From the IMG/VR virus record IMGVR_UViG_3300023091_000006, positions 1 through 43,333 of that record: 43,333 nucleotides of DNA. One strand, written 5' to 3'. The notes under the pieces are model-generated. The model had not been told where the DNA came from. It worked only from the letters and a program-made list of their open reading frames with translations, and made no database searches. Positions 1 to 43,333 of this stretch are shown here, piece by piece; position 1 is the stretch's first letter; each line of letters opens with the position of its first letter. A program made the position numbers and the translations under genes. The DNA comes from a virus.

Positions 1-253
1 GCAACACCACTCGCCAGCTTGCTCAGATTAACAACCACACCGAATTCAAGACTCCATGGTGGCAACAGGACGAGTACGAGCAAACCAGCGGATACGACCC
101 GTCGCACCGCGACGACGCCACCGCAATCACGACCGCCGCGTCGACGGCAGCGCATTTTCAGGACGACGCCGAGCGCATCGTCGCCATAACCCACCACTTC
201 CGGGCGTTGAATAACGACGACCAGGAAACAATCATTGACACGTTGACCGACAT
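1..253. repeat. Terminal direct repeat, left copy
   Basis: Identical to 43081-43333 except for one base (T at 127, C at 43207), which changes a codon of the JAMM gene from Thr to Ile. An open frame continues without a break from 43333 into position 254 if the two copies are merged. The simplest reading is a circular or circularly permuted genome assembled with a redundant end. A real 253-bp terminal redundancy cannot be excluded. Confidence 0.95.
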
Positions 254-344
254 TCAACAAGAAGGAGCTTGGAATGCTGAACGAGACGCTCACCTCATCG
301 ACCCTGACGCCGACACCGCCGCCCAGCCAGGAACCCCCGATTGA
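1..344 (+). CDS. JAMM/MPN+ metalloprotease, C-terminal part (gene begins at 42459)
   Basis: This is the 3' end of the gene that starts at 42459. Position 1 is the second base of a codon, and the frame runs to TGA at 342-344. It supplies roughly residues 208-321 of a 321-residue protein. This part is polar, rich in Asp, Thr and His, lies outside the metal site and resembles no domain I know. It overlaps the start of the E1-like gene by 71 bases in another frame, which suggests coupled translation of protease and E1. See the entry at 42459 for the catalytic motif. Confidence 0.85.
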   Translation, partial: NTTRQLAQINNHTEFKTPWWQQDEYEQTSGYDPSHRDDATAITTAASTAAHFQDDAERIVAITHHFRALNNDDQETIIDTLTDIQQEGAWNAERDAHLIDPDADTAAQPGTPD

Positions 345-1068
345 GGTTATCACCGCACAGCCCCACGCCGAGGACCGCCGCGCCTGGCGCTACAAAGACA
401 TTGTCCCGGCCGCCGCACTGCTTGCCCACCCCGTTACCATCATCGGCATCGGGTCTATCGGCCGGCAGGTTGCGTTGCAATTGGCCGCAATGGGAGCGAC
501 GCAACTCACCCTGATCGACTTCGACAAGGTCGAAGATGTCAACCTCGGACCGCAGGGTTACAATCCCGACGACATCGGCAAGAGCAAGGTGGACGCTACG
601 GCCCAGGCGTGTTTCCGCCTCAACCCGCAGGCCCGCATCACCAACTACTTCGAACGCTTCCACGCTTTCACGCCGCTCACGCCGGCCATCTTCACCTGCG
701 TCGATTCGATTGACGCCCGCACGTTCATCTGGCAGGTCTTGGCCAAACCCTGCGCCGACTTCGCCGTCCCGTTCTACGTGGACGGACGCATGGCCGCCGA
801 AACGATGCGCATCATCACGGTTTCGCCTAACTGCTACAACCGCAATCGCGGCGACTCCGAGGACCCCATCACCAGCCTTGAACACTACCCGACCACGCTC
901 TTTCCCGCCGCCGAGGCCGAGCCGCTGCCCTGTACCGCCAAGAGCACCATCTACTGCGCGAACGTCTGCGCCGGCCTGATGGTCGCCCAGTTCACCAAGC
1001 ATTTGCGCGGTTTCCCGATGGACTGCGATTTCCAGCTAAACCTGCTCGACAACGACATTTCGAGGTAG
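274..1068 (+). CDS. E1/ThiF-like adenylating enzyme
   Basis: Predicted to adenylate the C-terminus of a ubiquitin-like protein and pass it on as a thioester. The 264-residue protein has a short Pro/Thr-rich leader (1-30), then a Rossmann nucleotide-binding loop GIGSIG (58-63), the acidic IDFDKVEDVNL segment (81-91) typical of ThiF/MoeB/E1 proteins, GKSK (102-105) and CVDSIDAR (142-149). Cys220 in LPCTAKST, Cys228 and Cys232 are candidates for the thioester cysteine or metal binding. It is about as long as ThiF/MoeB and much shorter than eukaryotic E1. GAAGGAG lies 8 nt before the ATG. The gene starts inside the JAMM gene and follows the E2/RING-like gene, so it belongs to a Ub-like operon. 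The family is clear; the partner Ubl is inferred from neighbours. Confidence 0.9.
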   Translation: MLNETLTSSTLTPTPPPSQEPPIEVITAQPHAEDRRAWRYKDIVPAAALLAHPVTIIGIGSIGRQVALQLAAMGATQLTLIDFDKVEDVNLGPQGYNPDDIGKSKVDATAQACFRLNPQARITNYFERFHAFTPLTPAIFTCVDSIDARTFIWQVLAKPCADFAVPFYVDGRMAAETMRIITVSPNCYNRNRGDSEDPITSLEHYPTTLFPAAEAEPLPCTAKSTIYCANVCAGLMVAQFTKHLRGFPMDCDFQLNLLDNDISR

Positions 1069-1086
1069 CCATGCCGGACCGACCGT

Positions 1087-1120
1087 GGGGTGTTGCTGTG
1101 CCCCGCATATGTGATAGTAT
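1087..1120 (+). promoter_or_regulatory. Promoter, GGGGTGTTGC class
   Basis: GGGGTGTTGC at 1087-1096 contains the start of a -35 (TTGCTG, 1093-1098), followed by 16 nt and TAGTAT at 1115-1120. It would start transcripts near 1127 for the small genes and the DUF932 gene, separately from the upstream E1-like gene. The same arrangement occurs at twelve other places in the window. Confidence 0.75.
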
Positions 1121-1125
1121 TCGGC

Positions 1126-1187
1126 CTGGGTCTGGTCAACCCAGCCCGAAGCCCGGCCGCTGTGTGAGTCCTTCCCGGCGGCCGGGC
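1126..1187 (+). promoter_or_regulatory. Structured 5' leader with two hairpins
   Basis: Directly after the predicted start site are two perfect stems: CTGGGT/ACCCAG (1126-1144, 7-nt loop) and GCCCGGCCG/CGGCCGGGC (1151-1187, 19-nt loop). They fill the leader of the gene at 1212. No run of T follows, so this is not an ordinary terminator. It could stabilise the mRNA or bind a regulator; the role is unknown. Confidence 0.5.
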
Positions 1188-1211
1188 ATCACTTAACCAA
1201 GCGAGGCGAAT

Positions 1212-1361
1212 ATGACAGACACGCCGCAAGTTACCGGCTTCTGCCACAATTGCGAAGCCGCGCAAAAGGAAATCGCCAAACTCAAAGCCGAACGTCGCAA
1301 GCTGAACAACACGGTCAAGAGCCTGCGAAGCAGACTCAAAGAAGCCATGACCTTCACATAA
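1212..1361 (+). CDS. Small CxxC coiled-coil protein (49 aa)
   Basis: The ATG is preceded by GCGAGG at a good distance. The product has one CHNC motif near residues 11-14, then a Lys/Arg/Glu-rich helix with regular leucines that looks like a short coiled coil. A lone CxxC could bind zinc as a dimer, but that is inference. It is the first gene after the promoter at 1087 and lies 12 nt ahead of the next small gene. No family is recognised. Confidence 0.6.
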   Translation: MTDTPQVTGFCHNCEAAQKEIAKLKAERRKLNNTVKSLRSRLKEAMTFT

Positions 1362-1373
1362 AAGGAGTCACCC

Positions 1374-1472
1374 ATGCTCCGCGACATTTGGGATATGTTC
1401 TGCCTCGCCGTCGGCGATTGGTGGGACGCCCGTTACGAAACCCCCATTCGAAAGGACTTCAATGGCCGCTAA
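1374..1472 (+). CDS. Very small Trp-rich protein (32 aa)
   Basis: AAAGGAG sits 6 nt upstream of the ATG, the strongest support for this very short frame. The peptide is Trp- and Asp-rich (three Trp in 32 residues). Its stop overlaps the start of the DUF932 gene in ATGGCCGCTAA, so it may act mainly to couple translation of that gene. No function can be assigned. Confidence 0.5.
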   Translation: MLRDIWDMFCLAVGDWWDARYETPIRKDFNGR

Positions 1473-2427
1473 CTTGCAATCCATGTTCTACGCCGGCCAG
1501 GTGCCGTGGCACGGCCAGGGCACGGCCGTCGAATCGGAAGTCACTTCCGGCGCGGCCCTCAAACTCGGCGGTATCGACTGGGAAGTCGAACGCCAGCCGA
1601 TCTTCCTGGCCAGCCCGATTGACGAATCCATCCGGGGCCTGCAAGTCGCCAACAACTTCGCCATCGTTCGCAAGGACAATGGCGTCGCTCTCGGCGTGGT
1701 CGGCAATCGCTTCAAGGAGATTCAGAACAGCCAGGCGTTTGAGTTCATGGACGCCTTGGTAGGCGAGCGACTGGCCATCTACCACACCGCCGGCGCGCTC
1801 GGCCAGGGCGAGAAGGTCTGGCTGCTGGCCAAAATCCCCACGCCAATCGAATTGCCGGGCGGGGATCGCGTCGATCCGTACATGCTGCTGGTCAACTTCC
1901 ACGACGGGAGCGGCAGCTTCAAAATTCTCAACACCCCGATCCGCGTCGTTTGCCAGAACACGCTGAATGCTGCACTTCGCGGGGCCAGCCAGACGTTCTT
2001 TGTCCGGCACACCGGCAACTTCCGCAGCCGGCTCGACGCTGCCAAAACGCACTTCGCCAGCGTCACCCGCTATTTCGAGGTGTTCCGCGAGACGATGACA
2101 CGCCTCGCCGCCGAGCGGTTCACGGACCAGCAAATGAAGGACATGCTCGACGTGATCTGCCCGGTCACGCCAGCGATGGAAGGCAAGACGCTCACCATGC
2201 GCCAGGGCTACCGCGATGCGATCACCACGCTATTCGCCGGAGCGGAAAAGGGCTTCAGCGAATTCGAGTGCGTTCGCGGAACCAAATGGGGCGCGTTTAA
2301 CGCCTTCGCCGAGTACGAGACCTGGCACCGCCCCACGCGCGGCGATAACGAGTCGTACCTGAACAGCGTTTGGATGGGTTCGCGGCAGACGAATACCACC
2401 CACGCGTTGGAGTTACTGACGGCCTAG
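1462..2427 (+). CDS. DUF932 family (phage/plasmid-like) protein
   Basis: A 321-residue protein that opens with SMFYAGQVPWHGQGT (residues 7-21), the hallmark N-terminus of the DUF932/TIGR03299 family found in phages and plasmids. VVCQNTLNAALRG near residue 160-172 is a further family signature (CxNTLxxA). Its molecular role is not established. It is cotranscribed with the two small genes before it and followed by a structured RNA block and terminator. It may be expressed apart from the Ub-like genes, because a promoter lies between. Full length for the family. Confidence 0.85.
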   Translation: MAANLQSMFYAGQVPWHGQGTAVESEVTSGAALKLGGIDWEVERQPIFLASPIDESIRGLQVANNFAIVRKDNGVALGVVGNRFKEIQNSQAFEFMDALVGERLAIYHTAGALGQGEKVWLLAKIPTPIELPGGDRVDPYMLLVNFHDGSGSFKILNTPIRVVCQNTLNAALRGASQTFFVRHTGNFRSRLDAAKTHFASVTRYFEVFRETMTRLAAERFTDQQMKDMLDVICPVTPAMEGKTLTMRQGYRDAITTLFAGAEKGFSEFECVRGTKWGAFNAFAEYETWHRPTRGDNESYLNSVWMGSRQTNTTHALELLTA

Positions 2428-2428
2428 C

Positions 2429-2493
2429 TACGCCGTGTCTGCGGACAACCGCCAAGCTGGGCGGGCCGGTCAGTGGCCACCGGCCACGGCGTA
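2429..2493 (+). ncRNA. Branched RNA structure after the DUF932 gene
   Basis: Two bases after the DUF932 stop, a perfect 9-bp outer stem (TACGCCGTG 2429-2437 with CACGGCGTA 2485-2493) encloses two smaller hairpins: GCGG-ACAA-CCGC near 2441-2452 and GCCGGT/ACCGGC near 2464-2484. This gives a three-way-junction shape. It is followed at once by a terminator. It could be the processed 3' end of the mRNA, a small RNA, or a structure protecting the transcript. No known RNA family is recognised. Confidence 0.45.
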
Positions 2494-2498
2494 CAGAC

Positions 2499-2566
2499 GG
2501 GCAGACGCGGTGCGGGAGCAATTGAGACTACGAGCCTACCGGTAGCCGCCGCGCTGCCCTTTTTTT
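2499..2566 (+). terminator. Rho-independent terminator after the DUF932 gene
   Basis: GGGCAG-A-CGCGG (2499-2510) pairs with CCGCG-CTGCCC (2549-2559), leaving a single bulged A, and is followed by seven T (2560-2566). The apical part contains the palindrome CTACCGGTAG (2536-2545). The gene at 2583 begins 16 nt after the T run, so it is reached by read-through or by a promoter I do not see. Confidence 0.75.
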
Positions 2567-2582
2567 CAAAAAGGAACCACAC

Positions 2583-2762
2583 ATGAAAGTCGAACTCGTC
2601 GGCAAAGACTTGGTCATCACCATCCCGGTCAACTCCCCGCCGCAGCGCAGCAAAAGTGGCAAGAGCCTGATCGTCGCCAGCACGAACGGCAACGCCCGGA
2701 CAAACATCACGATTGACGGCAAGAACGTCGTCGTCGGCCTGAACGCTTACATTCCCGCCTAA
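2583..2762 (+). CDS. Small conserved-looking phage protein (59 aa)
   Basis: AAAAAGGAA precedes the ATG. The protein is a run of predicted beta strands: MKVELVGKDLVITIPV, a Ser/Lys-rich turn with GKSLIVASTNGN, then ITIDGKNVVVGLNAYIPA. I recall short proteins of this pattern from phages, but no function is known. It follows the terminator closely and is the first of a chain of tightly spaced small genes up to 4516. Confidence 0.65.
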   Translation: MKVELVGKDLVITIPVNSPPQRSKSGKSLIVASTNGNARTNITIDGKNVVVGLNAYIPA

Positions 2763-2784
2763 CTACCGCTCGCCAGGAGTCGTC

Positions 2785-2976
2785 ATGGTTGATATTCGCG
2801 CCGTCTTGAACAACGGCGAATGCGTCGGCAGCCTCAATCACATGGAGTTGATCGACCTCGCCGATCCTCGCGAACGCAAAGAGTTGGGCAACGATCTGCA
2901 AGAACTCATCGCGCACGGCATTGCTATGGAAACCGAACCGACCGCCCCGCCCGAGGACGAAGATGGAGAACGCTGA
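2785..2976 (+). CDS. Hypothetical acidic protein (63 aa)
   Basis: CCAGGAGT lies ahead of the ATG. The product is acidic, with a helical middle (MELIDLADPRERKELGNDLQ) and a Pro/Glu/Asp-rich tail. It overlaps the next predicted start (2963). No family recognised; small size and tight packing suggest an accessory gene. Confidence 0.55.
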   Translation: MVDIRAVLNNGECVGSLNHMELIDLADPRERKELGNDLQELIAHGIAMETEPTAPPEDEDGER

Positions 2977-3406
2977 ATGCCGGCAAGCATCTGCTACACA
3001 GGCGAATACTGCTACCTCTGCAGTGACTACCTCACCTGCAGACACCGGCCCACAAGACGTGGCCATCGCCCTGGCCGTGATCCACGCCACACACCACCTG
3101 AGCAACGCCCGGACGCGTTGGGATTACCGCCGCAAAAACGGCCTGAATGATGAGGCCCTGGCTCGCTGCATCACTACCGAACTTGGCGTTTGGCGCTCTT
3201 ACACCAACGCCGAGATCAGCTACGTCACCAAGGGCGACGATAAGCCGACTATCACCTTGATGAATTACAAAGGCGCGCCGCGCGAAATGAAGCCGGTTAA
3301 ACTGGTCGGCAAGAAACTCCTCGAAACCTGCCGCGTCATCTTGGCCATTCCGCACTTCACCGACCCGACCAAGCAACTCACCCTATTTGAGGACCACGCC
3401 AAATGA
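2963..3406 (+). CDS. Hypothetical protein with C-terminal sliding-clamp motif (147 aa)
   Basis: The start at 2963 has GAGG about 9 nt upstream; a later start cannot be excluded because residues 5-35 are Ala/Thr-rich and featureless. The body (about 36-147) is a compact basic domain. The protein ends in KQLTLFEDHAK. QLTLF matches the consensus pentapeptide (QLSLF-like) by which bacterial proteins dock on the DnaN sliding clamp, and C-terminal placement is usual for such motifs. The phage shows no clamp of its own, so this may bind the host clamp. The function of the body is unknown. The ATGA overlap with the next gene indicates coupling. Confidence 0.6.
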   Translation: MENAECRQASATQANTATSAVTTSPADTGPQDVAIALAVIHATHHLSNARTRWDYRRKNGLNDEALARCITTELGVWRSYTNAEISYVTKGDDKPTITLMNYKGAPREMKPVKLVGKKLLETCRVILAIPHFTDPTKQLTLFEDHAK

Positions 3407-3681
3407 ATCACCTTTGGATGCGACTCGGCGACGCGGGCGAATACGATGATTTCGGGCAGGATTTCGACGCCGCCGCCCTTGCCGCTTACGTGCACGGCAT
3501 CCGCCACGTGCGCTACTGGCAGGAACACGGATTCCAGACCCGCCACTTTACCGGCGGCAACTACGTCTCGCTCTACTGGGGAGACGACAACGCGCAAATG
3601 GTTTGCCGCCTATCGCTCGCTGAACGCGCCAACTTCAATCGCGCCCTGAAACAGGTGGCCAATGATTACCCCGCTACTTAA
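3403..3681 (+). CDS. Hypothetical protein (92 aa)
   Basis: Starts in an ATGA overlap with the preceding stop, so translation is probably coupled. The product is rich in aromatic residues and Asp, with YDDFGQDFDAAALAAYVHGIRH in two pieces near the N-terminus and a strand-like NYVSLYWGDD. No domain recognised. It overlaps the following gene by 20 nt. Confidence 0.6.
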   Translation: MNHLWMRLGDAGEYDDFGQDFDAAALAAYVHGIRHVRYWQEHGFQTRHFTGGNYVSLYWGDDNAQMVCRLSLAERANFNRALKQVANDYPAT

Positions 3682-4084
3682 ACCGCTATCCAGGTCAATA
3701 CGCGCGTTCGATCTCAAGATGCGCTCACACGAACTCATCGTGCGCATCGACCAGGACGGGATCGCCTTCAGGCCACAAGGCACTCGCACCTGGATAACCG
3801 CGTCGTGGGCCGACGTTCTTGAACACCTGCCTATCCCCGGCGAAGCCCCAGGCAAATTCCTCGGCGTGCGCGCACCCGAATACCTTACTTACCTGGCCAC
3901 CAGGGCCGACAAGGAGAAAACGTGCGACACCCTATTCGTATTGAACGCGTCTTCATCCGCCACAAAATCGACGAGCAGCCCGACCTCACCAACCTCGGCA
4001 ACTACTCCAACACCAACCAGCCAGGGGCCATCTTCCGCGCCAACGCCGGCACCAGAGAATTCCGATACTTCATCCCAGCCATGA
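3662..4084 (+). CDS. Hypothetical protein with Ser/Thr/Pro-rich tail (140 aa)
   Basis: AGGTGG precedes the ATG. Residues 20-90 look like a genuine small domain. The last 45 residues are nearly all Ser, Thr, Pro and Ala and lie opposite the start of the next gene in another frame, so that tail may be a by-product of the 163-nt overlap rather than a folded part. A start at Met20 (3719) is possible. No family recognised. Confidence 0.45.
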   Translation: MITPLLKPLSRSIRAFDLKMRSHELIVRIDQDGIAFRPQGTRTWITASWADVLEHLPIPGEAPGKFLGVRAPEYLTYLATRADKEKTCDTLFVLNASSSATKSTSSPTSPTSATTPTPTSQGPSSAPTPAPENSDTSSQP

Positions 4085-4404
4085 CGGGAGAACAGACCGG
4101 CAACCCAGATTCACCCCGGCAAGACTTCGAGCGCATGGAGGCTTACAATCGGGGTGATTGGCAAAGCCTTGGAGTCTTTGCCGAGGCCATCGTCTCGTAT
4201 CCCGACTCGCCAAACTGTCGCCGCACCGAACGCTTCACCAGCAGTGGGTTGTGGGGAGTCGAAAGCGACAGCGGCGATTACATCGCCGAGGTCGAAAAAG
4301 AACAACTCGCCGAACTCAAGGATCACCTCGCCGTATTCTGCGTCGATACCTCCAATTTTGAGGAGTTGGCCAATGCCAGAGGAGCGTCCCTTTTCGCCAC
4401 ATAA
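3922..4404 (+). CDS. Hypothetical protein with ESDSGDY motif (160 aa)
   Basis: Begins with GTG, supported by AAGGAG 6 nt upstream. The segment RMEAYNRGDW, followed by SSGLWGVESDSGDYIAEV in two steps and EQLAELKDHLAVF, recalls a conserved phage and bacterial family of unknown function. The protein is acidic, and the motif-rich half (60-150) is probably the folded core. It overlaps both its neighbours, so the cluster is probably one transcript. Confidence 0.6.
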   Translation: MRHPIRIERVFIRHKIDEQPDLTNLGNYSNTNQPGAIFRANAGTREFRYFIPAMTGEQTGNPDSPRQDFERMEAYNRGDWQSLGVFAEAIVSYPDSPNCRRTERFTSSGLWGVESDSGDYIAEVEKEQLAELKDHLAVFCVDTSNFEELANARGASLFAT

Positions 4405-4516
4405 GCAACTCAGCTTCCTCCCGCAGATCACCTGGAAAGAAGTCGCCGCCAGCATGATCCGCGCACTCAACACCATCCCGCCGCCACCCCGCAAAATGAA
4501 AGAGCGCCAGCCATAA
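4373..4516 (+). CDS. Small C-terminal-basic peptide gene (47 aa)
   Basis: GAGGAG stands 8 nt before the ATG. The peptide contains HKQLSFLPQ near the N-terminus, loosely like a hexapeptide clamp-binding motif, and ends in a Pro/Lys/Arg-rich stretch. Its TAA stop lies within the terminator hairpin at 4501-4529. It is the last gene of the left + cluster. Function unknown. Confidence 0.5.
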   Translation: MPEERPFSPHKQLSFLPQITWKEVAASMIRALNTIPPPPRKMKERQP

Positions 4517-4534
4517 CGGCCGGTGCTCTTTTTT
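4501..4534. terminator. Bidirectional terminator between convergent clusters
   Basis: AGAGCGCCAGCC (4501-4512) pairs, with two mismatches, with GGCCGGTGCTCT (4518-4529). T-rich sequence follows on the + strand (4529-4540). On the - strand the stem is followed by TTTCATTTT. It separates the + cluster ending at 4516 from the - cluster ending at 4604. The stretch 4541-4603 shows nothing else. Confidence 0.8.
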
Positions 4535-4603
4535 ATTTTCTTGGCCGAAACCAACGGCTAGAAGAACCGCAACAAACGCGGAGTGGGCCTATCGGGCGAT
4601 TTT

Positions 4604-4801
4604 TCAGCTACCCGCACCACTGGTGATCGTCAACGTCAAATGCGACGGCAGCGCCGGCACGTAACTGCCGGAGGCATCAAGCACCCCTGCCACCTTGAGA
4701 GCGGCAACGTCGGCCGGATCGACACTGGAAACCTTCGTCTGGACCGCCGCCAGGGCCGCAAACCAATTTCTCGCTTGCAACTGACTTTGCGTCAACGCCA
4801 T
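4604..4801 (-). CDS. Hypothetical small protein (65 aa)
   Basis: Starts MALTQSQLQARNWF with a helical N-terminal half (Ala/Gln-rich) and a Ser/Thr-rich C-terminal half. The upstream sequence GGGGGTG is a modest ribosome site. It is the last gene of the leftward cluster, directly after the 315-residue gene (11-nt gap). Such a place and composition would suit a small virion or tail-associated protein, but nothing specific is seen. Confidence 0.5.
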   Translation of the reverse strand: MALTQSQLQARNWFAALAAVQTKVSSVDPADVAALKVAGVLDASGSYVPALPSHLTLTITSGAGS

Positions 4802-4812
4802 TTTAACACCCC

Positions 4813-5760
4813 CTAATTAGTGCCGACAAATCTCACCTGCAACGCGGCCGCAGCCTGGACGGTTGAACACCCAGCCGCCCCAAGCGACAGACCAGCCCAC
4901 CCAATTTGCAACCCGACCGGCATTCCACCATCTGACGGAGCCGGGGCAGGAATAACCGCCAGAACCGCGTCGGCGGCACTGCCAACGACTCGGCACGCGT
5001 TGCCCAAAGGAACCGCCCCACCATAACTACCATCGGCGTACTGCCAGCGATAAGACAGACCATCCATCGTGGGGAGCATACTAACGTCACCAGCCGACCA
5101 CCCACCAGCATTTGCATCAGACACGAACTCGGCAAACAGAACAACGCGCGGAACACCGCCAAGCGAGTCTGCCACCGCGAATGTCACATTCGGCGGCATT
5201 TCCGACGGATTGGTCATCAGCCAATTGCCGGCCACGGTTATTACCGAGCCAATCATCCCCATCATGGTTCCGTAATCGGCGTTGCACACCAACACCCCGT
5301 TACCGGCGTCCCACACGCACAGGCCAGAAACGTCGCCACCACTGCCATTGTATATCAACAACTCGCCAACGTCGTGTTGACCGGAATAAAGCGAGGTGAC
5401 TGAAGTGGGATCGCCAACCACGCCGGTCAGAGTGACGTTGGTGCTAACCCCGTCTGCACTAACGTCGACAGCGCTGACTGTTCCGTAGGCCACCACGACA
5501 TCCGAATAATTCGGCGGATTACCGTCCCAGGTATTAAGCGTGGCACCAACGGTGTCGCCAAAGATCGCAGCCGGAGTCGGTATCGACGCCACGCCGGCAG
5601 CAAACGCCGCACCGTCAGTCATCAGATTATCGTCCACCCAGCATCGCGCCCGCCACGAATGTTCCAGCGTTCGGCCCGGACCAGGCAAGCTCCCGACCAA
5701 TACCCCATTGCTATCCACGTACTGGCGCGACTGCCAAAGTGGCACCACCCGGTTGACCAT
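4813..5760 (-). CDS. Hypothetical beta-rich protein, possible virion component (315 aa)
   Basis: Start chosen at 5760, where GGGGAGG lies 4 nt before the ATG. The protein is rich in Gly, Ala, Val, Thr and Asp with few Lys or Arg, and alternates short hydrophobic strands with turns, as in secreted or virion beta proteins. No signal peptide is seen. There is no recognisable enzyme motif. Being last but one in a cluster with replication genes is unusual for a tail protein, so its role is open; receptor binding or capsid decoration are possibilities only. Confidence 0.55.
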   Translation of the reverse strand: MVNRVVPLWQSRQYVDSNGVLVGSLPGPGRTLEHSWRARCWVDDNLMTDGAAFAAGVASIPTPAAIFGDTVGATLNTWDGNPPNYSDVVVAYGTVSAVDVSADGVSTNVTLTGVVGDPTSVTSLYSGQHDVGELLIYNGSGGDVSGLCVWDAGNGVLVCNADYGTMMGMIGSVITVAGNWLMTNPSEMPPNVTFAVADSLGGVPRVVLFAEFVSDANAGGWSAGDVSMLPTMDGLSYRWQYADGSYGGAVPLGNACRVVGSAADAVLAVIPAPAPSDGGMPVGLQIGWAGLSLGAAGCSTVQAAAALQVRFVGTN

Positions 5761-6289
5761 AAGCCTCCCCCTTCGCAAATGTCAGATCATACAAACTGAG
5801 TCGCACCACCGCCCGCAATTCGTCATACGTCCCATCGTTGACGATAACACGGTCGCATTTATAATCATCGAGCGCCGTCTCGCTCGAATGCGCCGCCGCA
5901 TCGCCCGTCAACCCCTCGCCGGTATGCCGCACGATCCGCCAGATCGCCCCGCCAGCAGCGCGAATCGCATCCACCTCATTACGATAGCGACAATCCGTCA
6001 CCACGACAGAACGCCCGTCGTCATCGCGGGCCTGCCGCACCTTGGCCATGCCACGTTTGACCCACAAGAGCGGATCGTAAGCGCGTCCTACGTCACCACC
6101 CAATTGCTGCAACAGCCGCCGGCCGCGTTCATCTTTCAACCCATCCCAACCCATTTCCCTCGCCACGCGCCGAACTTCGTCCGCAAAGGCGACCCGCACA
6201 AACGGGCAACCGTTCGCCGTCACCATCATCGAAGCCACGGTATCTTTGCCCGAGCGCGCCTTGCCGACCAGTCCGATCAGTAGACTCAT
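5711..6289 (-). CDS. Deoxynucleoside monophosphate kinase-like protein
   Basis: A 192-residue P-loop kinase. The Walker A motif GLVGKARSGKDTVA is at the extreme N-terminus, as in T4 gene 1-type dNMP kinases. TDCRYRNEVDAIRAAGG near residue 98-114 matches the conserved [VT]xDxRxxNE segment of that family. It would phosphorylate dNMPs to dNDPs for phage DNA synthesis in the cytoplasm. GGAGGAAG precedes the ATG at 6289, which overlaps the stop of the upstream gene. Its end overlaps the next gene by 50 nt. Family assignment is good; base preference cannot be told. Confidence 0.8.
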   Translation of the reverse strand: MSLLIGLVGKARSGKDTVASMMVTANGCPFVRVAFADEVRRVAREMGWDGLKDERGRRLLQQLGGDVGRAYDPLLWVKRGMAKVRQARDDDGRSVVVTDCRYRNEVDAIRAAGGAIWRIVRHTGEGLTGDAAAHSSETALDDYKCDRVIVNDGTYDELRAVVRLSLYDLTFAKGEAYGQPGGATLAVAPVRG

Positions 6290-6660
6290 CACTTCCTCCG
6301 CCCAACAGAGATAACCTTGCCACCAAACGCCTCCTGGCAGGCCAATAGGAAGGCGACGCCCTGCGCCGTAAACTCGACCCGATCAGGAATGCCAGTCGCC
6401 TCGCCAACAACCCACACCGGCTGACCGCCCACGTCAATACAAACCTCAACGCCAGCCCGGTTAAATTCCGCCACCGCCTTGCTGTCCACAGCCGGCGGGC
6501 GCAACCCCAGGCTCTTGTACGCCTCCGTCCAGGTTTGCGAGTACACTTCCGACGACCCCAGGTTCTCCCGCTCGAACTCCGACAGGGCCAACAACCCCGC
6601 TATTGACCTCCGCAATTGCTCCAACAAGGGCGAGGCTCTTTTCAGCAAGACATCGTCCAT
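6289..6660 (-). CDS. Hypothetical protein (123 aa)
   Basis: Start at 6660 is backed by GAGG 6 nt upstream. Residues 1-50 are helical (LLKRASPLLEQLRRSIAG), and the remainder shows strands such as VEVCIDVGGQPVWVVGEAT. Its first 200 nt overlap the 3' end of the resolvase-like gene in another frame. It lies in a tight cluster with nuclease and nucleotide-kinase genes. No family recognised. Confidence 0.55.
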   Translation of the reverse strand: MDDVLLKRASPLLEQLRRSIAGLLALSEFERENLGSSEVYSQTWTEAYKSLGLRPPAVDSKAVAEFNRAGVEVCIDVGGQPVWVVGEATGIPDRVEFTAQGVAFLLACQEAFGGKVISVGRRK

Positions 6661-6988
6661 CTTTAGCCTCACAATAGAGTTTCAGGAAGTCGCCAGTAGG
6701 CAACACAACGAAGCCTTGGGTGTCGTTATCGTAACGCACCCACGCCGCCCGCTTCATCCCCGCATACTGTACGTCACCCTCGCCAACAGCCTCACGCAAC
6801 GCCGCAGCCACGTTAATAGCACGGCCCGACTTGCACTGAAAGGCCACCGACCCGTCCATCACAACATCCACGCCACACTTTGTGTACTGCATTTCGCGTT
6901 GACGCGCCGCCAACAGGCCAAACTCACGAATTAGATGACAGAGTTCCAATTCCGTCCGGCGACCCTTCTCGCGCTGCATCCTGCCCAT
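6461..6988 (-). CDS. PD-(D/E)xK resolvase-like nuclease (175 aa)
   Basis: The N-terminal half carries the restriction-endonuclease fold signature: a leading Glu in REKGRRTELEL, Asp in KCGVDVVMDG and the QCKSG element (Q-x-K in place of E-x-K), in the order and spacing of Hjc-type and related nucleases. It would cleave branched DNA during replication or recombination; the substrate is inferred. The start at 6988 is chosen for AAGGGG at the right distance. The last 60 residues are Gly/Val/Ala-rich and lie opposite the start of the next gene, so the functional protein may end earlier. It overlaps the helicase gene by 65 nt. Confidence 0.65.
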   Translation of the reverse strand: MGRMQREKGRRTELELCHLIREFGLLAARQREMQYTKCGVDVVMDGSVAFQCKSGRAINVAAALREAVGEGDVQYAGMKRAAWVRYDNDTQGFVVLPTGDFLKLYCEAKDGRCLAEKSLALVGAIAEVNSGVVGPVGVRAGEPGVVGSVLANLDGGVQEPGVAPAGCGQQGGGGI

Positions 6989-8636
6989 CTTCATCCCCTT
7001 GATCCAACTCAGCCAACCGCGCATTTAACGACGGCTGACTATCACGGAAATACGCCTCAATAAACGCCGGCCGCTCCTCGCACGCACAATCGAGCAGCGC
7101 CTTCATTCGCTCTAGCTTCTCTCGATCCGCCACCGCCTTGACCTCCAAAGCGGCCCAGTCGACGGACATAAGGGTAGGTTTGCAAACCACCGTTACCGAA
7201 CCATGATAGGGCCACTCCACATCAATCAGCCCCGCATCACGAAAATCAACCAAATACCCGCGAATCGTCACATCGGAAACGTGCAACGGAACCGACAAAT
7301 CGCGAAGGGCAACCCGCCCGTCCCGGCTATCCTCAATTGCACCAATAAGGAATCGCCACACTTCTTCAGACCGGCCAGAAAGAGTCACGCCGCCACCAGC
7401 CCGAACACTAACAACCGGGCCACGTTCTTCGCAGGGGAACCGAGCCAGGACCCCTTCGGCAGCCAGCACGCGGAGGACGGTCTGCACCTCGCCCTCAGAG
7501 ACGCCGCACTCACTGGACAACACCGACGACGGGCACCTTATCTCTCCGCGACCACGCTTTGCCAGGGCCGCAAAGACTTTTTCGTACGACGACCGATAAG
7601 GATTACGTTCGCGCACTTGAAATTCACGAAGGGCGAGTCCGCGACCCGAAAAACACAACCCACATCGCGAAGGTAGACCATCGCGGCCAGCGCGCCCGCT
7701 TTCCTGCACGTAGTCATCAACCGTGCCCGGCAAGTCCCAGTGAATAATGAAGCGAATGTCAGGAACATCAACGCCCATTCCGAAAGCGTTAGTCGCACAC
7801 AGGATTGTCACGCCGCCAGAAGAGAAAGCATCTTGACTCGCATTCCGCTCGCCACGTCCCATTTTGCCGTTATACGACGCAGCCACGTCGCGACCAAGAG
7901 CGCGGTTAATTTGACCCGCCAGACCAACCGTGGTAGCTACAGCCCCACAGTAGATAATCCCGCGCTTGCCAAGATCGCCACCAATCCACTCCAATAGACC
8001 ATCAATCGAGCGGTCGCAATTCGAGTAGGACAGATTCTCGCGCAGGGGTACAACATACTCTCTAACCAGGGTATCGCGCAACACCCCACGCACCGCCTTC
8101 TCGGTCTCCTCCGTCGCCGTCGCCGTCATCGCAATCACGCTGTCCGGCTGAACGCGACGAATGAATTTCGGAAGCAGACGATAAGCGGTGCGGAAGTCTT
8201 TGCCCCACCGCTCAAGACAATGTGCCTCATCAATCACCACGTACCGCACCGACTGGCACGCCACGTACCGAGAAATCCACTCCTCATTCCGCAGCCGTTC
8301 AGGGGCCATGTAAAGTAACCGCACTTCGCCACGACCCAACTCATGCTCGACTTCTCGACGCTCCTTAGCGTTCAAGGTCGAATCAAACCGGGCCGCCTTT
8401 ACACCGCGCCGTCGCAGACCGTCCACTTGATCCTTCATTAGGGCGATAAGCGGGCTGAATACAACCGTCAGACCATCGCTCATTAGCGCCGGAATCTGGA
8501 AGCAAGCGCTCTTACCCCAGCCGGTAGGAAAGACCGCCAAAACATCGTGGCCAGCCAGAACCGCGTTAATCACACGATCCTGTCCAGCCTTCAATTCCGT
8601 TATGCCGAGAACAGCCTTGGCCGACTCAAGATTCAC
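6924..8636 (-). CDS. RecQ-family DNA helicase
   Basis: A 570-residue superfamily 2 helicase. Seen in order: Gln19 in KAGQDRVINAV (motif 0), Walker A PTGWGKS (37-43), DEAH (136-139), RWGKDFRTAY (144-152, the aromatic-rich loop peculiar to RecQ), MTATAT (about 170), CATNAFGMGVD and QESGRAGRDG (motif VI, about 310-320). The zinc and HRDC regions of large RecQ proteins are not evident; the last 200 residues are unrecognised. It would unwind DNA 3' to 5' at forks or during recombination. The start is GTG at 8636, overlapping the small upstream gene by 11 nt. A promoter-like site lies inside it (8052-8087). Confidence 0.88.
   Translation of the reverse strand: MNLESAKAVLGITELKAGQDRVINAVLAGHDVLAVFPTGWGKSACFQIPALMSDGLTVVFSPLIALMKDQVDGLRRRGVKAARFDSTLNAKERREVEHELGRGEVRLLYMAPERLRNEEWISRYVACQSVRYVVIDEAHCLERWGKDFRTAYRLLPKFIRRVQPDSVIAMTATATEETEKAVRGVLRDTLVREYVVPLRENLSYSNCDRSIDGLLEWIGGDLGKRGIIYCGAVATTVGLAGQINRALGRDVAASYNGKMGRGERNASQDAFSSGGVTILCATNAFGMGVDVPDIRFIIHWDLPGTVDDYVQESGRAGRDGLPSRCGLCFSGRGLALREFQVRERNPYRSSYEKVFAALAKRGRGEIRCPSSVLSSECGVSEGEVQTVLRVLAAEGVLARFPCEERGPVVSVRAGGGVTLSGRSEEVWRFLIGAIEDSRDGRVALRDLSVPLHVSDVTIRGYLVDFRDAGLIDVEWPYHGSVTVVCKPTLMSVDWAALEVKAVADREKLERMKALLDCACEERPAFIEAYFRDSQPSLNARLAELDQGDEDGQDAAREGSPDGIGTLSSNS
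8052..8087 (-). promoter_or_regulatory. Intragenic promoter-like site in the helicase gene
   Basis: On the - strand GGGGTGTTGC (8087-8078) supplies TTGCGC; after 18 nt comes TATGTT (8057-8052). It is oriented with the genes and could raise expression of the nuclease and kinase genes downstream. The spacing is the longest accepted and the site is coding, so chance is possible. Confidence 0.4.
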
Positions 8637-8802
8637 TCTTCACCTGGGGGTAAAGGTTCGCCGGATCGCCGCAATCATGACTACCAGAACACGCCACGAC
8701 CATATCACATTGCACGCGCAACTCGGCACTCTTCGCTTGGCCAAACCCCCAGCAAAAGCCGCCATCGCCAAGTGGGCACCCCGGACAAATCGCATCGCTC
8801 AT
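8626..8802 (-). CDS. Small Cys-rich protein (58 aa)
   Basis: ATG at 8802, with only a weak ribosome site (GGGG about 9 nt upstream). The peptide begins MSDAICPGCPLGDGGFCWG and contains six Cys in all, two of them as CPGC, compatible with zinc or Fe-S binding. It is the first gene after the promoter at 9076-9110 and overlaps the helicase start. No family is recognised. Frame-consistent overlap with the helicase and lack of any alternative gene support it. Confidence 0.5.
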   Translation of the reverse strand: MSDAICPGCPLGDGGFCWGFGQAKSAELRVQCDMVVACSGSHDCGDPANLYPQVKSES

Positions 8803-8815
8803 AGAGTGCCCCTAT

Positions 8816-9098
8816 CTTGCAACGATTCTGCGCCGATTTTGCAACGCCCATTCGCAAGCGAGCGCCGCGCAACAACCATCAGCCGCCGGCAAACGGCGTT
8901 TCTGAACCACGTTTCTTTTTTGTAGGCTGTTTTCGTGGGCAACAAGAAGGACGCCAACAATTTCGAAGGCTGACGCTCTATCCAGTTGCGCTATGGGCAC
9001 ACACGCATCGCAAAGCACTTAAAACGCACGATTTACAGCAAACCTACTTTTCCCTTGCACGGACCCACGGACCGCAGTATACTCCCCTTGCAACGATT
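8816..9098. mobile_element. Probable phage attachment (attP) region
   Basis: Next to the integrase start is a 40-nt piece of a tRNA-Arg gene (8961-9000), and a perfect 12-nt direct repeat CTTGCAACGATT flanks it (8816-8827 and 9087-9098). Direct repeats around a core are what integrase arm sites look like, although the right copy also overlaps a promoter. The interval has no convincing gene apart from the small frame starting at 8802. It also holds a CGCCG/CGGCG hairpin near 8882-8896. The exact crossover cannot be fixed without the host junction. Confidence 0.55.
8961..9000 (-). tRNA. tRNA-Arg(UCG) fragment, 5' part only
   Basis: Read on the - strand from 9000: acceptor GTGCCCA, TA, a D arm (GCGC AACTGGATA GAGC, one stem mismatch), then an anticodon arm reaching the loop CTTCGAA with anticodon TCG at 8966-8964. 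After the loop, similarity ends: there is no anticodon 3' strand, no T arm and no matching acceptor 3' side. It therefore cannot be a working tRNA. It most likely marks homology to a host tRNA-Arg used for integration. Confidence 0.65.
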
Positions 9099-9110
9099 TC
9101 GCAACACCCC
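9076..9110 (-). promoter_or_regulatory. Leftward promoter of the helicase cluster
   Basis: On the - strand GGGGTGTTGC (9110-9101) gives TTGCGA, then 17 nt, then TATACT (9081-9076), a near-consensus -10. Transcripts would start near 9069, cross the tRNA fragment and reach the gene at 8802, leaving a leader of about 265 nt. The site is just upstream of the integrase ATG and divergent from it, so RNA polymerase here could affect integrase expression. Confidence 0.8.
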
Positions 9111-9129
9111 AAAGGCCGAGGGACTCGCT

Positions 9130-10323
9130 ATGCAAGACATTAGACATCCGCGATTCACAACGGTTCACGTCATCAAGCGCGGAAAGAACTACCAAGCCTA
9201 CTGGACCATCCTGGGCGTACGATATTATAAGGCTCTTGGTGGAAACCGTCAATACGCAAACGAAGCCCGCGCCGCAATCGAACAAACGATCAATTACGGA
9301 CCCCAAGAGCCAACCGCAACGACGACAAACCACCTACCGCTTCAAATAGCAATCGACGAGTATGTCGCGGAGTGTAGACGCATGAATCACGCCCCGCGCA
9401 CGATCACGATGCGACAACACAGCCTCAGCCTTCTGGCGGCACAGAGCGGTCTTCGCACAGTAGATATGATAAGCGGGACAGAGATAATCGCCTACCTTGA
9501 ACAGCGACGAAGCGAGAATCTCAGTCCCGACACCATTAATGGCCATCTTAGGAACCTCAAGGCATTCTTTAACTACTTGATCGCCAACGATAAAATAGCC
9601 AGGTCGCCGGCTAAGAACATCAAACAATCACCAAGCAACGCGGCTCTCGGAATCGCCAAAGATAAGCTCATTCCGCGCGCGGACATCCCCAAAATCCTCG
9701 CCGCCGCCCAAAAGGACAGCGACCCGATAGCCTACGATTTCCTTATGGTCGCACTACACACCGGGCTACGAGCGGGCGAACTATTGCGATTGACGGGAAA
9801 CGATCTGCATTTCGAGGCAGAGACGCCATTCATCCACGTGCGATCCAAAGACGGCTCGCCACTAAAAAACCGACGCGAGGGCGGCCGACGCACGCCGATG
9901 CATCAAGCGATAAGGGAGTGTCTGCAACGTCGCCAAACAGCGGCGGCGGGAGGGTACCTCTTCAGCAGCGACAGAACAGAGGGGGCCAGGCCCAGCGGGA
10001 ACACTTACCTCGCCAAGATGTGCAGCCGAATCGCCGCCGCCGCCGGCATCGGCCACCTCAGCCCGCACATGCTCCGCCACACGTTTAACACGGCCCTCAC
10101 CGAGGCCGGCGTTGACGTGACTATCCGCCAACAGCTTTGCGATCATGCCGACGCCGCCACCAATGCCGGCTACACACACATCAGCTTGAAAGTGCTGCAA
10201 ACCCAACTGGGATCGATTTCTTTTGCTCATACGCCAAATCCTCCATCCACTGATCCAGCCACGCCACCCGGAACAGATGACCACGACCCAAACGCACCGT
10301 CCGAAGCTCACCCCGAACAATAG
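9130..10323 (+). CDS. int: Tyrosine-recombinase integrase
   Basis: A 397-residue site-specific recombinase. The N-terminal part (about 70-165) has the SAM-like core-binding helices. The catalytic domain shows Arg214 in HTGLRAGELLRL, Lys240, His313-x-x-Arg316 in HMLRHTF, His339 in CDHAD and the nucleophile Tyr348 in AGYTH. It would integrate the phage at attB, probably a tRNA-Arg gene. The start at 9130 has GAGGGA 7 nt upstream; a longer in-frame frame begins at 8986 but lacks a ribosome site. The last 35 residues are Pro/Asp/Thr-rich, and the final 143 nt overlap the Xis-like gene on the other strand. It is the only + gene in this region. Confidence 0.93.
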   Translation: MQDIRHPRFTTVHVIKRGKNYQAYWTILGVRYYKALGGNRQYANEARAAIEQTINYGPQEPTATTTNHLPLQIAIDEYVAECRRMNHAPRTITMRQHSLSLLAAQSGLRTVDMISGTEIIAYLEQRRSENLSPDTINGHLRNLKAFFNYLIANDKIARSPAKNIKQSPSNAALGIAKDKLIPRADIPKILAAAQKDSDPIAYDFLMVALHTGLRAGELLRLTGNDLHFEAETPFIHVRSKDGSPLKNRREGGRRTPMHQAIRECLQRRQTAAAGGYLFSSDRTEGARPSGNTYLAKMCSRIAAAAGIGHLSPHMLRHTFNTALTEAGVDVTIRQQLCDHADAATNAGYTHISLKVLQTQLGSISFAHTPNPPSTDPATPPGTDDHDPNAPSEAHPEQ

Positions 10324-10417
10324 CGCGCATCAGAATTCGCCGACCGCCGCCGCCAGGGGCTAAGCGCAAATAGTCGACAACCTCAGTTAGTGTCAGGTAC
10401 TCCTGATTCAACTTCAT
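10181..10417 (-). CDS. Excisionase-like helix-turn-helix protein (78 aa)
   Basis: Start at 10417 with GGAGG 7 nt before ATG. The sequence YLTLTEVVDYLRLAPGG, then RGELRTVRLGRGHLFRVAWLDQW in two parts, matches the MerR/excisionase DNA-binding family (two helices, then a beta wing reading LGRxxxRF). Such small proteins steer integrases towards excision or act as repressors. It is the last gene of the primase cluster, and its 3' 143 nt are antisense to the integrase end, so transcription of one could silence the other. Role inferred from position and fold. Confidence 0.7.
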   Translation of the reverse strand: MKLNQEYLTLTEVVDYLRLAPGGGGRRILMRAIVRGELRTVRLGRGHLFRVAWLDQWMEDLAYEQKKSIPVGFAALSS

Positions 10418-12053
10418 TGACAACCTCCGTTTGGCCGAGAATATACCTTCGCCAGAACGAATTGTGCAACACCACAACCGAATACGACCGCCCAGCACTC
10501 TCAATTGCGCACACACGGCCGATCCCGGTCAACTCCATCGCCGAGCCGTACTGAGGAGTCCCAATCCCATCCAACTCAACCTTCGCCAAAAACAACAACT
10601 CCAACTCAATCGCTACAGAGACGGCCCTGTTTTCTTCGCGCATAAACGCAGGAAATTCTGGAATACGACGCCACCCACTCGGCCCGCTACGCATCTGAGC
10701 CAGCCCGGTAACGAGCGAACCGAACCGACGCTGGCCAGTCGCCTCATCAGTAACTTGTTGGCGTACAAAAATGGCACGCGTCACGGCGGCCCTAACAGCC
10801 TCACCAGTAGCATCCTCGGGACCACGCTCTACTTCTTCAACCGAAGGCAGCAGACCCACATACTGCGCAAACACGGCCGGGGCAAAATCGCGGAATAAGC
10901 CAGGAGCGCCGCGAGCGCCCATCGGATTTTTGCCCTCATGCGCTTCATCGGCGTCCACTAACCGAGCGAGAATCACAGTGTCATACAGGCCACTGAAGGC
11001 GCTCCGCGTAACCACAAGATTAAGGGCCTCAGAATACAGTTTCCCACAAATACTGTACTTAAATCGCATCGCCGTATCAGACCACCGGCGAATAATATCG
11101 GCTGCGCCCATACCCCTTGCTGCACCAGGGGAAGCGCCAGGGGCCTGCCCCTCAAACTCGCCGCGCTTCGTCTCGTCAACTACCCCATACTTAGCCTGGC
11201 ACCACACATGGAACAACGGAACCCGATAGCCAGGCTCGCCACGCGGAACGTGCAAATCGTACCCGAACTCCATGCCGTCCTTATAGACGACAAGACTGGG
11301 GGTAGTCTCTTCATGAAACGGGCACATCACGTGGAAATACCGCTTGTGCTCAATCGTGCCCTTCAACTCCAAAACACGATCAGCCAGTAATTGCTTGGGA
11401 ATCCCGCGCGACCGATCAGCCGCCGGAATCTTAAATTCCTCAAGCAGACGCCTAAAAACCTCGCTGGGACCGCCATCAAACGCGGCAATCAAGCGACATT
11501 CAACCAGCGGCATCCCAGCCTTTGCGTTCACAGTGCCAGGAACTCGCAGCGAGCGAGTAGGATCGAACACCTGCAAATCGGCCTCGCCATCAACCCCCTC
11601 GCGCCGCAAAAGGTTCTCAAGGTCCAAGGCAAAGTGGCGATACGCCTCCCGCACCTCACCAAACCACTCGACACGAATCACAGACGGAATCCGCACCAAA
11701 ATGTGCAGTCCATGACCACTGCTAACATAATAACGCTCAACACCCTCGCCAGCCCAGGCAACCACCAGCGGATCAACCGCACGCTCCACGAACGCGCCAA
11801 GGTCCAACGCCGGATCAAGATGATCGAGGTCGAAGTAAACGAAGCCAAGGGCCTCAAAATCCTCACCCTTGTTCTTCCACGGACAAGTCACGGCGGGGAT
11901 ATTTTTGCAATGGCTTGTCGAATAGAAGATGTTTTCCCCGCCATCTTTCCATTCCTCGCCACGCAATAGCTTCGCTAGATCGGGAAAGGACCGCAAAAAC
12001 CGCATTCGATTCTTACCGCCGAGAACCGCCTCAAGTCGGAATAATGCGTGCAT
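10383..12053 (-). CDS. Primase, archaeo-eukaryotic (PrimPol) type with zinc motif
   Basis: A 556-residue protein. The catalytic core shows the AEP order: FVYFDLDHLD with Asp75 and Asp77 (metal), YVSSGHGLHILVRI (110-121, nucleotide-binding His), and DPTRSLRVPGT (164-174). Further on, MCPFHEETTPSL (243-254) with FHVWC (281-285) resembles the CHC2 zinc motif of DnaG primases. The last 250 residues have no clear motif and no helicase P-loop is seen. It would prime, perhaps also copy, phage DNA; the window has no other DNA polymerase. Start at 12053 has GGGAG upstream; the 3' end overlaps the Xis-like gene by 35 nt. Confidence 0.8.
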   Translation of the reverse strand: MHALFRLEAVLGGKNRMRFLRSFPDLAKLLRGEEWKDGGENIFYSTSHCKNIPAVTCPWKNKGEDFEALGFVYFDLDHLDPALDLGAFVERAVDPLVVAWAGEGVERYYVSSGHGLHILVRIPSVIRVEWFGEVREAYRHFALDLENLLRREGVDGEADLQVFDPTRSLRVPGTVNAKAGMPLVECRLIAAFDGGPSEVFRRLLEEFKIPAADRSRGIPKQLLADRVLELKGTIEHKRYFHVMCPFHEETTPSLVVYKDGMEFGYDLHVPRGEPGYRVPLFHVWCQAKYGVVDETKRGEFEGQAPGASPGAARGMGAADIIRRWSDTAMRFKYSICGKLYSEALNLVVTRSAFSGLYDTVILARLVDADEAHEGKNPMGARGAPGLFRDFAPAVFAQYVGLLPSVEEVERGPEDATGEAVRAAVTRAIFVRQQVTDEATGQRRFGSLVTGLAQMRSGPSGWRRIPEFPAFMREENRAVSVAIELELLFLAKVELDGIGTPQYGSAMELTGIGRVCAIESAGRSYSVVVLHNSFWRRYILGQTEVVNEVESGVPDTN

Positions 12054-12125
12054 AAACTCTCCCGCCCAAAAAGACAGCCCGGCCGGCACCACACTAATGC
12101 CGGCCGGGCCAGGGATACCCGACGA

Positions 12126-12557
12126 CTAGACCCGCGACAACCGCGATAGGACCGTCTTAACGGAAGGCCCATTCTGTTGCGAATCGTACGCTTCATCGGA
12201 GGCCCGCGCCTTGAACCGCCGACCGGCCAGGTCCAGATTGCCGAGATCAGTGCGCCGCGTGACCGTCACCCCAAACACATCGCGAAGGTCGCGCATCGTA
12301 ATCGGCCAACCCTTCTCGCTCGCCCACATGTCCAGGCGAACGCGACCGCCAACCTCGGGGCCGACCACAGACTTGCAGGTGAGGCCGTAGCCAGGCGTGC
12401 CCTTACTGGTCTCAAACACGTCGCCGGCCACCACCTCAAGCGTGTAATCGCCCGGCTCGATACGCCGAATACGCGTATCTTCCGCCGCATCCGACTGCCC
12501 AAACTGCTGATCCCACTGCGCCAACTTGTCTAACACCGCCGCACGATCCTGATCCAT
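12126..12557 (-). CDS. Single-strand-binding-like protein (DUF669-like, 143 aa)
   Basis: The segment IEPGDYTLEVVAGDVFETSKG, taken in parts (33-53), followed by GYGLTCKSVVG and GGRVRLDMWAS matches the pattern of DUF669-type phage proteins (PxGxYxVxV..., then GxxxGRxxxxxL). These usually sit next to Sak4-type ATPases and act as OB-fold ssDNA binders. Here it follows the Sak4-like gene by 10 nt. GGAGG lies 5 nt before ATG. Function inferred from pattern and neighbour. Confidence 0.6.
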   Translation of the reverse strand: MDQDRAAVLDKLAQWDQQFGQSDAAEDTRIRRIEPGDYTLEVVAGDVFETSKGTPGYGLTCKSVVGPEVGGRVRLDMWASEKGWPITMRDLRDVFGVTVTRRTDLGNLDLAGRRFKARASDEAYDSQQNGPSVKTVLSRLSRV

Positions 12558-12567
12558 ACGACCTCCG

Positions 12568-13305
12568 TTAAGAAAGGGACTTGGTAATAAGCGCGGCTAG
12601 ATCGGCCGGCTCTTTATCCGTCAGCACACTGCCCCGACGCTTGGCGTCGTACGCCGGATTTCCGGCGTCAAGCAGGAAATAACGCGCCTTCTCTTGCCGG
12701 TCATAGACCATAAATGCTTGAATATCGACCAGGCGAATCACCTCTTTCGAGAAACCGGCCGTAAAGGCCGGACGTGCGCGCATCACTAACAGCCCGCCGC
12801 CCTCAGCTTCTTTGTCAGAGCGTACATGAGCCGTAAAGACCACGTGCATTCCCCGCGAGGCCAGGTCTTTGAACTTGCGGAAGTATTCCCGCATCTTTTG
12901 CGCGCCATCGCCGTATTCGGCCAGACTCGTAAACTCCTTACCGCGCTTGCCAGCCAAGTCCATGCTGGCCAGTTTCTCGAATTCGCTGGCCGTATCAATC
13001 GCCAGGCAATCGTACTTCCACTTCCCGGATCCCAGATTCTCGTAGCAAGTATCGACCTCTTCGATCCGCCGGGCCTCAACAACGTCGACATTATCAGCGC
13101 CAGCCACACCGGCCAGCGACTCTTGCCCACCATCAATGTCGATCACCAACGTCTTGCCAAGCAACCCGAGCGACGCCAGGCAACGCGTCTTGCCAAGCCC
13201 ACCCTCAGAATAGACCACGACAGTACGGCCACGCTTGGCGCGGGCCACGTCAACTTTCGCCGGCACCAACTCGCCAGCCTGCGCCACCCGTTCAATCTTC
13301 GCCAT
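12568..13305 (-). CDS. Sak4-like / RecA-fold phage ATPase
   Basis: A 245-residue AAA/RecA-fold ATPase with Walker A SEGGLGKT (33-40), Walker B YDCLAIDT (about 98-105), and a following VVFTAHV strand (sensor-like) near 155. This is the architecture of the phage nucleotide-binding proteins (AAA_24/TIGR01618) that include the Sak4 annealing/recombination proteins. It would pair or anneal single strands with the adjoining SSB-like protein, and the upstream nuclease would make them. The start overlaps the upstream stop (ATGGCGAAGATTGA), with GAGGTAGAAG before it. Confidence 0.82.
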   Translation of the reverse strand: MAKIERVAQAGELVPAKVDVARAKRGRTVVVYSEGGLGKTRCLASLGLLGKTLVIDIDGGQESLAGVAGADNVDVVEARRIEEVDTCYENLGSGKWKYDCLAIDTASEFEKLASMDLAGKRGKEFTSLAEYGDGAQKMREYFRKFKDLASRGMHVVFTAHVRSDKEAEGGGLLVMRARPAFTAGFSKEVIRLVDIQAFMVYDRQEKARYFLLDAGNPAYDAKRRGSVLTDKEPADLAALITKSLS

Positions 13306-14200
13306 CTTCTACCTCCGCAAATGTTTGCTCAAAGTCGCCGGCAACCCTGGCACTAGACCCAGCCAGGTCAGAACACAAACCATAGTATTCACAAATTCCA
13401 TATTGTACGCAACACCCCAGGTTGCGAGGCCAGAACTCGGGACCACGACCAGAGGTAGACAACCACTGCCACAACTCCCAAGACGAAGCAATCTCGGCTT
13501 GCACTTCCGCAAAGTCGTCATCAGTCCGAACCAGCAACTGCCGCTCAAAGTAATGACCAGGGCGCTTACGTACATCCGCAGCAAGCCGACAGCCAAACGC
13601 AGCAGAACTCTCACCATCGGCACGACGCAGCAAGGGTTTCCGTACCACGTCCCAAAGACAATGCCGAACGCCATCCAGACCCATCAGATACATCGTCGGC
13701 TGCCGATCAATCGCTACTCGTTTCCAGTAAGACGAATCAACTCGCGACGCCGACTTGTACTCAGGAAGAACCAACAAACCAGACTGGGCCAAGTGCCCCA
13801 GGGCGTCCATACGCCCCTCGACATCAATCCCGCCGCACCGAAACGAAAACTCAACCTCCGTTTTGTCAAGAACAAGTCCGGTATAGAGGCCCCTGCCATC
13901 CGGCCCATAATGGGTTGCGTACCCAGCAGCCAAGGCGCTAAACTGCGGAATCCAATCTTCCTGCCAATCAGACGGCACTTTGGCGACACTCGCCCAGGTA
14001 CGATTCAACGCAGTTTCAACCGGCTCACCCTGCCCCCACCCCTCAAGAAAAGCGTGCCACCCAGTACCCCATTCCAGCGCAGGGGAGTATCCCTTGGGCT
14101 TGAGGCCCAACTGATATTTCCAAAAGGCTTTACGAGGACACGAAAGCAGGCAAGAGAGGAAACTCGCGGACACGCCCGAACGAGAAGCAGACTTTACCAT
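13292..14200 (-). CDS. Cas4/AddB-like PD-(D/E)xK nuclease with Fe-S cysteines
   Basis: A 302-residue RecB-family nuclease. Seen: Cys21 in SCPRKAFWKY, His49 in GTGWHAFLE, Asp132 in VEGRMDAL, Glu147-x-Lys149 in LPEYKSA, and Gln167-x3-Tyr171 in RQPTMY, the full active site of this family. Cys263/264, Cys270 and Cys276 near the C-terminus together with Cys21 form the four-cysteine arrangement of the 4Fe-4S cluster in Cas4 and AddB. It probably resects DNA ends for the Sak4-like protein. GGAGGT precedes the ATG at 14200. A promoter-like site overlaps the start (14191-14225), so an alternative GTG start at 14173 is worth noting. Confidence 0.87.
   Translation of the reverse strand: MVKSASRSGVSASFLSCLLSCPRKAFWKYQLGLKPKGYSPALEWGTGWHAFLEGWGQGEPVETALNRTWASVAKVPSDWQEDWIPQFSALAAGYATHYGPDGRGLYTGLVLDKTEVEFSFRCGGIDVEGRMDALGHLAQSGLLVLPEYKSASRVDSSYWKRVAIDRQPTMYLMGLDGVRHCLWDVVRKPLLRRADGESSAAFGCRLAADVRKRPGHYFERQLLVRTDDDFAEVQAEIASSWELWQWLSTSGRGPEFWPRNLGCCVQYGICEYYGLCSDLAGSSARVAGDFEQTFAEVEDGED
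13384..13418 (-). promoter_or_regulatory. Intragenic promoter-like site near the 3' end of the nuclease gene
   Basis: On the - strand GGGGTGTTGC (13418-13409) gives TTGCGT; AATACT follows after 17 nt (13389-13384), or TACTAT after 19. It lies about 80 nt ahead of the Sak4-like gene and points at it, a sensible place for an internal promoter. Confidence 0.5.
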
Positions 14201-14225
14201 GACTACCTCCGATCCGCAACACCCC
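14191..14225 (-). promoter_or_regulatory. Promoter-like site overlapping the nuclease start
   Basis: GGGGTGTTGC (- strand, 14225-14216) lies directly after a terminator tail. TTGCGG, 17 nt, then TAAAGT (14196-14191) fits the common pattern, but the -10 falls inside the reading frame. Transcription would begin near 14184, downstream of the ATG with the good ribosome site. Either the protein then starts at GTG 14173, or the site serves another use. Confidence 0.5.
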
Positions 14226-14228
14226 AAA

Positions 14229-14268
14229 AGAAAAGGGGAGAGGCGGACCACAAAAGCCACCCTCCCCT
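14229..14268 (-). terminator. Terminator after the lipoprotein gene
   Basis: On the - strand AGGGGAG (14268-14262) pairs with CTCCCCT (14240-14234) with a partly paired interior, and the stem is followed by TTTTCTTTT (14234-14226). It closes the leftward virion-gene cluster 24 nt after the lipoprotein stop, so the replication genes below need their own promoter. Confidence 0.7.
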
Positions 14269-14291
14269 ATCAGCACAACAACCCAGCGCAT

Positions 14292-14993
14292 TTACGCAGC
14301 CATCTTATTCGCCAACGGGTCCACCGTGGCCACAGGCGGCGGAGCAGTCGCAGCCGGCGGAGCAATAACGGTCGCCGCCGCAGCCGTCAGTGCCGTCACA
14401 ACAGAAGCCAGCGAATCATTATGATCCTGCATCGCACCAACCTGTTTGTGTTTCGCGTAAGCTACGCCAGCCACCGGCAATGCGCCGCCAATCGCAGCCA
14501 AAAGAATAGACACCCACCCGCCGCCGCCCTCGGCAGAAGTCACCGCAGCATTAATACCACCAGCGACATTTACTTGAGACTTAGACGCCTCCGCAGTGGC
14601 AACAGACGCGGCCAGGGCACTCACATTAGATTGCCCAGCCTTATTCTCCGCAGCCGCAATGGCGCGCGCAGCAGCCTTGGCAGCAGAAGTCGGGGCAGAT
14701 TTTTCTTGCGCATCCGACTGCACAAGGGCGGCAATATGCTGCTTATTGTCGGGCGCAGTGGCGGGCGGGCCAACGGTATTCGCCGTGTTCACCGACAGAC
14801 CAATCGCTTCGTCCACCAGCGCATTCTGCGCCGCCGTCCCATTGTCGGTCAGCGTCGCCTTGAGCGCGGACAGCAGAGACACCGCCTCAGTAGCCCCCAA
14901 CTTGGCCGGCTCGGGAGCGACCGTAGACACCGCAGCCGTACAGCCGGCGAACAGCACCACCATTACGGAGACCAGCACCAGATACTTTCGCAT
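14292..14993 (-). CDS. Predicted lipoprotein (233 aa)
   Basis: Start at 14993 (GGAGGTG, 5 nt). The N-terminus MRKYLVLVSVMVVLFAGC is a signal sequence ending in a lipobox (LFAG before Cys18), so the protein should be lipidated and anchored at the cell envelope or inner-membrane face. The middle (50-150) is Ala-rich and helical, followed by a hydrophobic segment WVSILLAAIGGALPVAGVAY (about 157-176), then a Pro/Ala/Val-rich tail. A lipoprotein late in the virion cluster could take part in lysis (spanin-like) or superinfection exclusion; neither is proven. Confidence 0.7.
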   Translation of the reverse strand: MRKYLVLVSVMVVLFAGCTAAVSTVAPEPAKLGATEAVSLLSALKATLTDNGTAAQNALVDEAIGLSVNTANTVGPPATAPDNKQHIAALVQSDAQEKSAPTSAAKAAARAIAAAENKAGQSNVSALAASVATAEASKSQVNVAGGINAAVTSAEGGGGWVSILLAAIGGALPVAGVAYAKHKQVGAMQDHNDSLASVVTALTAAAATVIAPPAATAPPPVATVDPLANKMAA

Positions 14994-15006
14994 CACCCAC
15001 CTCCAA

Positions 15007-18000
15007 TTAATCCCAGTTACCCTTAACACCAGCGGCACGCAGCCGCATTTTCTCATTACGCTGCAATTGACGCTGATCGACCGTCGTTACCTTCATGCCA
15101 GAGAAGAGGTTGACCATCCGCTCCGTAAACGACTTTCGAGGATCAACAGCAGCCTTGGCCGTCGCATATAACCGGGAGAAAGGACTCGCGCCAATCGCGT
15201 GCAACAGATACGGATCGGCACGGTACTTAAAGCCCTTTTTGCCACACTCTTCGTCGCCAAGGCCCACCGCCGAAAGGACCGGCGACCCAGTATCATAATC
15301 CGTTATCGGCGTCCCAAAAGCAAAGGACCGATTAAGGGCCACTTCGGGTCCAACTCGCAACCAAGGCTGTAGACGCCCCAGCACGTGACTCTCAGCGCCA
15401 GACAAACCGTCAGCAAACATATCCAGCGTGTCGGCAAGCGGAAACTCCAACCCAGTAAGGTAGTTGGGATTATTATCCTCGGCATTGATCCCCAGCCGCA
15501 AATGCTGCCGGTTAGCCACCCAGGGGTTGTACCGCCCCAGCAACTCATCTTCACGATCCAGCGTCGTCTCGGGCGCATCAATGTCCTCGACGCGCACCGT
15601 CTCGCCGTTGTCTAACTTCAACGTGTCGCCGTCGGAAACGGAAACCACCCGGTGATTTCCAGCAGGGCAAGCCGAAACTTTCGCGCCCCGCCTAAAAACC
15701 TTGGCTTTCATGTCCTCATAAGCAGGACGAGCCAAGCCCTCTTTCAACATGGTAGCCGAGACATCAACCCCATCCACGTACAGCCGGCAGACCCACCGAC
15801 CGTAATTGTCCTGCCCGCGCGGAACAACCTGAACAACCTTGCCAAGCGTCAACTCTTTCATTCGCGCGGTCGAACGATCCGCCTCCTTCGACCCCATCAA
15901 CTGACTCGCCGCCGGGAACAGCCCCATTTGCAAGTGTGCTACGCGTGGGTTAGTCGCCAGCGTCCGCAGCCCCTGCCCGGTCTCACCTTTGGTAAACTTG
16001 TAGAACATCATCAGGTGATTAAGAACTTCGTTCTCAAGGTGAGTGTAATTCTTAGAGTCATAATTGAACAAGGCACGATGCCGAGACTCCACAGCCATCG
16101 GCAAAGACTTGCCTTGCTCGACACCATGAATCACATTCGTCATCGCCTGGCGGTTTTCGATACCGGTAGAGAGGCGGCCACCGTGGCGATAAATCGCAAA
16201 ATTTTCCAGATCAAACGGGTTAATCTGGTGATACCAGCGAGACACACTGGCAGGAGAAGCACCAATACCAAGATCGTTCTCGGCATAGTTAAGCAACCCA
16301 CCAAGCCGGCCCGTATCATTCCGCAATTGCTTCCACGGAATAAACTTCCCTGTGCCAGAGACAATACCACCATTTTTATCGTGGCGCAACACCCCCTCGT
16401 GGAACCACCGCGAGAACGCCCCGGCCCGCTCGGGATCGTACATCGCGTGGACGCCCTTGAGAAAAAGGCGAGGATCAAGCGCCTTGAGACCCATTTCCGT
16501 CATGTTCTGGAAGGGGTGTCCAAGAATCGCATTGCGCACATGAAAAGCGGGAAACGGCAGGGTGACAACCGCCTTAGACAGGCGGCCAGCGTACTTAAGA
16601 GCCGAGAACAAGCGACTATGATCCAGCTGCTGCGCCCAAGCCGGACGCTCGCCCATCTTGGCCAGCGCCTTAATATATGCCTTCTCGCCATCAGAAGCCC
16701 CCCGGCCGGCCAAGCGCTGCCAGAAGTCCGAATGCTTCGCCAGCGCCCGCAGCGCCGGATCGGTCGGACCACCAAGAATCAGCTTCCTGAATCCCTCTTG
16801 CGTATAGAGATCGGCCGCCTCTTGCAGGACGTTCGCGCGCCAACGCGCCCCTTGAGGCAACATATGCGCCGTTGCCGGGGAGACTTGCTCGGCCCGATCC
16901 GCCAGCGAAGCAAAGTTGGTGCCCATCCGCCGACCAACAACTTCGCCAATAGTCGGCCAATTCTTGAGCCGACCCATCGCCCCACGCAAGGCCACCGCTC
17001 TCGCCGTACTCTCGGCGCTCGCCTTGGCACGAAACGACACCAGCTTCGCGACGTTCTTGTCAAGTACCATGCCAAACTTCTCGGCATGTTCCGCAGTCGG
17101 AAACACCCGCCATTTGTGAAAGAGATTCTCAAAAGCGCCAGGATTGCTGGCCAATTCGGCAGCCGTGTCATCTGTAATCTCAAGACCGGCACGAGACAGA
17201 TACCCCTTGATTGAACTAGGCTGCCCGCGCTGTGCCTGCAAATCCTTAACGAGTTTGCCAAATTGCCGACGCACACGCCAAGGCGTCTTAGCAAAGTCCA
17301 TCTGCATCGGCATGTAATGGGCAATCTTCCGTCGCGGATCGACAAGACCGGCGGCGGCCTCCGCTTCGAAGGCTTTGTCCATCACGCCTTTAGCGGTATC
17401 GTGCAGCAGTTGCTCGACAGGCGACAAGCTGACGTTTCGCCGATTAGTCAGAACATCGTAGACGCGCGCCTGCCCATCGCGACCAGCAACCTGCCCAAGG
17501 GTGTCAATAACATCCTGCGCCCGCATTTTCTGGCCACTGGCAATCGCCGCAGCGCGCCGGAAGTCGCCGGCGTCGCCATCACGCCCGACTTTAGCAAGCA
17601 TCTTGCCCACAGCCGTAGCGTGAGCCACGAAATCAGGAGAGACATCAGGTTCCCAGCCAGAAGCAAGGGCATTCTGAAGCAGAACATTATCAGACGGCCG
17701 AGCCTGGCCGGAACCCAACCGGCGCGCAATCTCGCCGGCCACCTCACCACCAGTCTCGGCCAGGTGGGCGGCAAACATACCAACCACGCGTTTCGGGTCA
17801 GAATAGCCGGGCAAAAGACGATTGTAGTCGGACGACAGGGCCACGCGGCCGGCAGAAGAATCGTGGACTGATTGGCTAATCTCGCCAGCATCGGCAACAG
17901 CCCCATGCTCAAGAGCCGAATCCATCGCCCCGCCGGCAATTTTCTCTCTAGGGGCAACACCATCGGGAACCCGCAAGTTATAATCACGCAGGGCAGTATC

Positions 18001-18894
18001 AGTCGCCTCGCCAACAGCCTGATCGCCCATTTGGCGCGCCTGCGCCTTCATCGCGTCCGTCAATCCCTCTTGGATGAATTGCGACTCAAGACCGACCGAA
18101 TTATCGGACACCTTCTCTACTTCCGCCCGCACGTTTGCAGGCAAATCGCCATAAGGACCAGCAACGAAGCGCAAGCCGGCGGCCACAGCACGATTACCCT
18201 CGCCCCAACGCTGCAGGGTAGGCATAACAGCATCAGCGGCCTTGAACACGCCTTGACTGATCGGGTCAGCAGTGCCAATTGGCGGCAACCCGTAGACCGA
18301 CAAGAGCGAGCGCTGGCCGCGCGCCGCCTGTTCAGCATAAGACTTCGCAATCGTGTCGCCACCGGCACGATACAGATCAAACAGATTCGAGGCTCGCTGA
18401 ACCTGCCCGGCACCGTCAACGTACCGGCCCGCGTCACCGGTCAAAGACACGGCGAGAGCCGCCCGACCAAGCGTAGACCCAGCCTCGACCGCGCTATCGG
18501 CGCGGGACAACATCAACCCAGTCTTACCGGCCTTGCTGGCAACGCCAAGGCCGGCGATAAGGTTAAGCGGATGCAAAATCATGTCACCGGCAAAGCCGGC
18601 AACATCGCGTTCGGTGCCCTCGGGAACACCCCAGGCCCCCAAGACATCCGAGAAGTGCTCGCGAACGTCGTCATCAATAGGATCGGTCGTCCAATCCCGA
18701 ACGACCTGCGGGAGATAGTCCCTCAGAGAATCTGGTAGCAGCTTGGACAACAATGAGACAGGATTGTAGTAATTGAACGCCCGCGCCGCCTGATAAGGTC
18801 GGCCCGCCAGGAGGTTAAAAACGCCATACTGCGAAGCGTCAAGGGCATCCCCTACGGAGCGCATAAAGCCCGGCGTAGTTTGGGAGTCGCCCAT
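15007..18894 (-). CDS. Giant virion-internal protein with permuted SNase domain (1295 aa)
   Basis: The largest gene, placed with tail genes where podoviruses encode ejected internal proteins. Residues 1-1000 are mostly helical, without a recognised domain. Residues about 1020-1110 hold a staphylococcal-nuclease-like domain in swapped order: the C-terminal half comes first (DNYGR 1029-1033, then WVCRLYVDGVDVSATMLKEG in part), and the N-terminal half follows (VSDGDTLKL with Asp1088, Asp1090; VRVEDIDAPE with Arg1101, Asp1106, Glu1109). Equivalents of all main catalytic residues (Asp21, Arg35, Asp40, Glu43, Arg87) are present. It may degrade host DNA or process phage DNA on entry. AAGGAA precedes the ATG. 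Confidence 0.75.
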   Translation of the reverse strand: MGDSQTTPGFMRSVGDALDASQYGVFNLLAGRPYQAARAFNYYNPVSLLSKLLPDSLRDYLPQVVRDWTTDPIDDDVREHFSDVLGAWGVPEGTERDVAGFAGDMILHPLNLIAGLGVASKAGKTGLMLSRADSAVEAGSTLGRAALAVSLTGDAGRYVDGAGQVQRASNLFDLYRAGGDTIAKSYAEQAARGQRSLLSVYGLPPIGTADPISQGVFKAADAVMPTLQRWGEGNRAVAAGLRFVAGPYGDLPANVRAEVEKVSDNSVGLESQFIQEGLTDAMKAQARQMGDQAVGEATDTALRDYNLRVPDGVAPREKIAGGAMDSALEHGAVADAGEISQSVHDSSAGRVALSSDYNRLLPGYSDPKRVVGMFAAHLAETGGEVAGEIARRLGSGQARPSDNVLLQNALASGWEPDVSPDFVAHATAVGKMLAKVGRDGDAGDFRRAAAIASGQKMRAQDVIDTLGQVAGRDGQARVYDVLTNRRNVSLSPVEQLLHDTAKGVMDKAFEAEAAAGLVDPRRKIAHYMPMQMDFAKTPWRVRRQFGKLVKDLQAQRGQPSSIKGYLSRAGLEITDDTAAELASNPGAFENLFHKWRVFPTAEHAEKFGMVLDKNVAKLVSFRAKASAESTARAVALRGAMGRLKNWPTIGEVVGRRMGTNFASLADRAEQVSPATAHMLPQGARWRANVLQEAADLYTQEGFRKLILGGPTDPALRALAKHSDFWQRLAGRGASDGEKAYIKALAKMGERPAWAQQLDHSRLFSALKYAGRLSKAVVTLPFPAFHVRNAILGHPFQNMTEMGLKALDPRLFLKGVHAMYDPERAGAFSRWFHEGVLRHDKNGGIVSGTGKFIPWKQLRNDTGRLGGLLNYAENDLGIGASPASVSRWYHQINPFDLENFAIYRHGGRLSTGIENRQAMTNVIHGVEQGKSLPMAVESRHRALFNYDSKNYTHLENEVLNHLMMFYKFTKGETGQGLRTLATNPRVAHLQMGLFPAASQLMGSKEADRSTARMKELTLGKVVQVVPRGQDNYGRWVCRLYVDGVDVSATMLKEGLARPAYEDMKAKVFRRGAKVSACPAGNHRVVSVSDGDTLKLDNGETVRVEDIDAPETTLDREDELLGRYNPWVANRQHLRLGINAEDNNPNYLTGLEFPLADTLDMFADGLSGAESHVLGRLQPWLRVGPEVALNRSFAFGTPITDYDTGSPVLSAVGLGDEECGKKGFKYRADPYLLHAIGASPFSRLYATAKAAVDPRKSFTERMVNLFSGMKVTTVDQRQLQRNEKMRLRAAGVKGNWD
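16361..16395 (-). promoter_or_regulatory. Intragenic promoter-like site in the giant virion gene
   Basis: On the - strand GGGGTGTTGC (16395-16386) gives TTGCGC, then 17 nt, then TATTGT (16366-16361). Spacing and -10 are as good as in the intergenic copies. It could produce a separate message for the C-terminal third, which includes the nuclease domain, and for the lipoprotein gene. Confidence 0.5.
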
Positions 18895-18906
18895 TAAAGA
18901 ATTTCC

Positions 18907-18934
18907 TTGACAAACAGAAAGGAGAGATTATCGT
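18907..18934 (+). promoter_or_regulatory. Sigma70-like promoter for the small membrane gene
   Basis: Perfect TTGACA (18907-18912), 16 nt, TATCGT (18929-18934). It lacks the GGGGTGTTGC box seen at the other predicted promoters. It reads against the flanking genes and has AAGGAGG further down before the ATG at 18959, so a separately controlled transcript is likely. Confidence 0.6.
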
Positions 18935-18958
18935 AACACAATCAAGGAGGAAGATAAA

Positions 18959-19159
18959 ATGGACACATGGCGCAGATGGACAATCGGAGGAGTAGCAATT
19001 AGCATAGCCATAACAGCCGTCAGTTTACTCTACCTGCTTCAAACGCCCAATTCTGACGCACTGCTACTGATCCTGCCGGCAAGCGTGTGGGTCGGGGTGA
19101 TATTCGCGTCAATCATCACCAAACCGAACCACACGCCGCCGACAAAGACTGCTATTTAG
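18959..19159 (+). CDS. Small two-helix membrane protein, holin-like (66 aa)
   Basis: Has AAGGAGG 8 nt upstream of ATG. Two hydrophobic segments (about 9-27 and 34-54) with a short polar turn, a charged N-terminus and a polar Lys/Thr-rich tail give a two-span membrane topology. That is the layout of class II holins and also of many other small phage membrane proteins. It is the only + gene among the virion genes, with its own promoter, and its end overlaps the end of the opposite gene by 8 nt. No endolysin lies beside it, so holin is a guess; an early-expressed exclusion protein is the alternative. Confidence 0.65.
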   Translation: MDTWRRWTIGGVAISIAITAVSLLYLLQTPNSDALLLILPASVWVGVIFASIITKPNHTPPTKTAI

Positions 19160-21305
19160 CCGTAGACGGCCTAACCCCAGCCGCCTGCGCGGCCGTCGGA
19201 ACACCCATCCGGGGATCGGCACCAGACCCGCCAGTCAGCGACTTGCGAATCCGATCAATCGACGCCTGAATGTCGGTCCACTCGCCGTCGACGCGAGCCC
19301 AACTACTCGCGCCCCACTGAGAACCGAGCGTCGCCTCCATGTGATTCAAACGCTGCAACATCTCGGGACGATACTTCGTCAGATCGGCGGCAGACATCGA
19401 CTGAATGTTACGCCCGAACTCGCCAATGGCCTTCAGAACGCCGGTATTGTTCTGCCAGGTAAAAATCGCATTCGGATCAACACCTTGCGCGCGGCCTTCG
19501 GCCTCGCCCCACCACTTGCCAGCCCCACTCTGAGCAAACCCGGTGTCATAGTCGCGATTCGTCGCCATTGCATCGCCAAGGGCGGCAGGACCGCCAGAAC
19601 CGGCATTATCACCGCCAGGCGAGAAGCCACCAGGAGAAGCCGACTGGCCAAGAATCGACCCCATCGCCTTGCCCTGCGACTGGTTAATCGGACCACCACG
19701 CACCTGATCCAATGCAGCCCCAGAAGCAGCGACGTTAATCCCAGTCGCCTGCGCACCGGCGAGCTTGGACTGGTCCTGCGTACCCTGAACAACAGCGCCA
19801 GTCTTGGCCGTCTGCATCGCCAAATCACTCGCACGTTCTCTCTCTAGGTAAGCACGAGACGCCGCCTGATCGCCCTGCCACAATTCACCTTGGCTCTTAG
19901 CGAACTTATCGTTGTCGCTCATAGCAGCGTTCTTAATGGCCCCGGCACCCTCCGTAAACGCCGTCATGTTCTGAATAGCATTGCCATCGGACGCCTGCCG
20001 CATACGCTGACCACCAGACCCGTCAGGAATAATATTGCCGGCCCCGGCCTGCAGGCGACCGTAAGCATCTTGCTTGTCCTCGCCGGCAATATTGATACCA
20101 CCGGAATACCTGTTCTGCTGATCCCGATAGGCCCCGAATTGCTGCAAGCCAGCCGCGTCGCCATTTTGGTTCTGTAGCCACTTACGAGCAATCCACTCGT
20201 TCTCGTTCAATCCATCGGTGCCGCCGGCCCCTTGAAGCTGCGAGAACTGCTGGTGCCACCCCTGCAACTTCGCATACGCAGCATCCTCCGGGGTAGACGA
20301 GCCATCACGATTATTCTGCCACGCCTGCCCCGCAGCGTCATGCGCAGATTTTTCGGCAGCGTCATACTGAGCCGACCATTGAGAAGCAGGGTTAAACGAC
20401 CCATAATTCTGCTTATTGTACGAGTCCTTCAACATCGAACGCTCCGCCGTGGTTTGCATCCCAGGAGCGGCAGTAATCCACTTGGTTTCGCCGGTAGTCG
20501 GATCGGCAATGCCTTGCCGGCCACGCAAATCCATTGCGTCTTGCAATTGCTGACTCTTCTGGCCAGTCGCAACATACGTAGCAAGGTGCCCGGCCGGCAA
20601 ATCAACCCTCCCAGCCAGACCCTCAGCGATCCGCTGTCGCACGGCACGTTGCGCCTGTTCTTGCGGCGAAATCTGCGGAGGAGCGTACGGATTCTGATCG
20701 CCAGCGCCACCGTAACCGCCACGATCATTGTTGCCGTTCCCGTAACGATTGACTTGCTCGTTCGACGGCGCATAACCACGGCCGTAGCCGTTTTGCGACG
20801 GCTGGAAACCCCAACCGTACTGTGCCGGCACGCTCTCGGAATAAGGGCCTTGCGTCGAAGGGGCGCTCCAATTATACGCGCCACCAGCACCACCGCCATT
20901 AACCGCCCGATTAGTAGCCGCGACCATCGGATCGCCGCCAAACAGATTCGGGCCATTGCCAGCCGGAGGATACCCGCCGCCGAAACCGGTAGGAGAACCC
21001 TGATTCGTTGGCGGAAAATATCGCGGATCGCGACCAAGAACGCCCTGATCGTTACGAACCATCGGATGACCCGACCCGGCATTCGCGCTACGTTCCTGAT
21101 CTTCGTAATCCATCTGATTACGAAGCTGCCCGCTACGCTGTTGCGACAGACGATCCATCATCGCCTCGCGGTCGAATCCGGTAAAACCCATGCGCGGCCC
21201 AGGCTGCGGACGCTGATTCTGCTGGTCGTACTGATACTGACCAGCGCCCTGCAAGCCATTACCGCCATAGACTTGACCACGACCAACAAAAACCGGACCC
21301 GGCAT
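19152..21305 (-). CDS. Gly/Gln-rich virion protein (717 aa)
   Basis: Start set at 21305, after the collagen-like gene, with GGGGGTG upstream; the frame is open further up but only as a shadow of the collagen repeats. Residues 1-230 are low complexity (Gly, Gln, Asn, Tyr, Pro). Residues 230-717 are helical with many Gln, Ala and Asp (QEQAQRAVRQRIAEGL, QLQDAMDLRGRQG). This composition, and a place between tail and giant virion gene, suits an internal or ejected virion protein. No enzymatic motif seen. Its stop overlaps the + membrane gene. Confidence 0.6.
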   Translation of the reverse strand: MPGPVFVGRGQVYGGNGLQGAGQYQYDQQNQRPQPGPRMGFTGFDREAMMDRLSQQRSGQLRNQMDYEDQERSANAGSGHPMVRNDQGVLGRDPRYFPPTNQGSPTGFGGGYPPAGNGPNLFGGDPMVAATNRAVNGGGAGGAYNWSAPSTQGPYSESVPAQYGWGFQPSQNGYGRGYAPSNEQVNRYGNGNNDRGGYGGAGDQNPYAPPQISPQEQAQRAVRQRIAEGLAGRVDLPAGHLATYVATGQKSQQLQDAMDLRGRQGIADPTTGETKWITAAPGMQTTAERSMLKDSYNKQNYGSFNPASQWSAQYDAAEKSAHDAAGQAWQNNRDGSSTPEDAAYAKLQGWHQQFSQLQGAGGTDGLNENEWIARKWLQNQNGDAAGLQQFGAYRDQQNRYSGGINIAGEDKQDAYGRLQAGAGNIIPDGSGGQRMRQASDGNAIQNMTAFTEGAGAIKNAAMSDNDKFAKSQGELWQGDQAASRAYLERERASDLAMQTAKTGAVVQGTQDQSKLAGAQATGINVAASGAALDQVRGGPINQSQGKAMGSILGQSASPGGFSPGGDNAGSGGPAALGDAMATNRDYDTGFAQSGAGKWWGEAEGRAQGVDPNAIFTWQNNTGVLKAIGEFGRNIQSMSAADLTKYRPEMLQRLNHMEATLGSQWGASSWARVDGEWTDIQASIDRIRKSLTGGSGADPRMGVPTAAQAAGVRPSTAK

Positions 21306-21340
21306 AAAACACCCCCACAAAAAAACCACTACGATTGACC

Positions 21341-21796
21341 CTAGTAAGAACCACCAGGCAACCCCGGAGGGCCAGGCGGCCCTTCTTGGCCCTGCGGACC
21401 CATCGGCCCTTCGAAGCCCTGCGGACCCGTTTCGCCTTGCGGACCAACATCGCCCTGCAGACCCATCGGCCCTTCTTCGCCCTGCGGACCCGTTTCGCCT
21501 TGCGGACCAACATCGCCCTGCGGACCAGGAATACCCTGAGCGCCTTGCGGACCCATAGGACCATCTACGCCCTGCGGACCCTCGGAACCAGGAATGCCAG
21601 GCAATCCCTGCGCTGCGAAGCAAACGCAGAACTCGACCCCATGACTATCACAACAAACCAGAACATAATCGCCAATAGACGCCTGACCGTAACACCGCAT
21701 TGACCGAGACCCACCAACGGCGCGATCACCGCACGCGTCAAGTACAGACACGGAGACCATCATGCCATCAATGCCATTGACGATTCCGGCACCCAC
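21341..21796 (-). CDS. Collagen-like tail/appendage protein (151 aa)
   Basis: Begins with GTG in a TAGTG overlap with the nozzle gene stop. Residues 1-62 form a small Cys-containing beta domain. From about residue 63 to 148 the sequence is an almost unbroken series of Gly-X-Y triplets ([16 protein letters not shown] and similar), the pattern of phage collagen-like fibres, expected to form a trimeric triple helix. It ends GLPGGSY. It is probably attached to the tail next to the nozzle. DNA repeats inside it may let its length vary. Confidence 0.85.
21418..21521 (-). repeat. Near-identical 41-nt repeats inside the collagen-like gene
   Basis: The stretch 21418-21458 recurs at 21481-21521, a 63-nt shift equal to seven Gly-X-Y triplets. 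In-frame slippage or recombination between copies would lengthen or shorten the fibre without breaking the frame. Confidence 0.8.
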
Positions 21797-23724
21797 TATC
21801 GCACCTCCGCATCAACCCGCGCCAGAATAAACGCTGGCGCACCAAGAACACTGCCAGCCGGCCGCGTCAGCGTCACCCGCAAATACTCAAGCCAGGAATC
21901 AGCCATGAAGTGGTACCAGTGATCGGTCAGAGAAACCACATAGGACCGATCATCGGCCGTCGTATCCCGACGATTCACGCCCGCCAGACCAAGGGCGCAC
22001 GAATCGAGCGCCTGAAACTGAAAACTCACCCACCGAAACACGTCTTTAATACCGGCAACAGCATCGCCGCCATCGTTCCGCTTCAGGTGCAACTGAAAGG
22101 CGGTCGCGAAATCAACCACCGTACCGTAATCGTCAAACACCGACCCATTGCACTTAACCACGGCGTTATTCGACATCAGCATTAGCAGGTCATCGCCGAC
22201 CGTCGCCATCGACTGCACCGCGACGGGCATTTGATGCAAATAAAACTCGCCACGATTCAGATTGAGTACCAGGATCATTGACGGCGCGGTGTCACCGACC
22301 ATGCAGACCGACCACCACGCCTCATGTTCACGCGGCCACCAGCCGCAAGAACAGAGCGACATCTTCGTCCAGTCAATTCCCAGCATCCAATTCTTCAGCA
22401 CATGCCTGGAAATGTCCCGAACGCCATCGCCATCAAACCGCCAGACACCAGACTTATCGAGCCAGACAGCAGCGGTAGACGTAACCACCGTCATGTCACC
22501 AGGGCCGCCGTCCATCGCCCACAGTGTCGGAACCTCGGTATACCCCTCGCCAGCCATATTCAGGAGCGTAATGCCGGTCGTCAGAATCACCACCACGCGA
22601 CCGCCCTGAATACCAAGGCCAACAATCGACCCATCACCACCGCCAACAACCTCAACAAACGCCTCGCGCGGCGGCAACTGATAGCCGCTAACGTAGCCAG
22701 GCCACCGCCAATGATGTTCAGAGTCGCCAGACATCACCGGCTCGGGCGCGGTATGCCGAATCGCACACTGTTCCGGCCGATTAGGCAACGACCACCAGAC
22801 GCGTCGCGGATGATCGCTATTACCAGACACCAGCACGCGGTTCATGTGCTGAACAGCAAAGTCGCCGTTCGGCATACAACCCACTTCATGCGAGAGGGGA
22901 ATATCCAGCAAGCCATCAACCAGGTTGTCATAAATCGCGGTACCGACAAATCTCGCCGTCACAGGATTATCAACCGTCACACTAAGGTTAATGACCGGAT
23001 CAGTCCCGGCAATCCACCCATTATCACCGCCGGGAGCACGCGCCACGCTGATCGGCATCACCGTAACAGTGTCAATCGGGACAGTAATCAGGCGATAATA
23101 CTGTTTCGAGTACACCTGGCGAAAAGCGTTGTCCTGCAAAAACCAGCCATCCGTGTTGGCCCGCGTACGATAAATCCGCACGTGCGTAAAGTTAGCAAAC
23201 CCAACCAGATTGGGAATGTAAACTTGAAGCCCGTTGCCGGTCAGAGCAGTGCAATTAACCGGGTTCGAACAAGCCGAAGGCTGACCCTCTACGTCGTGAA
23301 TCGGATCGTAGAGAGTATACACGTAACGGTACCACCCTTTCAACACCCCACCGCCGTCAAGTACGACCGTCTCGTCGGGGGCGACATACGACCAGTTGCG
23401 AATGTAGACACCAATCGGGGCGGTCGGCTGCCCGCAGCCCAATTGCACCTCACTGCCGCCGAGATACTGCACGTTACCAGTCCCGCAGAACCGCAAAAGC
23501 CGCCCCTCAAAATCGAGACAACCCTCAGTCGCATCGGCAGCCAGAGACCCATACTGACTGTACCAGTGCGCCGGCCGGGTCGCCGAGAGGCGCGTAATAC
23601 CCTCGCGCCGCTTCACTAGACCGTCATCTTCAATCCGCACATTCAAACAAGCGGTCGCGGTGCCCGGCGGAAGATCGCCGACATCCGCGTCGCTATTCAG
23701 ACCATGAAAAGTCGGAACCTTCAT
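21796..23724 (-). CDS. Tail nozzle-like / tubular protein (642 aa)
   Basis: Starts [42 protein letters not shown] when joined in pieces: a sequence naming 'points to ground truth' parameters, GxxR and KR..G, typical of the N-termini of podovirus nozzle proteins. Recurring beta-blade-like units ([35 protein letters not shown]) suggest a propeller-like fold. No enzyme motif. It lies right after the adaptor-like gene, the usual adaptor-nozzle order. Assignment rests on position and composition, so moderate. A promoter-like site occurs inside it. Confidence 0.6.
23314..23349 (-). promoter_or_regulatory. Intragenic promoter-like site near the nozzle gene start
   Basis: On the - strand GGGGTGTTGA (one mismatch, 23349-23340) gives TTGAAA, closer to consensus than the other copies, then 18 nt and TATACT (23319-23314). 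It is oriented leftwards and could support transcription of the collagen-like and downstream virion genes. Confidence 0.5.
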
Positions 23725-23725
23725 G

Positions 23726-24523
23726 TTACCCCACCATACCCCACATTTGACCAGTGCCAGGCTCGGTAACGCCCTGTCCGGTCGGGAAGTGGCCAGGATC
23801 GAGCGTCACATGCTCGCCAATCCGATCAACAGCCAAGACGGCCAAAGCCCGATCCATCGCCCGCTTAGCATCAACCGCTCGCGCCTCGGAATTAGCGTGA
23901 TCGCGATCCTTCATAATCGCGTGGACGGCCTCAGCCTCACACGCCTCAGACAAAGCCGCCGGCATCAGCCAGGGCAGCGAAGCAATAAACGTCCGATAGT
24001 AATTCACCGTCACAGCGCCGGCCTCAACCGACTGCACGGCCGGATATACGTAATCGCGCACATGATGAAGATCAGAGCCAACCCGCCCGCCAAGAAAGTG
24101 CAGATACCAGGCTACCGGATTGCCAGTCGCGGGATCAACAAACGACACCACCTCAACATGAGCCACGGCGGCGGGAATCTCGGTAGTAGCAACGGTCGGC
24201 AAGGCGGAAGGAACGCCACCATACCGACGCAACACAATCGGCAGGCGCCTAGTGGCCCCAGTCGCCGACGAAACGAAGGAAACCACCACAGACCCATTCG
24301 GCTCGGGCTTGAAATCCGCCGGCAACGCCACCCAAGACTGTCCAACAGAAACCGAAGCCACAAACTGCGTCAACAGATCGCGCCACATCGCACTGTCAGC
24401 CACGCGCGCAGTAGCATCAGCCGCCATAGAAGCGAACACGAGGGCGTCGTCGGTCGTCAATTGCGTAACGCCGACGGCCCGCTTCATCGCTTTTACGTAC
24501 TGATCTTGAGCCACCACACGCAT
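23726..24523 (-). CDS. Head-tail adaptor-like protein (265 aa)
   Basis: Begins MRVVAQDQYVKAMKRAVGVTQ and ends with a helix-rich region in which EACEAEAVHAIMKDRDHANSE (in pieces, about 200-225) recalls the ring adaptor proteins that connect portal and tail. The middle (60-160) is beta-like and includes GQSWVALPADF and AWYLHFLGGR. Its stop is one base from the nozzle gene start. Order (capsid, small genes, this gene, nozzle) supports an adaptor role, but no family is certain. Confidence 0.5.
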   Translation of the reverse strand: MRVVAQDQYVKAMKRAVGVTQLTTDDALVFASMAADATARVADSAMWRDLLTQFVASVSVGQSWVALPADFKPEPNGSVVVSFVSSATGATRRLPIVLRRYGGVPSALPTVATTEIPAAVAHVEVVSFVDPATGNPVAWYLHFLGGRVGSDLHHVRDYVYPAVQSVEAGAVTVNYYRTFIASLPWLMPAALSEACEAEAVHAIMKDRDHANSEARAVDAKRAMDRALAVLAVDRIGEHVTLDPGHFPTGQGVTEPGTGQMWGMVG

Positions 24524-24526
24524 GAT

Positions 24527-24763
24527 TTACCCCTTATGCAGCCAGGCAAAGACCGCCGCCACAACCGCCGTCACCGCCGCGCCAATAGCAATCCCCGCAA
24601 GCCGGTTAAAAGACTTGGCCAACTTGAAACCAGGGCAGCCGGCACGCACCTCTTTGCAGTGCTCTTTGAATTCCCCAACCGCCGCCTTAGCCGCCGCATT
24701 TGCAATCAGCTCGGCCTTAGCTTCGAACCAGCTTTCGAGAAGCTGCATTTCCGTCGGATTCAT
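24527..24763 (-). CDS. Small tail-anchored membrane protein (78 aa)
   Basis: An amphipathic N-terminal two-thirds (LLESWFEAKAELIANAAAKA) with two Cys is followed by a single C-terminal membrane helix, AGIAIGAAVTAVVAAVFAW (56-74), and Lys-Gly end. That layout resembles XhlA-type haemolysin/holin accessory proteins. It overlaps the upstream gene by 47 nt and sits 3 nt ahead of the adaptor-like gene. A lysis role is possible but unproven. Confidence 0.55.
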   Translation of the reverse strand: MNPTEMQLLESWFEAKAELIANAAAKAAVGEFKEHCKEVRAGCPGFKLAKSFNRLAGIAIGAAVTAVVAAVFAWLHKG

Positions 24764-24998
24764 GGCGCTTCACCCCCACCTCGACGTGACCGGCGAGGAT
24801 GTTCTCGATATTGAACCGGCGCAGATTCTCCGGCTTATGCCAATACTGCGGGTCAACGGCAATCATTGACCACCAAATCGTCGCCGGAATCTTGGCCACC
24901 AACCGCATATTTTTGTGGCCAGCCAGCTTGGCTTCTTCAAGCTGCGCAACGTAATCATCGCGCTGCGCCACGCTGCCAAAACCAATTCCGAGTTCCAT
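24717..24998 (-). CDS. Hypothetical protein after the capsid gene (93 aa)
   Basis: GGAGG precedes the ATG at 24998. The product has an even mix of residues with several Trp/Tyr (IWWSMIAVDPQYW) and a basic end. It follows the terminator of the capsid gene and overlaps the membrane-protein gene. No family recognised; a minor head protein is possible. Confidence 0.55.
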   Translation of the reverse strand: MELGIGFGSVAQRDDYVAQLEEAKLAGHKNMRLVAKIPATIWWSMIAVDPQYWHKPENLRRFNIENILAGHVEVGVKRHESDGNAASRKLVRS

Positions 24999-25007
24999 GC
25001 AACCTCC

Positions 25008-25050
25008 GAGAAAGAAAAAGGGCGGTGCCGCCTCTCAGCAAACACCACCC
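25008..25050 (-). terminator. Terminator after the major capsid gene
   Basis: On the - strand GGGTGGTG (25050-25043) pairs with CACCGCCC (25027-25020) in an 8-bp stem with one G-T pair, followed by TTTTTCTTTCT (25019-25009). It would end most transcripts after the capsid gene, allowing more capsid than tail mRNA. Confidence 0.7.
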
Positions 25051-25075
25051 CTACCCCCTCCATCGACCCCGCCCC

Positions 25076-26038
25076 TTAGGCAGAGGGCGCGGCGACGTTC
25101 ACGTAATTCGTGATGACCGCCGAAGCCTTTTCCGCGCGGCCTTCGAGGGTGAGTTCGCCCTCGATCATCCCGCGCTTGCTGGAACCGGTGCGAGCCAGTT
25201 CCGTATCGGTGATCCGGCGCAGCCAAGCCACCGTCCAGTGCGTCATGTCCAGAACCAGGGTGTTATTGTTCGCGGCCGTCAGGGCACCAGGGCCGGTCGT
25301 CGGCTGGGTGTAAGGCAGCAAACGGTGCGGGTGAATCTCGACCGTCCCGAAATCGCTTTCGTAGACATCAACGGTCACGACCAGCTTGTGATCGCCCTTG
25401 ATCTCCTGCGTCCGCATACCGGGGCCGGTGAACAGGCTGATACTGCGCTTCGTGCTGGCCGGGGCAAACACCTGCGAGGGATTACCGCCCGCCACCCACG
25501 CCATCTCGATAGCGTCGTTAAGGCACTGCTCAGTGATCGCGCCCCCAGCCATGTTGACCTTGTTGGTCGCGATGGTGGCCAACACGCCGTCCATCTGGCC
25601 GGGAGTGGAAACACCGCGAGCAGCCTTCACGCCGTTCAGAATCGCGTACTCGATGTCCAGGCCGAGTTCCTTCAGCTTCACCTGAACCTGATAGTCGTAT
25701 TCGTCATTCACGCCGGCGTTATCAACCACGCGCAGCGTGTCAGACACCTGCACGACTTTGCGAACGATCTGGCATTCGTTGTCCAGCCGGGTACGAACCT
25801 TGATCGTGTCGTTCGAGGCGTCAGAACCTTCGAGCACGGCGTTAATCGCGCTGGGCGGAGTCAGGGCGTCCTGCAGCCACTCATGCTTCGTCTGAGTGCA
25901 GGACCCCGACTTAAACGCCGACAGAAGCGGCGTCTCGTAGGGCGAAATCATCGTGATAACATCGCTCAGGTCCTCGCGGACCGCGACGGTGCCACCAGTA
26001 ACGCCAAGAACATACGGAGCAGGAGCATCGCCAGCCAT
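25076..26038 (-). CDS. Major capsid protein (SU10/DUF5309-like, HK97 fold)
   Basis: A 320-residue protein with the pattern of the SU10-type capsid family: an N-terminal arm with EDLSDVITMISPYETPLLSA in part; CQIVRKVVQVSDTLRVVDNAG (near 88-108); the spine-helix region QVQVKLKELGLDIEYAILNG (about 117-136); an MDGVLATIATN segment; ESDFGTVEIHPHRLLP (P-domain strand) and a C-terminal TGSSKRGMIEGELTLEGRAEKA run. It forms the head shell. GGGGGAT lies before the ATG. The scaffold gene is just upstream and a terminator follows. Confidence 0.85.
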   Translation of the reverse strand: MAGDAPAPYVLGVTGGTVAVREDLSDVITMISPYETPLLSAFKSGSCTQTKHEWLQDALTPPSAINAVLEGSDASNDTIKVRTRLDNECQIVRKVVQVSDTLRVVDNAGVNDEYDYQVQVKLKELGLDIEYAILNGVKAARGVSTPGQMDGVLATIATNKVNMAGGAITEQCLNDAIEMAWVAGGNPSQVFAPASTKRSISLFTGPGMRTQEIKGDHKLVVTVDVYESDFGTVEIHPHRLLPYTQPTTGPGALTAANNNTLVLDMTHWTVAWLRRITDTELARTGSSKRGMIEGELTLEGRAEKASAVITNYVNVAAPSA

Positions 26039-26061
26039 AACACATCCCCCTCAAACTGCGC

Positions 26062-26838
26062 CTAGCGTTGTCGCTGGGCGCGCTTCATGCGGATAACGTC
26101 CCGCCAATCGCCACTCTTCGCTGCGGCCTCGACGGCTTGTTCCATCGTAGGAGCAGCACCAGAAGTCTGACCACCAGACCTCTCACCAACCGCAGTGCGG
26201 TTGCCAGAAGCAATCGCCCGCAGACCACCAGCCGCCAGGGCACCATCAAAAGCCGCCGTCAGACGGAAGGCTTCAGCGACACTCAGGCCGGGAATCCGGC
26301 GCTGAATGCCACGCACTTCATCCAAATGCTTAATCCGGTCAAAAGCCGGCCCGAACTCCCGCTCGGCATCAGCCACCATTCGCTCGTAAACCTGCGAATA
26401 ATACTGTTGCTGCAGCGGACCAACCGCAGTACCAATCTCACGCTTCATGTCGGCCATGAGCTTATCCAGATCGGATCGCCCAAGGCCGGCGGCCTGCGCC
26501 GCAGCAACGGCCGTATTAGCACCGGCGGCAGCCGTACCACCGTCAGCAAGAATCTGCTTCAGGCTCTTGCCAGATTCGCGCAACTTCACGAACTCGTTGA
26601 ACTCGGGGTCGTTGCCCAGGTTGTCAAGAATCTGCCCGTACTCTTGAGCCTTCTTGTTCACTTCCTGGAAGCGCTCGTACGGAACATGAGCGCTCGCACC
26701 CGACCCCGCCGCAGCAGCACTCGCGGCAGCCGACCCAGCAGCCCCAGCAGCAGCCGCGCCAGCGGCGGCGGCGGCAGCAGCAGGACTACCAGCAGAACCA
26801 GCAGCGGGCGCAGCACCAGCAACCTTCACGTCTTCCAC
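26062..26838 (-). CDS. Head scaffolding protein (258 aa)
   Basis: Start chosen at GTG 26838, where AAGGAGG lies 6-7 nt upstream; the open frame extends 30 codons further but without a ribosome site. Residues 10-50 are nearly pure Ala/Gly/Ser, then long charged helices (NKKAQEYGQILDNL, DLDKLMADMKREIG), no Cys, and a basic C-terminus (RMKRAQRQR) that may bind the shell. Place between portal and capsid genes is standard for scaffold. Follows promoter 26959-26992 directly. Confidence 0.75.
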   Translation of the reverse strand: MEDVKVAGAAPAAGSAGSPAAAAAAAGAAAAGAAGSAAASAAAAGSGASAHVPYERFQEVNKKAQEYGQILDNLGNDPEFNEFVKLRESGKSLKQILADGGTAAAGANTAVAAAQAAGLGRSDLDKLMADMKREIGTAVGPLQQQYYSQVYERMVADAEREFGPAFDRIKHLDEVRGIQRRIPGLSVAEAFRLTAAFDGALAAGGLRAIASGNRTAVGERSGGQTSGAAPTMEQAVEAAAKSGDWRDVIRMKRAQRQR

Positions 26839-26958
26839 AAACGCCTCCTTTAACGTCTCGGGTTTAAGAGGACCGACGAGTCCTCGCGTTGCAATCGGTA
26901 CGCTTAACGTCCGCCGACGAACAACCACCGACCACGAAAGTGGTACACCCCAGACAAC

Positions 26959-26992
26959 ATGTTACCACAAACAAAACGGGGCGCAACACCCC
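26959..26992 (-). promoter_or_regulatory. Promoter of the scaffold-capsid genes
   Basis: On the - strand GGGGTGTTGC (26992-26983) gives TTGCGC, 16 nt, then TAACAT (26964-26959). It is almost the same, spacer included, as the promoter at 34788-34821 (both read TTTGT-TGTGGTAACAT around the -10), so the two should share timing. Confidence 0.8.
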
Positions 26993-26993
26993 A

Positions 26994-27350
26994 CTACGAC
27001 TTCTGCGACACGATGTCAGCCAGTCGCTTTCGGGCCAGATAAGGCAGACCAAGAGTCCAGCGAATGCCATTAATCTGACCAGCAACCGAGGCCAGTTGCT
27101 CGATATTCTGAGCAGTCAGGGCCTGTTCCTTCAGATTGTTGATAAGGTCGGTCCCGGCTTTTTCGAGAACGGCAAAGCCAGGATGACCGACGACACTGGA
27201 CAGATCGCCAATCTGAACCCGCTCGGCATCAGTCACCTCGGGCGCAACGCCCTCAGTAGCAGCGACTTCCTCTTGAGCCTGTTCAGCTTCATCAGACTCT
27301 TTGTAGACCTGCAACACACGATCACGACCAGCCTTGTTTTCCTCACTCAT
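26994..27350 (-). CDS. Hypothetical acidic virion-region protein (118 aa)
   Basis: Starts in a TAATG overlap with the portal stop, hence coupled. Residues 1-50 are very acidic (DEAEQAQEEVAATEG), and the rest is helical and ends EQLASVAGQINGIRWTLGLPY... with a basic tail. Small acidic helical proteins at this place are often head-completion or scaffold helpers; no family is recognised. Confidence 0.6.
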   Translation of the reverse strand: MSEENKAGRDRVLQVYKESDEAEQAQEEVAATEGVAPEVTDAERVQIGDLSSVVGHPGFAVLEKAGTDLINNLKEQALTAQNIEQLASVAGQINGIRWTLGLPYLARKRLADIVSQKS

Positions 27351-29923
27351 TAGCGGGGTGAACCTCCAAGAATCTGTCCATTCTCACGCGACGCAGCAAC
27401 CGGCCCAGTATCGCTGGGACTGCGGGGGGTGCCACTATTTTGACCGCCACCCTGTTTCTGTGCGGCCTGTTGCGCTTCAACCTGCGCCAAAAGAGCCAGT
27501 GTGGCCTGCATGTGCTCTTGTACGCACTGCTTGGCAATCGGAGAACCTTGCTCTTGGAACTCAGGAGCCATCATCAGTTGCTGATGCACGGCCAAATGCG
27601 TATGGAAATCATCGTTCGGCTGCGGATCAAGGGCCACACCCTCGATAAACGCCATGTTCTCTTCGTTCGGGTCACGTCCAAGCGACGGCGCATTATCGGG
27701 AACCAGCGCCTCCACGTTCTCCTGCCCAATACCCCGCAAAACGCGCTTCAGGCACTCACCAACGTCAACCAAGCCAGGCTGCTGTTGAATATACGGGGCA
27801 GCGTCGCGCAGGAAGTTAATCAACTGCTGACCTTGCGACATTCGCGTCGCAATCTGGTCTTTACCAAGCAACTTGAAGTCATACGAACCGACAACATCGG
27901 CCGGATCAACCGTAAGCCAATCCATGCCACCCTTGCCAATCGCGCGCACAACCTGCGGCTCAGTGATGAATTGTTCATTCAACTGCCACGACATTTCAAG
28001 CAGCGGAATAAGAAATTCGTTCCAAATGTTATCGGCCACGTCGTTGATCGGAAGGCTGCCTTCGTCGATCATCGCCGAAACCGTCGTACCAGGAGTGCGG
28101 TTCACCGAACCCTGGCCAGTCATGATCTCGTTCAGGCCGGCAACTTCATCCATGTCATCGCGGGCGCGCTTTTCGCCCTCAAGGCCGGTATTCGTCACGT
28201 CCGGCATCGCCAAAGGCTTCACCTGGCTGATGTCAGTCGTTCGAATGTTCCGACCAGGATAAAGAGCCAGGTCTTGTTCCTTCAGACCGGACGAATCACT
28301 CGTTACCAGGACGGGATTCAAAGCAAACGTGCGTGCGTCCATCGTCTGATTACGCGTGTCATTCACTTCAAGCTGCAACTTTGCCAGCGGCTCAACCGCG
28401 CCGATCCCGTAAATTTCGCCATCAATTGAGTCCCAACGGGCCATCACATACGGCTTGCGGCCATGCCAGAAGGGGTTGCGCTGAACCCGCAACACCGACC
28501 GTTGCTCGCCGATTGCAATGACGCACTCGCACTCTTCCATCGCCGTCGTGCCGTCGGGCTTGGTGGAAGGAAGCGAGAATCGCCCCCAATACTCATGGAT
28601 AGCGAACTTTTTGTGCGCCTTTTGAATCGAGCCGACAATGCCAAGGCCAGCCGTCGCCTCTCGCTCCATAATACGGCCGGTGTTAATCGAGCCGGCACCA
28701 CGGCAGAAGTCGTCCACGTTCACGTAAATGCCAAGAGCCGCCATCGCGCGCAACTCGGCCTCAGTGCGCTCGACGCGCTCAATCACCGCGTCAAGTTCCT
28801 CAATCCGGTCGGCAGTCAGCGGATGAAGGTAGACGTTGAACAAATCGACGCCACGATAGGTCGGACCCTCAAAGACGGTCTCGACATCGTCAACAAACGA
28901 TACCTGCGGAACGGTACGCGCGCCGCCGGCGGCGGGAAGCTGATTAACCACGCGACGCTTGACGTTCCGGGTCCACTTCTCCCACAGCAACTTGCCGACC
29001 ATTGTGCCATAGAGGCCACAGGACTTCAGGCCGCGCTTAACAACGGGCTTAAACCCGCGACGGCGCTGTTGCGACAAAAGCAACGCCTCGCACGCCTCCA
29101 CCCGATTTTTATCGGACGGATCGCGCGGTTGCATCGCAAACCAGTTATCCTCGCCAAAGAGACGCTGCGCCAAACGAGGAAGAACTTTACGAAGCGTCGA
29201 ATACGTCTTGGGAACGAACAGGTTGGCGCGGCCCTTGTAACTCCGGTCAGTAGAAACGCTCCGATAAAGCCGGTAAAACCGTAACCAACGCCGTTCAAGG
29301 TTGGCGCGCTCGGCTTGAGCCGCCAGGAGCGTATCCTTCACGCGAGCCAGCGCCCGCTTGGCAATCTCAGGATCAGTAGCGTAATTCGGCGAATCAATGA
29401 TCGGCACTTCGTACGAAACATCAATTCGCTGCGCGTCGCGCGGGTCCAATTGCTCCGATCCGCCGATAAGAGGCTGAACAGGAGCACCGGAAGGACCATC
29501 GGGCGCACCACCAGGACCAGCCAGGCCGCCGGGAGCGCCAGAACCGACCGCCCCGAAGCCACCAAACGTGTCGGGAGGCTGATAACCACCCTGCATCGCC
29601 ATGAGCATCGCCAACTCTTCCATCGACGGAGGGGCCTGCATCGCCGGGCCGCCACCAAAAGACGGAGAATCGAAAGAAGAAGGCTGCGAAGGATCAACGG
29701 CACCACCAAGAGCGCCAGCGCCACCGGGCATCATGCCAGGGCCAGGGCGCATACCGGGGCCATTAAGAGTGCCGGTATAATCACCCATGCCGAGAGCGCC
29801 GCCCATCGGAGGCGTACCGTCCAAAGAGGGAGGGCCACCAGGCATACCGTCGGCGTGACGAGCAGAAACGGACTGCGAAGGATCGCGCGCAGGACGGTCA
29901 AACGGACGATTTTTACGACTCAT
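27350..29923 (-). CDS. Portal protein (857 aa)
   Basis: The core (about 165-760) reads as a podovirus portal: an RRWLRFYRLYRS helix, YKGRANLFVPKTYSTLRKVLPRLAQ in pieces, GLYGTMVGKLLWEKW, FNVYLHP, PYVMARWDSIDGEIYGIGAVEPL (in pieces), LEVNDTRNQTMDARTFALNPVL and NRTPGTTVSAM. It forms the dodecameric DNA gate at one head vertex. Unusual is the N-terminal extension: residues 1-160 are Gly/Pro/Met/Ser-rich and low complexity, and the last 45 are Gln/Gly-rich. Both probably are flexible. It has its own promoter (29947-29981). Confidence 0.85.
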   Translation of the reverse strand: MSRKNRPFDRPARDPSQSVSARHADGMPGGPPSLDGTPPMGGALGMGDYTGTLNGPGMRPGPGMMPGGAGALGGAVDPSQPSSFDSPSFGGGPAMQAPPSMEELAMLMAMQGGYQPPDTFGGFGAVGSGAPGGLAGPGGAPDGPSGAPVQPLIGGSEQLDPRDAQRIDVSYEVPIIDSPNYATDPEIAKRALARVKDTLLAAQAERANLERRWLRFYRLYRSVSTDRSYKGRANLFVPKTYSTLRKVLPRLAQRLFGEDNWFAMQPRDPSDKNRVEACEALLLSQQRRRGFKPVVKRGLKSCGLYGTMVGKLLWEKWTRNVKRRVVNQLPAAGGARTVPQVSFVDDVETVFEGPTYRGVDLFNVYLHPLTADRIEELDAVIERVERTEAELRAMAALGIYVNVDDFCRGAGSINTGRIMEREATAGLGIVGSIQKAHKKFAIHEYWGRFSLPSTKPDGTTAMEECECVIAIGEQRSVLRVQRNPFWHGRKPYVMARWDSIDGEIYGIGAVEPLAKLQLEVNDTRNQTMDARTFALNPVLVTSDSSGLKEQDLALYPGRNIRTTDISQVKPLAMPDVTNTGLEGEKRARDDMDEVAGLNEIMTGQGSVNRTPGTTVSAMIDEGSLPINDVADNIWNEFLIPLLEMSWQLNEQFITEPQVVRAIGKGGMDWLTVDPADVVGSYDFKLLGKDQIATRMSQGQQLINFLRDAAPYIQQQPGLVDVGECLKRVLRGIGQENVEALVPDNAPSLGRDPNEENMAFIEGVALDPQPNDDFHTHLAVHQQLMMAPEFQEQGSPIAKQCVQEHMQATLALLAQVEAQQAAQKQGGGQNSGTPRSPSDTGPVAASRENGQILGGSPR

Positions 29924-29946
29924 AGAATTTCCTCAGGGAAGCGCAT

Positions 29947-29981
29947 AGGGTATCACACAATATCAGATCGCGCAACACCCT
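29947..29981 (-). promoter_or_regulatory. Promoter of the portal gene
   Basis: On the - strand AGGGTGTTGC (one mismatch to the box) gives TTGCGC, 17 nt, then TACCCT (29952-29947), preceded by TGTGA, an extended -10. It lies in the 57-nt gap between the phosphoesterase stop and the portal start. Confidence 0.65.
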
Positions 29982-30730
29982 CACCGCTCGCGGCCACAAA
30001 AGCGCGTGCCGCCATAAATCGCCTCGCCATCAATCACGCGAACGCGCTCCACGTGGTACTGGCGGCCGATAAACGTAAGGATCAGGAACGATTGGTGCCA
30101 GTCGGGCTTGGAAGTCCAGCGCGGGTCAGTAAGAGCGAGGCAGCCGGCCAAATGACATCCATGAAGTCCAGTCCCAGCGTGACGTACAACAAACTCCTCA
30201 TCGCGGTGAACGTGAGCCGCGACGCAATCCGTACCATACCGCTCATACGTTCGCTTCGCGTTTGTGCGACTCGAAGTGGCAAACCAGCCATGCAGGAACC
30301 CCACGCCGTTGAACTTAAAGTCAAAAGGATGATAATTGAACCCGAGGCTGGCTACTCCAAACTTCGCCGCGAACGTATCAGCCCACAACAAAACACCGGG
30401 AGCGTTATCGCGATACCAACGGTAAACCCGATCCTCATGGTTGCCGGCCACCCACTCCAAATGAGACGCCCCAACTCGCCGAGACAGGTCAGCGACAGAA
30501 TCGCGCACATACTCAATTTCCGACTCAGGATCACGTTCGAGCCTCCGTTTAGGCCACTCAAGCCAGGACGCTTTGTGACGAGACCAATGCCAGCAATCCG
30601 CCACGTCGCCAACCAGAACCAGGCGATCCGGTTTTACCGCTTCGGCCACCTGCGCCATACAATCGACAGCCCGACGATCCTCAAAAGGAAAGTGAATACA
30701 ACCAGCCACCAGCGCCGTCTGAGTACGCAT
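29981..30730 (-). CDS. Calcineurin-like metallophosphoesterase (249 aa)
   Basis: Shows the order of metal motifs: GCIHFPF (10-16), GDVADCW (about 41-47), GNHEDR (about 95-100), FLHGW and AAHVHRD. In most family members the first motif is D-x-H; here Cys11 stands where the first Asp is expected, so one metal ligand is changed or the site shifted. It may be a nucleotidase or DNA-end/phosphoprotein phosphatase. It starts immediately after the large terminase stop (TAAATG), so it is read with the packaging genes. Confidence 0.8.
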   Translation of the reverse strand: MRTQTALVAGCIHFPFEDRRAVDCMAQVAEAVKPDRLVLVGDVADCWHWSRHKASWLEWPKRRLERDPESEIEYVRDSVADLSRRVGASHLEWVAGNHEDRVYRWYRDNAPGVLLWADTFAAKFGVASLGFNYHPFDFKFNGVGFLHGWFATSSRTNAKRTYERYGTDCVAAHVHRDEEFVVRHAGTGLHGCHLAGCLALTDPRWTSKPDWHQSFLILTFIGRQYHVERVRVIDGEAIYGGTRFCGRER

Positions 30731-32482
30731 TTAACCCCCAGTGTTGTAACCCGTCACTAACGAGTAATCGTCAGTCTCGAATCCCGCCTTAGTCTGGCCA
30801 GGCAATTGAGCCAATCGCTCATAGCCGGTAATCTCATTGCGAACGATGACCAAATCGGGGATACGTTCGATCACCGGCATGGGAATATCGGCCTGAAGTG
30901 CACACGCAATTGCAGCAGACATCACGCCATCATCGTGCATCAGGTTCGGGGCAGACATTTCGCCGTCGGGCTTGCGCATGTAAATACCAAGCTGCCGGCA
31001 AAGTTCCGTGCTACGGACAGTCATTTCCCGGTCGCGCGCCCGCGCCCCAAGCGCGCCAATCATAAGTGGCTTAGTAACGCTGCTAGTAAGCCAGCCCAAC
31101 TTCAATTCAATCGTGTCGGTCGCCCGGTCGCGCTGCCGCCGGTGATACATGCGCGGATAACGCAGCCGCTTCAGGGCAGCAACCGTCGTGTGACCGTGGT
31201 TATTGACCTCAACGCCAACCCAGGGATAGCCGTACAATCGACCAATGCCACAGACGAGCAATCCAAGTTCGTCTGGATCGACGTGGCCAACCCATTCGCC
31301 AACTTGGCACATGTCCGAACGACGCCAAACGGTAATGTAACTAAGGTCGCCATGCGCCAAACCCTCCGCCACGTCCACCGCAATCAAATAATCCCGCCAC
31401 GACTCCTTCTCGGTCGGCAATTGCCAGAAGGCAAAACCGCGACCAGAGGAAGGAACAATCGTTATCTTGTCGTCATCATACAAACCGCCATTCCAGCCGG
31501 CGAACTTTGGCCATTTAATGTCACGCCAGCCAACCGGCTCCTTAACGCAATTAGTGCGCTGCCACTGAACCTCGCGCTGATCGAACACCGGAGAACCGGA
31601 GGTAAGAAACGCCTCATCGGGGCAAGAGGGATTATCTTGGCGGAAGAGACGATCATCCCCCATGTAATCGTTACGGATCACCCAACGCCGCCACATCAAT
31701 TGCTCGTCGGTGAGCGTATACCGGGCCGCAAGCGCCTCCTCTTCATCAGTCCGCTTGAAGTCGGGCGTCAAGGCCATCTGGTATTCAGGGTGTTGGTGCC
31801 AGGCTACAAAGAAGGGCAGGAAGTCACTTTCGCCAGTAACGGCTCGCACCCAGTCAAGGTGGAACTCATTACCGATCCCATTCGCGGTGGACTCTTCGTA
31901 AACCTCGGTCCCAACGGACTTAGGCACCGACGCCAGGGTTGCACCCATTGCCTCTTTGGCATCACCGCCATAAAATCCGGCCTCCGAAAAATGGACGAAT
32001 TGCACCGTAGAAGATCGAGCGCCGGCCACGTTCCGGGCCGTCTCGATTTCGATTGCCGACCCGCAAGGCTGCACAAACCGCAACTCGCGCCTGTTAGAAT
32101 ACTCTGAGGCCGGCTTATCCTCGGTCGGCATGTTGTCATAAAACCGGCGGCTCATGTCAAACACGCGCTGGGCGGCATCAACCTCATGGGCAATCACACG
32201 AGCATTCTGATTGGCCACATTGACCAGGCGTTCGAAAATAAAACCACCAATTGCGGTGGAAAAACCAATCTGGCGCGCTTTCAGAATGATGATCCGAACA
32301 AGACGGCCCTCTTTACGAAGCCGACGCACCAGGGCGTACAATCGCCGCTGTTGCGTATTAAGGCGGAAAGGAAGGATCGTGCCAGCCTTATTCTTAATCC
32401 ACAGCCTGGACTCGATCCAGGCCAAAGGTTCGACGCGGGCCAGTTCGCGCAATTGCCGCTGTGTTTTTTCAGTCGCTTCCAT
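30731..32482 (-). CDS. terL: Terminase large subunit
   Basis: A 583-residue packaging motor. N-terminal ATPase: Walker A-like KARQIGFST (about 68-76), Walker B hydrophobics ending VHFSEAG with the catalytic Glu, and EESTANGIGNEF (coupling motif). C-terminal RNase H-like nuclease: IAVDVAEG (first Asp), VEVNNHGHT, and HDDGVMSAAIA (last Asp). It cuts concatemers and pumps DNA into the head. ATG at 32482 follows GAGGGG. The start overlaps the upstream stop by 14 nt. Confidence 0.93.
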   Translation of the reverse strand: MEATEKTQRQLRELARVEPLAWIESRLWIKNKAGTILPFRLNTQQRRLYALVRRLRKEGRLVRIIILKARQIGFSTAIGGFIFERLVNVANQNARVIAHEVDAAQRVFDMSRRFYDNMPTEDKPASEYSNRRELRFVQPCGSAIEIETARNVAGARSSTVQFVHFSEAGFYGGDAKEAMGATLASVPKSVGTEVYEESTANGIGNEFHLDWVRAVTGESDFLPFFVAWHQHPEYQMALTPDFKRTDEEEALAARYTLTDEQLMWRRWVIRNDYMGDDRLFRQDNPSCPDEAFLTSGSPVFDQREVQWQRTNCVKEPVGWRDIKWPKFAGWNGGLYDDDKITIVPSSGRGFAFWQLPTEKESWRDYLIAVDVAEGLAHGDLSYITVWRRSDMCQVGEWVGHVDPDELGLLVCGIGRLYGYPWVGVEVNNHGHTTVAALKRLRYPRMYHRRQRDRATDTIELKLGWLTSSVTKPLMIGALGARARDREMTVRSTELCRQLGIYMRKPDGEMSAPNLMHDDGVMSAAIACALQADIPMPVIERIPDLVIVRNEITGYERLAQLPGQTKAGFETDDYSLVTGYNTGG

Positions 32483-32744
32483 CAAACCCCTCGGCCGTCA
32501 CGCACACCAGATTCGCACACTCAAGGGGCCGGCCGGTCAGGTCCACAATCATCGGGCAACCGCACTCGCCGCAAAGAGGCCAGTCCATATCGGCCAGGGG
32601 GCCAAAAGCGTCATCATCGTCCAGAAAGTCAGACAGGGCCTCAACACCACACTCGGTGCCAAGATAACAAATAAAGGCGTTTCCAGCCTCGCGGCGGCCC
32701 TCAAGACGGCCCTTCTCGAAAACACCAGCCTTATCATTCGCCAC
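32469..32744 (-). CDS. Small Cys-containing protein between terminase genes (91 aa)
   Basis: GTG start at 32744, backed by GGGAGGCGG and an 11-nt overlap with the small terminase end; a longer open frame has no ribosome site. The C-terminal half carries CGECGCPM and two further Cys (ECANLVCV), a zinc-ribbon-like set. Acidic middle (DFLDDDDAFG). No family recognised; position suggests it accompanies packaging. Confidence 0.6.
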   Translation of the reverse strand: MANDKAGVFEKGRLEGRREAGNAFICYLGTECGVEALSDFLDDDDAFGPLADMDWPLCGECGCPMIVDLTGRPLECANLVCVTAEGFDGSD

Positions 32745-33429
32745 TTCCGCCTCCCGCCGCCAGTCGCCGCAACTCAGCATCCGACAGGCTCTTGTCTTGT
32801 TCAAGCATTCCAACCACGTCGCCAACGTCCTGCGCGATCTGGCCAAGCATTTGCTTCAACTCGATCTCAGAGGCAACCTGGCCGTTCCGTACCGTTACAT
32901 TCGTCTCGGTCTCGACCTTGGCCGGAGCATATTCGCCTCGCATCTTCAGGAGCATATCCAGATAGCGCCGCCGACACTCGTGGTCCGGCCCCTTGCGCTC
33001 GTCCTGAACCACCCCGTCCTTGTCCGAGAAGTATTCGACGGAGCACGCCTCAAGGCCCTCTTCAAACTTCTCAACCAGCTTATTAGTAGAAAGACCACGC
33101 TTCTCCAACTCCTGCAACAAAGCGCCCTCAAGTTTGCGGCGCAGGTTGTACCCATTCTGACGAGGATAAATGGTCTTTTCCTCGCCATACGCCTTGATGT
33201 ACGCCTCGCCGGGGGGAAAGCCCTCCATGATCGCCTGCAAAAATATGCGTTCAGGAACGGTAACTACGCGATCCCCGATCTTGTGGGTATCCGAAACGGC
33301 CGCCCAAGCCTCATTCGGATTCAGGCGACCAGCAACCTTCTTGGCCGTAGGCTGGGGTTGATCGATACGACCGGTATGAAGATTGTTCACGCCGGGAATG
33401 AACGCGCCAGGGACAACCTCATCAGCCAT
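32734..33429 (-). CDS. Terminase small subunit-like protein (231 aa)
   Basis: Start at 33429, in an ATGGCTGA overlap with the upstream stop. The middle (about 60-115) has IFLQAIMEGFPPGEAYIKAYG, in parts, then NGYNLRRKLEGALLQELEKRG, the helix-turn-helix pattern of small terminases that recognise the packaging site. A helical Met/Glu-rich C-terminus ends Gly-rich. Next to TerL apart from one small gene. Family call by pattern and place. Confidence 0.7.
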   Translation of the reverse strand: MADEVVPGAFIPGVNNLHTGRIDQPQPTAKKVAGRLNPNEAWAAVSDTHKIGDRVVTVPERIFLQAIMEGFPPGEAYIKAYGEEKTIYPRQNGYNLRRKLEGALLQELEKRGLSTNKLVEKFEEGLEACSVEYFSDKDGVVQDERKGPDHECRRRYLDMLLKMRGEYAPAKVETETNVTVRNGQVASEIELKQMLGQIAQDVGDVVGMLEQDKSLSDAELRRLAAGGGSGE

Positions 33430-33625
33430 GATCCACCGCCTCAAAGACAAGTTCGCCAGACAGCAACCCAAACACCACCTTGAAGTGCCAATCGTCAGTA
33501 GACGAATCGTGCCACCAATCGCAGTAGACCGACGGCACTAAGTCCAGACCAAATCCGCGCCAAATAGCGGAGATAGTCAAAGAGGTGCCACGAAAGACGC
33601 GCAGTGTGCGCTCAATGAAGTGCAT
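33422..33625 (-). CDS. Hypothetical Trp-rich protein (67 aa)
   Basis: Overlaps both neighbours by 8-14 nt in a chain of coupled genes. Contains YCDWWHDSSTDDWHF, rich in Trp, Asp and His. No family recognised. Support comes from packing and from intact frame between two overlapping starts and stops. Confidence 0.5.
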   Translation of the reverse strand: MHFIERTLRVFRGTSLTISAIWRGFGLDLVPSVYCDWWHDSSTDDWHFKVVFGLLSGELVFEAVDHG

Positions 33626-33737
33626 TCAGACGCTCCCAAAGGAACAAACAAACGACAAGCCCGAGGGCGAACCCCACCAAAACCCCGGCCACAGCCAGGT
33701 TTCGCCCCCGGACCCGTCGCAAGGGGGAACTAGACAT
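33612..33737 (-). CDS. Small single-span membrane protein (41 aa)
   Basis: ATG at 33737 overlaps the upstream stop (ATGTCTAG). A basic N-terminus (SPLRRVRGRN) is followed by one hydrophobic helix, LAVAGVLVGFALGLVVCLFLW, in two parts (about 14-34), so the N-terminus should face the cytoplasm. A role in lysis or envelope modification is possible; none is shown. Confidence 0.5.
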   Translation of the reverse strand: MSSSPLRRVRGRNLAVAGVLVGFALGLVVCLFLWERLNALH

Positions 33738-34125
33738 TCGCCGTGGCTTGCGGAGCCGGGTCAACAGCAACCGGCAGATCGTTCGGCGCGGCCTCGACGG
33801 TTGCGGTAGCATCAGCCGCCGTCGCAGCCAGACCCCCTATGAGAGCGGCGACCGCCGGAGCAGCGACGACCGGGACAGGGAACGTCACCGTGGCCAGTGA
33901 GCGGACGATAGCCAGGAACATCACATCGCCAGCATCCTGCGTAACCGGCTGGGCACTGGGGTTGGCAAGATAGGACGTAACGAGATCGCACTCGACGCGC
34001 CGGACCCCGGCCGTCTGCCGACTCCATGACCGCACGCGCTGCCCGAGGCCGCGCAGCAGCGCCCGATTCGCCTCATGACACACACGAGCAATTGCCTTCA
34101 CATTCGCCGGAAACCGATTCGCCAT
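33730..34125 (-). CDS. RyR-domain-like protein (131 aa)
   Basis: GGGAGG precedes the ATG. VKAIARVCHEANRALLRGLGQ (about 9-29), read in two parts, matches the start of the RyR repeat (IAxxxHExNRxxxxxxGE...W), known from ryanodine receptors and many phage and bacterial proteins. Only the first helix pair is clear; the second half is Ala/Val/Thr-rich and may be a membrane-active or low-complexity tail. RyR domains are thought to bind ligands or nucleotides, but the role here is unknown. Confidence 0.6.
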   Translation of the reverse strand: MANRFPANVKAIARVCHEANRALLRGLGQRVRSWSRQTAGVRRVECDLVTSYLANPSAQPVTQDAGDVMFLAIVRSLATVTFPVPVVAAPAVAALIGGLAATAADATATVEAAPNDLPVAVDPAPQATANV

Positions 34126-34492
34126 CTTTTGCCTCCCTTATGACGCCACACGCCAGACTCAGAGCCGCGTTCACCGCTTTATTCGCCTCCGGCGACCCGC
34201 AGCCACAATCTGAGTCAACTTTTCCACACCATCCCGGCCGATCCGGGCACCTGCACACCACATTCAACCGTACCGCAGTCTCAACCGCCCACCTGGCCAC
34301 CAAGTCCGGCGCAAATCCGTACTCAACCTCAAATTCGCGCACGACTAGCCGCTTCAAACGGGCAGCTACTGCAATCGCGGCCGGCGACCTTGCAACTGGC
34401 GATAACACATGCGCACGCAACTTCGCCGTCAGACACAGGGACCGGATCAGCGCCGCCCGCAATCGCTTTGTGTCCGTCGATTCGCCTGGCAT
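34073..34492 (-). CDS. Hypothetical Cys-rich protein (139 aa)
   Basis: Start at 34492 has GAGGAG 6 nt upstream. Residues 1-75 are helical and basic; 80-139 hold nine Cys in CRCPDRPGWCG, DCGCG and ECEGNCSC, suggesting metal binding. It overlaps the preceding gene's 3' half in another frame and the RyR-like gene by 53 nt. No family recognised. Confidence 0.55.
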   Translation of the reverse strand: MPGESTDTKRLRAALIRSLCLTAKLRAHVLSPVARSPAAIAVAARLKRLVVREFEVEYGFAPDLVARWAVETAVRLNVVCRCPDRPGWCGKVDSDCGCGSPEANKAVNAALSLACGVIREAKDGESVSGECEGNCSCVS

Positions 34493-34571
34493 TCTCGCTC
34501 CTCTTCCAGAAGTCCCAGCCGGCATCCCACTTCGCTTGATCTTTCGGACGCTGCCAACTACCCTTTGCCAT
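34329..34571 (-). CDS. Hypothetical basic protein (80 aa), overlapping frame
   Basis: GAGGAG lies 7-8 nt before ATG at 34571. The first 36 residues (KGSWQRPKDQAKWDAGWDFW, etc.) look like a real protein, with several Trp and charged residues. The second half overlaps the next gene by 164 nt and has a less natural composition, so a short protein with an unconstrained tail or a frame artefact are both possible. Confidence 0.4.
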   Translation of the reverse strand: MAKGSWQRPKDQAKWDAGWDFWKRSENARRIDGHKAIAGGADPVPVSDGEVACACVIASCKVAGRDCSSCPFEAASRARI

Positions 34572-34582
34572 CGCAATCTCCT

Positions 34583-34762
34583 CTAGGCGAACAAATGCGG
34601 CATTCTTTTTATGTTTTGCGCGATCAACCCTTCGCGACACTTTTCGCAACGATGACGCTCAAAGGGACGACCAGTGCGTTTTTGCTCGAAATAGCATTTA
34701 CAGTCAACGCAAACGCGAAAGATCAGGGCGATTTCCTCAAATTGGTTGTTAAACCGAGTCAT
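34583..34762 (-). CDS. Small zinc-ribbon protein (59 aa)
   Basis: Start at 34762 preferred to 34774 because GGAG lies 7 nt before it. CVDC...CEKC (two CxxC pairs about 20 apart) makes a classic zinc ribbon, with basic residues between (KRTGRPFERHR). It is the first gene after the promoter at 34788-34821, a place where phages often keep small regulators. DNA or RNA binding is inferred only. Confidence 0.6.
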   Translation of the reverse strand: MTRFNNQFEEIALIFRVCVDCKCYFEQKRTGRPFERHRCEKCREGLIAQNIKRMPHLFA

Positions 34763-34787
34763 TTGTTGCTCCATTGACTACACTGAT

Positions 34788-34821
34788 ATGTTACCACAGA
34801 CAAAATGAGGCGCAACACCCC
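34788..34821 (-). promoter_or_regulatory. Promoter of the packaging-gene cluster
   Basis: On the - strand GGGGTGTTGC (34821-34812) gives TTGCGC, 16 nt, then TAACAT (34793-34788). Spacer and -10 match the scaffold promoter closely. It would start RNA near 34781 for the chain from the zinc-ribbon gene to TerL. Confidence 0.8.
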
Positions 34822-34897
34822 ATAGAGGACAGCAAATCGCCCCGCTACGTAATCCCTCTTCATCAAAGGGGGGGGCTATAGGGAAATTCTATAGAGA

Positions 34898-34944
34898 TGG
34901 TAGGTAGGTAGGGTAGGTAGGCTACCTACCCTACCTACCTACCA
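34898..34944. repeat. 47-nt perfect palindrome
   Basis: Two 23-nt arms, built from GGTAG/GTAG units, are exact reverse complements about a single centre base at 34921. The flanks stay partly symmetric outwards (CTATAGAGA left, CTTGTATAG right), giving an imperfect palindrome of about 80 nt. Almost no loop means a cruciform or a protein-bound dimeric site is likelier than an RNA hairpin. Confidence 0.9.
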
Positions 34945-35454
34945 CTTGTATAGGATTCTCGTGTAGGGGAAAGAAGCCGAAGTGGCGTTTTGTAGCTTAG
35001 GCTGGCACCAAAACAGACACACGGACAGAATAGGGTCGGTTGGGGGAGAGGTTGGGGAGTTTCCTACTGTGTGTGCGCTGGGGGATGTACCCACCGGGGG
35101 TACGGCTCGCGTGACCGGCGGTTCGTTGCCCCGCCGGCCACCGTTCCGTGCCAGCACACAGGGCAATTGCACAACAGTCGCAATCGTTCCGGGACGGGTC
35201 TCGCGTGCGGGAGAGGGGGAAGGAGAAAAAGCGAAAAACGGGTCTTTCTTCCCACTTCGACCCCGTTTCTGTGTCCAGTGGGTAGTTCTTTCCCACTGGG
35301 AGAAGAAGCGACCAACCCCCGCAATCTTCGTTCAATCGCAGGGCGAAGCAAAGAAAAAGAAACGGCAGGCGGGCAGTAGAACAGCAACAACGCCCGCCCA
35401 AAAGAAGAAGGAAAAACAGATCGGCCGAAGCGGCCGCCCTGCGGGAGCACTAGC

Positions 35455-35482
35455 TGCTGCGACACTAACATCCGTCGCAGCA
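35455..35482 (+). repeat. Perfect 9-bp hairpin
   Basis: TGCTGCGAC (35455-35463) and GTCGCAGCA (35474-35482) enclose the loop ACTAACATCC. No run of T follows at once; a CTC-T6 tract appears at 35521. It may belong to a structured RNA with the next elements. Confidence 0.6.
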
Positions 35483-35551
35483 CTAACCTGGAGGAATTAG
35501 CTCCACTTCGGTCGCCCAGACTCTTTTTTCTACCGCCGCGTCTGTTGTAGT

Positions 35552-35567
35552 CCGCTCTGCTGAGCGG
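35552..35567 (+). repeat. CCGCTC/GAGCGG hairpin
   Basis: A perfect 6-bp stem with a four-base loop TGCT, located after the T6 tract of 35523-35528. One of several stem-loops in the non-coding region. Confidence 0.5.
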
Positions 35568-35593
35568 CCATTGCCACGGCTGCGGCGGCTCGC

Positions 35594-35674
35594 AAACCAA
35601 AGGTGTCGTGAGCACGGCCGCACGCCGCAGAATCGCGTGGCGACTCTGCGACGGCGTCCACTCCACTTTGGTTT
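35594..35674 (+). repeat. Inverted repeat with nested stems
   Basis: AAACCAAAG (35594-35602) pairs with CTTTGGTTT (35666-35674); inside, GCCGCAGA can pair with TCTGCGACGGC apart from a bulge. It stands 9 nt before the large inverted repeat and may form one RNA or DNA structure with it. Confidence 0.55.
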
Positions 35675-35683
35675 ACTCGGCCA

Positions 35684-35934
35684 GTCAGTACGCTTGTAAT
35701 GCACGAGTCCTAGGCCGTAGCAGACGCAAGGGGTTTTTAGTGTCCACCAACCTGAAAAATCTCCACCTTGACTAAAAATCGGGGTCGCATACTGCCGCGA
35801 CCTACTGCCCCGCTTTTTAGTCAAGGTAGTATTTTTCAGACAGCCGTTGGTGAACACTAAAAATTTCGGACGCAGGCGTCCGAAACAAGCCCCCTGCGTC
35901 ACGGCCGGTGAAGGTGCGTTACAAGCGTACTGAC
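35684..35934 (+). repeat. 251-nt nested inverted repeat
   Basis: Outer arms of 21 nt match with one mismatch (35684-35704 with 35914-35934). Moving in, the pairs are GGCCGT/ACGGCC, GACGCA/TGCGTC, TTTTTAGTGT/ACACTAAAAA (35734-35743, 35854-35863), CACCAAC/GTTGGTG, GAAAAAT/ATTTTTC, a 14-bp stem (35765-35778, 35814-35827) and CGGGG/CCCCG, closed by a loop that itself holds TCGC/GCGA. The right arm carries an extra 10-bp hairpin (35864-35885). The gene at 35989 follows. Origin, ncRNA or a small mobile insertion are candidates. Confidence 0.9.
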
Positions 35935-35988
35935 AAGAAGCAGAATCTCTGCTTCGGTACGTTTGGACAAAACGCAAGGAGTCTCACA

Positions 35989-36414
35989 ATGGCAACGCTC
36001 AAGACGACGGTGGTGAATCTCAAATGCGAACAGTACGACGTGCGTATCGACAGGCAGACCGTGTTCGGCAATCCGTTCCATATCTCCGCATCCTGCAATC
36101 GCGAGCAGTCCATCGAGCAGTACCGTGTCTACTTCCTCAAACGCGTAGCAAATGACGCAGAGTTTCGCAACGCTGTCCTCGCCCTGCGGGGTAAGCGTCT
36201 CGGTTGCTGGTGCAAGCCGGCCGCGTGTCACGGTGACGTGATCGCCCAGTGGGTGGACAGTTACGAGACGCCGCCGACGCTCGATGACGGGGCTACCGAC
36301 GATTGCTCCGCCTGCGGATGCCACCCGCACGGTTGCGACGCCTGCGGTTGCGACGCTCGCGAAGAGACCACCCTCGACTGTGACACCGAGACGGGCGAAC
36401 ACGCACCGTTCTAA
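35989..36414 (+). CDS. DUF4326-like protein with Cys-rich tail (141 aa)
   Basis: AAGGAG stands 8 nt before ATG. TVVNLKCEQYDVRIDR, QTVFGNPF, then SIEQYRVYFLKRV and LRGKRLGCWCKPAACHGDV match the phage DUF4326 family (VNL...YDVxIDRxxxxGNPF...LRGKxLGCWCxPxxCHGxV); its role is unknown, and the Cys/His set suggests metal binding. Residues 108-130 add a second cysteine cluster (CSACGCHPHGC, CDACGCD) not usual for the family. It is the first gene after the large inverted repeat. Confidence 0.8.
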   Translation: MATLKTTVVNLKCEQYDVRIDRQTVFGNPFHISASCNREQSIEQYRVYFLKRVANDAEFRNAVLALRGKRLGCWCKPAACHGDVIAQWVDSYETPPTLDDGATDDCSACGCHPHGCDACGCDAREETTLDCDTETGEHAPF

Positions 36415-36511
36415 CACAACGGCCCCTCATTCATTCAACACTCTATAGCTTCGCTGTGTTTTTGTTCTTTATTTCCAGTCAAGGTGTCTATCTAATCACA
36501 GGAGATCGCAA

Positions 36512-37150
36512 ATGACCACGCAAGCCGAAAGCACCAGCCACACCGACACGCAGAGCCAGGCCAGCACCCCGCCGACGCAAGTCACGCGGCAGTTCGTCGT
36601 CCGTATGCAGATCAACGCCTTGCCCCGCGACCTTGGGGCCATCGCCCGTTCCGCCGCCGCGTACCCGCACAAGCTCCCGGCCATCTTCGCCCAGTACAAA
36701 GCGAGCATTCGCCAGGTGGACACGTTCGTCAAGTTCGCCACCACCGTCGCCGGCAAGAGCCACACCGTCATCCACAACGACGCTATCCCCGAATGTCCCA
36801 TCGCCAGGAGCTTCGCCACCAAGGGGGTCAGCCAGGGGGTCACTCGCCTGCCTGTCCCGCTCCCTAAGGGCGACGTTCGCTGCACTCGTACCCTCACCCT
36901 CCGCATCGAATACTTTGACACGCTCGACAATCTGGACGACATGCTCACCGACATCGGCCAGAGCTTCGCCACTGTGTTCAAGAAGGGTCGCATTCGCAAG
37001 ATTCAGTCCGACATGCTGTTCAACCTCGAATACGACGCAACCGGCAAGGGCACCGGCCACCGGGCTTGGAGCAAATTCAACACGAACGCCGGCCTGCCGA
37101 TGGACGCCGTTCAGCAGGCCATGTGGGAGAACCGCAACCAGGACCGCTAG
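36512..37150 (+). CDS. Hypothetical protein (212 aa)
   Basis: CAGGAG precedes ATG. Residues 1-25 are Ser/Thr/Gln-rich; the remainder is a basic mixed alpha/beta protein with IEYFDTLDNLDDMLTDIGQ near 135. No motif or family recognised. Genes on both sides are spaced by about 100 nt, so it may have its own weak promoter in the A/T-rich gap 36421-36490, which otherwise shows nothing clear. Confidence 0.6.
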   Translation: MTTQAESTSHTDTQSQASTPPTQVTRQFVVRMQINALPRDLGAIARSAAAYPHKLPAIFAQYKASIRQVDTFVKFATTVAGKSHTVIHNDAIPECPIARSFATKGVSQGVTRLPVPLPKGDVRCTRTLTLRIEYFDTLDNLDDMLTDIGQSFATVFKKGRIRKIQSDMLFNLEYDATGKGTGHRAWSKFNTNAGLPMDAVQQAMWENRNQDR

Positions 37151-37200
37151 CATTCGTCGCACTCCCACCACTCACTAACCATACCAATACCAAATCCAAT

Positions 37201-37231
37201 AGGGCGGGGCGGCGGAGAGCCGTTCCGCCCT
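37201..37231 (+). promoter_or_regulatory. Leader hairpin before the zinc-finger gene
   Basis: AGGGCGG (37201-37207) pairs with CCGCCCT (37225-37231) with a smaller GGC/GCC stem within. No T tract follows. It ends 11 nt upstream of the ribosome site of the gene at 37253, so it may influence its translation. Confidence 0.45.
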
Positions 37232-37252
37232 CAATACCAGGAGAACACGCTC

Positions 37253-37948
37253 ATGTCCAAGAACAACGCTCGGTACGCTCAATTCGCAATGGCCCTTGCC
37301 GAAGGGAACGCAACCCTCGAAACCGCCGTCATCCAGTCCGAACAGGGCCACACCGCGAAACACTGTCACAAATGCCTCCACAAAGACTGGGATCGCCAGC
37401 TTGACCACGGCGTTGACGACGCGAATCACCCTTGCCGCAATTGCGTGCCGCAAGAGGACGACCTCCCGACCAATTTCCTCCGCAAGGACTTCGAGAATCT
37501 CATGGATTCGGACACCCTGGCGTGTGAGGCCGCCAGCCCCGAACGCACGTTCTACCCCCTGAACAAGACCGCCGTTTGCACATATTGCCGCCGACCCGAC
37601 CGAGCGGAGTACGGCTGGCGTCGCACCGAAGGCGGATCGCGTGTCTGCCCGGTCTGCATCGCCAAGTTCGAGGACGCCGCCGCTCGCCGCCATCGCGACG
37701 CGGAGATCGCCAGTTGCCTCAATTGCGAGTATCAGCGATGTGCCACTTGCACCATGCTCACCGACACCGAGCAGTTGTTTGTCATCCAAGAGCCGACCAC
37801 CGCCGGCGTCGAATTCGCTCGCACTTGCAGGTGTTACGCCCGCATCAGCGACGCCACGCCCGACCACGACTTGACCGACGACGTTGAAGGTGATCTCGAC
37901 CCGACCGTCGTCGGCCACTTGCTCTGTCACCTGACTCCCAAATCGTAG
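37253..37948 (+). CDS. Multi-CxxC zinc-binding protein (231 aa)
   Basis: CAGGAG before ATG. Cysteine pairs occur as CHKC (38-41), CRNC (61-64), CTYC with CPVC (about 109-112 and 132-135) and CLNC with CATC (154-166), so three zinc modules are likely. Between them are acidic linkers. It resembles no named family. In this neighbourhood of ubiquitin-like genes it could be a further RING-like or adaptor protein, but the spacing is not a canonical RING. A strong terminator follows. Confidence 0.65.
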   Translation: MSKNNARYAQFAMALAEGNATLETAVIQSEQGHTAKHCHKCLHKDWDRQLDHGVDDANHPCRNCVPQEDDLPTNFLRKDFENLMDSDTLACEAASPERTFYPLNKTAVCTYCRRPDRAEYGWRRTEGGSRVCPVCIAKFEDAAARRHRDAEIASCLNCEYQRCATCTMLTDTEQLFVIQEPTTAGVEFARTCRCYARISDATPDHDLTDDVEGDLDPTVVGHLLCHLTPKS

Positions 37949-37962
37949 CTTCTCCTGCGTTC

Positions 37963-38015
37963 GCCGGTCGGTCGCCGCCCTTGAGCAAGGCGAGCGGCCG
38001 GCCGGCCCTTTTTTT
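37963..38015 (+). terminator. Strong rho-independent terminator
   Basis: A 13-bp GC-rich stem (GCCGGTCGGTCGC, 37963-37975, with GCGGCCGGCCGGC, 37994-38006, two G-T pairs) topped by CCTT/AAGG, then CC and seven T (38009-38015). It separates the 35989-37948 genes from the next promoter. Confidence 0.85.
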
Positions 38016-38068
38016 CAGAACACCCGCAACGGCCCCAACAGCAAGAGTTCGCCACTAGGGCCTCGCTT

Positions 38069-38104
38069 GGGGTGTTGCCGCGTTTGCTTTATTTTTTGTA
38101 CTCT
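38069..38104 (+). promoter_or_regulatory. Promoter, GGGGTGTTGC class
   Basis: GGGGTGTTGC (38069-38078) gives TTGCCG, 18 A/T-rich nt, then TACTCT (38099-38104). It lies between the terminator at 38015 and the split gene at 38169. Confidence 0.75.
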
Positions 38105-38168
38105 ATGCACGACTGCTATCAGTCGAACGGATGGCGACCGAATCGCCCAGATATAAGGAGAGTCACAA

Positions 38169-38294
38169 ATGAAATACGCGGACCTCGTCAAGGGGATGCT
38201 CGTCAAGATTGTCGGTAACACCTCGTCCCACTGCTACCAGATGGGCGACACCGTCAAGGTCACGAACTACGCCCCCAAACGGCCAGATGATTGA
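38169..38294 (+). CDS. Split phage protein, N-terminal frame (41 aa)
   Basis: AAGGAGAG before ATG. The sequence MKYADLVKGMLVKIVGNTSSHCYQMGDTVKVTNYAPK reads as the first strands of an SH3/KOW-like barrel, but the frame stops eight codons after the homopolymers at 38271-38278. The rest of the fold (DVVDLTGCNAGGYFVHASDIEPAE) is found in the +1 frame, entered there without a gap. It is either a programmed or real frameshift, or a one-base error in CCCCCAAA. Confidence 0.6.
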   Translation: MKYADLVKGMLVKIVGNTSSHCYQMGDTVKVTNYAPKRPDD

Positions 38295-38586
38295 CGTGGT
38301 TGACCTGACCGGATGCAACGCCGGCGGCTACTTCGTCCACGCCAGCGACATCGAACCCGCCGAGCCGGTCAAGCAGTTGACCGACACCGAGAAGTTCAAG
38401 CAGCGCCTCGACAAACTCAAGGCCGACGCCGCCGAGTGCCAGGCGAAGATCAACTTCATCGCCACCTCCGGCAATCCGGTGTTCAGCGCCGAAGAGTACC
38501 GCTGCTACCAGGGCCTCCGGGTCGTGAAGGGCGCGGGCGACGACTACGCCAAGGCCAAGGCCCTCGCCGCGCTGTTCCAGAAGTAA
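38287..38586 (+). CDS. Split phage protein, C-terminal frame (99 aa)
   Basis: Can start by itself at ATG 38287, which overlaps the upstream stop in ATGATTGA and would allow reinitiation. Its first 25 residues complete the barrel begun at 38169 (VVDLTG..GGYFVHASDIE). They are followed by a helical Lys/Asp/Ala-rich region with coiled-coil character (EKFKQRLDKLKADAAECQAKI). With a one-base shift the two would make a protein of about 140 residues. Function unknown. Confidence 0.6.
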   Translation: MIDVVDLTGCNAGGYFVHASDIEPAEPVKQLTDTEKFKQRLDKLKADAAECQAKINFIATSGNPVFSAEEYRCYQGLRVVKGAGDDYAKAKALAALFQK

Positions 38587-38598
38587 GCCGCGCAGGAC

Positions 38599-38649
38599 CC
38601 GCCCGGTACCCTGATACAGCCTACTCATGGTGTGGCCAGGGCCGGGCGG
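38599..38649 (+). repeat. CCGCCCGG/CCGGGCGG inverted repeat
   Basis: An 8-bp perfect stem (38599-38606, 38642-38649) after the split gene with a 35-nt loop and no T run. It might slow transcription ahead of the promoter at 38684 or protect the mRNA end. Confidence 0.45.
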
Positions 38650-38683
38650 TATCCATTACGATTGCATCGGATTTTCCCCGAGT

Positions 38684-38718
38684 GGGGTGTTGCAAGTACT
38701 CCACGATTTTCGTATTAT
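38684..38718 (+). promoter_or_regulatory. Strong promoter, GGGGTGTTGC class
   Basis: GGGGTGTTGC (38684-38693) gives TTGCAA, 17 nt, then TATTAT (38713-38718), the best -10 and spacing among the + copies. It drives the chain of genes from 38818 to at least 40532. Confidence 0.85.
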
Positions 38719-38817
38719 CGCATTTGTTGTACCGGGCGCGACGCACGAACGACACCAAAGACTACCCCCCCCCTCTTCCCCGACTGAACGCACCAGACCA
38801 ACCGAAAGGACACGAAT

Positions 38818-39423
38818 ATGTCCCTGCTCGACGTATGCGCACCGCCGCCCGACGCCTGCCCCGTCTGCCACGTCGCCTGCACCTGCCCGGACGCCAAGCC
38901 AGGTGACGCCTGCAAATGCGGCCACGAAGCCTGCATCCACCATCCGCTCGCCGTCGTCGATGTTACCCGGATGTGTACGCTGCAGGGCCAGATCGCCGAC
39001 CTCCTCGGCCGCCCACTCGACATCTACGTCACCTCCAAGCTGAAGCACGCCCCGCTTTGGCGAGCCCTCCGCCGGAGGGGCCTGAATATCCGGGCCACGT
39101 GGATCGACTTGCCGAATTCCGTGCCCCAGGACGAGTACGCCCCAATGTGGCGGCAATTCCTCACCGACATCAGCTACTCCCATTTGCTTATCGCCTACTA
39201 CCAGCCCGGCGAGATCGCCAAGGGCGGCTTGATCGAAATCGGCGCAGCCCTCATGGACAACTGCGAGGTCTACCTGATCGGCGACACGTCCAGCTTCCAG
39301 GTCGGCGACGAGAGCGACGCCAGTTTCACCGGACTCCGCCACTTCCACCGTGCCGGCACCATCAACGAGATTCTCGCCAACTTCCTCGGTTTGCTGCAGC
39401 AAGACGCCGCGCAGCCAGCGTAA
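38818..39423 (+). CDS. Nucleoside 2-deoxyribosyltransferase-like protein with Cys-rich head (201 aa)
   Basis: CGAAAGGA before ATG. Residues 1-42 hold eight Cys (CPVCHVACTCP, CKCGHEAC), a zinc-like head. From about 66 the sequence reads LDIYVTSKLKHAPLWRALRRRG, in parts, then ISYSHLLIAYY, KGGLIEIGAALMDNCEVYLIG: the nucleotide-binding and GGxxExGxAL (catalytic Glu region) pattern of the nucleoside deoxyribosyltransferase/DUF4406-type fold. It may salvage or hydrolyse nucleotides. The substrate cannot be told. First gene after promoter 38684. Confidence 0.7.
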   Translation: MSLLDVCAPPPDACPVCHVACTCPDAKPGDACKCGHEACIHHPLAVVDVTRMCTLQGQIADLLGRPLDIYVTSKLKHAPLWRALRRRGLNIRATWIDLPNSVPQDEYAPMWRQFLTDISYSHLLIAYYQPGEIAKGGLIEIGAALMDNCEVYLIGDTSSFQVGDESDASFTGLRHFHRAGTINEILANFLGLLQQDAAQPA

Positions 39424-39466
39424 CACCAGTTCAGGGGGCCACACACCGGGGATGGAGTCGGAACGG

Positions 39467-39949
39467 ATGACTCGCGTATTAAACGAGACCAGGCTGCTAC
39501 CGAGAACCGAACGCATCAACCTCTACGCCAAGAGGATTGAGCAACATTGCGACGTGATGACCGGTCGCCCGCTCACTCCCGAGGAACTCGCCACATTCGC
39601 CGAGGACACTCTCACTAACGAACCGATCCGCGCCTACACCAAGCGGACCATCGGGGAGAGCGAAATCGCGACCTTCGCGGTACTTTACAATCAAGGCCAG
39701 CCACGCGCAGTCATTTGCGACCGTATGCACATCACCACCACCCGCTACAAATACGTTATGCGGTGGGCCGAGAGCACCGGACAACTGATAATCAAACCAG
39801 CCATGCGCCGATCATCCGCCCACCGTCTCGGCTCGCACCTTTGGCAAGCGGACACTTCGCCCGGCGCTACTCCGGTGCCAGTAGCCTCGCTACCATTCGT
39901 ACGCCGCCGACCACCAGCACAAGGAGAGTTGCCATGCCTCGCCAAGTAA
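39467..39949 (+). CDS. Hypothetical HTH-like protein (160 aa)
   Basis: Start at 39467 chosen for GGAG 9 nt upstream. The middle (about 67-105), EIATFAVLYNQGQPRAVICDRMH..TTTRYKYVMRWAE, resembles a helix-turn-helix with a recognition helix, and the N-terminal part is helical and charged. The last 45 residues are Pro/Ser/Arg-rich. It could be a DNA-binding regulator; no family recognised. It overlaps the next gene by 16 nt. Confidence 0.55.
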   Translation: MTRVLNETRLLPRTERINLYAKRIEQHCDVMTGRPLTPEELATFAEDTLTNEPIRAYTKRTIGESEIATFAVLYNQGQPRAVICDRMHITTTRYKYVMRWAESTGQLIIKPAMRRSSAHRLGSHLWQADTSPGATPVPVASLPFVRRRPPAQGELPCLAK

Positions 39950-40335
39950 ACCGCGATGCCCTCGCACGCCTTCGCGCATCCTTTGCTATCTCCCTACACC
40001 GTCACAACGGCGAGAACGGCACCGAACTCGCGGCAGCCCTCTCCCTCGACGACCTTCAGGTCCTCTCCGACGCCTTGGATACCGGCACCACCGAAGCAGA
40101 GCCGAGCGACGGGCCAACCAACGCCGAACGCGCCGACCGAGGCGGTAGAGTCATGGGCCACTACCTCGCGCTCTCTAATTCGGACCCCACCACCGACCCT
40201 GAGGACCTTCTCGCCGACCTGATTACCGACATCGTCCACTGGCTGCGGTCGATTGGCTCAAACCACCCAGTCGCGACCACCGTTGCCTGTGCCCGCGACG
40301 CGACCCACCGCTATTACAAGGATACGGCCAAGTGA
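39934..40335 (+). CDS. Hypothetical protein (133 aa)
   Basis: AAGGAG is 8 nt before ATG. Acidic, helical, with LSLDDLQVLSDALDTG, an acidic linker, then ADLITDIVHWLRS and a basic end. No family recognised. The stop shares GTGA with the start of the Ubl-like gene at 40332, so both are translated together and might work together. Confidence 0.55.
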   Translation: MPRQVNRDALARLRASFAISLHRHNGENGTELAAALSLDDLQVLSDALDTGTTEAEPSDGPTNAERADRGGRVMGHYLALSNSDPTTDPEDLLADLITDIVHWLRSIGSNHPVATTVACARDATHRYYKDTAK

Positions 40336-40532
40336 AAACCATCCCCGTTACCTTCATCGACGGCAACCACGCCGAGACAATCCACGTCGAACGCGGAACC
40401 AGCCTGTCTGACTTCGCAACCTCGGCACCGATCACGAGAGGACCGGCACGGCACATGGCTGTTGCCCGCCGCAATATCACCGGCGCGTACCGCCTGCAGA
40501 AGGGCGACCGCATCTTTATTATCGATCAGTAG
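40332..40532 (+). CDS. Tail-less ubiquitin-like (ThiS/MoaD-type) protein (66 aa)
   Basis: Starts with GTG inside the stop of the preceding gene. The residues follow the small beta-grasp plan: PVTFIDGNHAETIHVERG (strand-turn-strand), SLSDFA (helix), a strand with AVARRN, and LQKGDRIFIID (L-x-x-G-D-x-I last strand). The chain ends IIDQ, without the flexible Gly tail needed for conjugation. It may be a non-conjugated regulator or partner of the true Ubl at 40654. Fold call by pattern, no search done. Confidence 0.6.
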   Translation: MKTIPVTFIDGNHAETIHVERGTSLSDFATSAPITRGPARHMAVARRNITGAYRLQKGDRIFIIDQ

Positions 40533-40533
40533 T

Positions 40534-40567
40534 GGGGTGTTGCACACGCATTTGCTTTACCTAAAAT
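40534..40567 (+). promoter_or_regulatory. Promoter of the Ubl gene
   Basis: GGGGTGTTGC (40534-40543), 2 nt after the previous stop codon, gives TTGCAC, 16 nt, then TAAAAT (40562-40567). RNA would start near 40575 with an 80-nt leader to the Ubl gene at 40654. A terminator lies right after that gene. Confidence 0.8.
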
Positions 40568-40653
40568 GCACTCCTCAGCAAACGTAGTAACCGACTCGGC
40601 GATCGTCGCCGAAAGCAGTATCTTCCATCCACCTTTTGTAAAGGAGCACCAGT

Positions 40654-40878
40654 ATGCCGCAGGTCACTTTCGTCAGCAACGTGGGCGCGGGTTCGGCCGG
40701 CAAGGTCGAGATCAAGTCGGGCCAGACGCTGCAGTCGCTCTTCGCCGCGAAGATGCGCGGCAAGGACATGAGCAACTTCAACATCCGCGTCAACCAGAAG
40801 AAGGCCGGGCCGGACACCATCCTGAAGCACAACGACATCGTCAGCATCACACCGACAAAGATCGACGCGGGCCGCTAG
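40654..40878 (+). CDS. Ubiquitin-like modifier (ThiS/MoaD-type beta-grasp, 74 aa)
   Basis: AAAGGAG precedes the ATG. PQVTFVSNVGAG and GKVEIKSGQTLQSLF form the first hairpin and helix; FNIRVNQKKAG..TILKHNDIVSITPTK gives the strands with the L...D-x-V-x-I-x-P end that ThiS/MoaD proteins share. The C-terminus is KIDAGR: a Gly followed by one extra Arg. Removal of that Arg, possibly by the JAMM protease nearby, would expose a terminal Gly for adenylation by the E1-like enzyme. Own promoter and terminator allow more Ubl than enzyme. The substrate is unknown. Confidence 0.82.
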   Translation: MPQVTFVSNVGAGSAGKVEIKSGQTLQSLFAAKMRGKDMSNFNIRVNQKKAGPDTILKHNDIVSITPTKIDAGR

Positions 40879-40900
40879 TACCAGTCGTAGCCAGGTCGTA

Positions 40901-40955
40901 GGGCAGGGGGTCTCGCGGAGACCCAAATTGAGGTCACGCACCCCCTGCCCTTTTT
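40901..40955 (+). terminator. Terminator/attenuator after the Ubl gene
   Basis: GGGCAGGGGGT (40901-40911) pairs perfectly with ACCCCCTGCCC (40940-40950), followed by five T. GGTCTC/GAGACC (40909-40923) offers a competing small hairpin. It stands between the Ubl and the E2/RING-like gene, so only read-through RNA or a promoter not recognised by me in 40956-41061 would reach the conjugation enzymes. Confidence 0.85.
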
Positions 40956-41061
40956 CTGTCTCTTCGCTTGCCCCAGGCTCTTTTCGCGGGTACCGGTATC
41001 CCCAGCGAACGGCACTGCCGGGGCGAGCGAAGATGCAGACCACCGACCCAGGAGTCACCAA

Positions 41062-42450
41062 ATGAGCATGACCCAGCAGCAAGTCAGGCGGCTGTACGCC
41101 TACATAGCCACGAACGCCAACACAAACGTCCAGGACCGCAACCTCGCCGAAGCTAACCGGCAGTTTCAGAGACTCAAGCGGACCGCTACGAGCCTCTTCA
41201 ATTGCGCCGAACGCCTGCTGGCCAAGCCAAAACTCAACAGCCGAGCCAGTCGCTACTTGGCCGAGCACTACCCGCAAGAGGCCGTCCAAGACATCTACCA
41301 AATCTCCGCGCGCCTACGCGAGTCATTCGCGCGTCTCGCTCTCGCCGATGGCAGGCCCGAAGTAATCACCTTTGACCCCCGCACCGTATTTACGGGCCTG
41401 ATTGCCCTCAACGAGCAATTCGACCCGGCTTACGAGCCGCGCACGCGACAAATCACTATCACCACGGACGCCATCACGCTCATTGACGACAACGGCCTCG
41501 CCCACGCACTCGGACGCTTCAACGTCGTTTTGTCAGTTCAAGCCCACACCATCACTTATGCCATCGACGCCCTCGAACCGCACTACGCCGCGCGCTTCGG
41601 GCAGGCCTGCCCACACCCGCACGTACAGGACCGCCACTTGTGCGCCGGTCAGTCGGCGATAAATGTCGAAAACCTGGCCAACGCTTTCGACATCTTAAAC
41701 CTTGTGGACATGATTTTCGCCACCCTCCACAGCTACCAGTCGGATAGCGCCTATGCCACGCTCGAAATGTGGAACTCCATCGGTAAGTGCCTCATCTGCG
41801 GATCGTGGGCCAATACGTCGTATTGCGAAACTTGCGAAGCCGTTACCTGTCGCGAACACCTCATGGAGTGCCCAGGCTGTCACGAGCACTATTGCGGCCA
41901 CTGCGCAAAGCACTGCCACCATTGCGGTAAGTCCATATGTCCGCAATGCTCATACCACGCGACAGACTGCCCCGCCTGCCACCGCCGCGTCTGCAACGAT
42001 TGCCTCATACGGTGCAATCACGTGGACACCAGTGGAAAACGCTGTACCACAAAAACTTGCCGTCGCTGTCAAACACAATGTGACTGCGGCAAGCACTACT
42101 GCAGCGCCCACGCTATGCGATGCACAAGATGTGCCACCAGGTCAGGCCTCACCACGCTCTTGTGCCCGCACTGTGCTAAGAAATGCAACACCTGCGGACA
42201 GGCCCTTTGCAGTTCACACGCGTTCACCTGCTACGATTGCGGGCACTCGTTTTGCCAGGACCACCTTTCCACCAACGGTATGCACTGCCCGGCCTGCTTG
42301 ACCAAGCGTCAGAACACCGCCGCCGACCACCTCGCCGCCGTTGCCGAACAAAAGCGTATTGACCGCAACGCCAGGGCGCGCGGACGCCGCGCCGCCAAGA
42401 AACTCGCGACCCTTATGGCCACCGACATAGCGGCATCCCCCATCTACTGA
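41062..42450 (+). CDS. Fused E2-like (UBC) and RING/treble-clef-like protein (462 aa)
   Basis: AGGAG before ATG. Residues 1-100 are helical. About 125-238 read as an E2 core: strands ITITTDAITLID and FNVVLSVQAHTITYAID, then PHPHVQDRHLCAGQ (184-197) with candidate catalytic Cys194 after the HPH motif, helix ENLANAFDILNLVDMIF and HSYQSDSAYATLEMW (223-237), the C-terminal UBC signature. Residues 243-412 carry over thirty Cys plus His in repeated CxxC...CxxH/CxxC units (CLICG, CETC, CPGC, CGHC, CPQC, CPAC, CRRC, CPHC, CPAC), like RING, B-box or treble-clef modules. One chain may thus be both E2 and E3. A basic tail ends the protein. Next gene 8 nt away. Confidence 0.82.
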   Translation: MSMTQQQVRRLYAYIATNANTNVQDRNLAEANRQFQRLKRTATSLFNCAERLLAKPKLNSRASRYLAEHYPQEAVQDIYQISARLRESFARLALADGRPEVITFDPRTVFTGLIALNEQFDPAYEPRTRQITITTDAITLIDDNGLAHALGRFNVVLSVQAHTITYAIDALEPHYAARFGQACPHPHVQDRHLCAGQSAINVENLANAFDILNLVDMIFATLHSYQSDSAYATLEMWNSIGKCLICGSWANTSYCETCEAVTCREHLMECPGCHEHYCGHCAKHCHHCGKSICPQCSYHATDCPACHRRVCNDCLIRCNHVDTSGKRCTTKTCRRCQTQCDCGKHYCSAHAMRCTRCATRSGLTTLLCPHCAKKCNTCGQALCSSHAFTCYDCGHSFCQDHLSTNGMHCPACLTKRQNTAADHLAAVAEQKRIDRNARARGRRAAKKLATLMATDIAASPIY

Positions 42451-42458
42451 GGAGTCCA

Positions 42459-43333
42459 ATGACCGCCCTTTCTAATGACAAAACGCCGGACGTTGTCTTG
42501 CCGAGCGATCCCGTTCTGACCTTCACGCCGTACGCTTGGGCCAAGCTCCTTTGGTTTCTTCACCACGGCGACACCGAAGTCGGCGGATTCGGGATCACCA
42601 GCGAAGAAAACCCGCTGGCCGTCTACGATTTTAAGACGATCAAGCAGGAAGCGTCAACGGCCTACCTCGAATTGGACGAGGACGCCGTTTCGGACTATTT
42701 CGAGACTATGGCCGTCGCCGGTCTACAGCCGACCAACTTCGCCCGCATCTGGATTCACACTCACCCCGGCAACTCGCCCGCGCCCAGCACCACCGACGAA
42801 CAGAACTTCCATCGCGCTTTCGGCGACGCCGAATGGATGGTCGCCTTCATCATCGCCCGCGACAATAGCACGTACTGCCGGCTGCGCTTCAACGTCGGGC
42901 CGGGCGGCAGCGCCACCATCCCGACCCAACTCGACTATGACACCGACTTCCCGGCCGCCTGCCACGACGACTGGGAAAAAGAATACGACGCCAACGTCCA
43001 CAAGAAGGTCTACACCGTTGCCGCCGCCGATTACACCTACATGAACTACAACTTGCGCGATCACCGGGGCACCGCCGGCGGCAACACCACTCGCCAGCTT
43101 GCTCAGATTAACAACCACACCGAATTCAAGACTCCATGGTGGCAACAGGACGAGTACGAGCAAACCAGCGGATACGACCCGTCGCACCGCGACGACGCCA
43201 CCGCAACCACGACCGCCGCGTCGACGGCAGCGCATTTTCAGGACGACGCCGAGCGCATCGTCGCCATAACCCACCACTTCCGGGCGTTGAATAACGACGA
43301 CCAGGAAACAATCATTGACACGTTGACCGACAT
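42459..43333 (+). CDS. JAMM/MPN+ metalloprotease, N-terminal part (continues at 1-344)
   Basis: GAGGAGT before ATG. Contains the complete JAMM zinc site: Glu40 in DTEVGGFGI, then His100-Thr-His102-Pro and, after seven residues, Ser110-x-x-Asp113 (HTHPGNSPAPSTTD), the exact spacing of Rpn11/AMSH-type deubiquitinases and bacterial JAB proteins. It should cleave isopeptide or peptide bonds after the Ubl glycine: maturing the Ubl or removing it from targets. The core is about 1-150; the rest, with the part at 1-344, is a polar extension. It lies between E2/RING-like and E1-like genes, 8 nt and -71 nt apart. Confidence 0.9.
   Translation, partial: MTALSNDKTPDVVLPSDPVLTFTPYAWAKLLWFLHHGDTEVGGFGITSEENPLAVYDFKTIKQEASTAYLELDEDAVSDYFETMAVAGLQPTNFARIWIHTHPGNSPAPSTTDEQNFHRAFGDAEWMVAFIIARDNSTYCRLRFNVGPGGSATIPTQLDYDTDFPAACHDDWEKEYDANVHKKVYTVAAADYTYMNYNLRDHRGTAGGNTTRQLAQINNHTEFKTPWWQQDEYEQTSGYDPSHRDDATATTTAASTAAHFQDDAERIVAITHHFRALNNDDQETIIDTLTD
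43081..43333. repeat. Terminal direct repeat, right copy
   Basis: Repeats 1-253 with C instead of T at 43207. See the left copy. Merging both gives a 43,080-bp circle and restores the JAMM gene. Confidence 0.95.

Follow-up and report, generated by a model that had tools for sequence, protein, structure and literature searches.

A temperate tailed phage probably carries a reversible ubiquitin-like conjugation cassette related to loci in diverse phages and in Planctomycetota

Can a temperate phage carry a complete ubiquitin-like (Ubl) tagging pathway of its own? The question is raised by the window analyzed here, a 43,333-nucleotide stretch of viral DNA (IMG/VR record IMGVR_UViG_3300023091_000006), in which the initial annotation recognized genes for a Ubl, an E2-like protein, a JAMM isopeptidase and an E1. 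An ORF check found all four in place on the + strand, adjoining one another across the circular joint as had been proposed (Table 1). The joint, which the cassette spans, is marked by terminal direct repeats that match at 252 of 253 bases and differ at one codon (ATC/ACC). The window also encodes a terminase, a portal, a major head protein and a tyrosine integrase. The virus is a temperate tailed phage, and the view that such a phage holds its own E1, E2-like, JAMM and Ubl genes was thus upheld.

Table 1. Coordinates of the cassette and neighboring features in the window
Feature	Position	Strand	Basis or remark
Terminal direct repeat, left copy	1..253	.	marks circular joint
JAMM isopeptidase, gene end past the joint	254..344	+	single ORF across joint
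ThiF/E1-like adenylating enzyme, 264 aa	274..1068	+	PF00899 E=7.6e-23
Ubl-like ORF, 66 aa, without C-terminal Gly	40332..40532	+	phmmer similarity to planctomycete Ubls, best 1e-3
Ubl, 74 aa, beta-grasp, C-terminus ...TKIDAGR	40654..40878	+	ThiS E=1.1e-3, AlphaFold2 model, Foldseek
GC-rich strong hairpin followed by U run, between Ubl and E2 genes	40900..40952	+	RNA fold
E2-like protein fused to Cys array, 462 aa	41062..42450	+	profile and phmmer matches
Predicted E2 catalytic Cys194 codon, in HPHVQDRHLCAG	41641..41643	+	invariant in 3 alignments
Tandem Cys array, residues 243-412	41788..42297	+	repeated CxxC-x(3-9)-CxxC/H units
JAMM isopeptidase, first part	42459..43333	+	intact motif; Prok-JAB E=3.5e-5
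Terminal direct repeat, right copy	43081..43333	.	near-identical

The JAMM gene is one 321-aa ORF that reads through the joint. Its zinc site (E ... HxH-x7-S-x2-D) is intact, with E40 (placed by eye) and H100-T-H102-x7-S110-xx-D113, so that the exact motif previously read from the sequence proved complete. H100, H102, S110 and D113 were invariant in relatives, and the Prok-JAB match fell slightly short of the Pfam curated cutoff. Equally in line with the initial annotation, the E1 contains a single ThiF domain, matching PF00899 with 81.3 bits. In an alignment of 20 sequences, G58, G60, D82, D84, N90, K105, D144, R149, D170, R172 and C220 were invariant, in keeping with the GxG, DxDxVE..N, Lys and Mg-binding Asp of a ThiF domain. 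C220 is the sole Cys conserved throughout, and CxxC zinc pairs are absent. Since the first ~30 residues are missing in most relatives and the gene overlaps that of JAMM, the E1 perhaps starts later than annotated. By-eye alignment showed that the equivalent of MoeB Arg73 is missing: the window has Pro in NLGPQ (NLQRQ in MoeB) and relatives have other residues at this position, which is mechanistic and no criterion of the E1 fold family. The MoeB residue is named in PMC12355090.

The Ubl matched ThiS in Pfam, and its AlphaFold2 model (pLDDT 83.4) had beta-grasp topology; Foldseek matched the model to SUMO, TtuB, MoaD and Caldiarchaeum ubiquitin in the PDB, so structure prediction agreed with the fold suggested for this ORF. 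The near-terminal Gly reported earlier is present as Gly73, followed by Arg, but relative to the consensus of the family it is displaced by one residue toward the C-terminus (window KIDAGR, most relatives KI[DE]G-A). A homologous Ubl occupies the equivalent place in most related loci, and Gly is among its last six residues in 36/43 relatives. The upstream Ubl-like ORF, which had no match in Pfam or PHROGs, is possibly a degenerate tandem paralogue, judging from its similarity to planctomycete Ubls. The RNA segment 40885-40975 was predicted to fold with −41.1 kcal/mol (z=−3.7), and its hairpin appears terminator- or attenuator-like; a simple terminator scan restricted to short loops did not list it.

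The E2-like protein was assigned through its relatives. A profile of other phage E2-like proteins, built with the window excluded, recovered it among 5463 ORFs (E=1.2e-5), and phmmer with its sequence alone detected planctomycete homologues at 1e-6 to 1e-14. When 35 sequences were aligned, H185, P186, C194, G196, C255 and C258 were invariant. The window has an HPN-like motif with its Cys (HPHVQDRHLC; H, P and C invariant in relatives), HPHV...LC corresponding to the HPN...C of eukaryotic E2s, and the region C-terminal to Cys194 ends, as in E2s, in an NPDSAY-like motif. Aligned to eukaryotic UBC (UBE2D2), the motif fell in register, scoring 20.5 compared with at most 16.9 in 60 shuffles; hhalign probabilities against three hand-entered UBC sequences were low (3.7 to 11%). 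In a profile comparison, the planctomycete-clade and gut-phage-clade E2 families matched each other (95.7%, E=1e-8). By contrast, the window protein had no match in the Pfam or PHROG libraries, a HMMER search of the PDB gave no E2 match for it, and no similarity emerged when it was set against a Deinococcus plasmid E2/UBC protein. In single-sequence searches, phage records and genome contigs yielded nothing new, and the sole match among viral contigs was a copy of this very phage (99.9%). Structure prediction left the UBC fold proposed around Cys194 unconfirmed: the AlphaFold2 model, built with distant and not planctomycete relatives, was poor (pLDDT 59), and its fold search, which recovered no such fold, was uninformative. 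The protein is therefore treated as a putative E2 on the strength of motif, synteny and family conservation.

The protein also contains 39 Cys residues. Searched against the PDB, a profile of the Cys array gave weak matches to TFIIH p44 (7.6e-4), RUFY1 FYVE (1.8e-3) and MID1 B-box (3.5e-3), and the Pfam matches listed for 35 members of the E2-like family included no RING. Of the E2-like core and RING-like array originally described, the invariant Cys194 and the array itself stand; the array is better called RING/FYVE/B-box-like, a putative E3-like part for which the plain label RING goes too far.

The cassette is not the isolated case that it first seemed, but part of a broad family found in phages, and its clade also takes in Planctomycetota chromosomes. 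Among 67 E1-anchored viral loci, a strict JAMM motif lay upstream of E1 in 65, compared with 0/452 background ORFs. An E2 candidate was present in 52 of the 67, in part through a loose motif that also matched 8/284 background ORFs, and the order E2-JAMM-E1 in 49; sixteen lacked a recognized E2, JAMM or both. Scans anchored on JAMM yielded 27 viral and 26 genomic loci with E1 in nearly all and Ubl and E2 in most. An E1 alignment from ten phages was too diverse for scanning. The family extends to Crassvirales, Flavobacterium phage FpV4 and Xanthomonas/Erwinia jumbo phages, and the genes around the cassette are ordered in crAss001, cr85_1 and FpV4. Like the window, Crassvirales (Asinivirinae) and FpV4 have the order Ubl-like, E2-like, JAMM, E1 (for example crAss001 gp79-gp76). 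Genes for DNA primase, uracil-DNA glycosylase and exonuclease surround the cassette of crAss-like and FpV4 phages. Unlike the window, their E2-like protein has an HSH...C-x-G motif and no Cys array, and their Ubl forms the start of a longer protein. Profiles linked these E2s weakly to the gut-phage PH-type group, and when the window E2 alone was compared directly with crAss E2s by profile, no link appeared. Many gut-phage members likewise keep the E2-like core and have no array. In crAss-like gut phages the genes are annotated as thiamine or hypothetical. Across crAss-like, Flavobacterium, jumbo and Planctomycetota-related phages, the candidate pathway comprises a Ubl, an E2 with or without fused zinc array, JAMM and E1.

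The closest clade of the window also occurs in Planctomycetota chromosomes, and Planctomycetota may be hosts of this phage. The chromosomal operon found here reads W-X(TOPRIM-like)-AAA+-Y-Ubl-E2Zn-JAMM-E1; its four core proteins are homologous to those of the window and identically ordered, the E2 likewise has a Cys array of this type fused to it, and the JAMMs are 40-51% identical. The chromosomal copies often have the AAA+ gene and two or three further upstream genes, which the window lacks; an AAA+ partner was sought there and rejected, no homologue being found. According to PMC4197634, which cites the work, Burroughs et al. 2011 had described related operons from Planctomycetes.

The logic of E1, E2, JAMM and Ubl is already known in bacteria and archaea, and the window was compared with each described arrangement. 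Membership in PRTRC, which we take to be the type 6d clusters, was rejected: the E1 scored 32.8 bits against a PRTRC_ThiF cutoff of 144.75, and there was no PRTRC_A match. Like the window, type 6d clusters combine Ubl, E2-like, JAB and E1-like genes, but the His that classical E2s conserve is missing from their E2-like protein, in which a His follows the Cys (PMC1779556). CBASS Cap2/Cap3, characterized by an E1-E2 fusion protein and Cap3 together with a CD-NTase, was rejected because E1 and E2 are separate genes in the window and the Cap3 model scored 22.4 bits against 200; no CD-NTase was present among the window ORFs scanned. The anti-phage system Bil (BilABCD) resembles the window in having Ubl, E2, JAMM and E1 in one operon. 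However, BilD combines an inactive and an active adenylation domain with a Cys domain, BilB carries a CEHH motif and BilA has two Ubl domains (PMC11354881), whereas the window has a one-domain E1 of 264 aa, HPH before the E2 Cys, a fused Cys array and a single Ubl, and Bil membership was rejected. The Caldiarchaeum subterraneum operon contains a complete set with an E3-like RING and Rpn11/JAMM, the JAMM trimming pro-ubiquitin (PMC5654768); its RING protein is small and separate and its E1-like protein has a C-terminal ubiquitin-like domain, while the window fuses its Cys array to E2 and its E1 lacks that domain. In the literature covered, which did not extend to the key 2011 work on prokaryotic RING operons, no description of phage-borne cassettes was found.

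The gene order, the intact active-site motifs, the Ubl fold model and the wide co-conservation suggest that the locus is probably a phage-borne, reversible Ubl conjugation cassette; its catalytic steps, the role of its Cys array and its target we infer from them. The Ubl precursor (...KIDAG-R) would be trimmed, most likely by JAMM, to expose the C-terminal Gly; the ThiF-type E1 would adenylate it and load it on Cys220, from which it would pass to Cys194 of the E2. The fused array may bind zinc and serve in cis for substrate docking or in an E3-like role, and JAMM would later take the tag off. Counting against this reading are the poor model, the empty PDB search and the low hhalign probabilities of the putative E2, the missing MoeB Arg73 equivalent, the displaced Gly of the window Ubl and the loose motif behind part of the E2 candidates. 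The likeliest use would be the modification of phage or host proteins during infection, and in crAss-like and FpV4 phages the position among DNA-metabolism genes favors a replication or DNA-handling target. With somewhat less assurance, we consider it likely that tailed phages widely encode such a pathway to modify proteins during infection, hidden under thiamine or hypothetical annotations.

The same genes could be read without protein conjugation by an E2. The resemblance of the Ubl to ThiS, TtuB and MoaD and the ThiF-type E1 would suit a sulfur carrier system supplying a small molecule or RNA, as in ThiS/ThiF, MoaD/MoeB or TtuB, with JAMM as processing enzyme. This is very improbable, because the cassette includes an E2-like gene whose product has an invariant Cys, no gene of the rhodanese, thiamine or molybdopterin kind was seen next to it, and the E1 family is devoid of CxxC zinc pairs. 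Alternatively, the putative E2 could be a zinc-finger nucleic-acid-binding protein beside an E2-less tagging system like archaeal SAMP, consistent with the empty Pfam, PHROG and PDB searches and with the sixteen incomplete E1-anchored loci. We regard this as unlikely given that Cys194 and its HPH are invariant across a diverse family, that the NPDSAY-like motif closes the following region, and that the core persists where the array is missing.

The main alternative concerns role and leaves the biochemistry unchanged: a host-derived anti-phage or anti-plasmid module would be carried as defence cargo, with which the prophage protects its host from rivals. Chemistry of the E1/E2/JAMM/Ubl type is used for defence by Bil and CBASS Cap2/3 (PMC11354881, PMC12355090). 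The nearest relatives have a scattered distribution across Planctomycetota (9/294 genomes, six copies in one), the Neorhodopirellula copy adjoins Argonaute-like (Piwi) and DpnII-like nuclease genes, recombinases and integrases are among the flanks of other copies, and phage and planctomycete sequences interleave in the E1 tree. The flank survey of planctomycete loci yielded mixed genes and no clean defence island. Against such a role, the crAss-like/FpV4 cassette lies within a conserved DNA-metabolism block, unlike variable cargo, the window carries neither the AAA+ gene nor the other partners known from the chromosomal operons, and PADLOC matched it only with generic E1-E2 and JAB models. Defence cargo is thus possible, and we hold it only tentatively.

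Bacterial Ubl conjugation is known mainly as an anti-phage weapon. Complete conjugation cassettes inside phages, if true, would reverse this picture. The cultured phages crAss001 and FpV4 are among the carriers and would offer tractable systems for finding targets. The fusion of a putative E2 to a zinc array, common to phages and Planctomycetota, is unusual and may serve as a comparison for the origin of E2-E3 partnerships.

The window, a viral sequence record, carries a 253-base repeat at its two ends with a single mismatch, as judged by one differing codon, and it therefore closes to a circle, with the gene for the JAMM isopeptidase running through the joint as one uninterrupted 321-aa ORF. 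Since the genome encodes a terminase, a portal, a major head protein and a tyrosine integrase, it belongs to a temperate tailed phage. The initial annotation had proposed that this phage encodes a full ubiquitin-like conjugation cassette, and an ORF check of the window found all four genes to be present as described. Pfam assigned the E1 ORF to ThiF (E=7.6e-23), and gave sub-threshold matches of the JAMM ORF to Prok-JAB (E=3.5e-5) and of the ubiquitin-like protein (Ubl) ORF to ThiS (E=1.1e-3).

Coordinates of the cassette and of other features in the window and in related loci
Sequence	Position	Strand	Feature
Window	40332-40532		Second small Ubl-like ORF, lacking a C-terminal Gly, directly before Ubl
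Window	40654-40878	+	Ubl
Window	41062-42450	+	E2-like protein, 462 aa
Window	E2-like residues 243-412		Cys array, repeated CxxC...CxxC/H units
Window	42459-43333 and 254-344	+	JAMM
Window	274-1068	+	E1
Window	1462-2427		DUF932/TIGR03299 phage/plasmid-like gene, after E1
Window	19152-21623	-	ORF of a probable tail-fibre-type protein; collagen-like Gly-X-Y repeats at 21371-21586
Locus L061	486-1184		Additional E1-like ORF; the cassette E1 lies ~7 kb downstream
Loci L101/L102	5063-5800		Three Ubl-like domains in tandem within the Ubl ORF, whose end reads VKGA
Locus L132	4627-5499		TOPRIM-like ORF that, in one reading frame, has Ubl at its C-terminus
Planctomycete locus L138	9761-13305		Piwi/Argonaute-like and DpnII-like nuclease genes adjoining the cassette

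The predicted structure of Ubl is a beta-grasp, as had been proposed. Its C-terminus reads KIDAGR; in most relatives K[IV][DE]G is followed by one or more residues, so that trimming is expected. The E1 adenylation residues and a single invariant Cys, C220, were kept in all 20 aligned sequences, and the equivalent of MoeB Arg73, one of the MoeB residues named in PMC12355090, was not kept in this alignment. The Ubl and E2 genes are separated by a strong hairpin and its U run (z=-3.7), an arrangement that could render Ubl more abundant than its enzymes.

The 462-aa protein had no meaningful family match in Pfam, NCBIfam, PHROGs or PADLOC. Nevertheless, we consider it probably an E2, based on an HPH...LC motif whose H, P and Cys are invariant in the family, a following helix and N-P-D-S-A-Y-like motif resembling those of eukaryotic E2s, profile matches across phage groups (95.7% in profile comparison) and its fixed company with E1 and JAMM. 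G151, H185, P186, C194, G196, C255 and C258 were invariant across 35 proteins, and a profile built without the window protein recovered it (E=1.2e-5). Alignment to three human E2s placed the motifs in register at a low stated probability, scoring 20.5 against a maximum of 16.9 over 60 shuffles. Against an E2 count the poor structure model (pLDDT 59) and the lack of a match in the PDB. As for the RING-like array said to be fused to it, the repeated CxxC units stood, but no member of the family matched Pfam RING. The family profile of the array matched TFIIH p44 RING-like (7.6e-4), FYVE and B-box domains, matches that Cys-rich profiles readily give. The array likely binds zinc and may play an E3-like role in cis.

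With the window E1 as query, tblastn matched 93 phage records, a large share of them belonging to crAss-like and Flavobacterium phages, and a profile search with four E1s over viral contigs gave 128 related loci, of which 80 were retained. The order Ubl-like, E2-like, JAMM, E1 recurs in cr85_1, crAss001, other Asinivirinae and FpV4, surrounded by genes for DNA primase, uracil-DNA glycosylase and exonuclease. In crAss001, a cultured crAss-like phage, gp76-gp79 carry the database labels ThiF, metalloprotease and hypothetical, and appear to be the E1/JAMM/E2-like/Ubl-like set. Xanthomonas phage PhiXhv-16 and Erwinia phage Ep032 encode a Ubl-like protein (C-terminus SGG in PhiXhv-16), an E1 and an 892-aa E2-like protein that is Cys-rich at both ends, with the motif HPHM...LCLG. 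Of the viral loci from the profile search, 67 have 3 kb or more of sequence before E1; some are near-copies and hence not all are independent. A strict JAMM motif (H[ST]H-x7-S-xx-D) lay upstream of E1 in 65 of the 67, and none of 452 other ORFs of at least 180 aa contained it. A second tally of the 67, using another motif and length rule, gave JAMM in 64, an E2 candidate in 52 and the E2-JAMM-E1 order in 49; its E2 count is softer than the JAMM count, pooling profile matches with a loose motif also found in 8 of 284 background ORFs.

The JAMM subtype RIWIHTHPG is common to the window and loci L061 and L030. Searching with an alignment of these three sequences brought up 27 loci in viruses and 26 in GTDB genomes (25 Planctomycetota, 1 Candidatus Hydrogenedentota). 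In most genomic loci the window E2 protein matched E2-like ORFs (1e-6 to 1e-14), which adjoin Ubl, JAMM and E1. The chromosomal operon often opens with a gene judged by eye to be TOPRIM-like, an AAA+ ATPase gene and one further gene. E2 is sporadic in the phylum (9/294 genomes); the planctomycete genome G241 carries six E2-Zn copies on a single chromosome of 8.3 Mb, and all four that were retrieved (e.g. L160-L163) have the long form of the operon. In a quick tree phage and planctomycete E1s interleaved, and the window E1 fell within a joint clade (SH-aLRT 93) without a resolved sister. Judging only from this tree and the relation to planctomycete cassettes, the phage may infect Planctomycetota.

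Among the bacterial operon types 6a-6e and the phage tail TAPI/TAPK set out by Iyer et al. 2006 (PMC1779556), we found no cassette like that of the window. For Planctomycetes, Actinobacteria and Acidobacteria, PMC4197634 attributes related operons to Burroughs et al. 2011, and reviews cover Bil (PMC11354881), the archaeal cascade (PMC5654768) and Cap2 (PMC12355090); we found no description of phage-borne cassettes in the open-licence literature. The cassette could be defence cargo, as the planctomycete operons are patchy and multi-copy and one adjoins Argonaute-like and restriction-like genes. Its parts fit a reversible conjugation cascade, and in the crAss-like and FpV4 phages the DNA-metabolism gene context favours a replication-related target.
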